A DNA stretch of 64,000 nucleotides from Chitinophaga pinensis. Lineage in GTDB: Bacteria > Bacteroidota > Bacteroidia > Chitinophagales > Chitinophagaceae. A program made the position numbers and the translations under genes. Within the stretch, counting starts at the first letter, position 1, and each line of letters begins with the position of its first letter. This document shows positions 1 through 64,000 of this stretch, piece after piece. The notes under the pieces were generated by a model. It had not been told where the DNA came from and searched no databases. It worked only from the letters and a program-made list of their open reading frames with translations. Where the stretch lies: the NCBI GenBank assembly GCA_945878115.1, contig CAMDVD010000002.1:62001-126000 (forward strand). Reading direction: 5' to 3'.

Positions 1-1
1 A

Positions 2-547
2 GCTGCAATGGACGGATTCGAAGTGAAGCGTATGATTGATGCTGTTCGTGAAGCAGATATCATTGTTACTGCTTCTGGTTGTCGCGATTTAATTACAGAA
101 CAACATTTCCGTGTGATGAAAGATAAAGCTATCGTTTGTAATATCGGACATTTTGATATCGAAATTGATATGGCTTGGTTGAATGCAAATTATGGTCAAA
201 CAAAAAATACCATCAAACCACAAGTGGATATGTATACTATTGATGGTAAAGATGTTATTGTATTGGCTGAAGGTCGTTTGGTGAATTTAGGTTGTGCAAC
301 TGGACATCCTAGTTTTGTAATGAGTAATTCATTCTCTAATCAAACCTTAGCACAAATTGAATTGTGGATGAACCCAGGTAAGTACGAAAACAAAGTTTAC
401 GTTTTACCTAAGTATTTGGATGAAAAAGTAGCTCGTCTTCACCTTGCAAAAATCGGTGTTGTATTAGATGAATTAACACCTGAACAAAGCGCATATCTAG
501 GCATTCCAAAAGAAGGCCCTTACAAACCAGAATTGTATCGTTATTAA
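2..547 (+). CDS. ahcY: S-adenosylhomocysteine hydrolase, C-terminal part (5' end outside window)
   Basis: Hydrolyses S-adenosylhomocysteine to adenosine and homocysteine in the cytosolic methyl cycle. The open frame runs in from the left edge; the visible ~181 residues match the NAD-binding and C-terminal part of the family: [42 protein letters not shown], and a C-terminus ending KPELYRY, close to the usual KPDHYRY that reaches into the neighbouring subunit. The ATG at position 8 is an internal Met, not the start, because the family continues upstream. The gene ends before a strong terminator and nothing downstream is co-transcribed. No frameshift is seen. Assignment is near certain; only the missing N-terminal half cannot be assessed. 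Confidence 0.96.
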
Positions 548-568
548 TATTGAATTTGAAATAATAAG

Positions 569-597
569 AAAACCGTTCTTTCGAGAGCGGTTTTTTT
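569..597 (+). terminator. Rho-independent terminator of ahcY
   Basis: An 11-bp stem (AAAACCGTTCT / AGAGCGGTTTT, with one G.U pair) closes a TTCG tetraloop and runs into a T tract, 21 bases after the ahcY stop. Confidence 0.9.
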
Positions 598-600
598 ATG

Positions 601-675
601 TACCATCTTGATTCATTAAACAAACCTTAGATGGTATTATAGCGCATGAATAAAAGATACCTTATCTTTTATTTC
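601..675. repeat. Double-hairpin element, copy 1
   Basis: Two adjacent hairpins: TACCATCT (601-608) with AGATGGTA (629-636), and GAATAAAAGATA (648-659) with TATCTTTTATTTC (663-675, one bulge). A second copy with the same layout lies at 9711-9809. The sequence ATCTTGATT follows the first arm in both, and CTTAGATGGTATTAT forms the second arm in both. No protein is encoded here; the open frame crossing it (646-846) has no recognisable content. Function unknown; a small non-autonomous inverted-repeat element is one possibility (inference). Confidence 0.55.
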
Positions 676-755
676 GTATCAGTATTATATGTCGAAGGGG
701 GAATCTTTGTTCAGCTATTGTGGCGTTGGCACCGTTTTGGCAGAGGTTCTTTGTT

Positions 756-1143
756 CAGCAATTTTATAAAAAAATTTCTAGGTTATACATCATGTAGAGC
801 AAGAGCTTGTTGCTCCCTTCTCCTGAAGGATAAGGTTTGGGGATGAGGTCTAACAAGGTCATTTATTAATCGAAGTTTTAGTTGGGCTGATGTTCTTCGA
901 GCAGCAATTTTATAAAAAAGTACTCTTGGTTAAACATTATTTAGAGCAAGAGTTTGTTGCTCCCTTCTCCTGAAGGAGAAGGGTTGGGGATGAGGTCCAA
1001 CAAGGTCATTTATTAATCGAAGTTTTAGTTGGGCTGATGTTCTTCGAGCGGCAATTTTATAAAAAAGAACTCTTGGTTAAACATTATTTAGAGCAGGAGG
1101 TTGTTGCTCCCTTCTCCTGGAGGAGAAGGGTTGGGGGATGAGG
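756..1143. repeat. Tandem array of a ~146-bp repeat (2.65 copies)
   Basis: Units begin at 756, 902 and 1049 (periods 146 and 147); the third stops near 1143. Each contains CAGCAATTTTATAAAAAA near its start and, about 80 bases in, a palindrome CCCTTCTCC..GGAGAAGGG followed by TTGGGGATGAGG. The copies differ by scattered substitutions; copy 1 is the most diverged. No credible reading frame spans the units. With the double-hairpin element at 601-675 this explains most of the 548-1235 gap. Confidence 0.8.
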
Positions 1144-1183
1144 TTTTATATGACTATTTTCCAAATAAAAAAAATAGTACGCA

Positions 1184-1218
1184 TAAAAAAACGGTAACAA
1201 ATGCTACCGTTTTTTTTT
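1184..1218 (-). terminator. Terminator of the secG transcript (symmetrical)
   Basis: Stem ACGGTA/TACCGT flanked by an A run on the left and a T run on the right, so it can act in both directions. It lies 18 bases past the secG stop. Confidence 0.8.
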
Positions 1219-1235
1219 ATATAGGTTGATGAATA

Positions 1236-1640
1236 TTATTTATTTGGTGCTGGAGCAGGTGTTGTTTGACCGCCCGCTGGAGCTTCTTGATTTGCTGGAG
1301 CTGGAGCCGGTGCTGCTTGTTGCACTGGAGCTGGAGGAGCTTGCTGTTGAGGAGCTTGCATACCTGGTGTATTTACTTTTTGAGAACGAAGTTTTTCATT
1401 CAAATTATTTCCGCCATGTGGTATTAATATAAAAGACAACAAAGTAAGCGCTAATAACACGGAAGCCGCAACCCATGTTCCTTTTTCAACCACATCCGTG
1501 CTTTGTTTGGCACCCATCATTTGATTGCCATATCCGCCAAATGATCCTGCTAATCCACCACCTTTTGGGTTTTGAATCAATACAAAAAACGCTAAAACAG
1601 CGCAAGTGATAATAATGAGTACTAAGAATAGCATTGCCAT
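1236..1640 (-). CDS. secG: Preprotein translocase subunit SecG
   Basis: Small inner-membrane subunit of the SecYEG channel. The 134 residues show the family plan: a first membrane helix (about residues 3-22) ending in LIQNPKGGGLAGSFGG, the conserved cytoplasmic loop GAKQSTDVVEKGTW, and a second helix (about 55-75). The C-terminal ~45 residues are a Pro/Ala/Gln-rich tail (PAPVQQ, PAPAPAN and similar), longer than the ~75-residue enterobacterial protein. The start lies 2 bases past the stop of the upstream TPR-like gene, so the two form an operon ending at the terminator at 1184-1218. The tail composition suggests a disordered segment of unknown role. Confidence 0.93.
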   Translation of the reverse strand: MAMLFLVLIIITCAVLAFFVLIQNPKGGGLAGSFGGYGNQMMGAKQSTDVVEKGTWVAASVLLALTLLSFILIPHGGNNLNEKLRSQKVNTPGMQAPQQQAPPAPVQQAAPAPAPANQEAPAGGQTTPAPAPNK

Positions 1641-1642
1641 AG

Positions 1643-2494
1643 TTAATCGATATTTTGGTTTATTTCTTGAATAAGGTGGGCAAAGTAAGTGCTTTTTTCG
1701 GGATTACGCAAACTTAATTTTTTATACATATCAATCGCTTTATCCGTCTTGCCTTGCTTTGCTAAAATTTTTGCCAATGCTTCACTGATGATGCCTGTTT
1801 CTGTTGAGATAGAGTCCATTGCCTGTTTAAAAATTGACTCAGGAATTTCATCGGTATCATCGTCTGATGCCGAGGCGAGTTTTTCTTGTTGCCATGCAGC
1901 TTTTAATGCTCGCTTTTCATTTTCTTCTTCTTTTTCCTTCTCATTTATTTGCTTGTAATGGTTCAACCAATCGGTAAAACTCATCATCACCATGAGTGAT
2001 TTGTCTCTGTCTTCCCAAGCTTTAGAAAGATGAAAACTTGGTTCTTCATGTATTTCTATTTCTTCATCAATACTCATCGACTGGTTAGAAACCATATCAT
2101 CCATAGTAGTGTACGAAATAGGAGGCTTACTTTTACTTTTCTTTTCTACCCAAGGTGTGGAAGGTAATTCTTCAATGGCACTTAGAATATCCAATGGGTC
2201 TTTCGATGTATCTTCTGTTTTATTTGGGGTATAAGAAATAGCGATGATATTATCTACCACAGGTTTTTTATTCTTGAATTTATTCACCCATTGTGCGAAT
2301 AAAAGCGGATCGTTCTTGTATAAGGCAGTAAAATAAATATCTTCTTGTTGATGCAATGCAGCACAGCCATAACGCAGCAATTGAGCAGAAGCAAAATAAG
2401 GAAACTGATTACATATATTATCCCAATCTTCTACATTGTCTTGTTGCAATAATGGTACATGATTTATTCTTTCCAAAAGTTGATTCGCATCCAT
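1643..2494 (-). CDS. TPR-like hypothetical protein upstream of secG
   Basis: 283 residues, no signal peptide and no membrane helix, so probably cytosolic. The N-terminus (about 1-70) is helical with the pattern WDNICNQFPYFASAQLLRYGCAAL; the middle is acidic and Lys/Glu-rich, including a charged run near residue 185; the C-terminal ~45 residues look like a tetratricopeptide unit (SEALAKILAKQGKTDKAIDM, then YKKLSLRNPEKSTYFAHLI). No enzyme motif is visible. Its tight 2-base spacing to secG suggests co-expression, but a direct role in export is not shown by the sequence. I do not recognise a named family beyond the TPR-like end. Confidence 0.8.
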   Translation of the reverse strand: MDANQLLERINHVPLLQQDNVEDWDNICNQFPYFASAQLLRYGCAALHQQEDIYFTALYKNDPLLFAQWVNKFKNKKPVVDNIIAISYTPNKTEDTSKDPLDILSAIEELPSTPWVEKKSKSKPPISYTTMDDMVSNQSMSIDEEIEIHEEPSFHLSKAWEDRDKSLMVMMSFTDWLNHYKQINEKEKEEENEKRALKAAWQQEKLASASDDDTDEIPESIFKQAMDSISTETGIISEALAKILAKQGKTDKAIDMYKKLSLRNPEKSTYFAHLIQEINQNID

Positions 2495-2551
2495 CGCGTA
2501 AAAGTAAGGTTTCTGTTTTTTGCAAAAATTATTTTTCTAGATATTTTTTTT

Positions 2552-2878
2552 TTATGCTAATTTTATCGATTGCTTTTCAAGTTTTACATTGAAGTTTATC
2601 TCGGCTTTTAAGGCTTTGAAAACTTTCAAAATAGTGTCAATTGTCGCACTGTTAGTGCTGCTTTCAAGTTTTGAAATTTGTGATTTCTGCACACCTATAA
2701 GTTCTCCAAGTTGTTCTTGGGTCAAATTTCGTTCTTGTCTAGCAGTCTTTATCATTCTGCCTAAAACATCCATACGAAGTTCATATTCGTATTCCTCTCG
2801 GTCCACAGTTCCTTTCTTGCCAATGTACTTGTCTTTCATTTCTGCAAGTGAGTACGATATATTTTCTTTTTTTGCCAT
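2552..2878 (-). CDS. XRE-family helix-turn-helix antitoxin (HigA-type)
   Basis: 108 residues. An XRE helix-turn-helix occupies about residues 38-95: MIKTARQERNLTQEQLGELI, then GVQKSQISKLESSTNSATIDT, then a helix with VFKALKAEINF. Family role: binds and neutralises the partner toxin and represses the shared promoter. It starts 4 bases after the stop of the toxin gene, and the toxin-first order is the HigBA arrangement. The promoter at 3260-3290 would drive both genes. The assignment as antitoxin rests on the fold plus the partner. Confidence 0.9.
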   Translation of the reverse strand: MAKKENISYSLAEMKDKYIGKKGTVDREEYEYELRMDVLGRMIKTARQERNLTQEQLGELIGVQKSQISKLESSTNSATIDTILKVFKALKAEINFNVKLEKQSIKLA

Positions 2879-2882
2879 GTTG

Positions 2883-3224
2883 TTAATTTTTTTGCTTGTT
2901 TATAAAATATTTTTCTCTAATGCGCACAGCTCTTTCAATTTCGATAGCGGGTATTTTATCCACTTTTTTGATAAATCCATGAGTCGCAATTACCAAAGTT
3001 TTCTTGCCGTCTGTCTTATCCCAAAATGCAAGAAGTCTAATTTGAAGTCCTGCATATAGAGTCCTAAATTCCCAAATCTCATTTTTTAGTTTCTTAAATA
3101 ATTTAGGGTCGTTTGTTTGCTCAGCAAGGTCAATATTGTAAAATACTTTTCTAGCAGTTTTTGGGTCCAAATCCGAAATAAACTTATCGGCTTCTTCTAA
3201 GAATCGTGTTTCAAAATATTGCAT
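2883..3224 (-). CDS. RelE/HigB-type toxin (Gp49-like)
   Basis: 113 residues, usual length for the phage-derived Gp49-like/HigB branch of the RelE superfamily, whose members cut mRNA at the ribosome. Visible family features: N-terminal helix FLEEADKFISDLDPKTARKV, then KNEIWEFRTLYAGLQIRLLAFWD, VIATHGFIKKVDKIPAIEI and a basic end ERAVRIREKYF. The conserved Phe-Arg-x-x-Tyr and Lys-Lys pattern is intact, so the toxin is probably active. It is first in a two-gene operon with the XRE antitoxin, behind a well-formed Bacteroidota promoter. Confidence 0.9.
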   Translation of the reverse strand: MQYFETRFLEEADKFISDLDPKTARKVFYNIDLAEQTNDPKLFKKLKNEIWEFRTLYAGLQIRLLAFWDKTDGKKTLVIATHGFIKKVDKIPAIEIERAVRIREKYFINKQKN

Positions 3225-3259
3225 TTATCCTTGTAGATTATTCTAATGTTTAACAATGT

Positions 3260-3290
3260 CAAAGGTAATTGGAGTTTCCAAATATTGCAA
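3260..3290 (-). promoter_or_regulatory. Bacteroidota-type promoter of the toxin-antitoxin operon
   Basis: On the minus strand TTG (plus 3288-3290), 20 bases, then TACCTTTG (plus 3260-3267). This matches the TTG...TAnnTTTG pattern of the primary sigma factor in this phylum and lies 36 bases upstream of the toxin ATG. Confidence 0.65.
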
Positions 3291-3526
3291 CTTTATTTTC
3301 TATTTTTTTGACTGAGTTTTCTTAGCTGAGGCTCATCTCATGTACAAAGTGGATTTTATTTTTTTTCATTGACTAATAAAAATAATGCAATTGGATGTTT
3401 GCTTATTTGCAAGCTTGAATTAAGATGGCCTCTTAAATGTTATTTGAAATACCACAGCGTATTAATGAATATGTGTTATTTTCACGCCTTTAATTGAATT
3501 AAAATTGTAAACGAGAGATAGCAAGT
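3291..3526. other. Intergenic gap between toxin-antitoxin operon and maeB
   Basis: A+T-rich spacer between divergent genes. I see no reading frame, hairpin or repeat of the other families in this window here. A promoter for maeB must lie in it, but no clear TAnnTTTG box could be placed. Confidence 0.5.
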
Positions 3527-5809
3527 ATGAATAAACAAATTAGAAAAATAGATGCGTTAGATTATCATTCTAAAGGAAGACCAGGGAAAATTGAAATTGT
3601 TCCAACCAAAGAAACGAAAACACAAAGAGATTTAGCACTCGCATATTCACCGGGTGTAGCAGAACCTTGCATGGAAATATTCAAAAATCCAGAAGATGTG
3701 TATAAGTACACTACAAAAGGGAATCTGGTCGCCGTTATCAGTAATGGTACAGCAGTATTAGGTCTTGGTGATATAGGTCCTTTGGCGTCTAAACCTGTCA
3801 TGGAAGGTAAAGGGCTCTTGTTTAAAATTTATGCAGATATAGATGTCTTTGATATTGAATTGGATGTGACTAATATTGACGATTTTATAAAAATTGTAAA
3901 GGCATTAGAGCCAACGTTTGGCGGTATCAATCTAGAAGATATAAAAGCCCCAGAATGTTTTGAAATTGAAGAGCGATTAAAAAAAGAAATGAATATTCCG
4001 GTGATGCATGATGATCAACATGGTACCGCTATCATTTCTTCTGCAGCATTGTTGAATGCTTTGGAACTGCAACAAAAAGAAATTGGTAAAGTAAAATTAG
4101 TCGTGAGTGGAGCAGGTGCATCCGCCATGGCATGTTGTAAGTTGTATGTAAAACTTGGAGTAAAAACAGAAAATATTGTGATGTTCGATAGCAAGGGCGC
4201 TATTATGAAATCAAGAGTAGATTTGGATGATATGAAAAAGCCATTTGCTACAGATCGAGAAATACTTTCTTTGGAACATGCGATGCAAGATGCAGATGTA
4301 TTTATCGGATTATCGAAAGGCGGTATCGTAAACCCAAATATGTTGAAGGGTATGGCACCTCGTCCTATTGTGTTTGCATTGGCAAATCCAACGCCTGAAA
4401 TTGAATATGAATTGGCGGTAAAAACTAGACCAGATGTCATCATGGCAACTGGAAGAAGTGACTATCCTAATCAAGTAAATAATGTACTTGGATTTCCATA
4501 TATATTTAGAGGCGCATTGGATGTGCGAGCCAAAAATATTAATGAAGAAATGAAGTTGGCTGCCGTGAAAGCATTGGCAGCATTGGCTAAAAAGCATGTG
4601 CCCGATATGGTGAACATGGTGTACAACGAAAAGAATTTGAACTTCGGACCTACGTATATTATTCCGAAACCAATGGATCCTCGATTATTGTCTACCGTTT
4701 CTTTAGCTGTTGCGAAAGCGGCTGTAAAAAGTAAAGTGGCACAACGAGTAATCACCGATTGGAATAAATATGAAGAAGAATTACAAAATCGTTTGGGGAA
4801 TGATGACAATATTTTAAAAGTAATTATCAATAAAGCCAAACAATATAAACAGCGTGTGGTTTTCGCAGATGCAGAAAATTTCAAAACATTAAAAGCTGCG
4901 CAACAAGTTAAAGATGAGGCGATTGCTATTCCGATTTTATTGGGTAATATCAAAAAAATAAAATCCATTGTGAAGGAAAATAATTTGGATTTAGAAGGCG
5001 TTCAAATTATAGATCCTAAAGCAGATGAATTAGAAGCTAAACGTAATGTTTTTGGCGAAATATTATTTGAAAAGAGAGGACGGAAAGGATATAATTTATT
5101 CGAGGCGAAAAAGATAATGAAGGAGCGAAATTACTTTGGTTGTATGATGGTTGAAACTGGTGAAGCAGATGCTGTGATAACTGGATTAACCCGTAAATAT
5201 CCCGACACATTACGTCCAGTATTGGAAATTATTGGCGTGCATAAAAAGGCAAATAAATTGGCTGGTATGTATGTGATGTTGACGAAGAAAGGACCTATCT
5301 GTTTTGCAGATACTACCATCAATGAATTCCCTAGTGCAGAAGATTTGGTAGATATCACGATGTTAGCAGCAGAGAATCTTAAAAACTTAAATATAGTTCC
5401 TCGTGTTGCGCTTTTATCTTATTCCAATTTTGGTTCTAGTTCATTGAGTGAAGCAAAGAAAGTAAAAGAGGCTGTAGATATATTACATACTCGTTACCCT
5501 GATCTAATAGTTGATGGTGAAGTGCAAGCTAGTATTGCATTTGATACCGATTTGCTAAAGGAAAATTATCCATTCAGTTCCTTAATAAATAACAACCCGA
5601 ATATCCTCATTTTTCCAAATCTGTCTGCAGGAAATATAGCCTATCACTTGATGATGGAATTAGGAAATTCTGAAGCAGTGGGACCAATTCTTTTAGGATT
5701 AAATAAATCAGTTCATGTATTACAATTGGGAAGTACCGTACGACAAATAGTGAATATGGTTGCTATTGCTGCCGTGGATGCGCATGTAAAAAGAAGGATG
5801 GAGAAATGA
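3527..5809 (+). CDS. maeB: NADP-dependent malic enzyme with C-terminal phosphotransacetylase-like domain
   Basis: Oxidative decarboxylation of malate to pyruvate with NADPH formation, in the cytosol. The 760 residues have the two-part MaeB layout: a malic enzyme half (about 1-430) with [33 protein letters not shown] and the dinucleotide site [20 protein letters not shown], and a phosphate acetyl/butyryltransferase-like half (about 435-755) with [14 protein letters not shown] and a C-terminal [18 protein letters not shown]. In the family the second half is regulatory and not a working transacetylase (established for MaeB proteins). Length is normal and motifs are intact. It stands alone, followed by a repeat-rich gap. 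Confidence 0.95.
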
Positions 5810-5812
5810 GTA

Positions 5813-5905
5813 GTTAGTAATTAGTATTGAGTAGTTAGAAAGGGATAAGTCGTAAGTAGTAAGGCATAAGTCGTAAGTCGAAAGTAGTTAGTATTGAGAA
5901 GAAAG
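5813..5905. repeat. Degenerate short tandem repeats of AGTAGTTAGTA / TAAGTCGTAAGT type
   Basis: A run of 7-10 base units such as GTAGTTAGTAATTAGTAT and ATAAGTCGTAAGTAGTAAGG directly after maeB. Similar runs occur at 46515-46614 and 53130-53160. A little downstream (5985-6018) is a second simple repeat of GAAAATTT units. No coding content. Confidence 0.6.
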
Positions 5906-6043
5906 TCATTAGCCGCAAGAGCAACCCTAAAAGAGTGTAATTTCTCAGCGAGGTGGCATCGCCCTTCGCGCATAGTAGTTTCAATTTGAAAATTTGAAAA
6001 TGAAAATTTGAAAATCAAAAAAAGAAGGAAATAGAATTCTCAC

Positions 6044-6090
6044 TTTGGAATTTGGGATTTGAAATTTTGGAATTTCCTCTTTGGAATTTG
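6044..6090. repeat. TTTGGAATTTGGGATTT microrepeat, site 1
   Basis: CTTTGGAATTTGGGATTT followed by two further TTTGGAATTT-like units. The same 17-base word, in either orientation, recurs at 17871-17905, 21223-21240 and 53096-53113, always in gaps or at gene edges. Confidence 0.65.
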
Positions 6091-6198
6091 CCGTTTACAT
6101 CTTTCAGATTAATCTTCAATATAAATACACTTGTAATTGGCAAAAAATAATTATTGTAACTATAATTTGGCCTTTCTAGTTTATGGCTAAGCTTGTAA

Positions 6199-6230
6199 CA
6201 AAAAAGGAGGCCATCAATGATAGCCTCCTT
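6199..6230 (-). terminator. Terminator of the 7381-9180 / 6265-7356 operon
   Basis: Perfect 8-bp stem AAGGAGGC (6204-6211) with GCCTCCTT (6223-6230); on the minus strand it ends in a T run. It lies 34 bases beyond the stop of the dockerin-like gene. Confidence 0.88.
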
Positions 6231-6264
6231 CTTTAATAACAGAAGATAAATTTGTTGTTAAAAA

Positions 6265-7356
6265 TTACGGTAGTACAATCGCACCAACGAAGCTTTGGAT
6301 ATTACCATCTAAGATTAAGAAATCACTCGCATCTGTTGTTCCATCGCCATTCAAATCTGTTGATATATATCCACTATTGAAGTTTTGAATATCATAATCC
6401 ATAATCAAGAAATCACTCGCATCCGTTGATAAATCTAAATTAATGTCGCCATTGTAGATAGAATATATCCCTTCTGAGGCTACATCTGTTTGATTATCTC
6501 CTAAGGCTTTAGTTGCAGCTGTTGTGAAATCATAACTATTTATCCCAGAAACAAAATTAAATGGACTTGCACTCCAAGTTTCTAATGCATTACGATGTTT
6601 AAGAACGATATAATAGTTTCCAACAGCAGCTCCTGGATACGTACAGGCCATTTCACCATTAGTGAGTAATACTCCTTTGAAACTAAAAGCTAACGCATAT
6701 GGGGATGTTGAATGATGAAGTTCAACTGTTAAGGAATCACAATGAGTTACTGGATTTGGTAAACCTTGTAACGACAATGTAGGATTCATGAAACCACCAC
6801 CTAAATAATAACCTTGAATAAATGCCTTTAGATTTAGTGTAGTAACTGGCGGAGCCACTACTTGTAAAGTAGAAGTAGCTGAGTTATCTGTAATAAGATC
6901 GCCAGCAACTGAAGTACCTGCTGAACAAGTAGTACCATTTCCAAAGTTTATATTTCCTGAAAAAGTTTGTGGAGATGTAACTGCAACACCTTGTGCCTTT
7001 AGTATAATTGTGCGACTAGTACTTACAGGAATAGGGTCTGTAGAATTACAAAGTCGTAATTGAGAACCAGTGTTTGATAAGATAGTCCATCCTGCTGGTA
7101 AGCCAACTTGTTGCGCATTAGGCAAAAATGTAACTGAAGGTGGTACTTGTATTATTGGTCTAAGTTTAGCTTGTTGAATAGTTGATACAGGTCCAGTATT
7201 ACCTATTGTTACTAAAATATCGATGGTAGCACCTACAGATACTATTCCTGAATTTGAAGGCAAAACATTTATAAAAGGATTGGCTTGCCCAAAAGACTTA
7301 GAAACTATAAATGAAGTTCCAATGCAAAATAGCATTATTAATTTTAATTTTTTCAT
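6265..7356 (-). CDS. Exported protein: constant DUF11-like N-domain plus dockerin-like C-terminus
   Basis: 363 residues. A signal peptide (about 1-23, ending KSFGQA) is followed by a domain of ~140 residues that is nearly identical to those in the 10432 and 13166 genes (VTIGNTGPVS, IIQVPPSVTFLP, GLPAGWTIL, LRLCNSTDPIPVSTSRTI). It resembles DUF11-type beta-sandwich repeats (inference). The C-terminal ~60 residues hold two Asp-rich units, GDINLDLSTDASDFLIMDYD and TDLNGDGTTDASDFLILDGN, which look like the paired calcium-binding loops of type I dockerins. No T9SS sorting domain ends the protein, unlike its paralogues. It lies 24 bases after the beta-helix gene and ends at the 6199-6230 terminator. 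Function unknown; a surface or secreted structural protein is likely. Confidence 0.8.
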   Translation of the reverse strand: MKKLKLIMLFCIGTSFIVSKSFGQANPFINVLPSNSGIVSVGATIDILVTIGNTGPVSTIQQAKLRPIIQVPPSVTFLPNAQQVGLPAGWTILSNTGSQLRLCNSTDPIPVSTSRTIILKAQGVAVTSPQTFSGNINFGNGTTCSAGTSVAGDLITDNSATSTLQVVAPPVTTLNLKAFIQGYYLGGGFMNPTLSLQGLPNPVTHCDSLTVELHHSTSPYALAFSFKGVLLTNGEMACTYPGAAVGNYYIVLKHRNALETWSASPFNFVSGINSYDFTTAATKALGDNQTDVASEGIYSIYNGDINLDLSTDASDFLIMDYDIQNFNSGYISTDLNGDGTTDASDFLILDGNIQSFVGAIVLP

Positions 7357-7380
7357 ATATGAATTATCTTAATTATTAAA

Positions 7381-9180
7381 TTATAGAGTACTTAAGCTAT
7401 TGTTTGCACTATTGTTTGCTGGTGTACTATCAGAGCCACCTGAAACTGAAACAACTAAATTAGAGTTAGTACCTGCTGGTGTGCTAGCATTTCTTTTAAT
7501 AGTAAAACTTAATTCAGCTACACCAGACTGTGGTATAGAAACACCTGCTTTTGAAGTAGCGGTAACAAAACCACCTGACAAACTAAAATTCCAATCACCA
7601 TTATTGTAAGGAGTCGCAAAAAATGCTGAAGTACCATTAGTACCTGAAGTTGGTGTACTAGAAAGTGTTGTTATGGATGGTACTGCTAGTGTAAAACCTG
7701 ATGGTACAGGAATAGTAACTGTAATTGTACCATTTGAATTACCTACTGCATTCTCAAATATATCTACCAATAATTCTGCAGTCTGATTAGCATTAAACAA
7801 GGCTGTTTCTATTTGAATACCTGGCGTTAAATCTGCACCAGATAATGCTGCACCTGAACCAACAGCATTTGGACGGTAATCAGGATTGGTAAAACTCCAA
7901 GCATTTACTAATACATCACATGGTGTGCTTATTACATTATTACCATTAGCAGGATTGTTTAGGTAAGTTGCTGTTGCAGCATTCTCTGCTGCCAGAGCTA
8001 GTCCAGTTGCTCCAGTAACAGTTGAACTAAAAGTATAATCCATAGCAATTACATTATTTTGAAAGGCTGCTTGGCCATTGGCTAAAACATCTGCATCCAT
8101 GATTAAACCTCTCCAATTGTTCATTAAGATGCTATTATAAATTTTCAACTCTGTATTTCTTCTTAATCGAGCTCCTCTTCTAAAACCATCAGCTGTTGGC
8201 TGAGTAATACCACCAGCATTACTACTACATCTAAATGCACCTATTTGTGTTACATTGTAAAATTTTGCAGATGTTTTTGGTGTAATAGTAAATGGTGCTG
8301 TACCGTTATTGTCGGACTCCCATCCTTCTGAAGTAGAAACAGCAGGAGCATCCGAAACTGCTGGATCTTTAACACCTAATGCAAATTGTACTGTTCCACT
8401 ATAACCATTGTCAGTATCAAAATCATCGTCAAGGGTTCTATAAGCTACTAAATGTTGACAATTTACTGAACCACCAAACCACTCAAAAGCATCGTCCATA
8501 CCAAAAGAGGCTTGTATATGATTGATAGTAGTACCACTACCTACAGATCCCATAGTTAAACTATTCATTTCATTGTTTGCTGCGATCACGAAACCTGCAA
8601 ACTCAATACGAGCGTAAGTTAATGAACCAGAATTATCATTTGGAATGTTACCACCATGGCGAGCACGAAGATTTGTAGCACCTATACCTTCAATTGGAAC
8701 CTCTGTACCTAAGTTATTAGGAGCTCTACCTTCAATAATTAAACCTCCCCAATCTCCTTTTACTCTTGCACCGATAGCTTTGCTAGAGGTAAATACAATT
8801 GGATTACATGGGGTTCCGTTTGCAATAATTTTTGCTCCTCTTTGTATTACTAAAGCACTAATTACTGTATTTGCATCTCCACGAACAACTGTACCTGCTT
8901 CTATAGTTAGTGTTACTAAACTATCTACAAATACAGTACCTTGTAGTAAATAAACATTATTTTTTGTCCATGTAGTATTAGTCGTAATTACGCCTGTTAC
9001 ATTTACTGTAGGTGCTCCATAAGAAGCGTTCTGTGGATCCCAGTTTGTCCAATTATCTGTCCACATTGCTTCTGGAGCAGGTGCAAATGCACCACGATAA
9101 TTTGTAGGTACTACTTGTGCCATAGCCATCATACCTGTAACAGCTAATAAAAATGTAAGTGTTAAAATTTTTTTTGTCAT
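7381..9180 (-). CDS. Exported beta-helix-like surface protein
   Basis: 599 residues with a signal peptide (about 1-21, ending MMAMAQ). The central region (about 60-420) has the look of a right-handed parallel beta-helix: LTIEAGTVVRGDANTVISAL, IQRGAKIIANGTPCNPIVF, DWGGLIIEGRAP, then AFEWFGGSVNCQHLVAYRTL. Such proteins are common in this phylum beside TonB-dependent receptors. The last ~125 residues form a Gly/Ser/Thr-rich beta domain ending GSDSTPANNSANNSLSTL; I see no NPxP-type sorting motif. First gene of a two-gene operon; a -7 box lies at 9219-9226. Substrate or partner not deducible; the TonB receptor gene at 14416-17253 in the same locus is a candidate partner (inference). Confidence 0.8.
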   Translation of the reverse strand: MTKKILTLTFLLAVTGMMAMAQVVPTNYRGAFAPAPEAMWTDNWTNWDPQNASYGAPTVNVTGVITTNTTWTKNNVYLLQGTVFVDSLVTLTIEAGTVVRGDANTVISALVIQRGAKIIANGTPCNPIVFTSSKAIGARVKGDWGGLIIEGRAPNNLGTEVPIEGIGATNLRARHGGNIPNDNSGSLTYARIEFAGFVIAANNEMNSLTMGSVGSGTTINHIQASFGMDDAFEWFGGSVNCQHLVAYRTLDDDFDTDNGYSGTVQFALGVKDPAVSDAPAVSTSEGWESDNNGTAPFTITPKTSAKFYNVTQIGAFRCSSNAGGITQPTADGFRRGARLRRNTELKIYNSILMNNWRGLIMDADVLANGQAAFQNNVIAMDYTFSSTVTGATGLALAAENAATATYLNNPANGNNVISTPCDVLVNAWSFTNPDYRPNAVGSGAALSGADLTPGIQIETALFNANQTAELLVDIFENAVGNSNGTITVTIPVPSGFTLAVPSITTLSSTPTSGTNGTSAFFATPYNNGDWNFSLSGGFVTATSKAGVSIPQSGVAELSFTIKRNASTPAGTNSNLVVSVSGGSDSTPANNSANNSLSTL

Positions 9181-9218
9181 TTTGATTTTTTTTTAGATTT
9201 AAATTTATATTTAGAGCA

Positions 9219-9226
9219 CAAATGTA
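9219..9226 (-). promoter_or_regulatory. -7 box of the beta-helix operon
   Basis: TACATTTG on the minus strand, 38 bases upstream of the ATG. The nearest upstream TTG is 25 bases away, longer than the usual ~19, so the -33 element is uncertain. Confidence 0.5.
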
Positions 9227-9397
9227 TTCCAGAAAAATACATAGCTACATTCAATTGCATTATGAAATTGTAACCCTAATATTAATTTAATGTATTTCCA
9301 AAAATTCATTGGAAGTGTTATGAATATTGAAGTATAAATATGATCTCGTTGAAAATTGAAATTCATGCAAAAAAGATCTGGTAAACTATACTTGTGA

Positions 9398-9710
9398 AAT
9401 TTAGTCCACCAAAATACGTTTAAGCATAAATCAATGGTTGTTGAATCTATTGCATATACATTCCTTAGACCTTAACCCCAAATTCATTTTGCCCGTCTCT
9501 CATTTGTCTTGCTTTGGCTATTGAGATCTAGGCAATATTCAGCGTAGATTCTCCAATCTCTATTTTCATTGGCTCTGGAAAGATTTGACTTGGATATTGC
9601 AATTCTGATATCAAGATGATACCATTTCGATTGCTGTGACTGAAGTAAGATAGCGAAGTCGCTCAAGCCATCACGTTCACTCATTTGACCAAAAACCATA
9701 CATAGCAAAT
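9398..9710 (-). pseudogene. IS4-family (DUF4372-type) transposase remnant
   Basis: Two protein pieces of an IS4-type transposase remain on the minus strand. The first (9484-9708) reads LLCMVFGQMSERDGLSDFAI, then SNLSRANENRDWRIY, a strong match to the N-terminal region of this family (typically LLCMVFGQLSNRESLRD and ANEKRDWRIFE). The second (about 9398-9459) reads VYAIDSTTIDLCLNVFWWTKF, the block around the first catalytic Asp of the DDE domain. Between them are an in-frame TGA at 9484-9486 and a TAA; shifted frames recover ANEFGVKV, so at least two indels occurred. The 5' end stops exactly where the hairpin element begins (9711), and the rest of the DDE domain is gone. Inactive relic. Confidence 0.85.
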
Positions 9711-9809
9711 AATACTATCTTGATTTATAAAATAGACCAAAGGGCTTTTTAGAAATCTTAGATGGTATTATGCCGATTGAATAATGGATGTTCTATTATT
9801 TCACATCGG
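9711..9809. repeat. Double-hairpin element, copy 2
   Basis: AATACTATCT (9711-9720) pairs with AGATGGTATT (9760-9769, one G.U); the second hairpin is GAATAATGGA (9779-9788) with TCTATTATTTC (9792-9802), closed by CCGAT/ATCGG. Sequence of the arms differs from copy 1 (601-675) while pairing is kept. It abuts the truncated 5' end of the transposase remnant. Confidence 0.55.
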
Positions 9810-10431
9810 TATGATGCCAACATGAAAATGATTTTACTTTAAAATTACCGTTATCCCTTTTGTCCCTTTTATTAAATTCATTAAGGCTTAAGAATTCTAT
9901 TTCTTGAGAGAATACCTATTTGCCAACATGCATAGTCGGCTAATATAACTATGAAACAGTCTATCTGCAAAAGCCGATATTTTTTCAAATTGTTGAAATG
10001 AAATATTCGCCGTAAGTGCAACAATAACAAGAGACTCAAGGCAATCGATAGCTCAACGTATGGACTTCAGATGCCACATCTTTAAGTACAGAAAAATAGC
10101 GAAATTGATTTAATTAATGATTTCATAATATTAAATAAATCAATTTACCTTATACATAGTTTTATGTTTGCAAGAATTAAATATGTCGTGGCGATAGAAT
10201 TTTACATTATTTTATTTACTTTATCATTATTAAATATCTTTTTAGCACTTACGTTAAATGCAACTAATCTTGTATTAATTAAAAAGGTTGAAAATAATAT
10301 TATTAATGTAAAATTAGGACTTAGTGCAACCTTAAGGGGAAATTCTTGCAAACAACATTGTAATGTCAACATGAATAAATTGAATTAACAGTAAATTATT
10401 AAATTAGAAATAAACTATCATTTATATTACA
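9810..10431. other. Gap without recognised gene
   Basis: About 620 A+T-rich bases upstream of the 871-residue SprB-repeat gene. The only longish frame (10164-10388) encodes a hydrophobic, low-complexity peptide without family resemblance and is rejected. No terminator, no repeat of the other families; perhaps further decayed mobile-element DNA (inference). Confidence 0.45.
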
Positions 10432-13047
10432 ATGAAAATCCTAAAACAATTATTTATTTTCTTTTCAATTATCTGTTTTGCAAAATTTAATACATTTGGA
10501 CAAGCTAATCCTTTCATAAATGTTTTGCCATCCAATTCAGGTGTTGTAACTACAGGTGGTATTATAGATATTATTGTAACTATTGGAAACACTGGACCTA
10601 TATCAGCAGTTCCGCAAGCAAAGCTTAGACCAATTATTCAAGTACCACCTTCAGTTACCTTTTTGCCTAATGCGCAACAAGTTGGCTTACCAGCAGGATG
10701 GACCATATTATCTAACACTGGTTCTCAATTACGACTTTGTAATTCTACAGATCCTATTCCAGTAAGTACAAGTCGCACAATTACACTAAAGGTTCAAGGT
10801 GTTACGGTTCAAGGTCCAACAACTTTTTCAGGAAATATAAATTTTGGAAACGGTACTACTTGTGCAGCAGGTATTTCAGTTGCTGGCGATCTTATTACAG
10901 ATAATTCAGCAACTTCTACGATAGAGGTAGCACCCGGATGCAACTTGGGAGTTACGGCTACAGCAGATACAATACTATGTAATGGTGATTCCACAAATAT
11001 TACTTGTAATGTTACCAATGCAACTGGTCCTGTCGAGTACAATATTTCTGGAACTACTAATTATCAATCAAGTAATATTTTTATTGCCCCAGCAGGTACA
11101 TATACCTTAACAGCAAGAGAAGTTAATAATCCTTTATCATGTATTACGAATACACTTATTACGATAACAGAACCCAATGCAGTACCTGCTACTGTTGTAA
11201 ATATAATAGACCCTACATGCACCGATTCTTTAGGTATTGTTACCATTACTTCGGATACTGTAGGTTTGACTTTTAGTATAGATGGAGGACCTTTTAATAG
11301 TTATCCAGCAACAGGGTACCTATTAGGTTCGGGGGCACATTCTATTTTATCAAAGAATGCTAGTAATTGTAGCCCTCTTATAACTAACTTTACGATAAGT
11401 GCTCAACCGCCCACACCATTAACACCTACCATAGATTCAACAATACAAGCTACTTGTTCTATATCCACAGGTTCGGTTCAATTATCAAATTTACCAACTG
11501 GTCCATGGACCATAAATCCTGGAGCTATAAGCGGTAACACTGCAAGTACGATCATAAATAACCTTGCCGCTGGAAATTATTCTTTTAATGTAACTAATTC
11601 TTTTGGTTGTACTTCGTCTAATGCAGCTTTAATAACTATTAATACAGTATTAGGAGCACCTCTTGCACCAACCGTAAATATTACTCAGCCTACTTGTGCG
11701 GTTTCTACAGGGAGTTTTATAATTACTGCTCCAGATTCAAATTTATTGTATAGTTTAGATGGAGGTGCATTCAGTGCTTATCCAGTAGGAGGCTATATTG
11801 GTATTGTTACTGGTGGTACCCATTCATTTATAGCACAAGCCATAGGTGGTTGTCTTTCTCCATTTACATATATTACAATAGATGCTCAGCCCCTTTCTCC
11901 TGCTTTACCTATTTTAAGTATTACCCAACCGAGTTGTACAATAGCTACTGGAGAAATTGTTGTAGTTAGCGATACTACAGCGCTAACATTTAGTTTTAAT
12001 GGTGGGCCATACAGCAGTTATCCAGTGAATGGCTTTACAGCAAATGCAGGAATTCATACTTTAGCAGTTCAAAATTTGAGTGGCTGTGCGCCAACTGTAA
12101 TTAATAATATTGTAATTAACCCACAGCCTCAAACTCCTATAATCAATGCTTCTGCAACTCCAATAACTTGTTTTGGAGATTATAGCACTATTACTGTTTC
12201 AGCTACTGGTGGTGTTTTACCCTATGAGTTCAGCCTTAATGACACAACTTTTCAACCTTCAAATATGTTTTTAGTTCCTGCGGGCTCTTATACAATTACA
12301 ATTAAAGATTCTAATGGATGTTCAAATAAAACAGATACTATCTTTTTAACACAACCGCTTCCAATTACAGGAACTGTTGTTGCATCTCCAATTGCCTGTC
12401 ATGGTGATAGTAGTACGCTTACAATATCAGCAAGTGGTGGGGTGGGTGCTTACGAATATAGTTTAAACAGTGGCCTATATCAAACTTCAAATAGTTTTGT
12501 TGTTCCCGCAGGCGATTATACTATAGACATTCGATTAATAAATAATCCCGCTTGTTATGCAGCCGTAAGTCCAAAAATAACTATTATACAACCTGAAAAA
12601 TTAAAAATAGTTGCGTCTTATGAGGCTATTAAATATTGCGGAGATAGCACTATCATAAAGATTTCTGCTAATGGTGGAAAGCCACCTTACACTGGCTTAG
12701 GTGATTTTACAAAAGGACCAGGTGTTTGGACATTCACTGTAGTGGATACGAATGGATGCTCGGTTACTTCTGCTATCACACTTTTGCCTCCTGGCTGTGT
12801 AGAATTAAATGTGTATCCTAATCCAGCACAGAATAGTATACGTATAGAGCACTCGGCAGCAATTAACACCGAAGCTTATTTTCAAATTTTTGCAGTTAAT
12901 GGTGCCAAGCTAATATCTCAAAAGGTGCTAGAAAATAGTTTTTATAGCACTATAAATGTTAGTGGACTTGCAAGTGGCGATTATTTATTAGTTTATAGAA
13001 ATGGTGACGAAATGAAAGTTGCAAAATTTACTAAGGTCGGTAAGTAA
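10432..13047 (+). CDS. T9SS-exported adhesin-like protein: constant N-domain, SprB-type repeats, type A sorting domain
   Basis: 871 residues. Signal peptide (about 1-23), then the same ~140-residue DUF11-like domain as in the 6265 and 13166 genes. From about residue 163 there are eight ~77-residue units of SprB-repeat type, best preserved in units 6 and 7 (CFGDYSTITVSATGGVLPYE and CHGDSSTLTISASGG, each ending in ...AGxYTIxI). Units 2, 4 and 5 are a diverged subtype with SIDGGPFNSYP or SFNGGPYSSYP. The end (from about 790: LNVYPNPAQNSIRIEH ... SGLASGDYLLVYRNG) is a type A T9SS C-terminal sorting domain. SprB repeats occur in the gliding adhesin of Flavobacterium (established). Predicted cell-surface protein; the ligand is unknown. 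Confidence 0.88.
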   Translation: MKILKQLFIFFSIICFAKFNTFGQANPFINVLPSNSGVVTTGGIIDIIVTIGNTGPISAVPQAKLRPIIQVPPSVTFLPNAQQVGLPAGWTILSNTGSQLRLCNSTDPIPVSTSRTITLKVQGVTVQGPTTFSGNINFGNGTTCAAGISVAGDLITDNSATSTIEVAPGCNLGVTATADTILCNGDSTNITCNVTNATGPVEYNISGTTNYQSSNIFIAPAGTYTLTAREVNNPLSCITNTLITITEPNAVPATVVNIIDPTCTDSLGIVTITSDTVGLTFSIDGGPFNSYPATGYLLGSGAHSILSKNASNCSPLITNFTISAQPPTPLTPTIDSTIQATCSISTGSVQLSNLPTGPWTINPGAISGNTASTIINNLAAGNYSFNVTNSFGCTSSNAALITINTVLGAPLAPTVNITQPTCAVSTGSFIITAPDSNLLYSLDGGAFSAYPVGGYIGIVTGGTHSFIAQAIGGCLSPFTYITIDAQPLSPALPILSITQPSCTIATGEIVVVSDTTALTFSFNGGPYSSYPVNGFTANAGIHTLAVQNLSGCAPTVINNIVINPQPQTPIINASATPITCFGDYSTITVSATGGVLPYEFSLNDTTFQPSNMFLVPAGSYTITIKDSNGCSNKTDTIFLTQPLPITGTVVASPIACHGDSSTLTISASGGVGAYEYSLNSGLYQTSNSFVVPAGDYTIDIRLINNPACYAAVSPKITIIQPEKLKIVASYEAIKYCGDSTIIKISANGGKPPYTGLGDFTKGPGVWTFTVVDTNGCSVTSAITLLPPGCVELNVYPNPAQNSIRIEHSAAINTEAYFQIFAVNGAKLISQKVLENSFYSTINVSGLASGDYLLVYRNGDEMKVAKFTKVGK

Positions 13048-13165
13048 CAAAATAGTCTACTAAGCTAAATAAAATATAAAAATTAATTGCAATTAGGTAT
13101 TAGGTACTCAAATATTAATAATAAATAGTATTAAAACAAATCACAAATATAAAATAAAATAAAAA

Positions 13166-14224
13166 ATGAAATTTTTTAAACAAGTACTCTTTACACTAGC
13201 AACAACACTTACCACATTAAATGTTTTTGGACAAGCTAACCCATTTATAAATGTTTTGCCATCCAATTCAGGTATTGTATCTGTAGGCACTACCATCGAT
13301 ATTATAGTTACCATAGGTAATACTGGACCTGTATCAGCAGTTCCACAAGCTAAGCTTAGACCAATTATTCAAGTACCTACTTCAGTTACATTTTTACCAA
13401 CTGCACAACAAACAGGCTTACCAGCAGGATGGACCATTTTAACAAACACTGGTTCTCAAATACGACTTTGTAATTCTACAGATCCTATTCCAGTTAGTAC
13501 TAGTCGTACAATTATACTAAAAGTACAAGGTGTTACAGCTACAGCCCCACAAACTTTTTCAGGAAATATAAACTTTGGAAATGGTACTAGTTGTGGCCCT
13601 GGCACTTCTGTGGCAGGCGACCTTACTACAGATAATTCTGCTTTGTCAACCATAGAAGTATTAGCTGGTTTTCCACTTCCATTGATTTTAAATAACTTCA
13701 ATGTAAAGTCTGACAATTGTATAGCAGACCTTAATTGGAGTACTTCTTCTGAAACAAATGTTGAAAAATTTGAAATAGAAAAATCGGAGACTAATAATGC
13801 GAAATGGAAAACTATCGGTAGCGTAATAGCTCATGGTAATTCTACTACTAATTCAACATATTACTTTAAAGATGATAATATTTCTATCAACAATAATGTG
13901 GTCATGTACCGATTAAAGATGATAGATATAGATGCTTCGTTTATGTATTCACCTGTAGTAAATGCAATCTTAAAATGTGATGAGCAAAATCTATCTGTAT
14001 TTCCCAATCCTGTGACCAATGGAATACTGAATGTAAGCTTAAATAGTGCTGAAAATGTAGAAGTAAATCTTACTTCTGTAACTGGTCAACAATTAAAGAA
14101 AATTACTTTAAAGAATGGAATAAATAATATTGATGTGTCAGAATTAAGCAATGGAGTATATTTCTTAAGCATAAAATTTGTACACGGTATCAACCAAAAT
14201 GTAAAAGTGAATATTCAAAAATAA
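13166..14224 (+). CDS. T9SS-exported protein: constant N-domain and type A sorting domain
   Basis: 352 residues: signal peptide (about 1-23, FGQA), the constant DUF11-like domain (about 24-165), a ~95-residue beta-rich domain (LNWSTSSETNVEKFEIEKSE, VMYRLKMIDIDASFMYSPVV) of the kind that commonly precedes sorting domains, and a type A T9SS sorting domain (about 275-352: LSVFPNPVTNGILNV, GVYFLSIK). It is the minimal member of the three-paralogue set. It follows the 871-residue gene by 118 bases on the same strand and precedes the TonB receptor. Probably attached to the outer surface after T9SS export; no catalytic motif is visible. Confidence 0.87.
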   Translation: MKFFKQVLFTLATTLTTLNVFGQANPFINVLPSNSGIVSVGTTIDIIVTIGNTGPVSAVPQAKLRPIIQVPTSVTFLPTAQQTGLPAGWTILTNTGSQIRLCNSTDPIPVSTSRTIILKVQGVTATAPQTFSGNINFGNGTSCGPGTSVAGDLTTDNSALSTIEVLAGFPLPLILNNFNVKSDNCIADLNWSTSSETNVEKFEIEKSETNNAKWKTIGSVIAHGNSTTNSTYYFKDDNISINNNVVMYRLKMIDIDASFMYSPVVNAILKCDEQNLSVFPNPVTNGILNVSLNSAENVEVNLTSVTGQQLKKITLKNGINNIDVSELSNGVYFLSIKFVHGINQNVKVNIQK

Positions 14225-14415
14225 TACCATTTATATGTATACTAGTTTACTTTAATAAGTTTATTTATATATATTTTAATTGTTTTAAAATATTGTAATA
14301 CCATTTTGATTACTTGTATAAATGCAAAAAAGAAATAGTATTAAAATTGACATTCACTTCATGTAAAATTTATTTTACTTCCTTAACTAAATACTCACTT
14401 CTCACAATTTTTAAA

Positions 14416-17253
14416 ATGATTTCAAAACATTTTCTTATCCTATTCTTCCTATTCATTGGAAGTACCACATTTGCCCAAAAGGGAATGATTACAGGAAAGG
14501 CAGTAGATGCCCAGACTGGCCTACCACTAGAGGGAAGTACAATTTTTTTAATTGAAAAGTCTATTGGTACACGTGCAGATCAAAATGGTGTTTTTGTTTT
14601 CGGTAAACTTCAAGCAGGAAACTATTCTATAAAATGTAGTTACATGGGATATGTCGAAAAAATTGTTACAGATATCAATTTAGGAGAAAATGAAAATAAA
14701 GAAATTAATATTTCATTAAGTAAGAAATCTAATAAAGAGCTTAAAGGTGCTGTGATAGTCGCTCAAAGAGTGAAAGGAGCAGGTGAGACGGTTGCAACTT
14801 TATTAGTAGCGCAAAAAAACAGTGCAAGTGTTAGCGATGGTGTTTCAGCTGAATCAATAAAGAAAACACCTGATAAAAGTAGTAGTGATGTAATAAAGCG
14901 TGTTACTGGAGCAAGTATCCAAAACGATAAATTTGCTGTAATACGTGGTTTAAATGATAGATACAATGCATCCTTTATTAATGGAGCCCCGTTACCAAGT
15001 ACAGAAAGTGATAGGAAAGCATTTGCATATGATATTTTTCCATCTGGCATTATAGATAATTTAGTTATTTATAAAACTGCTACTCCAGATAAAACAGCTG
15101 AGTTTGGAGGAGGAATTATTGAAATTTCTACAAAATCTACTTCATCTAAACCAATCACTGTTATTTCAATAAGCCAGGGTTACAACAATTTGATAACTGG
15201 GAAAAAACGCTTTGTTTCTGAAATGAAAGGTAGTACCGATTGGTTGGGCTTAGATGATGGTACACGGGCGTTACCAAGTGGCATACCATCCGATAAACAA
15301 GGTTTTATAGATGCATCAACAGCAGATAAACTTGGATATGCAAAATTATTTGGGAAGTACAAGTGGGGAATAAAAGAAGTGGATACTAAACCGAACATAA
15401 GTTTACAAATAGTGAAAAGTCTTAACATAAATAGAAAAGAAAAACAATTTATCTCATCGCTCTTTTCAGTTACGTATAATAAAAGCAATTCATTTGTATC
15501 TGGAGAACGTAATTCCTTCAATGGTAATGGTGGTAACATTAACGACCCAGATTATGTTCCTATACAAGAGAGAAAATTCATTGATTCTTTGTATAATGAA
15601 GAGGTAATTTGTTCGACATTGGGCAATGTTGGTATTAAGATAAACAATAGAAATAATATAAGTTGGAAAAATAACCTGAGCGTAAATACGGATAATACAT
15701 TAGTGAAGCGAGATGGGTATACTGAATATACTTTGGACTCAACTAATAAAATAAAACAAATATTTCGAAATTTTGTTTCAGATAAAATTTTCAACAGCCA
15801 GCTATTAGGTGAACATCAAATTGGTAAATTTAAAACAAAATTAAATTGGTTACTCGCATATAGCAAAGTGGATAGAAGAACACCATTTCAAGCAATTTCC
15901 ACTAGTAATCAGTTAACTTCTGACGTTCCAGGAAGCCATGGCAATATGGTATCTGCTAGTTCTCAAGAAAATCTAAGAAGTGCAAAATTAGATATTTCGC
16001 AACCGTATACACTTTTTAAAGGCAGCCAAAATATGTTTAAGATGGGATTCGGATACCTAGATAGAGAAAGAAATTATACGAATAGAGTATTAGGTTTTGC
16101 ACAAGCTATAACCAACAATCCTTATGATGTAGATTATTCAATACTAAATTTACCTTATGATCAGATTTTTTTGACGCAAAACTTGGGTTTGCTTTCTAAT
16201 GGTAAGGCATCTATATTAGTTAATGATGCTACAGTTCCTAATTCTGCCTATGATGCATCTTCTTCAACTTTGCATGCCTATTTAATGAATGATCAACGTT
16301 TCAAAAAATTTAGATTGATTTATGGTGTAAGAATGGAAAGTTTTAGTCAAAAATTAGTTGCTGCTCAACGTGGGTTAGGTGCAATAAATATTAAATACAC
16401 AAAGGTAGATTATTGCCCTTCAGCTAATTTAGTTTATTCATTAACTGAAAAAACCAATGTACGCTTGTCATACAGCAAAACTTTAAATAGACCAGAATAC
16501 AGAGAATTAGCAAATTTTGGTTTCCCAGATTATCTTTCAGGTTTTTTTGTTGGCGGTGATTCAACCTTAAAAAGGGCAAGTATAAATAATTTTGATGTTA
16601 GATATGAAATTTTCCCAGGAAGGGCACAGTTGCTTTCTGTATCTGCTTTTCATAAAGCAATTACAAACCCAATTGAGTTTTCTACTTCATCATTTTATGC
16701 AAGTGAGGCACGTTATGTGCAAAGTAAGTCTGCAACCATTTCTGGGGCAGAAGTTGAATTTAGAGTTCTTTTATCCACTCTTTTTGCTAGAAAAAATGAA
16801 AAGTCGTTGCTTAATAATTTTACTTTGTCAGGTAATGGCACGATTACAAAATCGTCGGTAGTTGTCGGTAGCGCATCAGATTCTATTAGTTCGCGTCCTT
16901 TACAAGGTCAGTCGCCTTACATCCTAAATTTTGCACTAAGTTATGTAGGTGATAGTTCTGGTATATCATCTACCTTGTCACTAAATAGAATTGGCAGAAG
17001 GCTTGCTATTGCAGGCAGTAATATATTGCCTGAGTTTTTTGATAAAGAAAGAACGGTAATTGATTTTCAAATAGCTAAAACTTTCTTAGATGATAAACTA
17101 GAATTAAAATTTAATGCCAGAGATTTATTAGCGCAAGATATAATAACCTATCTCGATTTTGATAAAAGCAGAACCTTAACTGAAAAAGATAAAATCTTTA
17201 CTAAAAATAAAGCGCCTAGAGTATTTATATTTAGTGCAAGTTTTAAATTTTAA
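14416..17253 (+). CDS. TonB-dependent receptor with carboxypeptidase-like N-terminal domain
   Basis: Outer-membrane, energy-coupled uptake receptor. The start at 14416 gives a clean signal peptide (MISKHFLILFFLFIG...FAQ); the frame opens further upstream only through a TTG at 14314 and lacks a signal there. Of 945 residues, about 22-105 are the carboxypeptidase-regulatory-like domain (ITGKAVDAQTGLPLEGSTIF ... YSIKCSYMGY), about 120-245 the plug (DVIKRVTGASIQNDKFAVIR, GLNDRYN, KTATPDKTAEFGGGIIEIST), and the rest the barrel, ending in aromatic FIFSASFKF. It closes the exported-protein locus begun at 6265; the beta-helix protein and the constant-N paralogues may be its surface partners (inference). 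No SusD partner is present, so a classical glycan locus is unlikely. Confidence 0.92.
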   Translation: MISKHFLILFFLFIGSTTFAQKGMITGKAVDAQTGLPLEGSTIFLIEKSIGTRADQNGVFVFGKLQAGNYSIKCSYMGYVEKIVTDINLGENENKEINISLSKKSNKELKGAVIVAQRVKGAGETVATLLVAQKNSASVSDGVSAESIKKTPDKSSSDVIKRVTGASIQNDKFAVIRGLNDRYNASFINGAPLPSTESDRKAFAYDIFPSGIIDNLVIYKTATPDKTAEFGGGIIEISTKSTSSKPITVISISQGYNNLITGKKRFVSEMKGSTDWLGLDDGTRALPSGIPSDKQGFIDASTADKLGYAKLFGKYKWGIKEVDTKPNISLQIVKSLNINRKEKQFISSLFSVTYNKSNSFVSGERNSFNGNGGNINDPDYVPIQERKFIDSLYNEEVICSTLGNVGIKINNRNNISWKNNLSVNTDNTLVKRDGYTEYTLDSTNKIKQIFRNFVSDKIFNSQLLGEHQIGKFKTKLNWLLAYSKVDRRTPFQAISTSNQLTSDVPGSHGNMVSASSQENLRSAKLDISQPYTLFKGSQNMFKMGFGYLDRERNYTNRVLGFAQAITNNPYDVDYSILNLPYDQIFLTQNLGLLSNGKASILVNDATVPNSAYDASSSTLHAYLMNDQRFKKFRLIYGVRMESFSQKLVAAQRGLGAINIKYTKVDYCPSANLVYSLTEKTNVRLSYSKTLNRPEYRELANFGFPDYLSGFFVGGDSTLKRASINNFDVRYEIFPGRAQLLSVSAFHKAITNPIEFSTSSFYASEARYVQSKSATISGAEVEFRVLLSTLFARKNEKSLLNNFTLSGNGTITKSSVVVGSASDSISSRPLQGQSPYILNFALSYVGDSSGISSTLSLNRIGRRLAIAGSNILPEFFDKERTVIDFQIAKTFLDDKLELKFNARDLLAQDIITYLDFDKSRTLTEKDKIFTKNKAPRVFIFSASFKF

Positions 17254-17375
17254 TTAGTGAATGCCTTAATGAAGATGCTATAACATCCACAAGCATACCA
17301 TCAATAACTAATGAAAAATCGAATAAAATAAAGTTTAATAGTTTTTAAAATGTAAGTTTAGTGTTGGTTATACTT

Positions 17376-17789
17376 TTATAGACTGGTTTGATTTTTTTTC
17401 GATTGTAAATAATCTTCTCTGATTTTTAAAAGGTCAATTTTAGCACAATCTGTTAGAAGAGATTTCAATATTTCTAATGGCAATTCTTCAGAAGAAGTAA
17501 AATTGATGTACCCTTTTTGAAAGCTTACTTTCGGTAATAAGGCCTTGTATTTTGCATGCAAAGTAGGTGCGCAATAAATAGGCATTAAGTGCAGGGACAT
17601 ATATTTTTTTACACTGGAAAGACCATATTTGAAAGTGCCGGGTGCATGGTAAAATATCATTTTCTTTCCCATCATTTTTCCAATAATGGCGCTTACGCTT
17701 TTATCTTTTTCTTTGATTAAAGAATGAATGAGAGACAAAATATTTTGTCGTTCCATTTCTTGATTCGCGATGAATTGTTCTATAGTCAT
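17376..17789 (-). CDS. DUF1801-family protein
   Basis: 137 residues without signal peptide. The pattern matches DUF1801 (YdhG/frataxin-like fold): an N-terminal helix (QNILSLIHSLIKEKDKSVSA), then MIFYHAPGTFKYGLSSVKKY, MSLHLMPIYC, LPKVSFQKGYINF and a C-terminal helix with LKSLLTDCAKID. Some family members have been called iron chaperones, but that is not visible from residues here. It stands alone between the TonB receptor (convergent) and the helicase (same strand, 113 bases upstream of its ATG). Function not assigned. Confidence 0.75.
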   Translation of the reverse strand: MTIEQFIANQEMERQNILSLIHSLIKEKDKSVSAIIGKMMGKKMIFYHAPGTFKYGLSSVKKYMSLHLMPIYCAPTLHAKYKALLPKVSFQKGYINFTSSEELPLEILKSLLTDCAKIDLLKIREDYLQSKKNQTSL

Positions 17790-17870
17790 TTTGTATATTG
17801 CAATAAATTAAATAGTTCTACTAGTAATATTTCTAAACTCAGTTACAGTATAGGATTCAATGAATTTCCC

Positions 17871-17905
17871 CTTTGGAATTTGGGATTTTCTCCTTTGGAA
17901 TTTTA
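17871..17905. repeat. TTTGGAATTTGGGATTT microrepeat, site 2
   Basis: CCTTTGGAATTTGGGATTTT followed by CTCCTTTGGAATTTT. It touches the 3' end of the helicase gene (stop at 17903). Confidence 0.6.
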
Positions 17906-20179
17906 TCCCCTTACAATTCTCAACTTAGCATAATTCAGCATAATCTTTTTTTCTCCCATCGTTCCAAAATCTATGGTGGCAATTTTGTTTGCAATCGCTC
18001 CTTCTAATGAAGTGACATTGCCGAAACCAAATCGTTGGTGTTCAACTTGCATGCCTACTTCTAAACCAGATGTGTCATCTTCTTTAAAGTTAGCACTGGC
18101 AACATGCGTTGTAGAAGCAGAAGAAAATACTTTTTTCTGTTGTATGGTTTTGTCTGCCGATGATGGACTAGCTGGCTTGGAAGGACCCGCAAATGGATTT
18201 TGCTTTTTGGGTTTGCTCGACAAATTAGCGTCCACTAATTGAGTCGGTAATTCATCAATAAAACGGCTTGGTTCATTTTGAATTAAGCTTCCGAAACGGT
18301 AACGATTACTCGCAAAACTTATCCAAACTTTTTCCTTCGCTCTGGTAATCGCCACGTAAAATAATCTTCGTTCTTCTTCCAAATCTTCACGGTCGTACAT
18401 GCTCATACTACTCGGGAAAATATTTTCTTCTAGCCCAACAACAAATACGCAAGGAAACTCTAATCCTTTAGACGCATGTATCGTCATCAGTTTCACCGTA
18501 TCGCCATCTTCTTCATTTTCGTTGGCATCTGTGAGTAAAGTAATCTGTTGCAAATACGCACCCAGACTGCGTTCTACGACTTCGCCATCTTCTGTTGGGG
18601 TTTCTGTATATTCTTTAATGGAATTCTGTAACTCTTGTAAATTTTCATATCTAGCTAATCCCTCTACCGTTTTGTCTGCATGTAAATCTTTTACAATGCC
18701 ACTAACTTTTCCAATTTCAAAGGCAATTTCATACGCATTTTTCTTTTCGAGCATGCCTTGCACATTCCGAATCATTAACACAAAATCTTGAATCGCTGTT
18801 AGCGTTGCTCCTTTAAATCCAATGCTCTGTGCTTCTAATAAAATTTCCCAAAAAGTTTTGTTTTGTGTCTGTGCTTCAAAGGATATTTTATTGATAGTGG
18901 TAGTGCCAATTCCACGCGCCGGATAATTGATAATCCTTCGTAGACTTTCTTCATCTTGCGTATTCACTAAAATTCGTAAATAAGCCACATAGTCTTTAAC
19001 TTCCTTGCGTTGATAAAAAGAGAGCCCGCCAAATATTTTATAGTTGATATTCAGTCTACGCAATGATTCCTCAAAAGCCCGACTCTGTGCATTGGTACGG
19101 TATAAAATGGCAAAGTCCTTATTCTTATAATGGTTACGTAATTTATGCTCAATGATGGCATCGGCTACAAATTTACCTTCATCATTATCCGTGAATGTGC
19201 CAACCAATTTTATTTTTTCTCCTGCTGCTTTATCGGTCCAGAGTTCTTTTTTAATTTGATTTTTATTGTTGGTGATGACTTGATTTGCTGCGTCTAATAT
19301 GGTTTTGGAGCTGCGATAATTTTGTTCCAGTTTAATTATTTTCACATCATCATAATCTTTCTGAAATTGAAAAATATTTTCCATACTCGCCCCTCGAAAG
19401 GAGTAAATACTTTGTGCATCATCACCCACTACACAAATGTTTTCATGCACTGCCCCTAGCAATTTTATGATATGATACTGCGCTAAATTCGTATCCTGAT
19501 ACTCATCTATCATCACATAGCGAAACTTATGTTGATACTTCGCCAATACCTCTGGAAAATTCGTCAAGAGGATATACATATTCACCAATAAATCATCAAA
19601 ATCCATGGCTCCATTTTTGAAACAACGTTTACTATATGCTTCAAATAATTGACCTATTAAAGGACGATTACTTCTTGCATCTTCTTGTTGCGCAGCATGA
19701 TCTGCTTGATATTCTTTATACGTATACAAATTATTTTTGGATGCAGAAATGCGATTAAAGACGTAGGCAACCTTATATATTTTCTCGTCTAAATTCTGTT
19801 CTTTAATAATATTTTTTAAAACACTTTTAGCATCATCGGTGTCATAAATGGTGAAATTATTTGGATAGCCCAAACGTTCGGCTTCTACTCTTAATATTCT
19901 AGAAAAGACAGAGTGGAAAGTACCGATATATAAATTTCTAGCTTCTGAGTTGCCGAGCATATGTTCAATACGCTCTTTCATTTCCTTGGCTGCTTTGTTG
20001 GTAAAGGTTAGCGCCAATATTCTAAAGGAATCAACGCCATTATTTATTAAATGTCCGATACGTGTGGTTAGTACTTTTGTTTTGCCAGAACCAGCTCCAG
20101 CAACTATCATCAATGCCCCTTCAGTATAAAGCACGGCTTCTCTTTGTTGCTCATTCAATGGCAATAAATAATCTTGCAT
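17903..20179 (-). CDS. uvrD: ATP-dependent DNA helicase UvrD/PcrA
   Basis: SF1A 3'-5' helicase of repair and replication restart. In 758 residues all motifs are present: Q-motif LNEQQREAV, Walker A IVAGAGSGKTKVLTTRI (about 27-43), motif Ia ALTFTNKAAKEMKERI, motif II YVMIDEYQDTN, motif III GDDAQSIYSFRGA, motif IV KLEQNYRSS, motif V MTIHASKGLEFPCVFVVGL, motif VI RRLFYVAITRAKEKVWI. The C-terminus (VGMQVEHQRFGFGNVTSLEG) is the Tudor-like tail that binds RNA polymerase in PcrA (known for the family). Length is typical. No partner gene nearby. Confidence 0.96.
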   Translation of the reverse strand: MQDYLLPLNEQQREAVLYTEGALMIVAGAGSGKTKVLTTRIGHLINNGVDSFRILALTFTNKAAKEMKERIEHMLGNSEARNLYIGTFHSVFSRILRVEAERLGYPNNFTIYDTDDAKSVLKNIIKEQNLDEKIYKVAYVFNRISASKNNLYTYKEYQADHAAQQEDARSNRPLIGQLFEAYSKRCFKNGAMDFDDLLVNMYILLTNFPEVLAKYQHKFRYVMIDEYQDTNLAQYHIIKLLGAVHENICVVGDDAQSIYSFRGASMENIFQFQKDYDDVKIIKLEQNYRSSKTILDAANQVITNNKNQIKKELWTDKAAGEKIKLVGTFTDNDEGKFVADAIIEHKLRNHYKNKDFAILYRTNAQSRAFEESLRRLNINYKIFGGLSFYQRKEVKDYVAYLRILVNTQDEESLRRIINYPARGIGTTTINKISFEAQTQNKTFWEILLEAQSIGFKGATLTAIQDFVLMIRNVQGMLEKKNAYEIAFEIGKVSGIVKDLHADKTVEGLARYENLQELQNSIKEYTETPTEDGEVVERSLGAYLQQITLLTDANENEEDGDTVKLMTIHASKGLEFPCVFVVGLEENIFPSSMSMYDREDLEEERRLFYVAITRAKEKVWISFASNRYRFGSLIQNEPSRFIDELPTQLVDANLSSKPKKQNPFAGPSKPASPSSADKTIQQKKVFSSASTTHVASANFKEDDTSGLEVGMQVEHQRFGFGNVTSLEGAIANKIATIDFGTMGEKKIMLNYAKLRIVRG

Positions 20180-20307
20180 AGGTTACAAATATAGGTTGAG
20201 ATTTACTTGTGTCTGTTGAACTTTATGCAATTAATATACACATTGTTTGTGCTCGTAACGCTTTGTACAAATCAGTGGTAAAATTCAATTTATGGTGAGT
20301 ATTATTT

Positions 20308-20393
20308 GGGCGGCAGGCACGCTATCCGTTTCAATCTTTTTGCTTGCTTCGCAGTAAAAAGGATTTCCACTACTATCGTGGCCGCAATGCAAC
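20308..20393 (+). repeat. GGGCGGC...GCCGCAAT dispersed element, copy 1
   Basis: Starts GGGCGGCAGGCACGC, contains an internal stem with CTTTTTGCT and AAAAAGG, and ends GGCCGCAATGCAAC. It is richer in G+C than its surroundings and lies in the 306-base gap between the divergent helicase and rluF genes, where I find nothing else. Other copies: 30724-30811, 41157-41243, 50217-50301, 60939-61074. Confidence 0.8.
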
Positions 20394-20486
20394 CACACCT
20401 AAATACTTTTCCTTTCCTTACATTTTTAGTTTAGCCAAAACAGTTTAGTATTGTATTTCTTTATTCGTAATATTGTCTTCATAATC

Positions 20487-21206
20487 ATGGATTCAAAAGG
20501 CATACAAATTAATAAATACATCAGCTCGTCTGGATATTGTTCAAGAAGGGAAGCGGATAAACTAATAGAGCAGGGTAGGGTGATGATTAACGAGAATGTG
20601 GCCTTGCTGACCAACAAAGTAATGGCTGGCGATATTGTTACGGTGGATGATGAAAAGTTAAAAAAGAAAAAAACACAATCGATTTATATTGCCTTTAATA
20701 AACCAGTTGGAATCACTACGACTACCGATTTAAAAGATAAAACTAACGTCATTTCTTTTATCAATCATCCGCAACGGATTTTTCCAATAGGTAGATTGGA
20801 TAAGGATTCTGAAGGCCTTTTACTATTGACCAATGATGGTGATATCGTGAATAAAATTTTGCGTGAAGGCAATAACCATGATAAAGAATATCTAGTAACA
20901 GTACATAAATCCATTACACCAGAATTTATATCCATGATGGCGAATGGGGTACCGATTTTAGGAACTAAAACCAAAAAGTGTAAAGTGAAACAAGAGGGTA
21001 GTAAAAGGTTTAGAATTACACTCACTCAAGGTTTGAATAGGCAAATTCGTCGTATGTGTGAATACCTAGGTTATGATGTACAATCCCTTTTGCGAGTTCG
21101 AATTATGAATATTAAATTGGATAAAATTCAAACTGGAAAATGGAGATATTTATCTGCACCTGAAATTGAACAATTGGAATTACTCTTGCAAAATTCTACA
21201 TCTTAG
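20487..21206 (+). CDS. rluF: 23S rRNA pseudouridine(2604) synthase RluF
   Basis: Converts U2604 of 23S rRNA to pseudouridine. With the ATG at 20487 (MDSKGIQINKYISSSGYCSR) the protein has 239 residues; the frame opens 12 codons earlier but the S4 domain begins right at this Met. Order: S4 RNA-binding domain (about 5-60), then the RsuA/RluB-type catalytic core with FNKPVGITTTTD, the catalytic-Asp motif GRLDKDSEGLLLLTNDGD, and QGLNRQIRRMCEYLGYDV. The YLVTVHKSIT and TKKCKVKQEGSKRF segments point to RluF rather than RluB or RluE. Normal length, intact. Confidence 0.92.
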   Translation: MDSKGIQINKYISSSGYCSRREADKLIEQGRVMINENVALLTNKVMAGDIVTVDDEKLKKKKTQSIYIAFNKPVGITTTTDLKDKTNVISFINHPQRIFPIGRLDKDSEGLLLLTNDGDIVNKILREGNNHDKEYLVTVHKSITPEFISMMANGVPILGTKTKKCKVKQEGSKRFRITLTQGLNRQIRRMCEYLGYDVQSLLRVRIMNIKLDKIQTGKWRYLSAPEIEQLELLLQNSTS

Positions 21207-21222
21207 AAAGTCCCAAAATAAT

Positions 21223-21240
21223 AAATCCCAAATTCCAAAA
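21223..21240 (-). repeat. AAATCCCAAATTCCAAA microrepeat, site 3
   Basis: Inverted copy of the word seen at 6044 and 17871, lying 16 bases after the rluF stop; a partial unit AAATTCCTAAATCCCAA follows at about 21251. Confidence 0.65.
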
Positions 21241-21274
21241 GGCAACTACGAAATTCCTAAATCCCAATCAGGAG

Positions 21275-21392
21275 CCGCTGAATTCCCACTGGCTTTAGAT
21301 TGTAGCTTAGACCAAATCCCCAAATACAATATTTAAGTCAATGATTATTAACCGACTTTAGCTGCTGAATTCCCACTGGCTTTAGCCAGTGG
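21275..21392. repeat. REP-like palindromic repeat, two units
   Basis: CTGAATTCCCACTGGCTTTAG occurs twice, 86 bases apart (from 21275 and from 21361). The second is completed to a perfect hairpin CCACTGGC (21373-21380), TTTA, GCCAGTGG (21385-21392). It lies between the convergent rluF and subtilisin genes and could end both transcripts, though it lacks a T run. Confidence 0.65.
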
Positions 21393-21426
21393 ATTCATCT
21401 ACAAAGCCCAAATCTTCAAATTATTC

Positions 21427-24400
21427 CTAATTCTTGCTCAACTTAATTTTTTGCACATTGCTTTTACCTCTTACTTCTAAGAAATAAATACCACTTACAA
21501 GATTGGTAATATTTAATGCCACTTTTGTAGTACCACTAGAAACTGCAACTCGGCTTTCTTTTATTTTTTGTCCTGCAACACTATAAATGGTATAGGTCAA
21601 CATTTCATCTTTGTTCGAATTAATTTCTAATACATAATTACCATCAGATGGGTTAGGATAAACGTTTACACCATTATTATTTTCAAATGTTCCGAATCCA
21701 AGTGGTGTCAAATTCTTCATGATGATATTGACATTATCTACATACACATTATTACCATGTAAATTTATACCTCTAAAACGTAGGAATATTTTTTTACCGA
21801 TATAACTCGTTAAATCAATATGCTCATTACGCCATTGGTTCATTTGTGTTGGTGAATAGATGGTATTCATCATACCTACAGTTGCTAAGTTTGCTCCCCA
21901 TTTAGCATAAGAAGTGGTATCAAAAGTTGCTGCACAATCTTCAGAAACCAATACCCTTAAAGTGTCATTTTCTACAGGACCGTAAGCATGAGCAACATCA
22001 AATGTGGCAATTACAGAATCTGTAGTAACGGCAGTTAAATCAATTTCTGGAGTTTCTAAATCATCCACCTGTTGCAGGTTTGTATAATTGTAATTATCCA
22101 TATAAGCAGCATGGGTATTGCCACCATAAGCACCAGCGAAACAAAGTGTTTTTTGCCATTTAACATTTGTATCGGCGTCTATAATTCTCCAACCAGCAGG
22201 CGGGAATACATTGCCTTCAAATTCTTCAACAACAGGTGGGAGCACTGTTGTAGGGGATACAACGGTAATGGATTGGATAGAAGTGTCATTAGAATAATTG
22301 ACGTCTTTCCAAGGTCTAACCCAAGTGGTAATAGTATAATTTCCTGCAACACTAAAATCAGCTGTGGTAGCGAATGTAAAGATGGCAGTATCACCAAGCA
22401 CTATAGGTCCGGGTACTATTTCATTGACTACAGGTTGTGCATTTATTTGATAAGAAATTGGGAAATTGCTTAAGGTTTCTAAACCAAGATTTTTTATTTT
22501 GACACTAATACTTGCTGTTGCACTTGAAGCACACGAATACGTATTATTTTCTTGCGGTAAAATAGTTTCAATATTATAGGCATCATCATTGCAATTTATA
22601 TCACCAGGTAATTTTACATAAGCCAAAGTTCTTCTTCCTACAGCGCCATTGGTTGAATTAGTAGCCGCAACAGCAAAATAGAATGTATCCGTCATATTTA
22701 CGCCTGTATTGATATAGGCATAATTAGTTGGAACGCTCATAATCTCATCCATGTATTTATTGCCCAACATATAGACTTTATAACCATCTGCACCAGCAAC
22801 GGTATCCCAAGTGATGTAAAATTGATTATTACATGCAGTATCGATATGTACATTTTGTGGAATATCCATTATAGAAAATAAAGTATCACTTACATCTCTT
22901 AACCCATTTCTTGAGATACGGATCAACATTTGACCTGTATTCAAACCTGCTGGAGGAGTCCAATCATAAAAGCGTTTGTCGGCTGCTATATTGAGTGCAA
23001 TGGTAGTATAAGTTGCACCGCCATTACTAGAATATCGAAGATTGAATTTACCCAAGTTATTGTTGTAAGCATCCCATCGAATTCTTTCCGTAACACCAGC
23101 TGCAAAATGCTCACCTCCATTTGGATAGGTCAAGTGAAGACTATCCGACATATATTCATATACCACAGCAAATTTTTGAAATCCAGAAGGAATATCTGTT
23201 CCAGTTACATAAACGGTATGTAATCCAGTTTGCGTAGAATCTAAAGTTACTTGTTCCACATTATTGATGGAATCAATACCTTGAACTGCAGGTGTATTCA
23301 AAGCCACTGCATTTGCTGAATTGTCTAAAACCCAAGGGAAATAAGGTGTTCCATCCACATCTTCCAAACGCATGTCTAAATTATTGACTAACTGAATAGA
23401 GTTGCCTGGCGTTCCTTGAACATCGGGCCAATAAAGCATTGCTTTGATATGGGTCATGTTTGCAGGAACAATAAAATTGAAAGCTTTCACATCACCATTT
23501 TGAACTGAATCTACAAAATATTGCACGTTTAAAATCGCATCACTGGCTTTTCTAGCATTTACGCGACCGTAGCCATAAGTAAAGTCTGGACCAGGATTTC
23601 CTAAGTCGTCGGCAGTATTCATTAGGATGGCCTTAGTTAAAAAACTAACTGGATTAGTTCCGCCATTATTCTCTTTATATTCTTGCATCAGACTGGCAAT
23701 AGTACCAGCAACACCTGGGCAAGACATGGAAGTTCCGGTTAAATTTGTGTAGGTATTGTCTGGTTGCGTTGAGTATACATTTGTTCCAGTTGCAACTACT
23801 TCAGGTTTAATACGACCATCTGCAGTAGGCCCTCTACTTGAAGAAGGAGCGATAACATCATCATTGTCTACGTTGCCAACTGTGATAACATTTTTCCCAG
23901 CTTTATATCCACCTGTAATCGTGAAAAATCCTGACCCAATACCACATGAAGTAGATTGCCCGCTATTACCAGCAGAGTGCACACTAGACAAATATCTTTT
24001 TGAATTTATTAATTGATCTATACTTTGTGCATCACTAGTATAGCCATCATTGCAACCCTGTCCTAAGGAGTTAGAAAGTATTCGTATACCATAAATATTA
24101 TAATCTGTATTAGCACTTGTGATGTTACCGTAATAAGAATATACATGTAAATCTGCACCACGTCCATTGCCTGAAGTGACTGGGTTAAAATTGCCTCCAC
24201 CAGCAACAATTCCACAAACATGATCTGCATGTGAACCACCATTATTCAAATTAGTAGGGTGGTGTGTTAATCTGTTTTTGAAATCTATATGCGGTCCAAT
24301 AAATCCGTCATCCCCTACAGCTACATTAATGCCTGTTCCGTCGTAATGTAAGCCTGTAGCGAATTCTGCATCAACCATATTTATTCGGTGATTCGTTCTT

Positions 24401-25020
24401 TCAGTTAAATTTTCTACAACAGTCGGTGACGCAATTGCTTGAATATATTTTACCCAAGGCAATGATGCAGCGGTTTGAATTTGCGTCTCAGTCATTTGTA
24501 TTACTGCATAAAAATCATTCTCCCATTTGATAAAGTTCAAATTGTTTTTAGCGCAAAGTGCTGGAATGCTTTGTTTATCAATGTTGTGATGGATTTCAAC
24601 TTGCAATTCTAATTGACCATTCTCCTTTAAGATGTGAGAAGGAAATGGTCTGTCATTTAATTCAGGATGTATTTTATAGGTGCCTTCGTAAGGAATAATG
24701 CTACGTACATGGTATTTTGCCAATTTACTTGCATCAATATTAGATGGTACGGAGGCTATAAAAGCCCAACGTGGGATATAATCAAAAAACTGAATACCAA
24801 GTTCTGATGTTAAACCTTTACGGTCTGCTTGTGAAGCTGAATTTGAAAATTGAATAATACAATATATATTATTTTGAAATTGAGCGTTAGTCCAATTGGA
24901 GATGGTTTTTATTTCACTTCCGTTTTCTATTGGTGTGAATTCACCGGATAATAAATGTAGTTTTTGCGCTTGTACATTCAGTTGAATAGCAAGCATTGCG
25001 AAAAATAGAACTTTTTTCAT
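21427..25020 (-). CDS. Secreted subtilisin-family (S8) protease with T9SS sorting domain
   Basis: 1197 residues, exported serine protease. Signal peptide (about 1-18, VQAQ), a propeptide-like region (about 20-210), then the S8 catalytic domain with the triad Asp in NVAVGDDGFIGP, His in GGSHADHVCGIVAGGG and Ser in LTGTSMSCPGVAGTIASLMQ; the oxyanion Asn is in SVHSAGNSGQ. A jelly-roll P-like domain, a domain with RYSSNGGATYTTI and a fibronectin-like stretch (IDTACNNQFYITWDTVAGAD) follow, and a domain similar to MAM or galactose-binding modules (LETPEIDLTAVTTDSV ... YVDNVNI). The end (GVNVYPNPSDGNYVLEINS ... SGIYFLEVRGK) is a type A T9SS sorting domain. All catalytic residues are present, so it is probably active outside the cell. 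Confidence 0.93.
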   Translation of the reverse strand: MKKVLFFAMLAIQLNVQAQKLHLLSGEFTPIENGSEIKTISNWTNAQFQNNIYCIIQFSNSASQADRKGLTSELGIQFFDYIPRWAFIASVPSNIDASKLAKYHVRSIIPYEGTYKIHPELNDRPFPSHILKENGQLELQVEIHHNIDKQSIPALCAKNNLNFIKWENDFYAVIQMTETQIQTAASLPWVKYIQAIASPTVVENLTERTNHRINMVDAEFATGLHYDGTGINVAVGDDGFIGPHIDFKNRLTHHPTNLNNGGSHADHVCGIVAGGGNFNPVTSGNGRGADLHVYSYYGNITSANTDYNIYGIRILSNSLGQGCNDGYTSDAQSIDQLINSKRYLSSVHSAGNSGQSTSCGIGSGFFTITGGYKAGKNVITVGNVDNDDVIAPSSSRGPTADGRIKPEVVATGTNVYSTQPDNTYTNLTGTSMSCPGVAGTIASLMQEYKENNGGTNPVSFLTKAILMNTADDLGNPGPDFTYGYGRVNARKASDAILNVQYFVDSVQNGDVKAFNFIVPANMTHIKAMLYWPDVQGTPGNSIQLVNNLDMRLEDVDGTPYFPWVLDNSANAVALNTPAVQGIDSINNVEQVTLDSTQTGLHTVYVTGTDIPSGFQKFAVVYEYMSDSLHLTYPNGGEHFAAGVTERIRWDAYNNNLGKFNLRYSSNGGATYTTIALNIAADKRFYDWTPPAGLNTGQMLIRISRNGLRDVSDTLFSIMDIPQNVHIDTACNNQFYITWDTVAGADGYKVYMLGNKYMDEIMSVPTNYAYINTGVNMTDTFYFAVAATNSTNGAVGRRTLAYVKLPGDINCNDDAYNIETILPQENNTYSCASSATASISVKIKNLGLETLSNFPISYQINAQPVVNEIVPGPIVLGDTAIFTFATTADFSVAGNYTITTWVRPWKDVNYSNDTSIQSITVVSPTTVLPPVVEEFEGNVFPPAGWRIIDADTNVKWQKTLCFAGAYGGNTHAAYMDNYNYTNLQQVDDLETPEIDLTAVTTDSVIATFDVAHAYGPVENDTLRVLVSEDCAATFDTTSYAKWGANLATVGMMNTIYSPTQMNQWRNEHIDLTSYIGKKIFLRFRGINLHGNNVYVDNVNIIMKNLTPLGFGTFENNNGVNVYPNPSDGNYVLEINSNKDEMLTYTIYSVAGQKIKESRVAVSSGTTKVALNITNLVSGIYFLEVRGKSNVQKIKLSKN

Positions 25021-25171
25021 TCAAGAATATTTAATATTTAAGGTTTAAAAATAATGTGAAATTTTGAGAATATCAATAATATATTTTTTATTTATATAGT
25101 TCCTTATACAATATTGTGGAAAAGCGTATGAATGTTAAACTCTAAGAGCTATAATATTTGCTTATTTACTA

Positions 25172-25205
25172 AAAAAAACGCCTATGAAAGATCCATAAGC
25201 GTTTC
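25172..25205 (-). terminator. Terminator of the barrel-GLPGLI-DUF6263 operon
   Basis: Minus-strand stem AAACGCTTATG with CATAGGCGTTT (one mismatch) followed by a T run, 24 bases past the last gene of the operon. The remaining bases up to the subtilisin start (25020) hold its 5' region with no clear promoter box. Confidence 0.85.
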
Positions 25206-25228
25206 TGAATTTTTGATATAAAATGATT

Positions 25229-26074
25229 TTATTTATAAACCGTAGTAGTATGCACCACGCTCGTTGATGGAATTTCTTTGTCCATCATTTGCATTTTGCT
25301 ATCTGTACGTGTGGTATCTGTTTTAGATAAAACCAGACCAGTTGTTTTATCGACAGTTAAAGTGGCTTCACTTAGATTGTTCATGGTAGTTGTGAATTGC
25401 ATGCCACCTTGTCCTTCACCAACTTTAGTTCCTTTTACTTGTTGTTTCGCAGATAAATGAACAACATTTCCTTCAATGCTTTCTATAGTGTATTCAATAA
25501 TATTTTTGATACCATCTTTTTCTTTGGTGATTCTCCATTTTTCGCCTACTTTTTTATCAGACGGGATGATTAAAAATGCTGTTTCTAAATTCGCTGTTTC
25601 ATTACTTCCAAACATCATGCCCATGCCTCGTCCACCTTTTTTCTTATCTTTTTTTTCTGATTCTGGTTTTTCAATAAGCGCACCAGTCAAGTCAATTTGG
25701 ATGGTATCGCTTTTGTTTATTTTTTCATTCAATGGACCAGCCAACATGCCCGATTGCTTTTCCTTGTTTTCACTATCGTATTCTTGTTTTTGTCCAAAGC
25801 CATCAAAATTCAATTTCATTTTTGTCAATGTACTTAATAAGGTATAACCATTTTCAGATACCGCAATTATTTTGAATGTTTGCACTGAAACCGCATCTGT
25901 TTTCATTTCCATGGGTTGATCTTGCATGGTTTGTGTTGCAGTCATATTCATTGATACTTCTGCTGTAATGAGTTGCCCTTGTTTCATGACTACTTTGCTT
26001 GTGTATTGTGCCTGCAAAGAATTGATTAATCCCAATGAAATTGTACTGAGTAAAATTATTTTTTTCATGTTCAT
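25229..26074 (-). CDS. DUF6263-like exported protein
   Basis: 281 residues; signal peptide about 1-22 (LINSLQAQ). The body is beta-rich with repeated polar strands (YTSKVVMKQGQLITAEVSMN, LLIPSDKKVGEKWRITKE-like segments, LTVDKTTGLVLSKTDTTRTD), as in DUF6263 proteins of this phylum, whose function is unknown. A basic, Gly/Met-rich insert near residue 140 (KKDKKKGGRGMGMMFG) resembles the Gly-Arg-Met tail of the barrel protein encoded in the same operon. ATGs exist at 26074 and 26068; either gives the same signal peptide. Last gene of a three-gene operon, 32 bases after the GLPGLI gene. Probably periplasmic or surface-exposed. Confidence 0.72.
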   Translation of the reverse strand: MNMKKIILLSTISLGLINSLQAQYTSKVVMKQGQLITAEVSMNMTATQTMQDQPMEMKTDAVSVQTFKIIAVSENGYTLLSTLTKMKLNFDGFGQKQEYDSENKEKQSGMLAGPLNEKINKSDTIQIDLTGALIEKPESEKKDKKKGGRGMGMMFGSNETANLETAFLIIPSDKKVGEKWRITKEKDGIKNIIEYTIESIEGNVVHLSAKQQVKGTKVGEGQGGMQFTTTMNNLSEATLTVDKTTGLVLSKTDTTRTDSKMQMMDKEIPSTSVVHTTTVYK

Positions 26075-26106
26075 GTATTGATTTTATTATTTATTTATTT
26101 ATTTAT

Positions 26107-26889
26107 TTATAAATTGACGTACCACAAAATTACGTTCATAAATTCTCCCCATTGCGATACACTCTCTTTTATTTTTTTATTTAATTGTGCATAGTCTTTT
26201 TTGTCCCCTTTGCTAGGCATCACAAGTTCCTTTTCTGTAGGTAAATAATTATCTACTTTAGTAGCGAAATAAGTCAAATTTAAGCGAGGTATAACTACGC
26301 CTAAAATCATGCCTGGTAATCCACTAAATCCTTCTGGTCCACCTTCTGCTAATATAGCATCAGAGTAGAATGCAATAACATAAATTGAATCCATTATAAT
26401 GGTTTCTGCACGACGACAATTGAATCCAGCAATTGTTCTAAATTCTTCTTTAATTTTCCAACTGTAATTTTTAAATGTATCGTTTACTAAATAGGTTTTT
26501 TCAAATATTTTCTTTTCTGCAATGCATTTATTGTTTGCATAATCATTGTATACAATATTACGATCTGCAGGCATATTCATCATCATCATTTTGCTTTCTG
26601 TAATGCCGTCTGGTGCTGGTTTGTATACGCTTGATTGATCGGTAAAGAAGAGTTCGAATTGGTCCGTTTTGTATTTGGGATTTTGCTTTTTTGCCATCTC
26701 AATCCACTCGTTATTTCCATTACTTCCTTTTGCTCTTTCGTCTAATTGTTTATGTACATTTTGTTTTCTTTCAAAATGAATTTTGCCTTTGAATGTAATT
26801 GGTTTTACTTCTTCTTTGGATGCTGTTTGTGCAAACGAAGTGATACCCACCAAAGTAGTTATGAATAGTAGAATAATTATTTTTTTCAT
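26107..26889 (-). CDS. GLPGLI family protein
   Basis: 260 residues with a signal peptide (about 1-20, TSFAQ). The family-naming motif is present as GGPEGFSGLPGMILGVVIP (about residues 180-198), preceded by the usual FNCRRAETII and IYVIAFYSDAI strands. GLPGLI proteins are exported proteins of Bacteroidota, commonly next to TonB-type barrels; their role is unknown. Here it sits between the barrel gene (33 bases upstream) and the DUF6263-like gene (32 bases downstream), which fits joint expression. Likely periplasmic. Confidence 0.9.
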   Translation of the reverse strand: MKKIIILLFITTLVGITSFAQTASKEEVKPITFKGKIHFERKQNVHKQLDERAKGSNGNNEWIEMAKKQNPKYKTDQFELFFTDQSSVYKPAPDGITESKMMMMNMPADRNIVYNDYANNKCIAEKKIFEKTYLVNDTFKNYSWKIKEEFRTIAGFNCRRAETIIMDSIYVIAFYSDAILAEGGPEGFSGLPGMILGVVIPRLNLTYFATKVDNYLPTEKELVMPSKGDKKDYAQLNKKIKESVSQWGEFMNVILWYVNL

Positions 26890-26922
26890 TTGTTATTTTT
26901 TGTTTTTGATTGAATCTATTTT

Positions 26923-29772
26923 TTACATTCGACCTCTCATTCCTCCTCCTCTGCGCATTCCTCCTTTCATTCTAGGCCCAGTGCCTTTTTTATCAGGGCC
27001 TGCCATAGGACCAGAATTGAAATTCCAAACGGCGGACAACATCCAATATCTTCCTAGCGTTTTAAAATTGCGTTCTTTATTGAAATTGTCTGAAGTCGTA
27101 CGTTCGTATCCTTTGTTTTGATTTAAAATATCATTCATGCTTAATTTCCATTCTAATGTTTTGCTCGGTAGCATTTTATAGCCTAAGTAAGCATTCCATA
27201 AAAAACGATGAAAGCTAGAATTGTAAGGTGCTACAGGCGGTGCATATTGGAAATCAGCATCAGTACCTACTTCTATATTTTTTGGAAAATAGTACGTAAC
27301 GGATGTAGAAGGATTGTAAGAGATATAGCTAATATTTCTTGCATTGGAGAAAGTACTTTTTGATGTGTTATAAATGCTTCCTAAATCTATACTGAAAGAA
27401 ATTTTATCTTCTTTGTTGTAGGCAATACCCGGAGAGAAAGTTATCGCATAACTATTGGTCACACCATCCTTATTGTTGATGATATTTGGTGTGTGGTTCA
27501 AATTGCCATTAAGGGCTATTTTTGGTTCCCATGAGGAATTATGAATTTTAGTATTTAAGCCAGAATAGAAATAAGAATTGTATGCACCATTCAAATTGAC
27601 ATATTGATTAATTGTTCTTCCTAGATTGTCGAATGTTCTGTTCAATGATATGTTATTGAATAGATTCGTGAAGGACAATCCAGCATACAAACTTCTACTC
27701 GTGAGTACTTTATAATTGAAATAATTAATATTGAAATTTTGGGTATAACCTACTTTCAAATTTGGATTCCCAATATACAATTCTAAAGGATTTGAATTGT
27801 CTTGAATAGGTTGCATTTGCTTCACAGAAGGTTGTTTAGTAGAGCCTGTATACGTAAATGTAAAACGGTTAAATTGATCAAATTTATAATTGAATCTCAA
27901 GGTTGGAAATAAATTGATACGATTATAATTATAATTAATATTGCGTACTAAATCTTCTTGGGTAAATGTGGAATATCTAGCTTTTGTACCCATGGCTACA
28001 TTGTATTTTTTAGCGGTATATTTTATTTCGCTACCGACTGTTTGGCTAAACACATGCGATGAAAATTCGCTACTTAAGGAGTCAATTTGTAAACGATAAT
28101 TAGCATCATTGCTTGGTTTCACCAATGCAGCCTTTTGTGATTCGCTATTGTCCGATGAAATGCCATAAGATAATTTCAATAACCATTTTTTAGAGAGAGG
28201 TTCTGTGTAAGCTATGTCAGAACTTATCGTATTCGTAATTTGGTTTTGGTCCTTCTTTTGATCTAGAATTTCCAAGATTGGATTGCTGGTATTTTCATAT
28301 GAATTATTCCCTTCTAAATAACCGGTTGCATGGTTATTATTGTAAACAAAATTGTTGCTTAACGAAAGTGTCCTACCAATTTTTTTATATTTTTTATTGA
28401 AGGTCATTTGATTACTAACCCTTATCGTTTTTGATTCAGATGAATTATTTCGTTTACTACTATTAATTGGCAAATCACTGTAGGTAATATTTTTCGTACT
28501 GTTATTATTTTCATCTGTATTAAATCCGATACGACTATTTAGATTATAAATTAAAGTAAGAGAGCTGTCCAATTGACATTCGAATCTTGAAGTAATTCTA
28601 TGTGTGTTCATGCTGCTAAAAGTGGTTGACGTGTCTTCTGTTAAATAAGATCTGCCAGGTAATAAATTTTCTGTGCTGGAGCGCTCGCTCTTGGTTTTAT
28701 TAATTCGACCAAAAGAATAATTGGTGTTTAAGGAATACTTTCCTTCATTCCATTTATTAGCAAAATGTGCACCGCCAGTCCAGGCTTTGGTAATACCTTC
28801 AGGAATACTATTACCGCCCCAGCTCATAGCATTATCATCGTCATCAGACATATTCCACATAAATCCACCGTCTTCATCCATTTGCATACCAGCATTGTCG
28901 CCGGCATATTTATTTTTATCTTGCCAGCCTAATCCTGTTTTACCATTGCTACTCATGATGCCGTACAAGCTCATTTGTCTTTTATTTTTGAAGGAGTTTA
29001 TCATGGCTTGGTTTTGCCATCTATCCTCCCATCCACCGCCTAATTCAATTTTTCCAAATTCGCCACGATTCATATTTTTCTTCAATTTTAAATTGATGGT
29101 TTTTTCTTCTTGGCCATCATCAAAACCTGTAAACTGCGCTTGGTCACTTTTCTTATCAAACACTTGTACTTTTTCTACAACTTTTGATTGGATATTTTGT
29201 GTTGCTACTGTAGGATCATCGCCAAAAAATTCTTCTCCATCGACTAACACTTTTTGCACCTTCTCACCCATTGCAGTTATTTCACCTTTTTTGTTCACTT
29301 GAATACCTGGTAATACTTTCAATAAGTCCTCTACCACAGCACCTTGTCTTACATGAAAACTATCTGCCAAATACTCCAATGTATCTCCTTTGATCTTGAT
29401 ATTGCTAGAATTTTTTATGACGACTTCACGCAATAATTGCCCACGTTGAAACAAATTATAAGAGCCAATATTTTTGATGCCATCACCTTCTTTGAGTTCA
29501 ATATCATCCACGAAATCTACGAATGAAGCATGTGCAATCAATAAAATATATTTACCTGCTTTGCAATTGGTAAAAGTAAATTTTCCTTGTTGACTGCTTC
29601 TTGTATGTGCCACCAAAATAGAATCGGATTGACGAATCATTGAAATGCTAGCGTATGGAATTGATTTTACATTGATAGAATCTTGTACTGTGCCTGTACA
29701 ACCAAGAGTTTGTGCTTGTGTTTGCAATGCGATAATTAAAAGTAAAATGCAGAGAGTAAGTTGTTTAGGCAT
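26923..29772 (-). CDS. TonB-dependent-receptor-like outer membrane beta-barrel protein
   Basis: 949 residues. Signal peptide about 1-20 (LQTQAQ), carboxypeptidase-regulatory-like domain (about 24-105: CTGTVQDSINVKSIPYASIS ... YILLIAHASF), plug-like region (about 130-235: GAVVEDLLKVLPGIQVNKKG, VLVDGEEFFGDDPT, VEKVQVFDKKSDQAQFTGFD), then a long barrel. The C-terminus is odd: after the last strand-like segment (YWMLSAVWNFNSGP) there is a ~30-residue basic Gly/Met/Arg tail ending RRGGGMRGRM, whereas barrels usually end in an aromatic residue. First gene of the operon with GLPGLI and DUF6263-like genes. Ligand unknown. Confidence 0.88.
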   Translation of the reverse strand: MPKQLTLCILLLIIALQTQAQTLGCTGTVQDSINVKSIPYASISMIRQSDSILVAHTRSSQQGKFTFTNCKAGKYILLIAHASFVDFVDDIELKEGDGIKNIGSYNLFQRGQLLREVVIKNSSNIKIKGDTLEYLADSFHVRQGAVVEDLLKVLPGIQVNKKGEITAMGEKVQKVLVDGEEFFGDDPTVATQNIQSKVVEKVQVFDKKSDQAQFTGFDDGQEEKTINLKLKKNMNRGEFGKIELGGGWEDRWQNQAMINSFKNKRQMSLYGIMSSNGKTGLGWQDKNKYAGDNAGMQMDEDGGFMWNMSDDDDNAMSWGGNSIPEGITKAWTGGAHFANKWNEGKYSLNTNYSFGRINKTKSERSSTENLLPGRSYLTEDTSTTFSSMNTHRITSRFECQLDSSLTLIYNLNSRIGFNTDENNNSTKNITYSDLPINSSKRNNSSESKTIRVSNQMTFNKKYKKIGRTLSLSNNFVYNNNHATGYLEGNNSYENTSNPILEILDQKKDQNQITNTISSDIAYTEPLSKKWLLKLSYGISSDNSESQKAALVKPSNDANYRLQIDSLSSEFSSHVFSQTVGSEIKYTAKKYNVAMGTKARYSTFTQEDLVRNINYNYNRINLFPTLRFNYKFDQFNRFTFTYTGSTKQPSVKQMQPIQDNSNPLELYIGNPNLKVGYTQNFNINYFNYKVLTSRSLYAGLSFTNLFNNISLNRTFDNLGRTINQYVNLNGAYNSYFYSGLNTKIHNSSWEPKIALNGNLNHTPNIINNKDGVTNSYAITFSPGIAYNKEDKISFSIDLGSIYNTSKSTFSNARNISYISYNPSTSVTYYFPKNIEVGTDADFQYAPPVAPYNSSFHRFLWNAYLGYKMLPSKTLEWKLSMNDILNQNKGYERTTSDNFNKERNFKTLGRYWMLSAVWNFNSGPMAGPDKKGTGPRMKGGMRRGGGMRGRM

Positions 29773-29789
29773 ATATTTTTTTTGATTGC

Positions 29790-29797
29790 CAAATGTA
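29790..29797 (-). promoter_or_regulatory. -7 box of the barrel-GLPGLI operon
   Basis: TACATTTG on the minus strand, 17 bases upstream of the barrel ATG. No good TTG at the -33 distance. Confidence 0.5.
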
Positions 29798-30111
29798 AAT
29801 AGAAAAGGTTTATTTCATTCAGTTATATAGCTCGAATGAATAGAATTCGGTTTAAATGGTTAATTGGTAGGATATAAGGAGGGGAATTAGTACCTACATA
29901 AGCATACCATGGGGCGCAAAAAAAAATATGCCCAACAAATAAATGGTATAATTGAATATTTATCGACCAACCACATTGCTATCTATATTTTACATTAAAA
30001 AAGATTTACTACTTGACTTATGGATAAATGAAATAGAGTAATGAAATCCAATCGATAGGGAATTTATAATATCTCACGAAAAAACCAATTTCAAATATTG
30101 CATCTTCCAAT
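29798..30111. other. Divergent intergenic gap
   Basis: A+T-rich spacer between the barrel operon and dcd. I see no frame, repeat or hairpin of note in it; promoters face outward on both sides. Confidence 0.5.
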
Positions 30112-30119
30112 TACCTTTG
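30112..30119 (+). promoter_or_regulatory. -7 box of dcd
   Basis: TACCTTTG, 18 bases upstream of the ATG at 30138. It overlaps the TTG at 30117 that opens the frame, which argues against that TTG as start. Confidence 0.5.
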
Positions 30120-30137
30120 CCAGAAATAAATAAAATA

Positions 30138-30674
30138 ATGATTTTATCGGATAAGCGTATTTTAGAAGAAATAGAAAAGGGAACCATTAAAATAGAGCCT
30201 TACAATCGGGAGTGTTTGGGTAGTAATTCTTACGATGTGCATTTAGGCGGAGAATTGGCAATGTATAATGCAGCGGAATTAGATGCAAAAAAACACAACA
30301 CCATTTCACACTTCCCTATTCCTGAAGAAGGTTATCTCTTGTTGCCAGGTGAATTTTATTTAGGCGTTACAGAAGAATATACAGAAACACATGAGCATGT
30401 TCCTTTTTTAGAAGGAAAATCAAGTACAGGTCGCTTGGGTATTGATATACACGCCACCGCAGGGAAAGGCGATGTTGGTTTTTGTGGAAATTGGACTTTA
30501 GAAATTTCTGTAAAATTGCCAGTACGCGTTTATGCGGGCATGCCTATCGGACAATTAATTTATTTTCCAGTCGATGGAGAAATTGAAGTGAAATACAATA
30601 ACAAAGCTGGCGCTAAATACAGTGGTCAAGTGAATAGACCAGTGGAGAGTATGATGTGGAAGAATGCATTTTAA
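30138..30674 (+). CDS. dcd: dCTP deaminase
   Basis: Deaminates dCTP to dUTP for thymidylate synthesis. 178 residues from the ATG at 30138 (MILSDKRILEEIEKG), the length normal for the trimeric enzyme. Family blocks: SNSYDVHLG near residue 30, LLPGEFYLGVTEEY, the active-site stretch EGKSSTGRLGIDIHATAGKGDVGFCG (Glu and Arg/Ser positions intact; given here as positions about 93-118), and GMPIGQLIYF. The open frame extends to a TTG at 30117 but that lies inside the -7 box. Single gene followed by a dispersed repeat. Confidence 0.95.
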   Translation: MILSDKRILEEIEKGTIKIEPYNRECLGSNSYDVHLGGELAMYNAAELDAKKHNTISHFPIPEEGYLLLPGEFYLGVTEEYTETHEHVPFLEGKSSTGRLGIDIHATAGKGDVGFCGNWTLEISVKLPVRVYAGMPIGQLIYFPVDGEIEVKYNNKAGAKYSGQVNRPVESMMWKNAF

Positions 30675-30723
30675 ATGAAGTAAAACTAAGCATCTATCGA
30701 AACGATTGATCTTTAGATTCGAC

Positions 30724-30811
30724 TGTATTGCGGCAACGATAGAACGGAAAGCCCGGATTCCGCTGCTTTGAGCGGAAACGGACTTGGAGTGATAGCGTGT
30801 ATGCCGCCCAA
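30724..30811 (-). repeat. GGGCGGC...GCCGCAAT dispersed element, copy 2
   Basis: Inverted relative to copy 1: begins GTATTGCGGCAACGATAG and ends GTGTATGCCGCCCA; the middle has the GGAAAGCC ... GCTTTGAGC variant. Lies between dcd and ccmE. Confidence 0.78.
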
Positions 30812-30932
30812 ATAATACTAGTAGCATTTATATTTTTGTCAAAAAATTCGCCACGGTAGAACTCTTACCATAAATTTAGTTTAGCCTTTTAATTAAAGCA
30901 AATACTAATTAGGTGGAACGCAAATCCTGCCT

Positions 30933-30940
30933 TATTTTTG
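30933..30940 (+). promoter_or_regulatory. -7 box of ccmE
   Basis: TATTTTTG, 22 bases upstream of the ccmE ATG; no convincing -33 TTG. Confidence 0.4.
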
Positions 30941-30962
30941 TACGCATCTTATTCATTTCAAC

Positions 30963-31361
30963 ATGAAAAAATCAAATATTCTTGCTATCGTTCTCATAGC
31001 TGGCGCATTGGCTGGCATTATGAGTATGATTGGCGATTTTAGTAGCTATGAAACCTTTGCTACCGCGGAACAAAAACCCGGCAAAGAATTTCAAATAATA
31101 GGAAAGCTGGATACCATCACTGCTAAGATGGAATACCATCCGATGAAGAATGCCAATGAATTTATTTTTTATGCAAAAGACGAAGCAGGTGTGAGTCGAA
31201 AAATAATTTTTAATGGCACTAAACCGCAAGATTTTGAACGGAGTGAAAAGCTGACCATGACAGGCTGTATGCAAGATGGACATTTTAAATGTAATCGGAT
31301 ATTGATGAAATGCCCATCGAAATACAAACCAGATCAAGAAGCAATCGGAAAATCAAGTTAA
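30963..31361 (+). CDS. ccmE: Cytochrome c maturation protein CcmE, CxxxY variant
   Basis: Periplasmic heme chaperone that carries heme to the CcmF lyase. 132 residues: N-terminal membrane anchor (about 5-24), then the OB-fold core (EFQIIGKLDTITAKMEYHPM, FIFYAKDEAGVSRKIIFNGT, PQDFERSEKLTMTGCMQDGHF). The heme-binding motif, LAKHDENY in enterobacteria, reads LMKCPSKYKPD here: Cys replaces the covalently bound His and the Tyr is kept four residues on. CxxxY forms of CcmE are known from sulfate reducers and archaea. It lies 50 bases upstream of ccmF. No ccmABC or ccmG is in the window. Confidence 0.9.
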   Translation: MKKSNILAIVLIAGALAGIMSMIGDFSSYETFATAEQKPGKEFQIIGKLDTITAKMEYHPMKNANEFIFYAKDEAGVSRKIIFNGTKPQDFERSEKLTMTGCMQDGHFKCNRILMKCPSKYKPDQEAIGKSS

Positions 31362-31411
31362 TCATTTTGATTCATTGACTTTTCAGCATTTAACCCAGAA
31401 AATAATTTTAC

Positions 31412-33835
31412 TTGACTACAACTTTTTTGAATGAACATCTTATACCAGGGAAGCTTGGTCAGCTTTTTGTCATCCTCTCTTTTGTTGCTGCATTAGTTGC
31501 TAGTTTATCCTACTTCATTGCAGCACAATCTAAATTACTCGCGAATGAAATAAGCTGGAAACAATTGGCACGTAACGCTTTCCGAATTCATGCCTTTAGC
31601 GTCTTCGGCATTTTTGCTGTGTTATTTTATATTATTTTCAATCATTATTTTGAATATTATTATGCTTGGACGCACTCCAGTAAAGCCTTACCTTTCAAAT
31701 ATCTATTGTCTTGTTTTTGGGAAGGGCAAGAAGGAAGTTTTCTTTTATGGACCATCTGGCATTGTGTTCTAGGATTTTTTGTGATTCGTAAAAGGGATAA
31801 ATGGGAGGCACCTGTGATGACTGTGGTGAGCTTGGTGCAAACTCTTTTAGCCACTATGTTATTGGGACTTTATTTTTGGGAATACAAAATCGGCACCACT
31901 CCATTTATGTTGTTGCGCGATCAAATGGCATCCGCTCCAATTTTTGCACAGCCCAATTATTTAAGTTTGATTCAAGATGGTAATGGCTTGAATCCTTTAT
32001 TGCAAAACTATTGGATGGTGATACATCCTCCCATTTTATTCATGGGATTTGCTTCAACCTTAATGCCATTTGCATATACATTAGCAGCACTTTGGAAAAG
32101 AGATTATGAAGAGTTAACACGCCCATTACTGCGCTGGTCATTGTTCTGTGGTATGATATTAGGCACAGGCATCATGATGGGCGGCATGTGGGCTTATGAA
32201 AGTTTGAACTTTGGTGGTTATTGGGCTTGGGATCCTGTAGAAAATGCATCCTTAGTTCCTTGGATAGTTATGATAGCTGGGCTTCATACGGTTATGATTT
32301 ATAAATCAACGGGGTATTCATTGCGATCCACATTTGTCTTTTTTATCCTTTCTTTTTTATTGGTTTTATATTCTACATTTCTCACACGAACAGGCATATT
32401 AGGCGATACATCTGTACATGCATTTACAGGTGAAGGCAATTCTTTGTTTTATCATTTGCTCGTGATGCTTGGCTTGTTTTTAGTACTAGGATTCTTTTTA
32501 TTTTTTAAAAATATCAAATCTGTTCCAGATCGTGTGGGAGAAGAAGAAGCCTTGAGTTCGCGTGAATTTTGGATGTTTATAGGGGCATTAATTTTGATGA
32601 TTTCTGTAGTGCAAATTACCTACACGACTTCCATGCCTGTATGGAATAAAATGTTCGGCACCAAATTAGCCATCACCAATCCTGTCGCGCATTACAATAA
32701 AATTCAACTTTGGATTACCTTATTGGTTCTAATTGGAACTGCTTCTATTTATTATTTTAAATTCAAGACTTCCAACATGCAGGAAGTTGGACTGAAATTA
32801 TTACCGCCATTTTGTTTAGCAATGGTAGTGACTGCAATTGTATCTTATGGACAAGAATTAAAATTAGCCGCAATAGTATTATTGTTTTTTGCAGCATCCT
32901 TTACCATAATGGCAAATCTATTTTACTTGATTCGTGTCATCAAAGGAAAATGGATCAAATGGGGTGGAAGTATTGCCCATATTGGCTTTGGCTTAATGAT
33001 AGCAGGTATTGTTCTTTCTTCTTACAATAAAAAAGTAATTTCAGTAAATAGGCTTGGTGTCGATTTTGAAATGGGTAAAAAAACGGAAGCCGAAAATAAA
33101 AAAGAGAGCAGAGAGAATTTATTATTGTTCCGTAATGTGCCCGTTCGAATGGAAGGATTTTCATTGACTTACATTGGCGACACAGTAGATGGACCGAATC
33201 ATTTTTATAGTGTAAAATACCAAAAAAGAGAAAACGATACTGGCCGAATCATTGAAGAATTTATTTTAAAACCTAACGCGCAAATCAATCCGAAAATGGG
33301 ATTGGTCTCGAGCCCAGATACCAAACATTATTTGACGAATGATGTGTTTACTTATGTGACATCAACAGTAGATAAATCAAAAATGGATGATACTACCAGT
33401 TATACTTCCACCAAGGTTAAACAAGGCGATTCTATATTCTTTGCCTCTGGATATATGATATTTAACGGGTTTGAGACAGATTTTGTTTCCACGAATTATC
33501 AGGCCGAAACAGGCGATATTGCAGTTGCAGCTAAACTTTCTGTATATAATTTAGAAGGTAAAAAAATGGAGTCACGTCCGGTCTATGTCATTCGTAATCA
33601 AAATGAAATAGTGATAGACGATACCATTTCTAATTTGAATTTATATACTCGTCTTACAAAAATCATCCCTGCTGAAAATGCAGCCATGATAGAATATAAA
33701 CAGCCAAGTGCCATGAACGATTATATCATCATGAAGGCAATCCTTTTTCCATATATCAACGTCTTGTGGATCGGTACTGTCATTATGATAATCGGTTTCT
33801 TAATAAGTATGTATAAGAGATTTACCATAAAATGA
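31412..33835 (+). CDS. ccmF: Cytochrome c biogenesis protein CcmF (heme lyase subunit)
   Basis: Multi-helix inner-membrane protein that attaches heme to apocytochrome c. 807 residues with ~14 hydrophobic helices. The heme-handling WWD-type segment is present as GGYWAWDPVENASLVPWI (about 270-287); conserved His occur in MVIHPPILFMGF and AGLHTVMIYK. A large periplasmic domain lies between the last two helices (about 545-775). The start is TTG at 31412 (MTTTFLNEHLIPGKLGQLF); no ATG lies near, and the family begins a few residues before the EHLIPGKLG block, so TTG is accepted. Downstream of ccmE in an apparent operon; the next gene starts at 33889. Confidence 0.92.
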   Translation: MTTTFLNEHLIPGKLGQLFVILSFVAALVASLSYFIAAQSKLLANEISWKQLARNAFRIHAFSVFGIFAVLFYIIFNHYFEYYYAWTHSSKALPFKYLLSCFWEGQEGSFLLWTIWHCVLGFFVIRKRDKWEAPVMTVVSLVQTLLATMLLGLYFWEYKIGTTPFMLLRDQMASAPIFAQPNYLSLIQDGNGLNPLLQNYWMVIHPPILFMGFASTLMPFAYTLAALWKRDYEELTRPLLRWSLFCGMILGTGIMMGGMWAYESLNFGGYWAWDPVENASLVPWIVMIAGLHTVMIYKSTGYSLRSTFVFFILSFLLVLYSTFLTRTGILGDTSVHAFTGEGNSLFYHLLVMLGLFLVLGFFLFFKNIKSVPDRVGEEEALSSREFWMFIGALILMISVVQITYTTSMPVWNKMFGTKLAITNPVAHYNKIQLWITLLVLIGTASIYYFKFKTSNMQEVGLKLLPPFCLAMVVTAIVSYGQELKLAAIVLLFFAASFTIMANLFYLIRVIKGKWIKWGGSIAHIGFGLMIAGIVLSSYNKKVISVNRLGVDFEMGKKTEAENKKESRENLLLFRNVPVRMEGFSLTYIGDTVDGPNHFYSVKYQKRENDTGRIIEEFILKPNAQINPKMGLVSSPDTKHYLTNDVFTYVTSTVDKSKMDDTTSYTSTKVKQGDSIFFASGYMIFNGFETDFVSTNYQAETGDIAVAAKLSVYNLEGKKMESRPVYVIRNQNEIVIDDTISNLNLYTRLTKIIPAENAAMIEYKQPSAMNDYIIMKAILFPYINVLWIGTVIMIIGFLISMYKRFTIK

Positions 33836-33888
33836 TTTGCAAAAAGAAAAAAAATTATATATTTACCGTATTGAAAGATTTAGCCAAC

Positions 33889-34431
33889 ATGAAAAAAATA
33901 ATTATTCCCGCTTTAGCCACGATTTGTTTGTTTATCGCCATTGCATTCAATGCATGTAAACCAGATAAATGTAAAAATGTAAGTTGCGCGTATAGCGGAG
34001 TATGTAAAGATGGTGCTTGCTTATGCCAAGTTGGATACGAAGGTGAACATTGCGAAACAATAGCGCGTGATAAGTTCAAAGGCATTTGGAATGTAAATGA
34101 AGATGGTACTTTAACTAGTGCTGCACAATATTCGGTGAGTATTGAAGATGGTCCACAAATTGATAAAGTGATTATCAAAAATTTTCAAAATAAGGATGAA
34201 CTAGAAGTGGTTACTGCAGTGGCTTATAAGGACACATTGACTATTCCTACACAAATTGTTTCTAATGGTTATACTGTAGAAGGTTGGGCTGCTATAGTGG
34301 ATACAGATCCTTTGAATCAACATTATTATCAACACGCTGTTATGACCATGTATTATAAAGTAACGGATAATTTAGGTCAAGTGAATGAATATGGCATGGG
34401 CGGAGCAGGTCCTTCTATTTGGAGTAAATAA
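33889..34431 (+). CDS. Exported EGF-like-module lipoprotein, hypothetical
   Basis: 180 residues from the ATG at 33889 (MKKIIIPALATICLFIAIAF), which begins a signal sequence; the upstream part of the frame overlaps ccmF and lacks one. A Cys follows the hydrophobic stretch (FNACKPD) as a possible lipidation site. Residues about 24-53 hold six Cys in an EGF-like pattern (CKNVSCAYSGVCKDGACLCQ, GYEGEHCE). The rest is a ~120-residue beta-rich domain (FKGIWNVNEDGTLTSAAQYS ...) seen in many secreted proteins of this phylum. It ends before a strong terminator. Function unknown; any link with heme export is only positional. Confidence 0.78.
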   Translation: MKKIIIPALATICLFIAIAFNACKPDKCKNVSCAYSGVCKDGACLCQVGYEGEHCETIARDKFKGIWNVNEDGTLTSAAQYSVSIEDGPQIDKVIIKNFQNKDELEVVTAVAYKDTLTIPTQIVSNGYTVEGWAAIVDTDPLNQHYYQHAVMTMYYKVTDNLGQVNEYGMGGAGPSIWSK

Positions 34432-34462
34432 GCTGCCGAATTCTTTTATTAAAATATCTTTT

Positions 34463-34499
34463 AGCACCAATGGTTATAAAACACTTGGTGCTTTTTTTA
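34463..34499 (+). terminator. Terminator after the ccm / EGF-lipoprotein unit
   Basis: Perfect 8-bp stem AGCACCAA (34463-34470) with TTGGTGCT (34485-34492), then seven T. Confidence 0.9.
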
Positions 34500-34504
34500 T
34501 TCTT

Positions 34505-34654
34505 GAAGTTAGCGTTTAGTGAGGATTGTGGGCGATAATACATACTATTGAAATGACTTTTAGACCCTATGGTTTTGTGTCTTCACAAACCATCCATTCA
34601 TTTTATTATTCCTTTGAAACTAGCTTCTAATGAGGTTTGTGGAGAAACAAATCT
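34505..34654. repeat. REP-like palindromes between convergent genes
   Basis: A ~30-base degenerate direct repeat (GAAGTTAGCGTTTAGTGAGG from 34505; GAAACTAGCTTCTAATGAGG from 34616). The second runs into a hairpin AGGTTTGT/ACAAATCT (34633-34654). Between them is another palindrome, 34569-34593, with arms ATGGTTTTGTG and CACAAACCAT. Confidence 0.55.
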
Positions 34655-34678
34655 CGGGTTGAAATTCTCCTTTTATAG

Positions 34679-35704
34679 TCACCCAATTCGCCAATTTTGT
34701 AAACCATGTTTTGTAAATGTATAAGGTCTTACAATTCCTTCTCTTTTATTTAATTCCTTCAACACCGCATAACGAGTATTGTTGGGGCAATAAAAAATCA
34801 TAAAACCTCCACCGCCAGCACCACTAATTTTGCCACCTGTTGCTCCAGCTTTTTTTGCAGCTTCATACAATTCGTCTATCATGACATTGCTAATATTAGT
34901 TGCCATTTTCCTTTTTTGTTGAAACCCAAAATCCAATATTTCACCTATTTCATGCAGCTTGCCTTTCAGCATGGCTTCTTTCATTTGTTGCGCTTGCTCT
35001 TTTAATTTGTGCATGGCATCAATTGAACTCTGATTGTTGTCGTGCACATTCGCTTGCTGTTGTTTAATGATTGCAGCACTTTCACGACTAGTAGCCGTAT
35101 AGAAAAGCAACAAATTATTTTCCAATTCATACATGTATTCACTTCGTATGCGCAAAGGATTTACAATCACTTTGTCATTGGCAAAAAATTCCATGAAGTT
35201 GACACCACCAAAAGTTGCGGCATATTGATCTTGCTTGCCACCGGCTAATTGTAAATCGACTCTTTCAATTTGATATGCGTATTGTGCAATGTCATAATCA
35301 CCCAAGGGCAGTTTGAGCATTTCTACAAAAGCACCTAAAATAGCCACTACCAATGTAGATGAAGTGCCTAATCCAGAACCAGCTGGCGCATCTACAAATG
35401 TAGAAATACGAAGTCCTTGCGTTTGAAAAGGATAATCTTTTTGAATTCGATTATACACGCCCTTGAGTAAGTCAAGCGTTCCTGTTAATGGTAATTCCGA
35501 ACTAAGTTCATGCGTTTCCTGTTCATTTCTATCATACGCGGTTAAAGAAATTTGATGATCTGTAGTTGGTTCAATGCTGGCGTAAGCACTTAATGAAACG
35601 GTTACATTTAAAATGGCACCTCCATACAAATCGCTGTACGGACTCACATCAGTTCCTCCACCTGCCAATCCGATTCGCAATGGGGCTTTACTTCGGTATA
35701 TCAT
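34679..35704 (-). CDS. GHMP-family sugar kinase, D-glycero-D-manno-heptose 7-phosphate kinase-like
   Basis: 341 residues, cytosolic. GHMP kinase motifs: N-terminal SKAPLRIGLAGGGTDVSPYS, the ATP-binding PAGSGLGTSSTLVVAILGA (about 109-127) and the C-terminal GGKISGAGGGGFMIFY. The GGGTDVSPYSDLYGG block and overall length fit the HddA branch, which phosphorylates D-glycero-D-manno-heptose 7-phosphate on the way to GDP-heptose; other sugar kinases of this branch (fucokinase-like) cannot be excluded. It starts 3 bases after the stop of the glycosyltransferase gene, so both probably act on surface polysaccharide. The other heptose genes are not in the window. Confidence 0.85.
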   Translation of the reverse strand: MIYRSKAPLRIGLAGGGTDVSPYSDLYGGAILNVTVSLSAYASIEPTTDHQISLTAYDRNEQETHELSSELPLTGTLDLLKGVYNRIQKDYPFQTQGLRISTFVDAPAGSGLGTSSTLVVAILGAFVEMLKLPLGDYDIAQYAYQIERVDLQLAGGKQDQYAATFGGVNFMEFFANDKVIVNPLRIRSEYMYELENNLLLFYTATSRESAAIIKQQQANVHDNNQSSIDAMHKLKEQAQQMKEAMLKGKLHEIGEILDFGFQQKRKMATNISNVMIDELYEAAKKAGATGGKISGAGGGGFMIFYCPNNTRYAVLKELNKREGIVRPYTFTKHGLQNWRIG

Positions 35705-35707
35705 AGT

Positions 35708-36847
35708 TTATATTGAATGAGCCAAAGATACTATGGCATGCGTTAAATTTTGCCAACTGTACTTTTTCTTTTCTTCTTGAATAGCTAAAAGATAATGGTT
35801 CTGTTTTTGTGTAAAAAAGAATTCAATTTTTTCAGCAATAGATTCGGCATTCGGTTCTGCAATGATACCAACATGATCTGGTACCAAATCGGGCAAACCA
35901 CCTACATTAGTGACTATCATTGGTTTTTCAAAATGATAGGCGAGAGGTGTTACCCCACTTTGTGTAGCTGATTTATAAGGCTGTATCACACAATCCGCAG
36001 CACTCAAATAATATTTAACCTCACTATCATTTATAAAATGGGTGTGTAAAATAAGTTGATCTTGTATTTGCAATTTTTCTATTAAATCTAAATAGGGTTG
36101 TTCATTTTCATAAAACTCGCCAGCAATCAAAAATTGAACTGGATGCGCTACAAAATAGTTTTTAGCTTTGAGTATATGTATGGCTTCAAACAATACATCC
36201 AGTCCTTTGTATTTTCGGATGAACCCAAAGAACAAAACAATCGGGGCTTTAGTCTGAATGCCTAGTTTCTCTTTTGCATCGTGGCTATTTATTTTCTCTC
36301 CAAAATTGTCATACAATGGATGCGTAACTTGGATTACTTTTTTAGTCGTCAAGGTATGTATATCGAGGCGCACTTTTTCACTCATGGTAATAAAACCATC
36401 AATCGGTTTTATGAAATATTTTGTAAAAGCGGTATCCCCAAATCTTTTTTCATGCGGAATGATATTGTCCGCTATGCAAATGATTTTTGTGTGTTTATTT
36501 TTTTTGACTATTCGCAAAATAGTTCCCAAGCAAGGACCCATAAAAGGCAACCAATAACGAACCACAATAATATCTGGTTTTATTTTTTGAATTATGCGCC
36601 CTACGAGCAGCCAATTCAAAGGGTTTACGGCATTTATTTTTTCCTGAATGCGAATGTCGGTAGGAGCAGGCTCATTGCTATACTGTGTTGTGCCTGGGAA
36701 AAGAAAGTTGGGATATTGTAAGGAAAAAGTAAAAATTTGGACCTCTTTTTTTTCACTTGCAAAAGCTCTTGCTAATCTTTCATTGAAAGAAGAAAGCCCA
36801 CCTCGTAAAGGATGTGCTGGACCGATAATCAAAATAGATGGGTTCAT
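35708..36847 (-). CDS. Glycosyltransferase, GT4 (GT-B) family
   Basis: 379 residues. N-terminal Rossmann half starts ILIIGPAHPLRGGLSSFNER, the second half has the nucleotide-sugar site with PIVLFFGFIRKYKGLDVLFE, ADCVIQPYKSATQSGVTPLA and the EX7E-like stretch FEKPMIVTNVGGLPDLVPDH, typical of GT4 retaining transferases. No membrane span; peripheral membrane location is likely for lipid-linked acceptors. Upstream gene of the operon with the heptose-kinase-like protein, divergent from mrdA with about 110 bases between. Donor and acceptor sugars cannot be read from the sequence. Confidence 0.9.
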   Translation of the reverse strand: MNPSILIIGPAHPLRGGLSSFNERLARAFASEKKEVQIFTFSLQYPNFLFPGTTQYSNEPAPTDIRIQEKINAVNPLNWLLVGRIIQKIKPDIIVVRYWLPFMGPCLGTILRIVKKNKHTKIICIADNIIPHEKRFGDTAFTKYFIKPIDGFITMSEKVRLDIHTLTTKKVIQVTHPLYDNFGEKINSHDAKEKLGIQTKAPIVLFFGFIRKYKGLDVLFEAIHILKAKNYFVAHPVQFLIAGEFYENEQPYLDLIEKLQIQDQLILHTHFINDSEVKYYLSAADCVIQPYKSATQSGVTPLAYHFEKPMIVTNVGGLPDLVPDHVGIIAEPNAESIAEKIEFFFTQKQNHYLLAIQEEKKKYSWQNLTHAIVSLAHSI

Positions 36848-36903
36848 GAAATCGGACGCAAGTTATTGTTTTTTTTATAATCAAACTTGTATGCACTTGC
36901 AGG

Positions 36904-36932
36904 TTGTCAATTGACAATTTGTATTACATTTG
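36904..36932 (+). promoter_or_regulatory. Promoter of the mrdA-rodA operon
   Basis: TTG (36904-36906), 18 bases, TACATTTG (36925-36932): a near-consensus Bacteroidota promoter. It overlaps the TTG at 36930 that opens the mrdA frame, supporting the ATG at 36960 as start. Confidence 0.65.
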
Positions 36933-36959
36933 TCGGAATCTCTTTTACCTTCACTTTTC

Positions 36960-39014
36960 ATGTCCGACTTTCAGCAAAATAGAAGTAAGTTCATTACTAT
37001 TTTATTCGTTCTAGTGCCTACTATCATTATGATTCGCTTACTTTTTTTACAAGTATTTGATATCGGTGCGTATAAAGAAGCAGCTCTTGGTCAAGCCATT
37101 TATATTAAAAAAATGTACCCGCCTAGAGGTATCATTTATGATAGAAAAAATGTGGTGATGATGAATAACAGCATCGTGTATGATTTGGTGGTGGAGCCAA
37201 AAAAAATAAAACCCGATTTTGATACTACTTTATTGTGCAAACAATTAAATATTAGCAATGAAGATTTTAGAAAACAGTTTAGAAAATTAGTGATTAAAAA
37301 TGGACCAGGTCAAAAAAATCTGACGCTGTTTAAAAATTTGTCACCGACTTCTGTTGCTCGTTTGCAAGAAAATATTTTTGATTTTTCTGGTGTTGATTTA
37401 GTAGAGCATTCAGAAAGAAATTTTACGTATGGATGTGGTGCAAGTATGTTGGGATATATCAATGAAATCAGTGAATCCCAATTAAAAAAAGAAAAGTATG
37501 CCTCTTATCAAAAAGGAGATTATGTCGGCATCACTGGTATTGAAAGTACTTATGAAGAAATATTGCGAGGTCATGCTGGTGTGCAGTATTTATTGCGAGA
37601 TGTAAAACAACGTATTCAAGGTCCATACAAAGCTGGTATGTTAGATTCTGCTTCCAAACCAGGAAAGTATTTGCAGTTGTATATTGATGCGAAGTTGCAA
37701 AAACTAACAGAAACTTTATTGGCAAATAAGTTAGGAAGCGCAGTAGCGATAGACCCTAAAACTGGCGGTATACTTGCCTTTGCGAGTGGTCCATCCTTTG
37801 ATCCAACTTTATTGACAGGCACAGATAAAGGAAGAAATTTAGGTAGAATGTTGGTGGATGCAACCAAGCCATTATTTAACAGACCTATACAAGCAAACTA
37901 TCCACCGGGTTCTACTTTCAAACCCTTGACAGCTTTAGTGGCTTTGAATGAGGGTGTAATTTTACCTAGCTTCGGTTATCCTTGTCATGGAGGTTATTAT
38001 ACTTGCGGCAGAAGAATTGGTTGTACAGAATCTTGGTCTGGTCATGCAGCGAATTTGTATTTGGCAATTGCCCATTCATGCAATGCATATTTCTGTCATG
38101 TATTTCGCTTAATTATTGACAACCCTCATTATGAAAACATACACGTGGGTTTACAACGTTGGCATCGTTATATGAATGAGTTTGGACTTGGTCATCCAGT
38201 TGGTATTGATATTCCTTCCGAAGGCGGTGGCAATATCCCCGATTCAACTTATTTTAATCGAGTATATAATGGCAGTTGGAATTCATGTACCAATTGTATC
38301 ATTGGCATGGGACAAGGTGAGGTATTATTGACGCCGCTGCAAATGGCAAATGCCATATGTATCATTGCCAACAGAGGTTCTTTTTATATTCCACATTTTG
38401 TGCGAACCATCAATGGAGATACATCTCATCCCATGCTTAAGAAATTCAGAGAAAAGCATGTGGTAGCAAGGGTAGCTGATACTGCTTTCAATGCCGTTAT
38501 TGCTGGAATGCAAGCAGTAATAGAAGAAGGTACAGGTAAGATAGCACGTATTCCGAATATTATCGTTTGTGGTAAAACGGGTACCGCACAAAACGAACGG
38601 ATCATCTTTGGTAAACGAGTAAAGTTGCAAAACCATTCATTGTTTGTGGCATTTGCGCCAAGAGATAATCCGAAAATTGCCGTGGCGGTATGTATTGAAA
38701 ATGCAGGATACGGAGCTACTTGGGCAGGTCCGATTGCGAGTTTGATGATGGAACAATTTTTAAATGATACCATCAATGTCAGTCGCGCTCCATTATTGAA
38801 GAAAATGCAAGAAGCAAAAATTATTCCGAACTATACTTATATTCTAGACTCTTTAGAAAAGCAAGCATATAAAGATCGTCAGGCATTGAAGCATTTATCA
38901 AAAGATAGTCTGGCAAAATTAAATCATGTGAAAGATAGCATTCAACATTTTAATGATTCCTTGAAAGCGAGATATATTTTTAATCGAATTTATTACAAGA
39001 ACACAAAACAATAA
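36960..39014 (+). CDS. mrdA: Penicillin-binding protein 2 (peptidoglycan transpeptidase)
   Basis: Class B PBP that cross-links side-wall peptidoglycan with RodA. 684 residues: one N-terminal membrane helix (about 12-32), dimerisation domain with PRGIIYDRKN near residue 58, and the transpeptidase with SxxK as PPGSTFKPLTALVALNEG, SxN as AIAHSCNAYFCH and KTG as VCGKTGTAQNE. All three motifs are intact. A Cys-rich loop near residues 345-360 (CHGGYYTCGRRIGCTESW) is seen in homologues of this phylum. It starts 28 bases past the -7 box and leads an operon with rodA, 5 bases downstream. Confidence 0.95.
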   Translation: MSDFQQNRSKFITILFVLVPTIIMIRLLFLQVFDIGAYKEAALGQAIYIKKMYPPRGIIYDRKNVVMMNNSIVYDLVVEPKKIKPDFDTTLLCKQLNISNEDFRKQFRKLVIKNGPGQKNLTLFKNLSPTSVARLQENIFDFSGVDLVEHSERNFTYGCGASMLGYINEISESQLKKEKYASYQKGDYVGITGIESTYEEILRGHAGVQYLLRDVKQRIQGPYKAGMLDSASKPGKYLQLYIDAKLQKLTETLLANKLGSAVAIDPKTGGILAFASGPSFDPTLLTGTDKGRNLGRMLVDATKPLFNRPIQANYPPGSTFKPLTALVALNEGVILPSFGYPCHGGYYTCGRRIGCTESWSGHAANLYLAIAHSCNAYFCHVFRLIIDNPHYENIHVGLQRWHRYMNEFGLGHPVGIDIPSEGGGNIPDSTYFNRVYNGSWNSCTNCIIGMGQGEVLLTPLQMANAICIIANRGSFYIPHFVRTINGDTSHPMLKKFREKHVVARVADTAFNAVIAGMQAVIEEGTGKIARIPNIIVCGKTGTAQNERIIFGKRVKLQNHSLFVAFAPRDNPKIAVAVCIENAGYGATWAGPIASLMMEQFLNDTINVSRAPLLKKMQEAKIIPNYTYILDSLEKQAYKDRQALKHLSKDSLAKLNHVKDSIQHFNDSLKARYIFNRIYYKNTKQ

Positions 39015-39019
39015 TTGAA

Positions 39020-40339
39020 GTGGGTATCATACGCAAAACATTTTCAGAACGAATAGATTGGTTACTGGTCTTTCTTTTTTTAGCATTATCAATCATTGGT
39101 ATTCTGTGTATTTTTTCTATCGAACATAGAGATACAGATGCTAGTATTTTTATCATGAATAGAAATTATATGAAGCAATTAATTTGGTTCAGCATTTCTA
39201 TTTGCTTGGCAATTATTATTTTATTGATGGATAGTAAATTCATTACTGCGATCCCTTTTTTATCCTATGTAGTTGGCTTTTTCTTTTTAATATTAGCACT
39301 TACGCCTTTAGGTAAAGGGGTCAAAGGGTCGCACTCATGGCTCAATCTAGGCTTTTTTACTTTTCAGCCAGGCGAGTTGATGAAATTATTTACATCTTTG
39401 TCAATAGCCAAATTTCTGTCGATGCAAGAAGTCAATTTCGGGACATTAAAACATAGAATGTATTGTGCTGCTATTGCTTTAGTACCCGCCCTTATTATTA
39501 TTATGCAAAGTGAAACGGGTTTGGCATTGGTTTATTTTTCGTTCTTTTTGGCGATGTATCGAGAAGGCTTACCTAATATCGTTTTGATTATAGGCTTCTC
39601 TTTGTTGACGCTCACCTTGGTTACCTTATTGATTCCTAAAAATATATTATTTATTATTTTGACCGTGTTGGCTGCACTCATTATTTATTCGCAAAGAAAA
39701 CTACTACGCAGAAATAGAGATGTGTTGATTAGCATTACTGGTATTTGGTTTGTTGGTGTTTTGTTTTCGCAAGTGATAGTGCCTGTTGCATTCAAACATG
39801 TATTGAAAGGATATCAAGTGCAAAGAGTGTATACCATGCTGGGGCAAGAAGTTCCTGAAGAATATACGCAAGAAGGCGTAGACAATAAAAAGCAAAATGC
39901 AGCGCAGTATAATGTAAGTCAATCCAAGATAGCCATTGCATCTGGTGGCTTTTGGGGCAAGGGTTATTTGAATGGAACACAAACACAATTTGATTGGGTG
40001 CCAGAGCAAAGGACAGATTTTATTTTCTGTACCATAGGCGAACAATTTGGTTTTTTTGGCAGCACCATTCTCTTATTACTCTATGTTGTTTTTCTTCTTC
40101 GAATTGGATTTATTGCAGAAAGGCAAAGGTCTCAATTCAGTAGGGTATACGCCTACTGTGTTGCTGGCATCTTGTTTTTTCATTTGGTCATTAATATCGG
40201 CATGACCGTTGGAATTGCGCCCGTTATTGGTATTCCATTGCCATTGTTGAGTTATGGCGGCACTTCATTATTAACCTTCTCTATCCTTATTTTTATTTTG
40301 GTTCGTTTGGATGCAGATAGACATATGGTATTAAGATAA
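39020..40339 (+). CDS. rodA: Rod-shape SEDS glycosyltransferase RodA
   Basis: Polytopic inner-membrane peptidoglycan polymerase of the elongation machinery. 439 residues with ~10 helices; family blocks include GSHSWLNLGFFTFQPGELMK near residue 110, SETGLALVYF, and the C-terminal GIPLPLLSYGGTSLLTFSI. A larger loop with EVPEEYTQEGVDNKKQNAAQ (about 275-295) and the conserved GGFWGKGYLNGTQTQ...VPEQRTDFIF segment follows. The start is GTG at 39020, 5 bases after mrdA. Partner of PBP2 in the same operon; mreBCD are not adjacent here. Confidence 0.95.
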   Translation: MGIIRKTFSERIDWLLVFLFLALSIIGILCIFSIEHRDTDASIFIMNRNYMKQLIWFSISICLAIIILLMDSKFITAIPFLSYVVGFFFLILALTPLGKGVKGSHSWLNLGFFTFQPGELMKLFTSLSIAKFLSMQEVNFGTLKHRMYCAAIALVPALIIIMQSETGLALVYFSFFLAMYREGLPNIVLIIGFSLLTLTLVTLLIPKNILFIILTVLAALIIYSQRKLLRRNRDVLISITGIWFVGVLFSQVIVPVAFKHVLKGYQVQRVYTMLGQEVPEEYTQEGVDNKKQNAAQYNVSQSKIAIASGGFWGKGYLNGTQTQFDWVPEQRTDFIFCTIGEQFGFFGSTILLLLYVVFLLRIGFIAERQRSQFSRVYAYCVAGILFFHLVINIGMTVGIAPVIGIPLPLLSYGGTSLLTFSILIFILVRLDADRHMVLR

Positions 40340-40345
40340 AAAAAT

Positions 40346-41092
40346 ATGGGTATACAAATTCATCCACTTTCTGAAGGCGTTTTTACAATAGGACATGATA
40401 AAATATTTCATCTTTTTGATGTCGACAATCATGTATTGGAAGAAAGATCGATTGGTTCATTATTGGTAGAAATCCAACCCTTTTTAATACAGATAAATGG
40501 AAAAAATATTCTCTTAGATACTGGCTTAGGTTTTACTTTACCGACTGGTGAATTACAGTTGCACCATAACCTACGCCGCATAGGTATTGAGCCCGAGCAG
40601 GTACACAGTGTAATCCTTTCGCATCTACACAAAGACCATGCAGGGGGCATTTCATTTGTCAATGCAATGGGAATTGAAACCTTGTCATTTCCAAATGCAA
40701 CGTATTATGTCAGCAAAAAAGAGTTTGATTATGCGATGCAAAATGGTGCTCCATCTTATGTCATTTCAGATATTGAATTGTTGCAAAATTCGCCACAAGT
40801 AGAGTGGTTAGATGACGAAGGAAATTTGCACAACATGCTACAATACCAAACTGTTGGCGGGCATTGTCCATTTCATATTAGCATGTTGTTTCATGCAGAT
40901 GGAGAGCTTGTTTTCTTTGGTGGTGATGTGGTGCCGCAATACAAACAACTCATTACTCGCTACATTGCCAAGTATGATTATGATGGTAAAAGATGCATGG
41001 AGCTAAGGCAACATTTTGCGAAAGAAGGAAAAGAAAACCATTGGACATTTTTGTTTTACCATGATGTGAAAACGCCGTATGCGAAGTTGTAG
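40346..41092 (+). CDS. Metallo-beta-lactamase-fold hydrolase
   Basis: 248 residues, cytosolic by sequence. Zinc-binding motif HxHxDH as ILSHLHKDHAGG (about 92-103), further ligand His in VGGHCPFHISML, Asp in VFFGGDVVPQ and His in LFYHD near the C-terminus, so both metal sites look complete. It starts 6 bases after rodA and is thus translated from the cell-wall operon mRNA, but the family covers lactonases, glyoxalases and nucleases, and the substrate is not readable. Followed by a repeat-filled gap. Confidence 0.85.
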   Translation: MGIQIHPLSEGVFTIGHDKIFHLFDVDNHVLEERSIGSLLVEIQPFLIQINGKNILLDTGLGFTLPTGELQLHHNLRRIGIEPEQVHSVILSHLHKDHAGGISFVNAMGIETLSFPNATYYVSKKEFDYAMQNGAPSYVISDIELLQNSPQVEWLDDEGNLHNMLQYQTVGGHCPFHISMLFHADGELVFFGGDVVPQYKQLITRYIAKYDYDGKRCMELRQHFAKEGKENHWTFLFYHDVKTPYAKL

Positions 41093-41156
41093 AAGGGTTG
41101 GGAAGGAAGGCTTCGCTTGAAGTGAAATCTTCCTTGAAATAAAAATAAAAATATTT

Positions 41157-41243
41157 TGGGCGGCGCACACGCTTTTCGCTACAATCTTTTTGCTGCAGAG
41201 CCAGCAAAAAGGATTTTCGCTACAATCGTTGCCGCAATACAAC
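41157..41243 (+). repeat. GGGCGGC...GCCGCAAT dispersed element, copy 3
   Basis: GGGCGGCGCACACGC at the left and GTTGCCGCAATACAAC at the right. Here the word TTTTCGCTACAATC occurs twice as a direct repeat on either side of a stem with CTTTTTGCT and AGCAAAAAG. Confidence 0.8.
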
Positions 41244-41305
41244 GACAAATAAAATGTTTTGTAATCCTTGTATGGACCTTGTAACATGAAATCATGCTAA
41301 AACTT

Positions 41306-41662
41306 ATACGGCAATTTAGCAAATTAAACAATGATTTATTAGTAATTTAAGATTACAATTGTCTATCAGTTTCAAAACTAGAATGACTAAAGGAAAATTA
41401 ATATTTTTTAATGAGCTTTTCGTAAAGGTTGCTGAAAGCAACAGAATAAAACTACGAAACGAAAGACGTTTCGCAGAACATGATACGGCGATTTAGTAAA
41501 TTAAACACTGATTTATTAGTCATTTGAGATTACAATTGTCTATCAGTTTCGAAATTAGAACGACCAAATAAAATTCTATTTTTTTTAATAATCATTGCGA
41601 AAAGCTTGCTGAAAGCAACAGAATAAAACTACGAAACGAAAGACGTTTCGTAGAACATGATA
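41306..41662 (+). repeat. Tandem duplication of a 177-bp unit containing 73-bp repeat copies 1 and 2
   Basis: Units start with ATACGG at 41306 and 41483. Each ends in a 73-bp element (41416-41485 and 41590-41662) with two hairpins: GTTGCT-GAA-AGCAAC, and CTACGAAACG-AAAGA-CGTTTCGTAG (perfect in copy 2). Two more copies lie at 42387-42459 and 42530-42602. With the GGGCGGC element this fills the 41093-41784 gap; no gene is seen there. Confidence 0.8.
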
Positions 41663-41784
41663 TACAAAACCGCTGAAAGTGAATTGAGATTGCAATCTTC
41701 AAATAGTTGCACAATAAATAATAATGGTGAAGAAGACTGCTGTCAAACAATCAATAACTATATTCGCATTCAAATACATTTAAT

Positions 41785-42039
41785 ATGGAAACAACTTTTG
41801 TAGTCACACCAGATGAATTAAATAGTAATTTTTTGGCATCACTAAAAAAATTATTTAAACACCGTCGCCAATTACAAATATCTGTTTCAGTGCCAGAAGA
41901 TTTTAATCTGCTACAAACCGAAACACCACAAGCTAGCATTGCACGATTAGAAAAATGCTTGGAAGATATGAATAACAAAACAAACATAATATCTTTTACC
42001 GAAGCTCAATTAGACGAAATTATTTTTGAAAAACTATAA
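41785..42039 (+). CDS. Antitoxin of a YoeB-type module
   Basis: 84 residues, charged, with a short N-terminal beta/helix segment (FVVTPDELNSNFLASLKKLF) and an acidic C-terminal tail (IISFTEAQLDEIIFEKL), as expected for a small protein that folds onto a toxin. It lies 7 bases upstream of the YoeB frame, in the antitoxin-first order of YefM-YoeB modules, but the sequence is not a plain YefM. The assignment depends on the neighbour. It appears intact although the toxin is broken. Confidence 0.7.
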   Translation: METTFVVTPDELNSNFLASLKKLFKHRRQLQISVSVPEDFNLLQTETPQASIARLEKCLEDMNNKTNIISFTEAQLDEIIFEKL

Positions 42040-42046
42040 TCTAAAA

Positions 42047-42309
42047 ATGAAAAAAATCATTTTTCATATTGATGCTTTTGAAGATTTTACGAATTGGGCA
42101 ATTGTGAACAAAAATACCTTTAAACGTATTGCAGAATTGTTGAAAGATATTAGCAGAACGCCTTTTGAAGGCAAAGGCAAGCCCGAACCTTTGAAACATA
42201 ATTTAAAAGGGTGTGGAGCAGGCGTATTACTGATGAACACAGGTTAGTATATAGAATTGCTGAAAACACAAATGTTGAAATCATAAGTTGTAAAGGACAT
42301 TACGACTAG
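42047..42309 (+). pseudogene. YoeB/Txe-type toxin, frameshifted
   Basis: The frame from the ATG at 42047 reads MKKIIFHIDAFEDFTNWAIV ... ISRTPFEGKGKPEPLKHNLKG, a clear YoeB N-terminal part, then passes into unrelated residues and stops at 42244-42246. In the -1 frame, directly after the GGG of NLKG, the missing C-terminus appears: WSRRITDEHRLVYRIAENT, then NVEIISCKGHYD and a stop at 42307-42309. It contains the catalytic Glu/Arg/His region of the RNase. The simplest reading is loss of one G from a G run. A ribosomal frameshift at AAAGGG is possible but no strong slippery site or downstream structure is evident. Confidence 0.88.
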
Positions 42310-42342
42310 CAGACATGGGTTGCAAATCCACCAGCCAACAAA

Positions 42343-42459
42343 CATATAACACTAGAACGACCAAATAAAAATCTATATTTTTTAATAATCATTTCGTAAA
42401 GGTTGCTGAAAGCAACAGAATGAAACTACGAAACGAAAGACGTTTCGCAGAACATGATA
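42343..42459 (+). repeat. 73-bp repeat copy 3 with its upstream flank
   Basis: The core is 42387-42459; the preceding AGAACGACCAAATAAAA and the T-rich stretch also match the unit at 41483-41662, so the repeated block is longer than the hairpin core. Confidence 0.75.
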
Positions 42460-42529
42460 GACGAAGACTTAATCAAGCAAAGAATCATAGTAATCCTACT
42501 AATCAAAAAAATCATAGTTCAGACAATAT

Positions 42530-42602
42530 AATCATTTCGTAAAGGTTGCCGAAAGCAACAGAATGAAACTAGGAAACGAAAGACGTTTCGGAGAACATGA
42601 TA
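42530..42602 (+). repeat. 73-bp repeat copy 4
   Basis: Same core as copies 1-3 with CTAGGAAACG/CGTTTCGGAG in place of the paired arms, so the second hairpin is weakened. It ends 2 bases from the stop of the orphan antitoxin gene. Confidence 0.75.
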
Positions 42603-42604
42603 GC

Positions 42605-42850
42605 TTAGTTGATTCCATATTTTGTTTTGTACTTCAATACGATTGCTTCATGTGGAATTCCTTTGCCGTCTTTTATTGATTGTTGTGCTTGACGTATTCT
42701 TTTCTTTTGCTCCTCTGTTAGTGAATCAAATACAGACGCATTTTGACTATTAATCTTACTTTGTATGTAGTCAGTTACTTCTTTTAAAACATTTTCGTTT
42801 AGTGTGTCTACTTGACGAATTATATTCAGTTTAAGTTCTGCTGTATTCAT
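42605..42850 (-). CDS. Small orphan antitoxin-like protein
   Basis: 81 residues, helical and charged: MNTAELKLNIIRQVDTLNEN at the N-terminus, then VLKEVTDYIQSKI and SLTEEQKKRIRQAQQSIKDG, ending KYGIN. Proteins with this layout in this phylum usually precede a RelE/ParE toxin gene (established pattern for such addiction-module proteins). Downstream on its strand there is no toxin but copy 4 of the 73-bp repeat, 2 bases away. Either the toxin was lost or the protein has another role. No DNA-binding fold is recognised. Confidence 0.65.
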   Translation of the reverse strand: MNTAELKLNIIRQVDTLNENVLKEVTDYIQSKINSQNASVFDSLTEEQKKRIRQAQQSIKDGKGIPHEAIVLKYKTKYGIN

Positions 42851-43136
42851 ATTGTAAATTTATATAAAATTCTCATTACATAACAATTTCTTTGAACCTT
42901 GCCAGAGATTACTTCTATGAAGGGTAAAGGTTAATCCTAATTTTAAATTATCAACCATTGAAAACATATCAGAAGTTGTGACTTTGTATTCTCCGTAAAC
43001 CTTTTATAAATACAAATTCTAATCCAAGCCTTTAAAGCACAACATGCACGACATCTGCAGAAAAAAGAATCATGTAACTTGTTGAATGATTTTTAAACAT
43101 AAACTTACATTGTTTTCCTCGTCTCCTAAAAAAAAT
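42851..43136. other. Intergenic gap between orphan antitoxin and aminotransferase
   Basis: Spacer between divergent genes; no frame or repeat of the listed families found. Confidence 0.45.
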
Positions 43137-43144
43137 TAACTTTG
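43137..43144 (+). promoter_or_regulatory. -7 box of the aminotransferase operon
   Basis: TAACTTTG, 18 bases upstream of the ATG at 43163; a TTG lies 24 bases further up (43110-43112). The leader would be only about 12 bases. Confidence 0.5.
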
Positions 43145-43162
43145 TGAACCTTAAATTTAATT

Positions 43163-44356
43163 ATGCCATCTATCTCACATCGAGGCGAGCAAATGCCTTC
43201 ATCACCTATTCGTAAATTAGTTCCTTTTGCTGAAGCGGCTAAAAAACGAGGAACCAAAGTATATCATTTAAATATTGGACAGCCAGATATTGTAACACCA
43301 CAAGCAGTAATGGATGCCGTTCGACATACAAATATGACTGTACTAGCATACAGTCATAGCGCAGGTTTTGAGAGTTATAGAAAAAAATTATGCGAATATT
43401 ATCGTCGTTTTAATATTGAACTTACGCCCGAAGAAATAATCGTGACAACGGGTGGAAGTGAAGCCATACAATTTGCTTTAATGGCTTGCTTAGATCCAGG
43501 TGATGAGATCATTATTCCAGAACCATTTTATGCAAATTATAATGGATTTGCAGTAGCCAGCCAAATTGCAATTAAACCTATCTTTTCAAGTATTGAAGAT
43601 GGATTCAAATTGCCACCGATTGAAGAGTTTGAAAAAAATATTACGTCGAAGACCAAAGCCATCATGATTTGCAACCCAAATAATCCAACAGGATATTTAT
43701 ATTCTGCAGAGGAAATGAATGTGTTGAAGGATATTTGTTTGCAACATAATTTGTTTCTATTTTCTGACGAAGCCTATCGCGAATTCTGTTACGATGGACA
43801 TACACATATCTCTGCCATGAACTTAGAAGGCATGGAACAACATGTTGTTCTATTGGATACAATTTCAAAAAGATATAGTGCTTGCGGTGGACGTATTGGT
43901 GCATTTGTAACCAAGAATAAAGCTGTTTATCAAGCAGCCATGAAATTTGCACAAGCTCGTTTGAGTCCGCCAAGTTTTGCACAAATTGCTGGCGAAGCGG
44001 CAGTGGATTTACCCGCTGATTATTTCGATGAAGTAAAAGCAGAGTATTTAAAAAGACGTGATGTATTAGTGAATCGATTAAATAAAATGCCAGGTGTACT
44101 TTGTCCTAATCCAGGTGGCGCATTTTATGCCATTGCAAAATTACCAGTTACTTCTGCAGAAGATTTTTGCAGATGGTTGCTCGAACATTTTTCACACAAT
44201 AATCAAACGGTGATGATGGCTCCTGCAGCAGGGTTTTATTCTACGCCAGGTTTGGGTTTGAATGAAGTTCGTTTCGCTTATGTCTTGAATACAGATGATA
44301 TTAATGCGGCTATGGATTGTTTAGAAATTGCATTGGCACAATATCCTAATCAATAA
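43163..44356 (+). CDS. PLP-dependent class I aminotransferase (aspartate aminotransferase-like)
   Basis: Transfers amino groups between an amino acid, probably aspartate, and 2-oxo acids. 397 residues, fold-type I. Motifs: YHLNIGQPDIVTPQAVMDAV near residue 35, GGSEAIQFALMACLDPGDEI, the conserved ICNPNNPTGYLYS with the Asn that contacts PLP, SDEAYREF with the Asp/Tyr pair, and the Schiff-base Lys in LDTISKRYSACGGRIG; the substrate-carboxylate Arg is in NEVRFAYVL. All present, so active. First gene of an operon with a rhomboid protease 3 bases downstream. Exact amino-acid specificity is uncertain. Confidence 0.92.
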   Translation: MPSISHRGEQMPSSPIRKLVPFAEAAKKRGTKVYHLNIGQPDIVTPQAVMDAVRHTNMTVLAYSHSAGFESYRKKLCEYYRRFNIELTPEEIIVTTGGSEAIQFALMACLDPGDEIIIPEPFYANYNGFAVASQIAIKPIFSSIEDGFKLPPIEEFEKNITSKTKAIMICNPNNPTGYLYSAEEMNVLKDICLQHNLFLFSDEAYREFCYDGHTHISAMNLEGMEQHVVLLDTISKRYSACGGRIGAFVTKNKAVYQAAMKFAQARLSPPSFAQIAGEAAVDLPADYFDEVKAEYLKRRDVLVNRLNKMPGVLCPNPGGAFYAIAKLPVTSAEDFCRWLLEHFSHNNQTVMMAPAAGFYSTPGLGLNEVRFAYVLNTDDINAAMDCLEIALAQYPNQ

Positions 44357-44359
44357 AAA

Positions 44360-44989
44360 ATGGAGTTACCTATCATCACGATAATTATTATAGGCATTAC
44401 CGTTTTGGTATCTTATTCTGCTTTGCAAAATGTTTCGCAGTTAAATAAATTAATGTTTTATCCAACTGCTATTCGAAGAAATCCAAATGAATGGTGGCGA
44501 TTTATCACGCATGGTTTTATTCATGCAGATTACACGCATTTGGCATTTAATATGATAACGCTTTTTTTCTTCGGTCGAAATTTGGAATATTTATTTGGAC
44601 AAATTTTTGGCAACCCGATGGTATATATATTATTTTATTTCGCGGCTTTAGTTTTTTCCAGTGTGCCAACCTATTTCAAACACAAAGACAATTATCATTA
44701 TTGTGCACTAGGCGCGAGCGGTGCAGTATCTGCTGTCATGTTTGCAGCTATTATGTTTGATCCTTGGCAAACATTAAGATTCAACTTTTTTATTCCAATT
44801 CCAGCCATTCTGTTTGCAATTGGCTATGTAGCTTACTCTTCCTATATGAGTAAAAGAGCAAATGACAATATTGGTCACGACGCTCATCTTTGGGGAGCCG
44901 TTTTCGGTATACTTTTTCCACTTATTTTTAAGCCATCCATCATTCCTTTTTTTATAGAACAATTACAACATCCAAGATTCAATCCTTAA
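44360..44989 (+). CDS. Rhomboid-family intramembrane serine protease
   Basis: 209 residues with six hydrophobic segments. Catalytic Ser in YCALGASGAVSAVMFA (GASG, about residue 119) and catalytic His in GHDAHLWGAVFGI (about 176); the WWRFITHGFIHADYTHLAFN block near residue 45 is also typical. Cleaves membrane-protein helices within the lipid bilayer; substrates unknown. It starts 3 bases after the aminotransferase and is followed 11 bases later by the DUF4397 lipoprotein gene, so the three are probably one transcript. Confidence 0.93.
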   Translation: MELPIITIIIIGITVLVSYSALQNVSQLNKLMFYPTAIRRNPNEWWRFITHGFIHADYTHLAFNMITLFFFGRNLEYLFGQIFGNPMVYILFYFAALVFSSVPTYFKHKDNYHYCALGASGAVSAVMFAAIMFDPWQTLRFNFFIPIPAILFAIGYVAYSSYMSKRANDNIGHDAHLWGAVFGILFPLIFKPSIIPFFIEQLQHPRFNP

Positions 44990-45000
44990 AATTTTATTTC

Positions 45001-45678
45001 ATGAAAAAATATCTTCCACTTTTACTATTGTTTATTTCTATGGCTTTTTTGCTTTGTTGCAAAGGTAATAAGGTCAAGGAAAATATAGGTAGAATGCGCG
45101 TCATCAATGCTTCGTATTTATCAGGCGGTATTAATATTGATATGGATTATGGAACGGTTTATAATACCTATGTTGAGTATTTAAATTATAGCCTTTTCCG
45201 TGACTATATTGCTACGAAACATAAACTACAAATTCGAAATATTTCCGGTGCAATATTTATAGATACTGCCATCACCATTGTTGAAAATAAAGACTATACT
45301 TTGTTTGTTTATGATTCAGCTGGTTATATTCTGCATAAAGTCATTGAAGAAAATTTTATCACACCAGTAGGATCAACTTGTAATGTTCGCTTTTTACATT
45401 TATCCAATAACGTGAATAGAGTTGATGTGTTAGATACTGCAAATACTTTATTTTTTCACTCTATGAAAAATGGAGAATACTCACCATATACAAGTTTCAA
45501 TTCGGGTACTTATAAATTTATCGTAAACCAAGCTGGTACTTCCAATTTAATTTATGCATCTCCACCAACTACATTTCAACCTGGTTATTTTTATACCATG
45601 TACTTGAAAGGCAATACAGGTTCTGTCGGTATTGATAGTGTTGGGTTGTTTGAGGTCGGTTTGAATGGGGATTATTAG
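45001..45678 (+). CDS. DUF4397-domain lipoprotein
   Basis: 225 residues. Signal peptide with a lipid-attachment Cys (about 1-19: LLLLFISMAFLLCCKGN). The body is a DUF4397 domain: RMRVINASYLSGGINIDMDY near residue 32 and the second strand set TCNVRFLHLSNNVNRVDVLD, ending FQPGYFYTMYLKGN. Such lipoproteins are common on the surface of Bacteroidota; no enzymatic residues known. It is the last gene of the aminotransferase-rhomboid unit. Function not assigned. Confidence 0.85.
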   Translation: MKKYLPLLLLFISMAFLLCCKGNKVKENIGRMRVINASYLSGGINIDMDYGTVYNTYVEYLNYSLFRDYIATKHKLQIRNISGAIFIDTAITIVENKDYTLFVYDSAGYILHKVIEENFITPVGSTCNVRFLHLSNNVNRVDVLDTANTLFFHSMKNGEYSPYTSFNSGTYKFIVNQAGTSNLIYASPPTTFQPGYFYTMYLKGNTGSVGIDSVGLFEVGLNGDY

Positions 45679-45815
45679 TGGTTGCTTGGCATATTAGATT
45701 ACTAGGGTAGGTGGCTTCCGGAGCGCATATTTGAAGTTGTACAATGCCAAACCATTTTCTACATAGGAAGGAAATTATTAGAAGCAAATAGGAATAGTTT
45801 CAGGGCCCTTCATTT

Positions 45816-46448
45816 CTATTCTTCTACGGAAAGTTTTCTAAAGTGACCATTCAATTGAATTCTATCCTTTAAGTTTTGTAACTCAATAATGGTAGGAATA
45901 ATATTCTTAAGATGTTGCTGTAAGTATTCTTGTCGTTGGTCTTCACGAAGTAGATTTAGAAATTCATATTCTTGATCCAATGACATGCCCACATGATGTG
46001 CAAGGTCGTATGTACATAATTCGTCGTCTGCTTTACGGTATTGTTTTGTGACTTCTAATAGTTCATGAAAATGGCGAACTTCCAATATTATTTTTTCCAT
46101 TTTTCGATGTACGCCATACATGTTATTTTCGGGGTAATGGACAATAGCACCGCTGTATTGCTTATTGGGTAATTCTTTGATGAGTTCTAAAATTTTAAAT
46201 ACTTGTTTTCCTTCCGTTCGGATATCCATATCCCCATTTGCATGCTCTTTTTCTATAGAAATAATTTCAACTGTAGTGCCAAATTCGGAAACTTTTCCAT
46301 TTAATACTGTTGGAATGCCAAATGGTTTTTTTTCAGAAAAGCACTCTTTAATTAGTTGTTTATAGCGAGGTTCAAAAATATGCAAGTTTAATTTCTCAAA
46401 TGGAAACACCACAATATTCAATGGAAATATGGGAATGAAATTTGTCAT
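45816..46448 (-). CDS. LON substrate-binding (N-terminal) domain protein
   Basis: 210 residues corresponding to the N-terminal domain of Lon proteases only: FIPIFPLNIVVFPFEKLNLH, then IFEPRYKQLIKEC, FGIPTVLNGKVSEFGTTVEI and IRTEGKQVFKILEL, followed by a helical part (LEVTKQYRKADDELCTYDLA, LLREDQRQEYLQQHL). The AAA+ and protease domains are absent, which is normal for this stand-alone family; its role is not established. Monocistronic and convergent with the DUF4397 gene. Confidence 0.9.
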   Translation of the reverse strand: MTNFIPIFPLNIVVFPFEKLNLHIFEPRYKQLIKECFSEKKPFGIPTVLNGKVSEFGTTVEIISIEKEHANGDMDIRTEGKQVFKILELIKELPNKQYSGAIVHYPENNMYGVHRKMEKIILEVRHFHELLEVTKQYRKADDELCTYDLAHHVGMSLDQEYEFLNLLREDQRQEYLQQHLKNIIPTIIELQNLKDRIQLNGHFRKLSVEE

Positions 46449-46514
46449 TGGGTAAAGATAATTTTCAAAAACTAAAAGTAGTAATTGTTATTCCACATTA
46501 TTTGATTGAAGCAT

Positions 46515-46614
46515 CTCAACTAAGTAGAAAGTAAAAAGTAGAAAGTATCTCCATGAAGGTACTTTCTACTAACTACTAAATACTCATTACTAACTACTAA
46601 ATACTCATTACTCA
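46515..46614. repeat. Degenerate short tandem repeats, second run
   Basis: AGTAGAAAGTAAAAAGTAG and, further on, ACTAACTACTAAATACTCAT units repeated about three times, reaching into the 3' end of the collagen-like gene (the last codons are SSKE). Related in style to the run after maeB. Confidence 0.6.
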
Positions 46615-49311
46615 CTACTCCTTACTACTAGTTGCTGCTTGTGTAGCAAGCGCTTTAAAATTCACGGGTGTTTTATTGGAGTTTGCAGGTAAAGTTTGCG
46701 CTTGGTCGCCAGTTTTTTTTGCGTTCAATTCTTTGGCTTTATTAAAAGCTATCATTGGATCTTCACCGAAGCGTTTGTCTTCGAAATTGATTCTTTTTGC
46801 ACTTATTCTATAACTAAATTTTACATTGCTGGTTCCGTTATTTAATTCTTTAACTTTGAATCCAGTTGTACCAGGCTCTACATATAAACCATTGCAATTG
46901 CCAAGTGGTGTAACGGTTACAACCATTGGATGGTCTTCATTTATTTTTACCATTTCTAAAAATAATGGATCAAGTTGAATGTCTGTTTCTCCTTGTGCTA
47001 ATGTACCATTGCCAAAATCTTCAAACCAAATTTCAGGGCTTTCACTACAATATACTAATTTATTTCCTTGGCTAGTTGGTACCACTGCCGATTTAGTACC
47101 TGTTGCGTAAGTATCACCAAATGCATAGAAATTACCATCTGAAACCACACCATAACCAGTTGTAGTATTATTCACATATCCATACATACCAACGCCAGCA
47201 TCACTTAACCCAAACATTCCATAGGTATCTGCACTACCGTAAACACCTATATCATTTGTAGTAGAAGTTAAAGTTGATGCACCAGCACCAAGACCCATGA
47301 CACCAATACCGAATGTAGTTTCATCATAAGTACCATAAACACCAACATGGGTTGAGTCTGTATTTGTAGCGGTATTAAGTCCTATGATGGCGCCTACATT
47401 ATTCCTTTTCGATTCAGTAATACCAACAAGCCCAGAAGCACCTAGATTCGTTGAATCTTTTGTACGAAAACGACCTCCTGTCCATATAGTGCTTTCGCCA
47501 TTCATTGCAGTTCCAGCACCATTTCCAGATGTAATGGAATAAATACCAAGATTTGCTCCTGTAGTATAAACAGCAATAGCTGGACTTGGTGCAGAGAAGG
47601 CCCCTGCTGTAAACGTACCATTGTAATTCATATACACTTTTTGTCCATTAGTGCCTGTTTGCGTAAAGCGAGTTGCGTAAGAGCCAGCAGTTGTATTTGT
47701 TTTGTCAATGCTTAATGCACCAGTGCCAGTAGACATTGGGATGTTTAATTTTTCTATGGCATTCGGTGCACCACCAATACCAAGGTTAGTTCCATTGTCT
47801 TGTATACTGCTATTACCAATTGCACTTGCGCTTGTGAATTTACTTAGATAGTTTGTAGTACCACTACCGCTAACTCCGCCACCGCCGCCAGTTGCAGAGA
47901 TAACAGAACCAGCAATACTAATACCAGCTCCAGCAGTGTAAGCAGAAGTTCCAGCAGCACCTGTAGGGCCTGTTGCCCCTGTAGCACCTGCGGCTCCATT
48001 AGAACCAGGCACACCAGGTGTTCCAGCAGGACCTTGTAATCCTTGCGCACCATTAGCTCCCGCAGGACCTTGTACTCCTTGTGCACCAGTTGCACCCGCT
48101 GGGCCTTGTATTCCTTGTGCTCCATTTGCGCCAGCAGCACCTTGAATGCCTTGCGGTCCAGTAGCACCTGTAGCTCCCGCAGGACCTGTTAATCCAATAG
48201 GCCCTTGCGCACCTGTTGTACCCGTTGCGCCAGCAGGACCAGTAGGTCCACTTGCTAATGTAGTCCAAGAAGCTAAACCTGTGGCATCACTAGTTAATAC
48301 CTTTCCAGCTCCAGGCGTGCCACCAGTAATTTTAACTTGTCCTGTTACCTCTAGTTTTGCACCTGGGCTTGTATTACCAAGTCCCACATTACCAGAGGTG
48401 CTATCAATAAATAATCTAGTAGTAACTGTAGAATTCGATTGATTGAAATAACCGAATCCAATATTCCCACCTGTTGAAAAAAGCAAACTACCTTGGCTAT
48501 TGTTAAATCCGAATAATTTTGAATTGGCAAAACCTGGACCAACTATTCCCGTATTATTAGTTGCTTGTTTATTCATCACCGCATAATTAGCAGTAGCTGT
48601 GAATGCAGTATTCGCGTCATTGAAAAAAGAAAGGCGTGAAGCACCGCCAAGAGTTGGTTTCGTATGTTGAATTCTCATTTCAGTAATCCCCGCATTCGTA
48701 TCATAAATATGGATTTTAGTACCTGCAACTGGGCTTGTTGTTCCTAGGCCAATAGCGCTTCCATTGTCGTACAGAATGGATTTGCCAATCGTATTGAAAG
48801 CGGTAAATTTTGTGATATAATTTGCATCACCTGCAACATGTGCTGCATTTGAACTTACTGCACCAGTTCGTGTTTCACCATGCGATGTATTCGTGGATGA
48901 ACCAGCTTTATCAGCATAAATTGCATAAGGAACAGATAGCAATTGGGAGGTGCCAGCATCCACAAAGTTGTTTGCGCCATTTGGATCGATAGCCACTTTA
49001 ATATATTTATTGCCAGTCTCCCATTTTACGGATTTCATTTCACCTGATACTGCCGTTCCATTCCCAATTTGCAAAGTATATAAACCAAACTCATTGGTAT
49101 TAACCGTTTGTATTTCTTCGTATTCTGCAAATGTTGCATCGGATGTTGCCAATACAGATAGTTTCAAAGTCATTTTTTGCTTTACAAGCGGAGTTCCCTT
49201 CGCGTCGCGTGCAATGCCTTGGTAATTAAATTTTTGCGGAACTTGTGCAAATACACAAGTGCTGATAAGCATACATGCCAACGTGCAAAGGAGGAATAGA
49301 TTTTTTTTCAT
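46615..49311 (-). CDS. Exported protein with collagen-like Gly-X-Y repeats
   Basis: 898 residues. Signal peptide (about 1-22, CVFAQ), an N-terminal domain common to T9SS-era surface proteins ([20 protein letters not shown] ... [17 protein letters not shown], about 23-135), a middle beta region, then about 35 consecutive Gly-X-Y triplets (about residues 352-460; [38 protein letters not shown]) and a C-terminal part with short strands typical of phage-tail-like or trimeric fibre repeats ([19 protein letters not shown]). No sorting domain; the C-terminal ~110 residues read as a conserved tail domain. Likely a trimeric surface fibre. The DNA of the repeat stretch is itself repetitive and prone to length change. 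Confidence 0.85.
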
Positions 49312-49715
49312 GGTTTAATTTATTTGTTTTTAATATGGAAGAATTATTTTGAATAGGACGTGCAATTGGTATTTTTAATTTGGATTTCTATGTATTCAAT
49401 TTTTAAAAATAGCAAAAATTATGCTGATTGAATTCACTTTTTTTAGATTTTATATGGAAACATACTAACATAATTGAACAAGCCTTTATGACAGAAGTAC
49501 GCTAACTGAAATAAATGGATAGGGTGAAAAAGGATTTCTGTATTTATATTTTTGTTGTGTACATGGCAGTATCAAATCAAATGTATTCTCGCAACATATT
49601 TTTTGAGAAGTATGCTTCGAATAAGAAATTCTAATTCAAATCAATTACATGGATACGAAGAACCTCTAAATGTTTCAACAGCAAAAGATGAGATAGAAAG
49701 AGAGTAGGAATAAAC
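49312..49715. other. Gap upstream of the collagen-like gene
   Basis: About 400 A+T-rich bases with the 5' region of the collagen-like gene at its left. No frame, repeat or hairpin recognised. Confidence 0.45.
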
Positions 49716-49771
49716 AAAAAAAATCAGAGCTTAAAACCTTGCTTTCGCACTGTTTCTCACTCTGATTTTTT
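49716..49771 (-). terminator. Terminator after tRNA-Leu
   Basis: Arms AAATCAGAG (49721-49729) and CTCTGATTT (49760-49768) with flanking A and T runs; directly follows the tRNA 3' end on the minus strand. Confidence 0.75.
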
Positions 49772-49772
49772 G

Positions 49773-49858
49773 TACCTCAGGCGGGACTTGAACCCGCACG
49801 GACATTGCTGCCCACAGGATTTTAAGTCCTGCGTGTCTACCAATTTCACCACCAAGGT
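49773..49858 (-). tRNA. tRNA-Leu (UAA)
   Basis: 86 nt class II tRNA. Acceptor ACCTTGG pairs with CTGAGGT (two G.U), discriminator A. Anticodon arm CAGGA-CTTAAAA-TCCTG gives UAA; D-loop AATTGGTAGACACG and T-arm GCGGG-TTCAAGT-CCCGC are standard. A long variable arm (TGGGCAGCAATGTCC region) identifies Leu. The CCA end is not fully encoded. Confidence 0.96.
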
Positions 49859-49875
49859 ATTTTGGTAAAGAAAAT

Positions 49876-49909
49876 TAAAAAATCCATTCTCGATGAATGG
49901 ATTTTTTGA
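49876..49909 (-). terminator. Hairpin between the two tRNAs
   Basis: AAAAAATCCATTC with GAATGGATTTTTT around a five-base loop; it lies 2 bases past tRNA-Gly on the minus strand. It may end that transcript or serve as a processing structure between the tRNAs. Confidence 0.65.
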
Positions 49910-49911
49910 TG

Positions 49912-49984
<73 letters not shown>

Positions 49985-50216
49985 ATTAGTTTTTAAGAAC
50001 TTCGGGAGTGCAAATATAGAGGTATTTTTGAATTTACAAAATATCAACTTAGAGTTTTTATTATAAATATAAATATTCTTGTTTTTTTTAGTTTGTTCAA
50101 CCGCTTTTTATATTTATTTCAGTTATAGATTATAGAAAAAAAAGGCTATTCAATACGCCTTTAAAATAACTTGGCGAACTAAACAATAAATGTAAAAATG
50201 ATTTTGTTTGGAGGAT

Positions 50217-50301
50217 GCATTGCGGCAACGATTGTAATGGAAATCCTTTTTGCTGGCTCTGGAGCAAAAAGATTGAAATGGAAAGCGTGATTGCCGCCCA
50301 A
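50217..50301 (-). repeat. GGGCGGC...GCCGCAAT dispersed element, copy 4
   Basis: Reads GCATTGCGGCAACGATTG at the left and GTGATTGCCGCCCA at the right, with the CTTTTTGCTGGCTC / GGAGCAAAAAG stem inside. It fills most of the 49985-50364 gap; the remainder shows nothing. Confidence 0.8.
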
Positions 50302-50364
50302 AATATTCTAATAGATAATGCAATGATTGAAAATAATTCTTTCAGCTTTCGAAGAATTTCTATC

Positions 50365-51924
50365 TTACAAAATACTTTTTGGTAATGCTTTTCTGGTGAA
50401 TGTTTTAAAACGTTTCCATTTACCTACTTCCGTGTCTGGGTTAAATTGAAGGGTAGTATGCCATGCATTTTCCGATTTGTATTCTTCTTCCATCCCTTGT
50501 AAAACTCTTTCTGCCATGGTGTTTGAATAGATTAGTGCAAAACATTCTGTATTTAAATTGGCGCTTCTAGGATCAAGATTAAAGGTGCCTATTACCGTGA
50601 TATGTCTGTCAACAACCATGGATTTAGCATGCAAGCCAAAGATGGGCACATAGTTTAATTTTTTCTGCAGTGCTCCTGTAGCAATTTTAGTTCGTTCTGC
50701 TGCGTTGGGTTTAAATTCATAAATAGCAACGCCTGCCTCTAGTAGTTTTTTTCGCACGCGTTGATAAGCACCAAAGGCTTCGAGGTTATCGGTTGAAGCC
50801 AGACTGTTGGTGAGGATTCTAATGTGCACACCACGCTGTACTGCAGCCTTAAATAAGTTGAGACTTTTTTCGGTTGTAATTAAATACGGACTTTGAATGT
50901 CAATTGAATGTGTGGCATGTTGCACTAAATTAATTAATGCGTCTGTTGTAACGCCGCCGCCACTTAAACCATGGGTTCCATTATTTTTACCCATGGTATC
51001 AGACACAAAATAAATGCTATCACTCCAAATCAATCCGTTTGAATGTTGAATCGAATCGAATGTGGTATGCAGGTGTTTGATTTGATCTTGCACTTGTGGC
51101 CAGAAATTATCGGGGTTGCAAGCATATTCATGTAATCGTTCAAAGCGGTTTGTATCCTCAAAATGATTCTCCTTTTCGGATACTAAATCGGTAACTGGGA
51201 TACTCAAATGACCATTCCAAAATTGTTCAAATGACTGTTTAATATTTCCAACCGTTTTACCAATTAACAATACATCCCGATCCCGGAAATTATATTCATG
51301 ATCGTAATCAAAATATTCATCTGCAATATTTCGACCACCTGTTATGGCTACTTTTCCATCCACTATAAAAGTTTTATTGTGCATTCGTTGATTGGCAGTT
51401 CGAAAAGAAGTAGCGATTTTTTTGATTTTCTGAAAAATATTTTTTCCTAAATTAACGCCAGGATTATAAATTTTTAAATCAATGTTTTTATGCGAATTCA
51501 GCATGAGTATTTCATGAATACTTGATTCCACCATCATGTCATCTACAAGAATTCTAACCTTTACGCCACGATCTGCAGCACGTACAAGGTAATCACAAGC
51601 AATGAGTCCAACATTGTCGGTAGAAAAAATAAAGTACTGTACATCTATGGTTTTCTCGGCATGTTCGCAAAGCCAAGCTCTAGTCACCAATGAACCGCCA
51701 CCATCTTCTAACACATAGGCGCCTGTTTTGTTTTGCATGAGTGAATCATACGGACGAAGTTGTTGTTCTAAAGTAACCGAATCATCACGGTGAATGTTGA
51801 GACAGAAGTTTTCAGATTGTACCGGTATCAAATCCTTATCATCATGACATGCGATTAGCAAGGTGAAAAATAATAAAGACCCAGCCACCATTTTATACAA
51901 GATATTCTTACTCCGAATAAGCAT
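50365..51924 (-). CDS. Phospholipase D-family (cardiolipin synthase-like) lipoprotein
   Basis: 519 residues. N-terminal signal with a lipoprotein box (LLFFTLLIACHDD, Cys near residue 26). Two HKD motifs: RMHNKTFIVDGKVAITGGRN (about 180-199) and GLHAKSMVVDRHITVIGTFN (about 432-451), each with His-x-Lys-x4-Asp, so the active site formed by the two halves is complete. Domain order and length fit the ClsC/YmdC-like branch rather than classical ClsA, which has membrane helices. Probably acts on phospholipid at the periplasmic face of the outer or inner membrane. Monocistronic; upstream start ATG at 51924 with an alternative at 51891. Confidence 0.88.
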   Translation of the reverse strand: MLIRSKNILYKMVAGSLLFFTLLIACHDDKDLIPVQSENFCLNIHRDDSVTLEQQLRPYDSLMQNKTGAYVLEDGGGSLVTRAWLCEHAEKTIDVQYFIFSTDNVGLIACDYLVRAADRGVKVRILVDDMMVESSIHEILMLNSHKNIDLKIYNPGVNLGKNIFQKIKKIATSFRTANQRMHNKTFIVDGKVAITGGRNIADEYFDYDHEYNFRDRDVLLIGKTVGNIKQSFEQFWNGHLSIPVTDLVSEKENHFEDTNRFERLHEYACNPDNFWPQVQDQIKHLHTTFDSIQHSNGLIWSDSIYFVSDTMGKNNGTHGLSGGGVTTDALINLVQHATHSIDIQSPYLITTEKSLNLFKAAVQRGVHIRILTNSLASTDNLEAFGAYQRVRKKLLEAGVAIYEFKPNAAERTKIATGALQKKLNYVPIFGLHAKSMVVDRHITVIGTFNLDPRSANLNTECFALIYSNTMAERVLQGMEEEYKSENAWHTTLQFNPDTEVGKWKRFKTFTRKALPKSIL

Positions 51925-52041
51925 AGTCTATACATTTATTTTTCTGACCAATGGCGTGTAGCAACTTAAAGGAATAAAAGGTACGGATGAAAATTGCAAG
52001 ATTGGTATTTCAATTGCATTTCATTTTACGAATAAGAACAA

Positions 52042-53016
52042 TTATTGTCCAAGTATCCAAGCAAAAATAAGCGGAACCACTATGGTTGCATCGCTTTCTA
52101 CAATGAACTTTGGCGTATGAATATCGAGTTTGCCCCAAGTTATTTTTTCGTTTGGAACAGCACCGCTATAAGAACCGTAGGATGTAGTAGAATCTGATAT
52201 TTGGCAAAAGTAGCTCCAGAACGGAACATCATGCCATTCCAAATCTTGATACATCATTGGCACGACGCAAATTGGGAAATCACCAGCGATACCACCACCA
52301 ATTTGAAAAAATCCAACCCCTTTTCCAGCGCTATTATTTCTATACCAATCTGCCAACCAAACCATATATTCAATACCACTTTTCATGGTACTCGCTTTCA
52401 TTTCATTTTTTATGATATACGATGAAAAAATATTTCCCATCGTACTATCTTCCCAACCTGGACAAACAATTGGAATATTATGTTGCGCCGCTGCAAGCAT
52501 CCAGCTATTCTTTGGATCTATTTCATAGTATTGTTCAAGTACGCCACTGAGTAGCATTTTATACATATATTCATGCGGAAAAAAACGTTCGCCTTTGTCA
52601 TCAGCGTCTTTCCACAATTGATGAATATGCTTTTGTAAACGTCTAAAGGCTTCTTCTTCAGGAATGCAAGTATCCGTAACGCGGTTGTAATGATTTTCTA
52701 ATAAATCCCATTCGTCTTGTGGGCTTAAATCACGGTAATTAGGAACACGTTTATAATGACTATGCGCAACCAAATTCATGATGTCTTCTTCTAAATTGGC
52801 GCCGGTACAGGAAATAATATGTACTTTATTTTGGCGTATCATTTCTGCCAAGGAGATACCTAATTCAGCAGTACTCATAGCGCCTGCAATGGTTATCATC
52901 ATTTTGCCATCTTCCAGCAAATGTTCTTCATAGCCTTTAGCTGCATCCATTAAAGCTGCTGCATTGAAGTGTCTATAGTTATGTTCTATAAATTGTGAAA
53001 TAGGTCCCTTGTTCAT
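52042..53016 (-). CDS. Deoxyhypusine synthase-family protein
   Basis: 324 residues from the ATG at 53016 (MNKGPISQFIEHNYRHFNAA). The family transfers the aminobutyl group of spermidine, in eukaryotes and archaea to a Lys of eIF5A. Conserved blocks: ITIAGAMSTAELGISLAEMI, ISCTGANLEEDIMNLVAHSH, IPIVCPGWEDSTMGN, FFQIGGGIAGDFPICVVPMM and KITWGKLDIHTPKFIVESDA, whose WGK contains the Lys that forms the covalent intermediate in the human enzyme. Bacteria have no eIF5A, so the acceptor must differ; putrescine (homospermidine formation) is known for some bacterial relatives. Preceded by a good promoter. Confidence 0.9.
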   Translation of the reverse strand: MNKGPISQFIEHNYRHFNAAALMDAAKGYEEHLLEDGKMMITIAGAMSTAELGISLAEMIRQNKVHIISCTGANLEEDIMNLVAHSHYKRVPNYRDLSPQDEWDLLENHYNRVTDTCIPEEEAFRRLQKHIHQLWKDADDKGERFFPHEYMYKMLLSGVLEQYYEIDPKNSWMLAAAQHNIPIVCPGWEDSTMGNIFSSYIIKNEMKASTMKSGIEYMVWLADWYRNNSAGKGVGFFQIGGGIAGDFPICVVPMMYQDLEWHDVPFWSYFCQISDSTTSYGSYSGAVPNEKITWGKLDIHTPKFIVESDATIVVPLIFAWILGQ

Positions 53017-53034
53017 ATTTAATTTTTTAAGGCG

Positions 53035-53063
53035 CAAATATATGTTCTAAACTGCGAATGCAA
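53035..53063 (-). promoter_or_regulatory. Promoter of the deoxyhypusine synthase-like gene
   Basis: Minus strand TTG (plus 53061-53063), 18 bases, TATATTTG (plus 53035-53042), 18 bases upstream of the ATG. The TTG that opens the frame at 53037 falls inside the box and is not the start. Confidence 0.65.
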
Positions 53064-53095
53064 ATTCAAATCTTAATTCAAAATTCCAAACTGTT

Positions 53096-53157
53096 AAATC
53101 CCAAATTCCAAAGATGAAATTGTAACGACTTTTTACTTACGACTTACTACTTACTAC
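53096..53157. repeat. Microrepeat site 4 and short tandem repeats
   Basis: AAATCCCAAATTCCAAAG at 53096-53113, then a run of TACTTACGACTTACTACTTA units (53130-53160) similar to those at 5813 and 46515. The two repeat types are adjacent also at 5813-6090. Confidence 0.6.
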
Positions 53158-53165
53158 TAACTTTG
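53158..53165 (+). promoter_or_regulatory. -7 box of the SirB1-type gene
   Basis: TAACTTTG, made partly from the short-repeat run. The GTG at 53165 that opens the reading frame is its last base onward, so translation must start downstream. Confidence 0.5.
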
Positions 53166-53251
53166 TGAAAAACTATTTCAACTTCCATAGGATGAAAAAT
53201 AAAAATAGTTTTACTTTCGGCTTCTTAGGAACTATAAGTTTTTTACAACAT

Positions 53252-54121
53252 ATGAAGGATACGAAAGAGATAAAAGCATTGTTTCATTTGCTGGATGATC
53301 CAGATGCAGATATATTCAAAACTGTGTCTACAGAACTCATTCATTATGGAAAAAATATTATTCCCAACTTAGAAAACTTATGGGAAACAACAGAAGATGA
53401 AAGAGTGCAAGAACGAGTACTAAGTATTATTCATAAACTGAACTTTCAAGATGTGGTAGAAGGGTTTGCCCTTTGGTTTTCGGCTGAAAAACCTTCTTTA
53501 TTGGATGGTGCTATTTTGATTTCAAAGTTTAGATTCCCAGATGTGGATGAAGATACTATTCGGAAAACAATAAAAAGTATTTATCAAAGTTGCTGGCTTG
53601 AATTAAATAATTACTTAACCCCGCTAGAACAAGTGACTATTATCAATAGCATTTTTTATAGTATGTATAAATTTAAAGGCTTTAACCAGGAAGAAAGTAA
53701 AATCAATTTTTATTATTTGCATGAAGTGATTGATACAAGGCATGGCAACAATTTTTCATTGGCTATTCTTTACCAAACCCTATGTGAGATGCTTGATATT
53801 CCTGTCTTTGCGATACAATTACCACAGCAATACATGTTGGCTTATTTTGATACCCAACACGATTTTTATAGAAAAAATGAACCTGTACCTACCATCCAAT
53901 TTTATATAGATCCAGTAACTGGTAATATTTACACACAAAATGATGTTGATGTTTATTTGAACAAATATAAATTCGTTGCAGACGCAAATACCTATACACC
54001 ACTTTCTAATCAAGATATCATTGCTTCTAATTTGGAAGCCCTCAAGCACAAATACAAACAATTGGGCGAGTTTGAGTTAGAAGAAGAAATTTTGCAATTG
54101 ATTACATTGAGGACAAGCTAA
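53252..54121 (+). CDS. SirB1/transglutaminase-like family protein
   Basis: About 289 residues from the ATG at 53252 (MKDTKEIKALFHLLDDPDAD), the place where homologues begin; the frame is open from GTG 53165 and has another ATG at 53192, but 53165 overlaps the -7 box. N-terminal ~90 residues form HEAT-like helices (VSTELIHYGKNIIPNLENLW); the rest is the SirB1 transglutaminase-like core (YYLHEVIDTRHGNNFSLAIL ... YFDTQHDFYRKNEPVPTIQF). The Cys of true transglutaminases is not evident at the FSLAILYQTL helix, so a non-catalytic role is likely. No signal peptide. Confidence 0.82.
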   Translation: MKDTKEIKALFHLLDDPDADIFKTVSTELIHYGKNIIPNLENLWETTEDERVQERVLSIIHKLNFQDVVEGFALWFSAEKPSLLDGAILISKFRFPDVDEDTIRKTIKSIYQSCWLELNNYLTPLEQVTIINSIFYSMYKFKGFNQEESKINFYYLHEVIDTRHGNNFSLAILYQTLCEMLDIPVFAIQLPQQYMLAYFDTQHDFYRKNEPVPTIQFYIDPVTGNIYTQNDVDVYLNKYKFVADANTYTPLSNQDIIASNLEALKHKYKQLGEFELEEEILQLITLRTS

Positions 54122-54170
54122 TCTGGCAAACCCAGATAAAAATTAAATGCTAAATTCAACTTTCTACTTT

Positions 54171-54917
54171 TTACTTTGTGATTGTAATCAGTCTTTTGAT
54201 GAGTCGCAAAGTATGTGTCCTCTTCCCAGACATTCGATTTATAATGCCATGCATGTCGATGGAATCAATAGCAACTTTGCCATTCGTTTCTGAGGCATGA
54301 ATTATTTCCGTTGGTGATAATAGAATCCCAACATGATTAATTTCTTTTTGTTCATTTTCAAAAAAGGCAAGATCTCCAATATTGGCATTAGCTAAAAAAT
54401 CCAAAACCGTTCCGGCAAGGATTTGATCCGATGCGATATGTGATAAAGGAATATTAAAAAAACGATATAGTATTTGTGAAAATCCAGAACAATCAATTCC
54501 TTGATGCGTCATGCCTCCCCACATATACGGTGTATGTAAATAAGAATAAACAATTTTACGGATGGTTGGTTCGTCAAAAACAGTAGTAACAAGATTACCT
54601 AATTCCCCTTCGATTTCGGATGCATTTGTAATAAATGCCCCCATTGGAATTTGTATAGGAATAAATTTTTGGGATAAATAAGTCTTGATATTTTCTACAA
54701 TAAAAGCATTGTTTACTCCAATATTTTCTGGTGCAATTTGGCTGCGTAAAACATAACCAGTATGGCCTTCCCAGCGATGTTGGACATGCGCCCAAATTGC
54801 GGATTCACTTAAACAATCTACTACATCATTATACAATAATTGCGTTTGTAATTCACTATAATGGTTGGGTTCAGACATCACATTAGCACAAGCAACCCGA
54901 CATCTCATTTGATTCAT
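54171..54917 (-). CDS. NlpC/P60 (C40) family peptidase
   Basis: 248 residues. The N-terminal half has SH3-like strands (MSEPNHYSELQTQLLYNDVV, WEGHTGYVLRSQIAPEN), the C-terminal half the NlpC/P60 cysteine peptidase: Cys in GIDCSGFSQILYRFFN, His in KEINHVGILLSPT and a following HASET. Such enzymes cut the D-Glu to diamino acid bond of peptidoglycan stems. There is no clear signal peptide, so the protein may be exported otherwise or act in the cytosol on recycled muropeptides (as known for YkfC-like relatives). Downstream of the giant adhesin gene on the same strand (115 bases). Confidence 0.9.
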   Translation of the reverse strand: MNQMRCRVACANVMSEPNHYSELQTQLLYNDVVDCLSESAIWAHVQHRWEGHTGYVLRSQIAPENIGVNNAFIVENIKTYLSQKFIPIQIPMGAFITNASEIEGELGNLVTTVFDEPTIRKIVYSYLHTPYMWGGMTHQGIDCSGFSQILYRFFNIPLSHIASDQILAGTVLDFLANANIGDLAFFENEQKEINHVGILLSPTEIIHASETNGKVAIDSIDMHGIINRMSGKRTHTLRLIKRLITITK

Positions 54918-55032
54918 ACGTCAATACTACAAATAATAAATGGGTGAGAAAAGTTTTTTGGATATCCGTAAAATAACATATAGAAAATTAGGACTTTATT
55001 TTTTGTCATTCAAATAAAAATAGTTCATTTTT

Positions 55033-58000
55033 TTATCTAAGCAACAATACATCTCCTTTTAATAAATAATTTATTTTGGTCGTATTACAGGTATATTTTA
55101 TTTGGTAAAAATAGGTATCCACATCAACATCCATACCTTTGTATTTGCCATTCCAACCATCTTCGATACTCTCTGTTTGGAAAATAATTTCCCCCCATCT
55201 ATTTAAAATAAGGAAACTTTTCAATTCAATACCCATAGCATGCACCAATTTAAACTCATCATTCTTACCATCATCATTTGGTGAAAATGCATTCGGAATA
55301 AAAATATTTTCACAGCATTTGTCCTCTCCAATCGTTACATTAGTATTTGTTGTACAGCCATTGGCATCAGTAGCTTCTAGTGTATAATTACTTGTTTTTA
55401 AATTGGAAAATGTGCCGATGGTATTTGTGAATCCTAAAGGCTGTAGGGTATAGGTGATAGAGCCTGTGCCACCAGTTGCATTGCTATAGAGTTTACCGCT
55501 TTTTTCATTCCCACAGGTTGTATTTTCAATTTGCACATCTGTAATAAGTAATGGAAGTGGGTTAATAATATTGGCAATACTAGTATCTCTACATCCTCTT
55601 GTATCCATGGCAATAATGATATAATTCCCACTTGCCAAACTGTCAAAAAATCCTGCAGAGGATTGGCGATTATTAGGGCTTAAAAAATAGTTGACAATGG
55701 CAGAACTTCCTGTTGCAGCTACTTGTATTTGCCCGTTATTGTCATTATTACAAAGTAAATCTTTGGTTTGAATAGAAATTATGTTTGGATTTGCTGTTGT
55801 GCCAATTTCAACTGTAGAAGTGCTAGTGCAACCTTTCGCATCTTTAATGGTAATTGTATAAATGGATGCAGTAAGATTTGTAAAATTAGAAGATCCTGAA
55901 AATCCACCGCCTATAGAGTAAATGATTGATGGCGTTCCTCCGTTTGCAGTAATATTCAAAGAACCATCATTAGATGGATTACAACCAGCATTATTTGGAA
56001 TTACTGAAGTTATAGTTAAAGGGGTAGGTTGCGTTATTGTTGCAGTAACAGTGGTTGTACAGTTATTTGCATCACTTGCGATTACGGTATAATTACCAGC
56101 AATGAGTCCGGTAAATATGCCAGTTAAATTATTCAAATTTGAAGGAAGTAAAGTGTAATTAATTGTACCAGTTCCACCACTACATTGTATGGAAACGATA
56201 CCATCATTGTTCCCAAAACAGGTGACAAGTGTCAACTGCAAATTTGTATTTGTAATTGGTGTTGGTTGGGTAATACTAAAAATGGTACTTACGGTGCAGC
56301 TGTTTGCATCTGAAGCAGTAGCGGTATAATTTCCAACACCTAAGTTAGAAAAATTACCTGTAGTATTGGTTGAACCACCTGGTTGCAAGGTGTAGCTACC
56401 CGCACCAATGCCATTATTGATTTGCATTGTGGCTTGACCATTTTGCGCGCCATTGCAATTGCTATTTGTAGTTGTGAAGCTAGTCCATATAGGTGCGATT
56501 GGTGCTTGAATAACAGCTGTAGATGAAACGCTACAATTATTCGCATCACTAACGGTTATCGTATAGGTATTTGCATTCAGTCCAGTAAAGGTTGCATTGC
56601 TCTGTGAAGGGCCTCCAATAGAATATGTATAATTTGGGGTGCCTCCTATAGAATTAATGGATAGAGTTCCATTATTACCCGGAACACAACTAGGAATTGT
56701 TGTATTGATAGAAATAATTTGTAATAAACTAGGTTGATTAACTTGTAAAGTGGTTGTATTGGTGCATCCATTTGCGTCGCTAACTGTGATGGTATATAAA
56801 CCTGGTATTAGGTTAGTAAAATTACCCGTAGTATTAGTGCTAGCTCCTGGTAATATTTGATAAGTTAATATTCCTGTACCACCTAAAGCACTAACGTCAA
56901 TGATGCCATCATTTGCGGCATAACAAGTAACATTGTTTGGTGTAGCACTCATCCAACCAATGGCATTCGGTTGCGCGATAGAAACAGTTGTACTAATGCT
57001 ACAGTTTTTGCTATCCACTGCAGTGATTGTATAAATGAATGTATTTAAACCTGAAAAAGTACCAGTCGTATTGTTTGTATTTAATGGAGACAAAGTATAT
57101 ACATAACCGCCATTGCCTCCGCTTACGGATGATGTTATTGTACTTGTTGAATTGCCGTTGCAAAGAAGAGGCGTAAAATTCACCGCATTCCAACTAAGCG
57201 CTGCAGGCTCGGTCATACTAAGTGTTGTAGAAATAGTACATCCATTTGCATCGGTCGCGAGTATAGAATAATTGCCAATACTGAGTCCCGAAAAACTTCC
57301 TGACGTATTTGTTATTCCACCGGGCGAAAGCGTATAATTCATGTTTCCTACGCTACTACTAGCATTGACTGTTAACACACCATCGCTACCTCCATGACAA
57401 CTAACAACAGTTGTAGAAGTATTCGTAATTATTGGTTGATTAGGAGCAACAATTTGATGTGTATCTGTAGCTGTACAACCATTCGCATCTGTAACTAATA
57501 CGGTATAAGTTCCTGTTCCTAATGCAAAAAATAAGCTACTGCTTTGATTACCTGTTCCAATGGAATAAGTATAAGCAGGAACACCACCATTGACTAAAAT
57601 GCTTAATGTCGCATCATTACCCGGAACGCAAGAAGGAATAGTATTGGTAATATTGATTATTTGTACTTGAGTCGCTTGAGCTACGGTAACCGTAGTAGAT
57701 ACACTGCAATTGTTTGCGTCAGTTGCAATGATGGTATACGTATTTGCTGTTAAATTAGTGAAAATGCCACTTGTGTTTGAAGTGCCATTCGGCTGAATCG
57801 TATAGGTAATAATTCCGGTGCCGCCATTTGCTTGTTGTGAAATGGAGCCATTGTTTCCATTAAAACAAGTTACAGTTGTGGTCACTGGATTTCCTAAGAT
57901 CACTGGGCTATTTGGTTGCGCAACATTTATGGTTGTTGTTGCAGTGCATCCTGTTGCGTCCGATAAGGTAATGGTATAATTTCCAAAACTCAAGTTGTTA

Positions 58001-59982
58001 AATTGGCCTGTTGTATTGGATTGTCCGCCTGGTGTAATAGTATAAGTGACAATTCCATTTGGTGTTGTTGATCCAACAAGAATACTGCCATTCGCTCCGC
58101 CGAAACAAGAAACAGGGTCGCTGTTTGCAGTTGTGAAGGTTGCGACTAATGATTGTGTAATAGTTATACTTGTATCCGTTGAACAATTATTTGCATCGTT
58201 CGCTGTGATGGTGTAATTACCGGTATTTAAATTGGAAAAAACACCACTAGAATTTACAATAGCACCTGGCATCAAGGTATAATTAATTACAGGAGCACCA
58301 CCATTAACGAGTGCAGTAATTTGTCCAGGACCACCGCAAGGAGCAACTGTAGATGTAACCGAATTCCAAGTTAGGTTGATTGATTGTGTAATTGTTGCAG
58401 TTGTTGTAGTTGAACAACCTATAGCGGAAGTGGTAGTAACAGTATAATTTCCAGCAGCTAAATTGATAAAATTTGCTGTGCTTGAAGTTTGCGTTTGCCC
58501 ACCAGGATTTAATGTATATGTTGGAATGCCGACTGCATTACTTGTGACCAATAATGCACCTGTATTGATGGTACTGCAATTAATATTTGTGGGGGTTATG
58601 GATACGATAGGTGTTGGAGATATATCAACCAAAATCGAGGAATCTCTATCAGGACAACCTGGATAATGTGCAGTAACAGTATAGGTTGTAGGGGTAACGG
58701 GTGTTGCTGATACTACTGTACCAGAGTTGGGAGTGGTTCCAGCATTCCATGTAAAAGTAAGCAATGAATTAAGTGGAATAGAAGTGGCGGTTAATGTTGC
58801 TGTCGCGCCTACACAAATGCTAGTATCATTACTTACATTGAACATTGGATAGTCAATAATGTAGGTGGTAACCGTGTCTGTAATTGTATTATTACAAATG
58901 GAACCGTAAGCAGTAATCACTATTGTTTCTGTACCTTCAATAAGTGCATCTAAATAAGGTGTGATAGAGAAAGTAACAATGGTATCATTCGCTGGAATCG
59001 TTACGGATATTGGCAATGTGTTACAATCAACTCCCACGGTCGCAGTTCCAGAGTAAGATAACGTAACCGTTTGTGCATATGGTTTTGGGTAAGGTCTTGT
59101 AATAGAAACAATGGTAGATGAACAACCCTCAATCGCTGAGGGCTGACTTAAAGCACTAATTTTTGCAGCTTCTGAAACGAAACTGTTTGCTTTTAAGAAT
59201 ACACCAGAATCCAATGCATGGTCTGTAACATCCGCAATTGCGAATTTCATGTGATAAGTAGAACATGCAGTAACAGGGGCTTTTGCTGTCAATAAAACAG
59301 TCATTCCATCGTATGAAATGTTGGGGCTACTATTATTATTGACATATAATGCATTGTTCGGTGGTGCGCAGGGAGAGGTAATTCCTCCGCAAGGATTACT
59401 TGTAGAGCTATTAATGGTATTAATAGATACAGGGCAATTTGTGCCTGGTATTTTTGCAATATTAGTAGGCACTGCAAATCCTGGCCCTGAAATAAAGAAA
59501 GCGAAAATATCATTAAAATTAGAGCAAGTATAATTTGTATATTCTTCTGACCCAAATCTGTATTGAAACGTAATGGTATCGCCAACGGAAACAAAGTCAA
59601 ATTCTAGTTTACACATATCATGCAGTGCACCAGAAGCCGCGGCGGCTAAATCAGCATCGCCACCATTTGTATTGTTATTTTTATCTGCAAAAGAACTCGC
59701 AGCCGCATTAACCCCTATGGATGCGCCAAGTGTTTTAGCGCTGCCTGAAGTTAGCACTATTCCACTATCAATCAATAAGGTGGTAGCAAGTCCATTATCA
59801 AATTTGCCGCTAGCCCCATTCGGACAGGTCAATGTAGGGTTGGTATAAACAACGCCATCGCCTACTAAACGACTTACCATTTGATTGGCAGTTTGATTGT
59901 TCACTACAATCAATTGGCAAAAACTATTTTTTGGTAGTGAAGAAACGAACAATAAAAATAATAAGGTATTTAATGATTTCAT
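55033..59982 (-). CDS. Giant SprB-repeat adhesin with choice-of-anchor L and T9SS type B C-terminus
   Basis: 1649 residues, surface-exposed. Order: signal peptide (about 1-22), choice-of-anchor L domain (about 25-265: SAKTLGASIGVNAAASSFAD, ITFQYRFGSEEYTNY, ISYDGMTVLLTAKAP), a Calx-beta-like region (about 283-376), an Ig/PKD-like unit, then 14 SprB-type repeats of ~78 residues (about 456-1548), each with the pattern C.G..(N/D)G ... GNYTI.(A/V).DANxC; finally the gliding-motility-associated type B sorting domain (IFIPNAFSPNDDGKNDEFKL ... LKGDVLLLR). Related to the SprB adhesin of gliding bacteria. The type B domain implies attachment through the SprF/PorP-like route; no sprF-like gene is adjacent. 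A -7 box lies at 60013-60020. Confidence 0.93.
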   Translation of the reverse strand: MKSLNTLLFLLFVSSLPKNSFCQLIVVNNQTANQMVSRLVGDGVVYTNPTLTCPNGASGKFDNGLATTLLIDSGIVLTSGSAKTLGASIGVNAAASSFADKNNNTNGGDADLAAAASGALHDMCKLEFDFVSVGDTITFQYRFGSEEYTNYTCSNFNDIFAFFISGPGFAVPTNIAKIPGTNCPVSINTINSSTSNPCGGITSPCAPPNNALYVNNNSSPNISYDGMTVLLTAKAPVTACSTYHMKFAIADVTDHALDSGVFLKANSFVSEAAKISALSQPSAIEGCSSTIVSITRPYPKPYAQTVTLSYSGTATVGVDCNTLPISVTIPANDTIVTFSITPYLDALIEGTETIVITAYGSICNNTITDTVTTYIIDYPMFNVSNDTSICVGATATLTATSIPLNSLLTFTWNAGTTPNSGTVVSATPVTPTTYTVTAHYPGCPDRDSSILVDISPTPIVSITPTNINCSTINTGALLVTSNAVGIPTYTLNPGGQTQTSSTANFINLAAGNYTVTTTSAIGCSTTTTATITQSINLTWNSVTSTVAPCGGPGQITALVNGGAPVINYTLMPGAIVNSSGVFSNLNTGNYTITANDANNCSTDTSITITQSLVATFTTANSDPVSCFGGANGSILVGSTTPNGIVTYTITPGGQSNTTGQFNNLSFGNYTITLSDATGCTATTTINVAQPNSPVILGNPVTTTVTCFNGNNGSISQQANGGTGIITYTIQPNGTSNTSGIFTNLTANTYTIIATDANNCSVSTTVTVAQATQVQIINITNTIPSCVPGNDATLSILVNGGVPAYTYSIGTGNQSSSLFFALGTGTYTVLVTDANGCTATDTHQIVAPNQPIITNTSTTVVSCHGGSDGVLTVNASSSVGNMNYTLSPGGITNTSGSFSGLSIGNYSILATDANGCTISTTLSMTEPAALSWNAVNFTPLLCNGNSTSTITSSVSGGNGGYVYTLSPLNTNNTTGTFSGLNTFIYTITAVDSKNCSISTTVSIAQPNAIGWMSATPNNVTCYAANDGIIDVSALGGTGILTYQILPGASTNTTGNFTNLIPGLYTITVSDANGCTNTTTLQVNQPSLLQIISINTTIPSCVPGNNGTLSINSIGGTPNYTYSIGGPSQSNATFTGLNANTYTITVSDANNCSVSSTAVIQAPIAPIWTSFTTTNSNCNGAQNGQATMQINNGIGAGSYTLQPGGSTNTTGNFSNLGVGNYTATASDANSCTVSTIFSITQPTPITNTNLQLTLVTCFGNNDGIVSIQCSGGTGTINYTLLPSNLNNLTGIFTGLIAGNYTVIASDANNCTTTVTATITQPTPLTITSVIPNNAGCNPSNDGSLNITANGGTPSIIYSIGGGFSGSSNFTNLTASIYTITIKDAKGCTSTSTVEIGTTANPNIISIQTKDLLCNNDNNGQIQVAATGSSAIVNYFLSPNNRQSSAGFFDSLASGNYIIIAMDTRGCRDTSIANIINPLPLLITDVQIENTTCGNEKSGKLYSNATGGTGSITYTLQPLGFTNTIGTFSNLKTSNYTLEATDANGCTTNTNVTIGEDKCCENIFIPNAFSPNDDGKNDEFKLVHAMGIELKSFLILNRWGEIIFQTESIEDGWNGKYKGMDVDVDTYFYQIKYTCNTTKINYLLKGDVLLLR

Positions 59983-60012
59983 TGAAGTAGATGTTTTTTA
60001 AAAAGAAGGATT

Positions 60013-60020
60013 CAAAGTTA
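60013..60020 (-). promoter_or_regulatory. -7 box of the giant adhesin gene
   Basis: TAACTTTG on the minus strand, 30 bases upstream of the ATG; no clear TTG at the -33 distance. Confidence 0.5.
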
Positions 60021-60183
60021 ACCTTTTTATTCGTAAAATAGGCGGTCAGAAGGAGAGCCGCAAATAAAAATGAGATAGTATTGACGAATAATATTTTTCC
60101 TGGAATAAGATAGCTCAATAGAAATGGGTAAGGGTTATTAAAATCCTATTTTTCTTCTATATTCGCCACCTAAAATAATAGAC

Positions 60184-60720
60184 ATGGATTTAGGTATTGG
60201 CTCAAGAGTAGAGCATCCCAATTTTGGTAAAGGCGTTATTGTTGATAATGGAACTGAATTTTATAATATTTGGTTTAAAAGTAGTAATGCTGTAAAGAGC
60301 ATTGGCAAACAGTTTGATGGCTTACGTATTTTATCTGCGAGTGATAATTCAGATACTTCTTCTGTGGTTAATATGGCAGATCTAGAATTTATGTTGCACA
60401 AAGTATTCGATGATAGAAGTGAAATAAGTGTGCGAGTTCCTATAGCCTCTAAATGGCAAGGAGGCACTTTGGTGATGAAACCTTTAGAAGAAGGAATGCA
60501 AGGAAAGGAAATTCCTGTAGAAACTTTCTTTCATAAAATAGTGATGGTAAGAGATAGACTTCGTGTATTGGAACAACAAATCAATGCACATAAAATATTG
60601 TCCGATGCTGATAAAGTGGATTTACAACAATACATCACCCGCATTTATGGATCCTTGACCACTTTCAATGTACTTTTCAAGAATGTGGATGATGCATTTA
60701 AGGGAACAGGAAAGGAGTAA
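60184..60720 (+). CDS. Hypothetical protein with UvrD-tail/Tudor-like N-terminus
   Basis: 178 residues, no signal peptide. The first ~50 residues (LGIGSRVEHPNFGKGVIVDN, then FYNIWFKSS and GLRILSAS) resemble the Tudor-like C-terminal module of UvrD/PcrA (compare VGMQVEHQRFGFGNVTSLEG in the helicase at 17903-20179) that binds RNA polymerase. The remainder is helical with FHKIVMVRDRLRVLEQQINA and SDADKVDLQQYITRIYGSL. The fold of the module and its presence in a stand-alone protein suggest a nucleic-acid or polymerase contact (inference). Not recognised as a named family. Start codon ATG with no alternative nearby. Confidence 0.75.
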   Translation: MDLGIGSRVEHPNFGKGVIVDNGTEFYNIWFKSSNAVKSIGKQFDGLRILSASDNSDTSSVVNMADLEFMLHKVFDDRSEISVRVPIASKWQGGTLVMKPLEEGMQGKEIPVETFFHKIVMVRDRLRVLEQQINAHKILSDADKVDLQQYITRIYGSLTTFNVLFKNVDDAFKGTGKE

Positions 60721-60765
60721 TACCAAATGCATTTTTTTTTGCAAATCGAAATTTATTTGAGAGTT

Positions 60766-60938
60766 ATACTGTAGTGTATTTAAAAAAAAAATTAATGCTA
60801 GAGAAGTATACTGTAGCGTATTTTTTGCAAAAAAATTAATACTACGATGAAATACTGTAGCGTATTTTTTGCAAAAAAAATAATGCTACGATGAAATACT
60901 GTAGTGTATTTTTTGCAAAAAAATTAATGCTACAGTAT
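60766..60938. repeat. Tandem array of a ~44-bp repeat (4 copies)
   Basis: Units begin ATACTGTAG at 60766, 60808, 60852 and 60896 and contain GTATTTTTTGCAAAAAAA and AATGCTAC. The array opens with ATACTGTAG and closes with CTACAGTAT, so its ends are inverted repeats and each unit can fold on itself. It abuts dispersed element copy 5 without a gap. Confidence 0.75.
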
Positions 60939-61074
60939 GGGCGGCAGGCACGTCCTGGCGATGAATGTTAGGATCCGTTTCCGCTCAAAGCATTGGAAAC
61001 TGGACTATCCGTTCCAAACTTTTTGCTCCAAAGCGAGCAAAAAGGATTTCCACTACTATCCTTGCCGCAATACA
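60939..61074 (+). repeat. GGGCGGC...GCCGCAAT dispersed element, copy 5 (long form)
   Basis: 136 bases: GGGCGGCAGGCACGTCC at the left, CTTGCCGCAATAC at the right, with an extra ~45-base segment (GATCCGTTTCCGCTCAAAGC region) absent from copies 1, 3 and 4, and the CTTTTTGCTCC / GAGCAAAAAGG stem. With the 44-bp array it fills the gap before aroC; the last 240 bases hold nothing else. Confidence 0.8.
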
Positions 61075-61318
61075 AAGCAAATAAAGATTCTTCTTTTCAT
61101 TACATGTTTCGTTTAGTCAGTTTTTTAGTAATACCAAAATTGGAATAATTAATTTCATGAATATTTTCGATCAGTAGATATTCGGTTCTCCAAAATGGAG
61201 CGAAACACACTTTAGTTTTTTAGCAAGCAATTTAGGATTACTTGTTACAAATTGATTTTTAAACAAATTTCTAGTCGTAAACTTGTACTTTAATATAGGA
61301 TTTGCTGTCATTGCATCT

Positions 61319-62398
61319 ATGAATACACTGGGTACACATTTTAAAATAACTTCATTTGGGGAATCGCATGGAAGCCATGTAGGATGTGTCATTGATGGTT
61401 GCCCTGCAGGTTTAGTAATTGATATAGATGCCATTCAACAAGCAGTCGATAAAAGAAAAACAAATCAATCAACCTTCACTTCGGAAAGAAAAGAAAAGGA
61501 TATCGTTGATATTATATCCGGTGTTTATCAAGGAATCACTTTAGGAAGTCCAATCTGTATTTTAATTCGAAATGAAGATGCTCAGTCGAAAGATTATGAA
61601 GGCTTGAAACATGTATTCAGACCTAGTCATGCCGATTATACCAACCAACAAAAATATGGTATTCGAGATGAACGGGGTGGGGGGCGAAGTTCTATTCGTA
61701 TTACCGCTCCACTAGTAGCTGCAGGCGCAATTGCCAAGCAGCTTGTACAACATTATTCGTCCATGGAGGTTACCGCTTTTGTTCGCAGAATTGGCTCTGT
61801 TGCGTTGTTGGATAATGATTATCATCAATTCGATTTTAATGTCATTGACAAAAATATGGTTCGTTGCCCAGATGAGAATATCGCCATGAAAATGATAGAA
61901 CATATTGAAGAAACAAAAGCAAGTGGTGATACATTAGGTGGCGTTATAGAATGTATAGTTCGTAACATGATGGTTGGTTTGGGTGAACCTATTTTTGGGA
62001 AGCTACAATCCATGCTTGCGAATGCCATGATGTCCATCAATACAGTAAAGGGATTTGAATTTGGTGATGGCTTTGACAATGCAAACTTAAAAGGTAGTGA
62101 AAGCAATGATGCCTTTACTGTAGAGAATGATTTAATTACAACAACCACCAACCATAGCGGCGGTATACAAGGCGGTATAAGCAATGGTCAAGACATTGTT
62201 TTCAGACTTGCGTTTAAGCCAATATCTAGTATTTCTCAAACACAACATACGGTAGATAGTCAACATGAAAAAATTGAAATTCAGATTCAAGGCCGTCACG
62301 ATACATGCGCTGTACCTCGTGCTGTGCCTATTGTTGAAGCTTATACTTATCTTGTGTTAGCAGATGCTTATTTACTCTCAAAATTGTCCAAAATTTAA
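61319..62398 (+). CDS. aroC: Chorismate synthase
   Basis: Last step of the shikimate pathway, EPSP to chorismate, with reduced FMN. 359 residues from the ATG at 61319 (MNTLGTHFKITSFGESHGSH); the frame reaches further up but the family starts here. Signatures: FGESHGSHVGCVIDGCPAG with the catalytic His, RPSHADYTNQQKYGIRDERG, GGGRSSIRITAPLVAAGAIA and the C-terminal GRHDTCAVPRAVPIVEA. Complete and normal in length. Its stop TAA overlaps by one base the ATG of the next gene, implying coupled translation. Confidence 0.96.
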   Translation: MNTLGTHFKITSFGESHGSHVGCVIDGCPAGLVIDIDAIQQAVDKRKTNQSTFTSERKEKDIVDIISGVYQGITLGSPICILIRNEDAQSKDYEGLKHVFRPSHADYTNQQKYGIRDERGGGRSSIRITAPLVAAGAIAKQLVQHYSSMEVTAFVRRIGSVALLDNDYHQFDFNVIDKNMVRCPDENIAMKMIEHIEETKASGDTLGGVIECIVRNMMVGLGEPIFGKLQSMLANAMMSINTVKGFEFGDGFDNANLKGSESNDAFTVENDLITTTTNHSGGIQGGISNGQDIVFRLAFKPISSISQTQHTVDSQHEKIEIQIQGRHDTCAVPRAVPIVEAYTYLVLADAYLLSKLSKI

Positions 62399-62988
62399 TG
62401 AAGAAACTTATTTTATGCACGCTTATGCTGCTTCCACTTTTTTGTATGGCACAAAAAAAGAAAAAACTTACTCTAGAAGAACAAGTACGTATTGCCAAAG
62501 AGCAAGAGGCAGCGGCTAAAAAAGGTCAACCTATTTTAATGACACAAAAAAGTGAAAAACCAGATGCGGATATTGGCGCTACATTGGTTCCATTTAATGT
62601 GGTTACATGGGATGAGAAAATGTACTTTGATACTTCCTTGGCAAAAGATCAACCTTTAGTGCTTGTGTTATTTAACCCGAATTGCGGACATTGTCAGACT
62701 AGCGCTAAAGAATTTTATAAACGGATTCCTGAGTTTAAGGATGCGAATATTTTATTTGTAACGGGCGATAAATTGATGGGTGAATTACCAGGTTTTATGA
62801 AAGAAACTGAGTTACTTCCTTTGCCAAAAACATTTGTAATCAGTGCAGATAATTCAGATTTGACAAAATTACTATTTGAGTATAAAAGCATACCTCAAGT
62901 CATGATTTACAATAAGAACAAAATATTACAAAAGAAATTCTACCAAGATATTAATATAGACAGTGTGCTATATTATTTGAATAGATAA
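62398..62988 (+). CDS. Exported thioredoxin-like protein
   Basis: 196 residues; signal peptide about 1-18 (LLPLFCMAQ) followed by a Lys/Glu/Ala-rich segment (KKKKLTLEEQVRIAKEQEAA). Thioredoxin fold from about residue 70 with LVLVLFNPNCGHCQTSAKEF, a CGHC active site as in protein disulfide isomerases, and the cis-Pro in KSIPQVMIYNKN. It is thus a periplasmic thiol oxidoreductase, reducing or isomerising. Coupled by a one-base overlap to aroC, though no functional link with shikimate metabolism is apparent. Confidence 0.88.
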   Translation: MKKLILCTLMLLPLFCMAQKKKKLTLEEQVRIAKEQEAAAKKGQPILMTQKSEKPDADIGATLVPFNVVTWDEKMYFDTSLAKDQPLVLVLFNPNCGHCQTSAKEFYKRIPEFKDANILFVTGDKLMGELPGFMKETELLPLPKTFVISADNSDLTKLLFEYKSIPQVMIYNKNKILQKKFYQDINIDSVLYYLNR

Positions 62989-63014
62989 GGCCAAGAATAC
63001 TTTGGAACAGAATA

Positions 63015-64000
63015 TTATGCCGTAAAGGATTCTACTCTAGCGCTTAAAAATTTTGTCCACTGTTCAAGTTGCGAATTTTTCAATACGCGTGGAAATTTAT
63101 TCATGGCACCAAATTTACCAGTAGCGTGCAAGAAATCGATGAAGGTAGAAGTTGGTAATATTTCAATAAAAATGTGCGGTAAGGCTGCTGTTCGTTCAAC
63201 AGCATAATCATCGTTTATTTTACACAGAGTAGCGTCAATATGATGCATTATTACGTCTTTATCTACTTCCAAATCATCAATGCCGATATACCACTTATGT
63301 GCAAATAATCCATTGTGTACAAAACCAGAAACCGTGAATTCTTTGATACTAATATTCATTTGTTTTTGCACTTCATCAATAGCTTTGTTCATATTATCTA
63401 TGCTTAAATGTTCGCCACATAAACTTAAGAATTGCTTGGTACGACCGACAATAACGAACTCGTAATTTTTTACAGAGGTAAATTTTACGACATCGCCTAT
63501 TACATATCGCCAAGCACCTGCACATGTAGAAAGTACGACAGCATATTTATTATTTTCTACAACTTCATGAATTTGATAGGATTCAGCTTCTTGCTTTATT
63601 TCGCCATCTTCTGTAAAATTTTCTTCATTGAATGGCACAAATTCATAAAAGATGCCATTGTTTAATATTAATTTTATTCCACTAGTATTTGGGCGTGCTT
63701 GAAATCCAAATGAGCCCTCTGAAGCCATATAGGTTTCGATATACGTAATGGGATGTCCTAATAAATTTTTAAAGTTTTCTTTGTATGGTTCAAAAGAAAC
63801 GCCACCATGAATGTACAAAGCTAAGTTGGGCCAGATGTCATGAATATTGTTGACTTTATGGTATTTAATAATTTCTTCAAAAACAATTTGAACCCAAGCA
63901 GGAACACCACAAACAATACCTACATTCCAAGTTGGTGCTTTACGCACAATCAGTTTTATTCGATCTTCCCAACGTGTTCGTTTTGAGATACTTTGCCCAG
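63015..64000 (-). CDS. GH3 auxin-responsive-promoter family protein, C-terminal part
   Basis: The frame stays open past the right edge: upstream of the GTG at 63947 it continues as GQSISKRTRWEDRIKLI, so the true start is outside the window. Visible ~328 residues belong to the GH3 acyl-adenylate family (ANL-type, ATP-dependent amide formation known in plants): VGIVCGVPAWVQIVFEEIIK, YIETYMASEGSFGFQARPN, CAGAWRYVIGDVVKFTSV, FVIVGRTKQFLSLCGEHLS, and a C-terminal domain with HKWYIGID. In bacteria the substrates are unknown. Convergent with the thioredoxin-like gene. Confidence 0.92.
   Translation of the reverse strand, partial: GQSISKRTRWEDRIKLIVRKAPTWNVGIVCGVPAWVQIVFEEIIKYHKVNNIHDIWPNLALYIHGGVSFEPYKENFKNLLGHPITYIETYMASEGSFGFQARPNTSGIKLILNNGIFYEFVPFNEENFTEDGEIKQEAESYQIHEVVENNKYAVVLSTCAGAWRYVIGDVVKFTSVKNYEFVIVGRTKQFLSLCGEHLSIDNMNKAIDEVQKQMNISIKEFTVSGFVHNGLFAHKWYIGIDDLEVDKDVIMHHIDATLCKINDDYAVERTAALPHIFIEILPTSTFIDFLHATGKFGAMNKFPRVLKNSQLEQWTKFLSARVESFTA

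Follow-up and report, generated by a model that had tools for sequence, protein, structure and literature searches.

Four two-hairpin repeats and their toxin-antitoxin neighbors

The window (the whole stretch of 64,000 nucleotides analyzed here) lies on contig C2 of a Chitinophaga pinensis genome (G000) of 3.58 Mb in 101 contigs. It contains four copies of a 73-76 bp repeat, called REPs below, all located on the + strand and 92-96% identical to copy 3. Copy 1 (41411-41486; 84.8 bits) has its model core at 41425-41480, with hairpin 1 at 41428-41442 and hairpin 2 at 41452-41476. The corresponding positions are 41602-41657, 41605-41619 and 41629-41653 for copy 2 (41588-41663; 83.1 bits), 42399-42454, 42402-42416 and 42426-42450 for copy 3 (42385-42460; 83.6 bits), and 42542-42597, 42545-42559 and 42569-42593 for copy 4 (42528-42603; 70.3 bits). 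An 18-nt piece of hairpin 2, searched with up to three mismatches allowed, has four matches in the window, all of them exact, compared to 0.04 in shuffled sequences, and the fold of copy 3 has a z-score of -3.9 on the + strand and -4.8 on the - strand. The first two copies belong to a 177-bp tandem duplication. Unit 1 (41306-41482, +) comprises the 5' neighbor DNA and REP copy 1, unit 2 (41483-41659, +) ends with REP copy 2, and the two are 88% identical. The homology of unit 2 begins 2 nt past the core end of REP copy 1. The initial annotation, which reported four hairpin repeats and a tandem duplication holding copies 1 and 2, was thus right on both points, and the number of copies is far above shuffle expectation. 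It also reported two strong hairpins; both are present, but base pairing is imperfect in each of the four copies (hairpin 1: one mismatch each in copies 2 and 4; hairpin 2: one each in copies 1 and 3, two in copy 4).

Three small genes accompany the repeats. The first (41785-42039, +) is a presumed antitoxin of a YoeB-like toxin; it is 95% identical in the sister genome G013. The initial annotation placed an antitoxin gene here, and the location by the toxin holds, but the identity is given by position only, a Pfam search having returned no match. The second is a truncated YoeB-like toxin gene (42047-42247, +). Its 66-codon open reading frame matches YoeB_toxin (PF06769) with 59.1 bits (cut-off 27), and since the match covers only profile positions 1-50 of 80, the toxin is truncated. 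In G013 the same frame is uninterrupted and 98 codons long, and together these observations confirm that the toxin is broken, as first proposed. The third gene (42605-42850, -) had been called an orphan antitoxin, a name upheld by its 44% identity (76 residues) with genes of the ParE loci L217 and L220. Only residues 1-44 of its 81 residues match in G013, and the match stops at the 3' end of a REP.

The window is therefore ordered as a flank with a REP, the same flank with a REP, a toxin-antitoxin pair with a REP, a short repeat with a REP, and the orphan antitoxin. The G013 locus contains six REPs in a different arrangement, with an uninterrupted toxin frame and a cut orphan antitoxin. At 11 loci of other genus members around the neighboring aminotransferase gene, neither a REP nor the hydrolase gene was found within the reach of about 1.5 kb.

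The short repeat, located in the spacer between copies 3 and 4 (42461-42527, +), is a separate dispersed repeat with 51 genome matches at E≤1, and its copies are regularly spaced at C5 (102 bp apart), C34 and C66. A reading of the REPs as a known RNA family was dropped, because no Rfam family reached its gathering score on them, although tRNAs and Flavo-1 RNAs did so elsewhere in the window. The four Flavo-1 matches are found at 41161-41237 (-), 20311-20387 (-), 50220-50296 (+) and 61005-61059 (-), and one of them stops about 170 bases ahead of REP copy 1.

A dispersed REP family with RAYT genes inside inverted copies

When one copy was searched against the genome with BLAST, 34 matches reached E≤10, and 20 of these were below 1e-6. 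A covariance model built from 21 copies has 36 matches in G000 and 48 in G013, a close relative that is mostly 90-98% identical within aligned blocks. Read 5' to 3', the REP begins with an A/T-rich tail and continues with hairpin 1 (GTTGCT-GAA-AGCAAC), an AGAAT-containing linker, the ten-pair hairpin 2 and GAAC. Behind GAAC, copies have a short end or else a longer tail finishing near GGAACTGG. In type A, the A/T-rich 5' tail is similar to what separates the hairpins from the start codon of the REP-associated tyrosine transposase (RAYT) genes described below. Type B, the kind found on the downstream side of these genes, has TTTGCT...AGCAAA, and several copies end in AAGAACGGG. Among the 21 copies, 94.3% of the paired cells can pair versus 34-49% when the structure is slid by 1-3 columns, a comparison that favors any structure drawn from the same sequences. 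Four pairs changed on both sides, three of them in hairpin 2. The number of cells with two-sided change (21) and the covariation score are above all 500 shuffles, whereas the number of two-sided pairs (reached by 201 of 500 shuffles) and the further pair types (498 of 500) are not. These counts back the hairpin structure to a moderate degree.

Two Y1 transposase genes of the genome, on contigs C54 and C8, sit between copies of the window repeat. With 97.6 and 93.8 bits, respectively, they exceed the cut-off (80) of NF047646, the NCBI family of REP-associated tyrosine transposases. The RAYT-type transposase that the initial annotation advised looking for elsewhere thus exists, within inverted copies of the same repeat; none of the ten Y1 and ten RAYT-family matches of the genome is located on C2. 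Each unit has one REP downstream and one upstream of the gene, inverted and with hairpin 2 facing outwards. The same layout is found in G002, G003 (where the gene has a stop), G010, G013 and in G022, a member of another genus. A search with the C8 RAYT among named genomes led to four loci. Three of these (two in CANJRV01 and one in CANHGW01, which are not independent of G013 and G002) have the REP-flanked layout, and the fourth (JANXRR01, RAYT 50% identical) has no match to the repeat. Both histidines of the H-x-H motif and the tyrosine are invariant in 18 aligned homologues, a selection from the matches. Among PDB entries, 4er8, in which a RAYT is complexed with a REP hairpin, is the best match of a structure model of the RAYT (E 2.8e-4); as the mean pLDDT is 56, the predicted fold has supporting value only.

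The two units (C54:16609-17328 and C8:78242-78985) are 84% identical over 745 columns, and the homology stops at most 5 nt from the outer REP cores. The alignment spans them completely, from one outer end to the other, so that the duplication involved the entire unit. Both units are also present in G013, and the C8 unit has a second downstream REP that derives from a tandem copy of the RAYT 3' end with its REP. According to the available text of PMC6006769, a REP type generally has a single full-length gene, and RAYT units seemingly do not transpose as a unit; the duplication is at odds with the latter view.

Two further open reading frames, on C28 and C7, score above the NF047646 cut-off, and a third is found on C24 when three stops are read through. 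The C28 and C7 loci (L036, L127 and L035) have no match to the REP model and the C24 locus has a single one (14.6 bits, E 0.77); these RAYTs presumably go with other repeats. A model search of 15 genomes (14 of the genus and one other) found no copies at E≤0.01 in five of them. Three of these five do have RAYT-family matches, so other RAYTs presumably have repeats of their own. In an evenly drawn sample of 296 genomes from the phylum, searched at E≤0.001 with strict filters that miss weak relatives, the own genome was the only one with a match. Spread by phages or plasmids was dropped as an explanation, because neither one repeat copy searched against phage and plasmid records nor one exact pattern searched against viral contigs gave a match.

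The orientation of neighboring copies differs between genera. Among the matches listed, close pairs are direct in seven of seven cases in G000, eight of 12 in G013 and four of four in G005, whereas seven of eight are inverted 5'-to-5' in G022, which belongs to a different genus of the same family. Ten inverted doublets of G022 (L275-L283), read base by base, each consist of two two-hairpin REPs joined 5' to 5', and most carry outer ends of the GCTCT...AGAGC kind. These doublets would be REPINs or RAYT units without the gene. The C100 locus (L073, 2802-3176) contains four type-B REPs in a direct array, and the aligned sister locus (L249) has one. We found no clean empty site for a REP insertion; in the best case, C63b, G000 has 312 extra bases, but these include other repeats too. 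The window repeats are dispersed, extragenic REP elements and not markers of a defence array, and their assignment to the REP-RAYT class has good support.

Mostly one-sided breaks between sister genomes

Co-linearity with G013 was compared around 32 REP copies of G000 (among 34 listed of the 36 matches), over at most 1.5 kb on each side. The G013 stretches were chosen by repeat or flank matches, and the comparison began from the G000 copies only and concerns one pair of draft genomes. Twenty copies have a REP-bearing counterpart, 19 through a match that spans the REP and has 200 bases or more, and C44b through a match of 116 columns. Twelve copies were set aside (win1 to win4 denote the four window copies): win1, whose counterpart is the same as that of win2, win4, which has repeat-unit matches only, and ten others without a match across the REP that includes their own flanks (C63a, C63b, C37, C11x, C11B, C1B, C40B, C40b, C1b and C100d, the last REP of an array, matching only from 65 nt upstream on).

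In 11 of the 20 shared REPs, co-linearity is lost within 0-40 nt beyond the 3' end of the core: win2 (+5), win3 (+4), C15b (+40), C54up (+39), C44a (+30), C44b (about 0), C90 (+23), C6B (+2), C33a (+6), C4 (+3) and C100a (+2). The other nine (C15a, C8up, C8dn1, C8dn2, C54dn, C54x, C50, C33b and C24), which include all three REPs of the C8 RAYT unit, have no 3' break nearby. On the 5' side there is a single nearby break among the 20, at C44b and 61 nt away. Per locus, a 3' break alone is seen nine times, a 5' break alone never and both together once (two-sided sign test, P 0.004; P 0.008 without C15b, whose G013 counterpart reaches the contig end after 174 unmatched bases). At base level, the shared sequence stops at the terminus of each element type, i.e., at +2 to +6 in short-ended copies and at +23 to +40 (BLAST) in longer-tailed copies, whose conserved tail measures 34-40 nt by eye. 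When the aligned blocks of 16 locus pairs were counted by hand, some 30 breaks were noted, and ten of these fall at the 3' end of a REP. Rearrangements between the sister genomes thus adjoin the repeats, mostly at their 3' end. No shared motif is claimed on the side of the junction partner, where it was looked for by eye.

For three of these breaks a likely direction can be assigned: all have the look of deletions that set out from the 3' end of the REP into a neighboring gene. At C54up, G013 and G000 both have a surface-protein-like gene that enters the REP tail; its open reading frame has 1074 codons in G013 and 913 in G000, and G000 has 478 bases fewer than G013 at the REP end. At C90, G000 has a 231-codon gene of which G013 keeps only the first bases by the REP (839 bases versus ten). 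The orphan antitoxin of the window has the same appearance. Tandem copies were found at win1-2, C8 and C100a-b, where the homology of the second unit starts 2 nt past the core of the first REP, while at C6 the end of the neighboring toxin gene is repeated directly after the REP. A few junction bases at win1-2 and C6 can be assigned to either side. Among 16 close direct pairs, three start at the REP end, five run through the array in register and eight begin 33-202 nt further in; the last eight differ from a simple REP-end event.

Proposed cutting at the REP 3' end and its alternatives

We consider it probable that the repeats are the REPs of a RAYT whose cutting at the REP 3' end explains the arrays. 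The RAYT, an HUH/Y1 single-strand nuclease encoded on C54 and C8, would recognize single-stranded DNA by binding its hairpins and cleave the REP at its 3' terminus, beside the GAAC behind hairpin 2, and the free 3' end of the REP would then be joined to another cut or broken site. Rejoining further downstream would delete the intervening DNA, rejoining upstream on the sister strand would yield a tandem copy of the 5' neighbor and its REP, and rejoining elsewhere may occur as well. Repeated events would leave direct arrays of short segments each followed by a REP, as in the window, and account for the 177-bp duplication and the changing toxin-antitoxin neighbors. The RAYT as cutter, the strand chemistry and the order of events are what we infer from sequence comparison. 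According to the consulted part of PMC8266576, HUH enzymes leave a 3'-OH and a 5'-phosphotyrosine, and TnpA_REP of E. coli cleaves at C|T on the 5' or the 3' side of its REP and is able to recombine what it has cut. If the cut fell at the 3' end, the REP would keep a free 3'-OH for joining to other DNA, which predicts the 3' polarity.

The most serious alternative accepts the REPs but ascribes the one-sided breaks and tandem units to replication slippage, fork breakage at a hairpin or homologous recombination between dispersed copies. Hairpins stall replication forks, and the ambiguous junction bases at win1-2 and C6 fit such processes. Tandem arrays of REPINs plus flanks have also been reported in Pseudomonas (PMC3116915, in the part available). 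Homologous recombination, however, should hit both sides alike, against 11 of 20 REPs with a 3' break and one of 20 with a 5' break. The breaks moreover lie at the element terminus, at a position that differs by type, and the nearest open reading frame of 110 codons or more lies at a comparable distance on either side (median 192 and 226 bp). We therefore regard this explanation as unlikely.

Compared with known systems, the REPs and their RAYTs have both shared and divergent features. As in the REP/BIME-RAYT (TnpA_REP) systems of E. coli and Pseudomonas, hairpin repeats are dispersed, an HUH/Y1 RAYT gene is flanked by inverted copies, and REPIN-like inverted pairs occur in the G022 genus. Unlike in these systems, the REPs are built of two hairpins and lack a 5' GT[AG]G foot (the repeat alignment shows no canonical foot on a single hairpin), all seven close pairs in the own genome, among the matches listed, are direct, the genome has two RAYT units of one type, and the rearrangements are mostly 3'. 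With 36 and 48 matches, the REPs are also fewer than the >100 copies per genome given as usual in the accessible text of PMC2817692. The nearest described group is TnpA_REP subclass 2.6 of Bacteroidetes, which in the available portion of PMC6006769 also lacks the GT[AG]G foot and is characterized by the motifs NH[LIV]H, WQ and YIH[QN]NP. The RAYTs of this study share with it the phylum of the named relatives, the motifs NH[IV]H and YIHQNP, and ‘atypical secondary structures’ that flank the gene and have copies elsewhere. They differ from it, as far as that portion describes it, in the two-hairpin anatomy, the unit duplication and the polarity. As the aligned tryptophan does not show WQ (both own RAYTs have W-T there), we do not file them in subclass 2.6. 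IS200/IS605 elements and derived mini-elements share the predicted Y1 transposase fold, hairpins near the ends and the expected single-strand chemistry, but have distinct left and right ends, where we find inverted pairs of similar ends and no clean empty site. In the consulted parts of the open-licence literature (PMC6006769, PMC3733652, PMC3116915 and PMC8266576) we found no description of a two-hairpin REP, a duplicated RAYT unit or one-sided breaks, and an earlier description elsewhere is possible.

A wider reading, which we put forward tentatively and hold to be somewhat less than an even chance, is that for a subclass-2.6-like RAYT the two-hairpin REP would be a one-ended site with a fixed 3' end and nearly any nearby partner. 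Such a site would delete downstream genes, capture upstream DNA in tandem, build cassette-like arrays, often with toxin-antitoxin genes, and move the RAYT unit. If true, this would contradict the views of RAYT units as immobile and of single REPs as dead remnants. The spread of REPs is poorly understood, according to the available text of PMC8266576. Two sister genomes that have the same REPs and mostly one-sided breaks would make products of the presumed reaction directly available for counting, in a RAYT group of which the sources at hand report only atypical structures, and the toxin-antitoxin scar would become a predictable by-product.

Two more alternatives do not involve cutting by the RAYT. 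The initial annotation compared the repeats to recombination sites that separate defence cassettes, which would make them integron-like or other site-specific sites exchanged by an integrase. Integron attC sites form direct arrays in which each small segment has a hairpin repeat at its 3' side, and the direct REP arrays, with small toxin-antitoxin genes between the window copies, resemble them in this respect. Toxin genes are also enriched near REPs. The ParE family has eight matches in G000, two within 500 bp of a REP (C63 and C6), and 12 in G013, four within 500 bp, one of which is the window ortholog; the matches at C6, C23 and C87 are below the family cut-off. PIN has six matches in G000 and four in G013, one near a REP in each. 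Without the window ortholog, three of 14 ParE and PIN matches in G000 (0.13 expected) and four of 15 in G013 (0.20 expected) lie within 500 bp; these expectations are based on the length of the genome instead of its number of genes, and on REP clusters counted by hand. Because C6 and C87 are orthologs, as are C50 and C26, the counts of the two genomes are not independent. Unlike attC sites, the REPs are dispersed through the genome, the junction partners that we read are no second site, and the co-occurring enzyme is a RAYT within inverted repeat pairs. Rearrangements next to the repeats and the enrichment of ParE and PIN are what remains of the initial proposal; cassette exchange between two sites is not supported, since nearly all breaks are one-sided, the partners read are not repeats and ordinary neighbors are commoner. 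For the same one-sidedness and partners, and despite the toxin-antitoxin proximity above chance, integron-like cassettes were dropped as the main reading, and we consider them highly improbable. A structured RNA or intrinsic terminator that spread through chance duplications is just as improbable: together with its flank, hairpin 2 is terminator-like on the - strand in three of four copies, and 2 kb contain four terminator-like sites versus 0.8 in shuffles, but the copies bracket RAYT genes in a fixed inverted geometry in two genera, and terminator activity may be a side effect.

The toxin enrichment may be indirect, given that toxin-antitoxin genes and REPs could share a preference for variable intergenic places. 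The initial annotation had proposed to check whether copies elsewhere flank random genes; toxin-antitoxin genes are above chance, but more loci have ordinary neighbors, which outnumber them in our reading of the open reading frames at the REP loci examined. Most such toxin-antitoxin genes sit 5' of the REP, while those at C23 and the orphan antitoxin of the window sit 3'. At C23 of G013 (L247, 2950-3260), a second ParE-class toxin near a REP matches the first part of the family only and by eye looks frame-shifted, which recalls the truncated toxin of the window.
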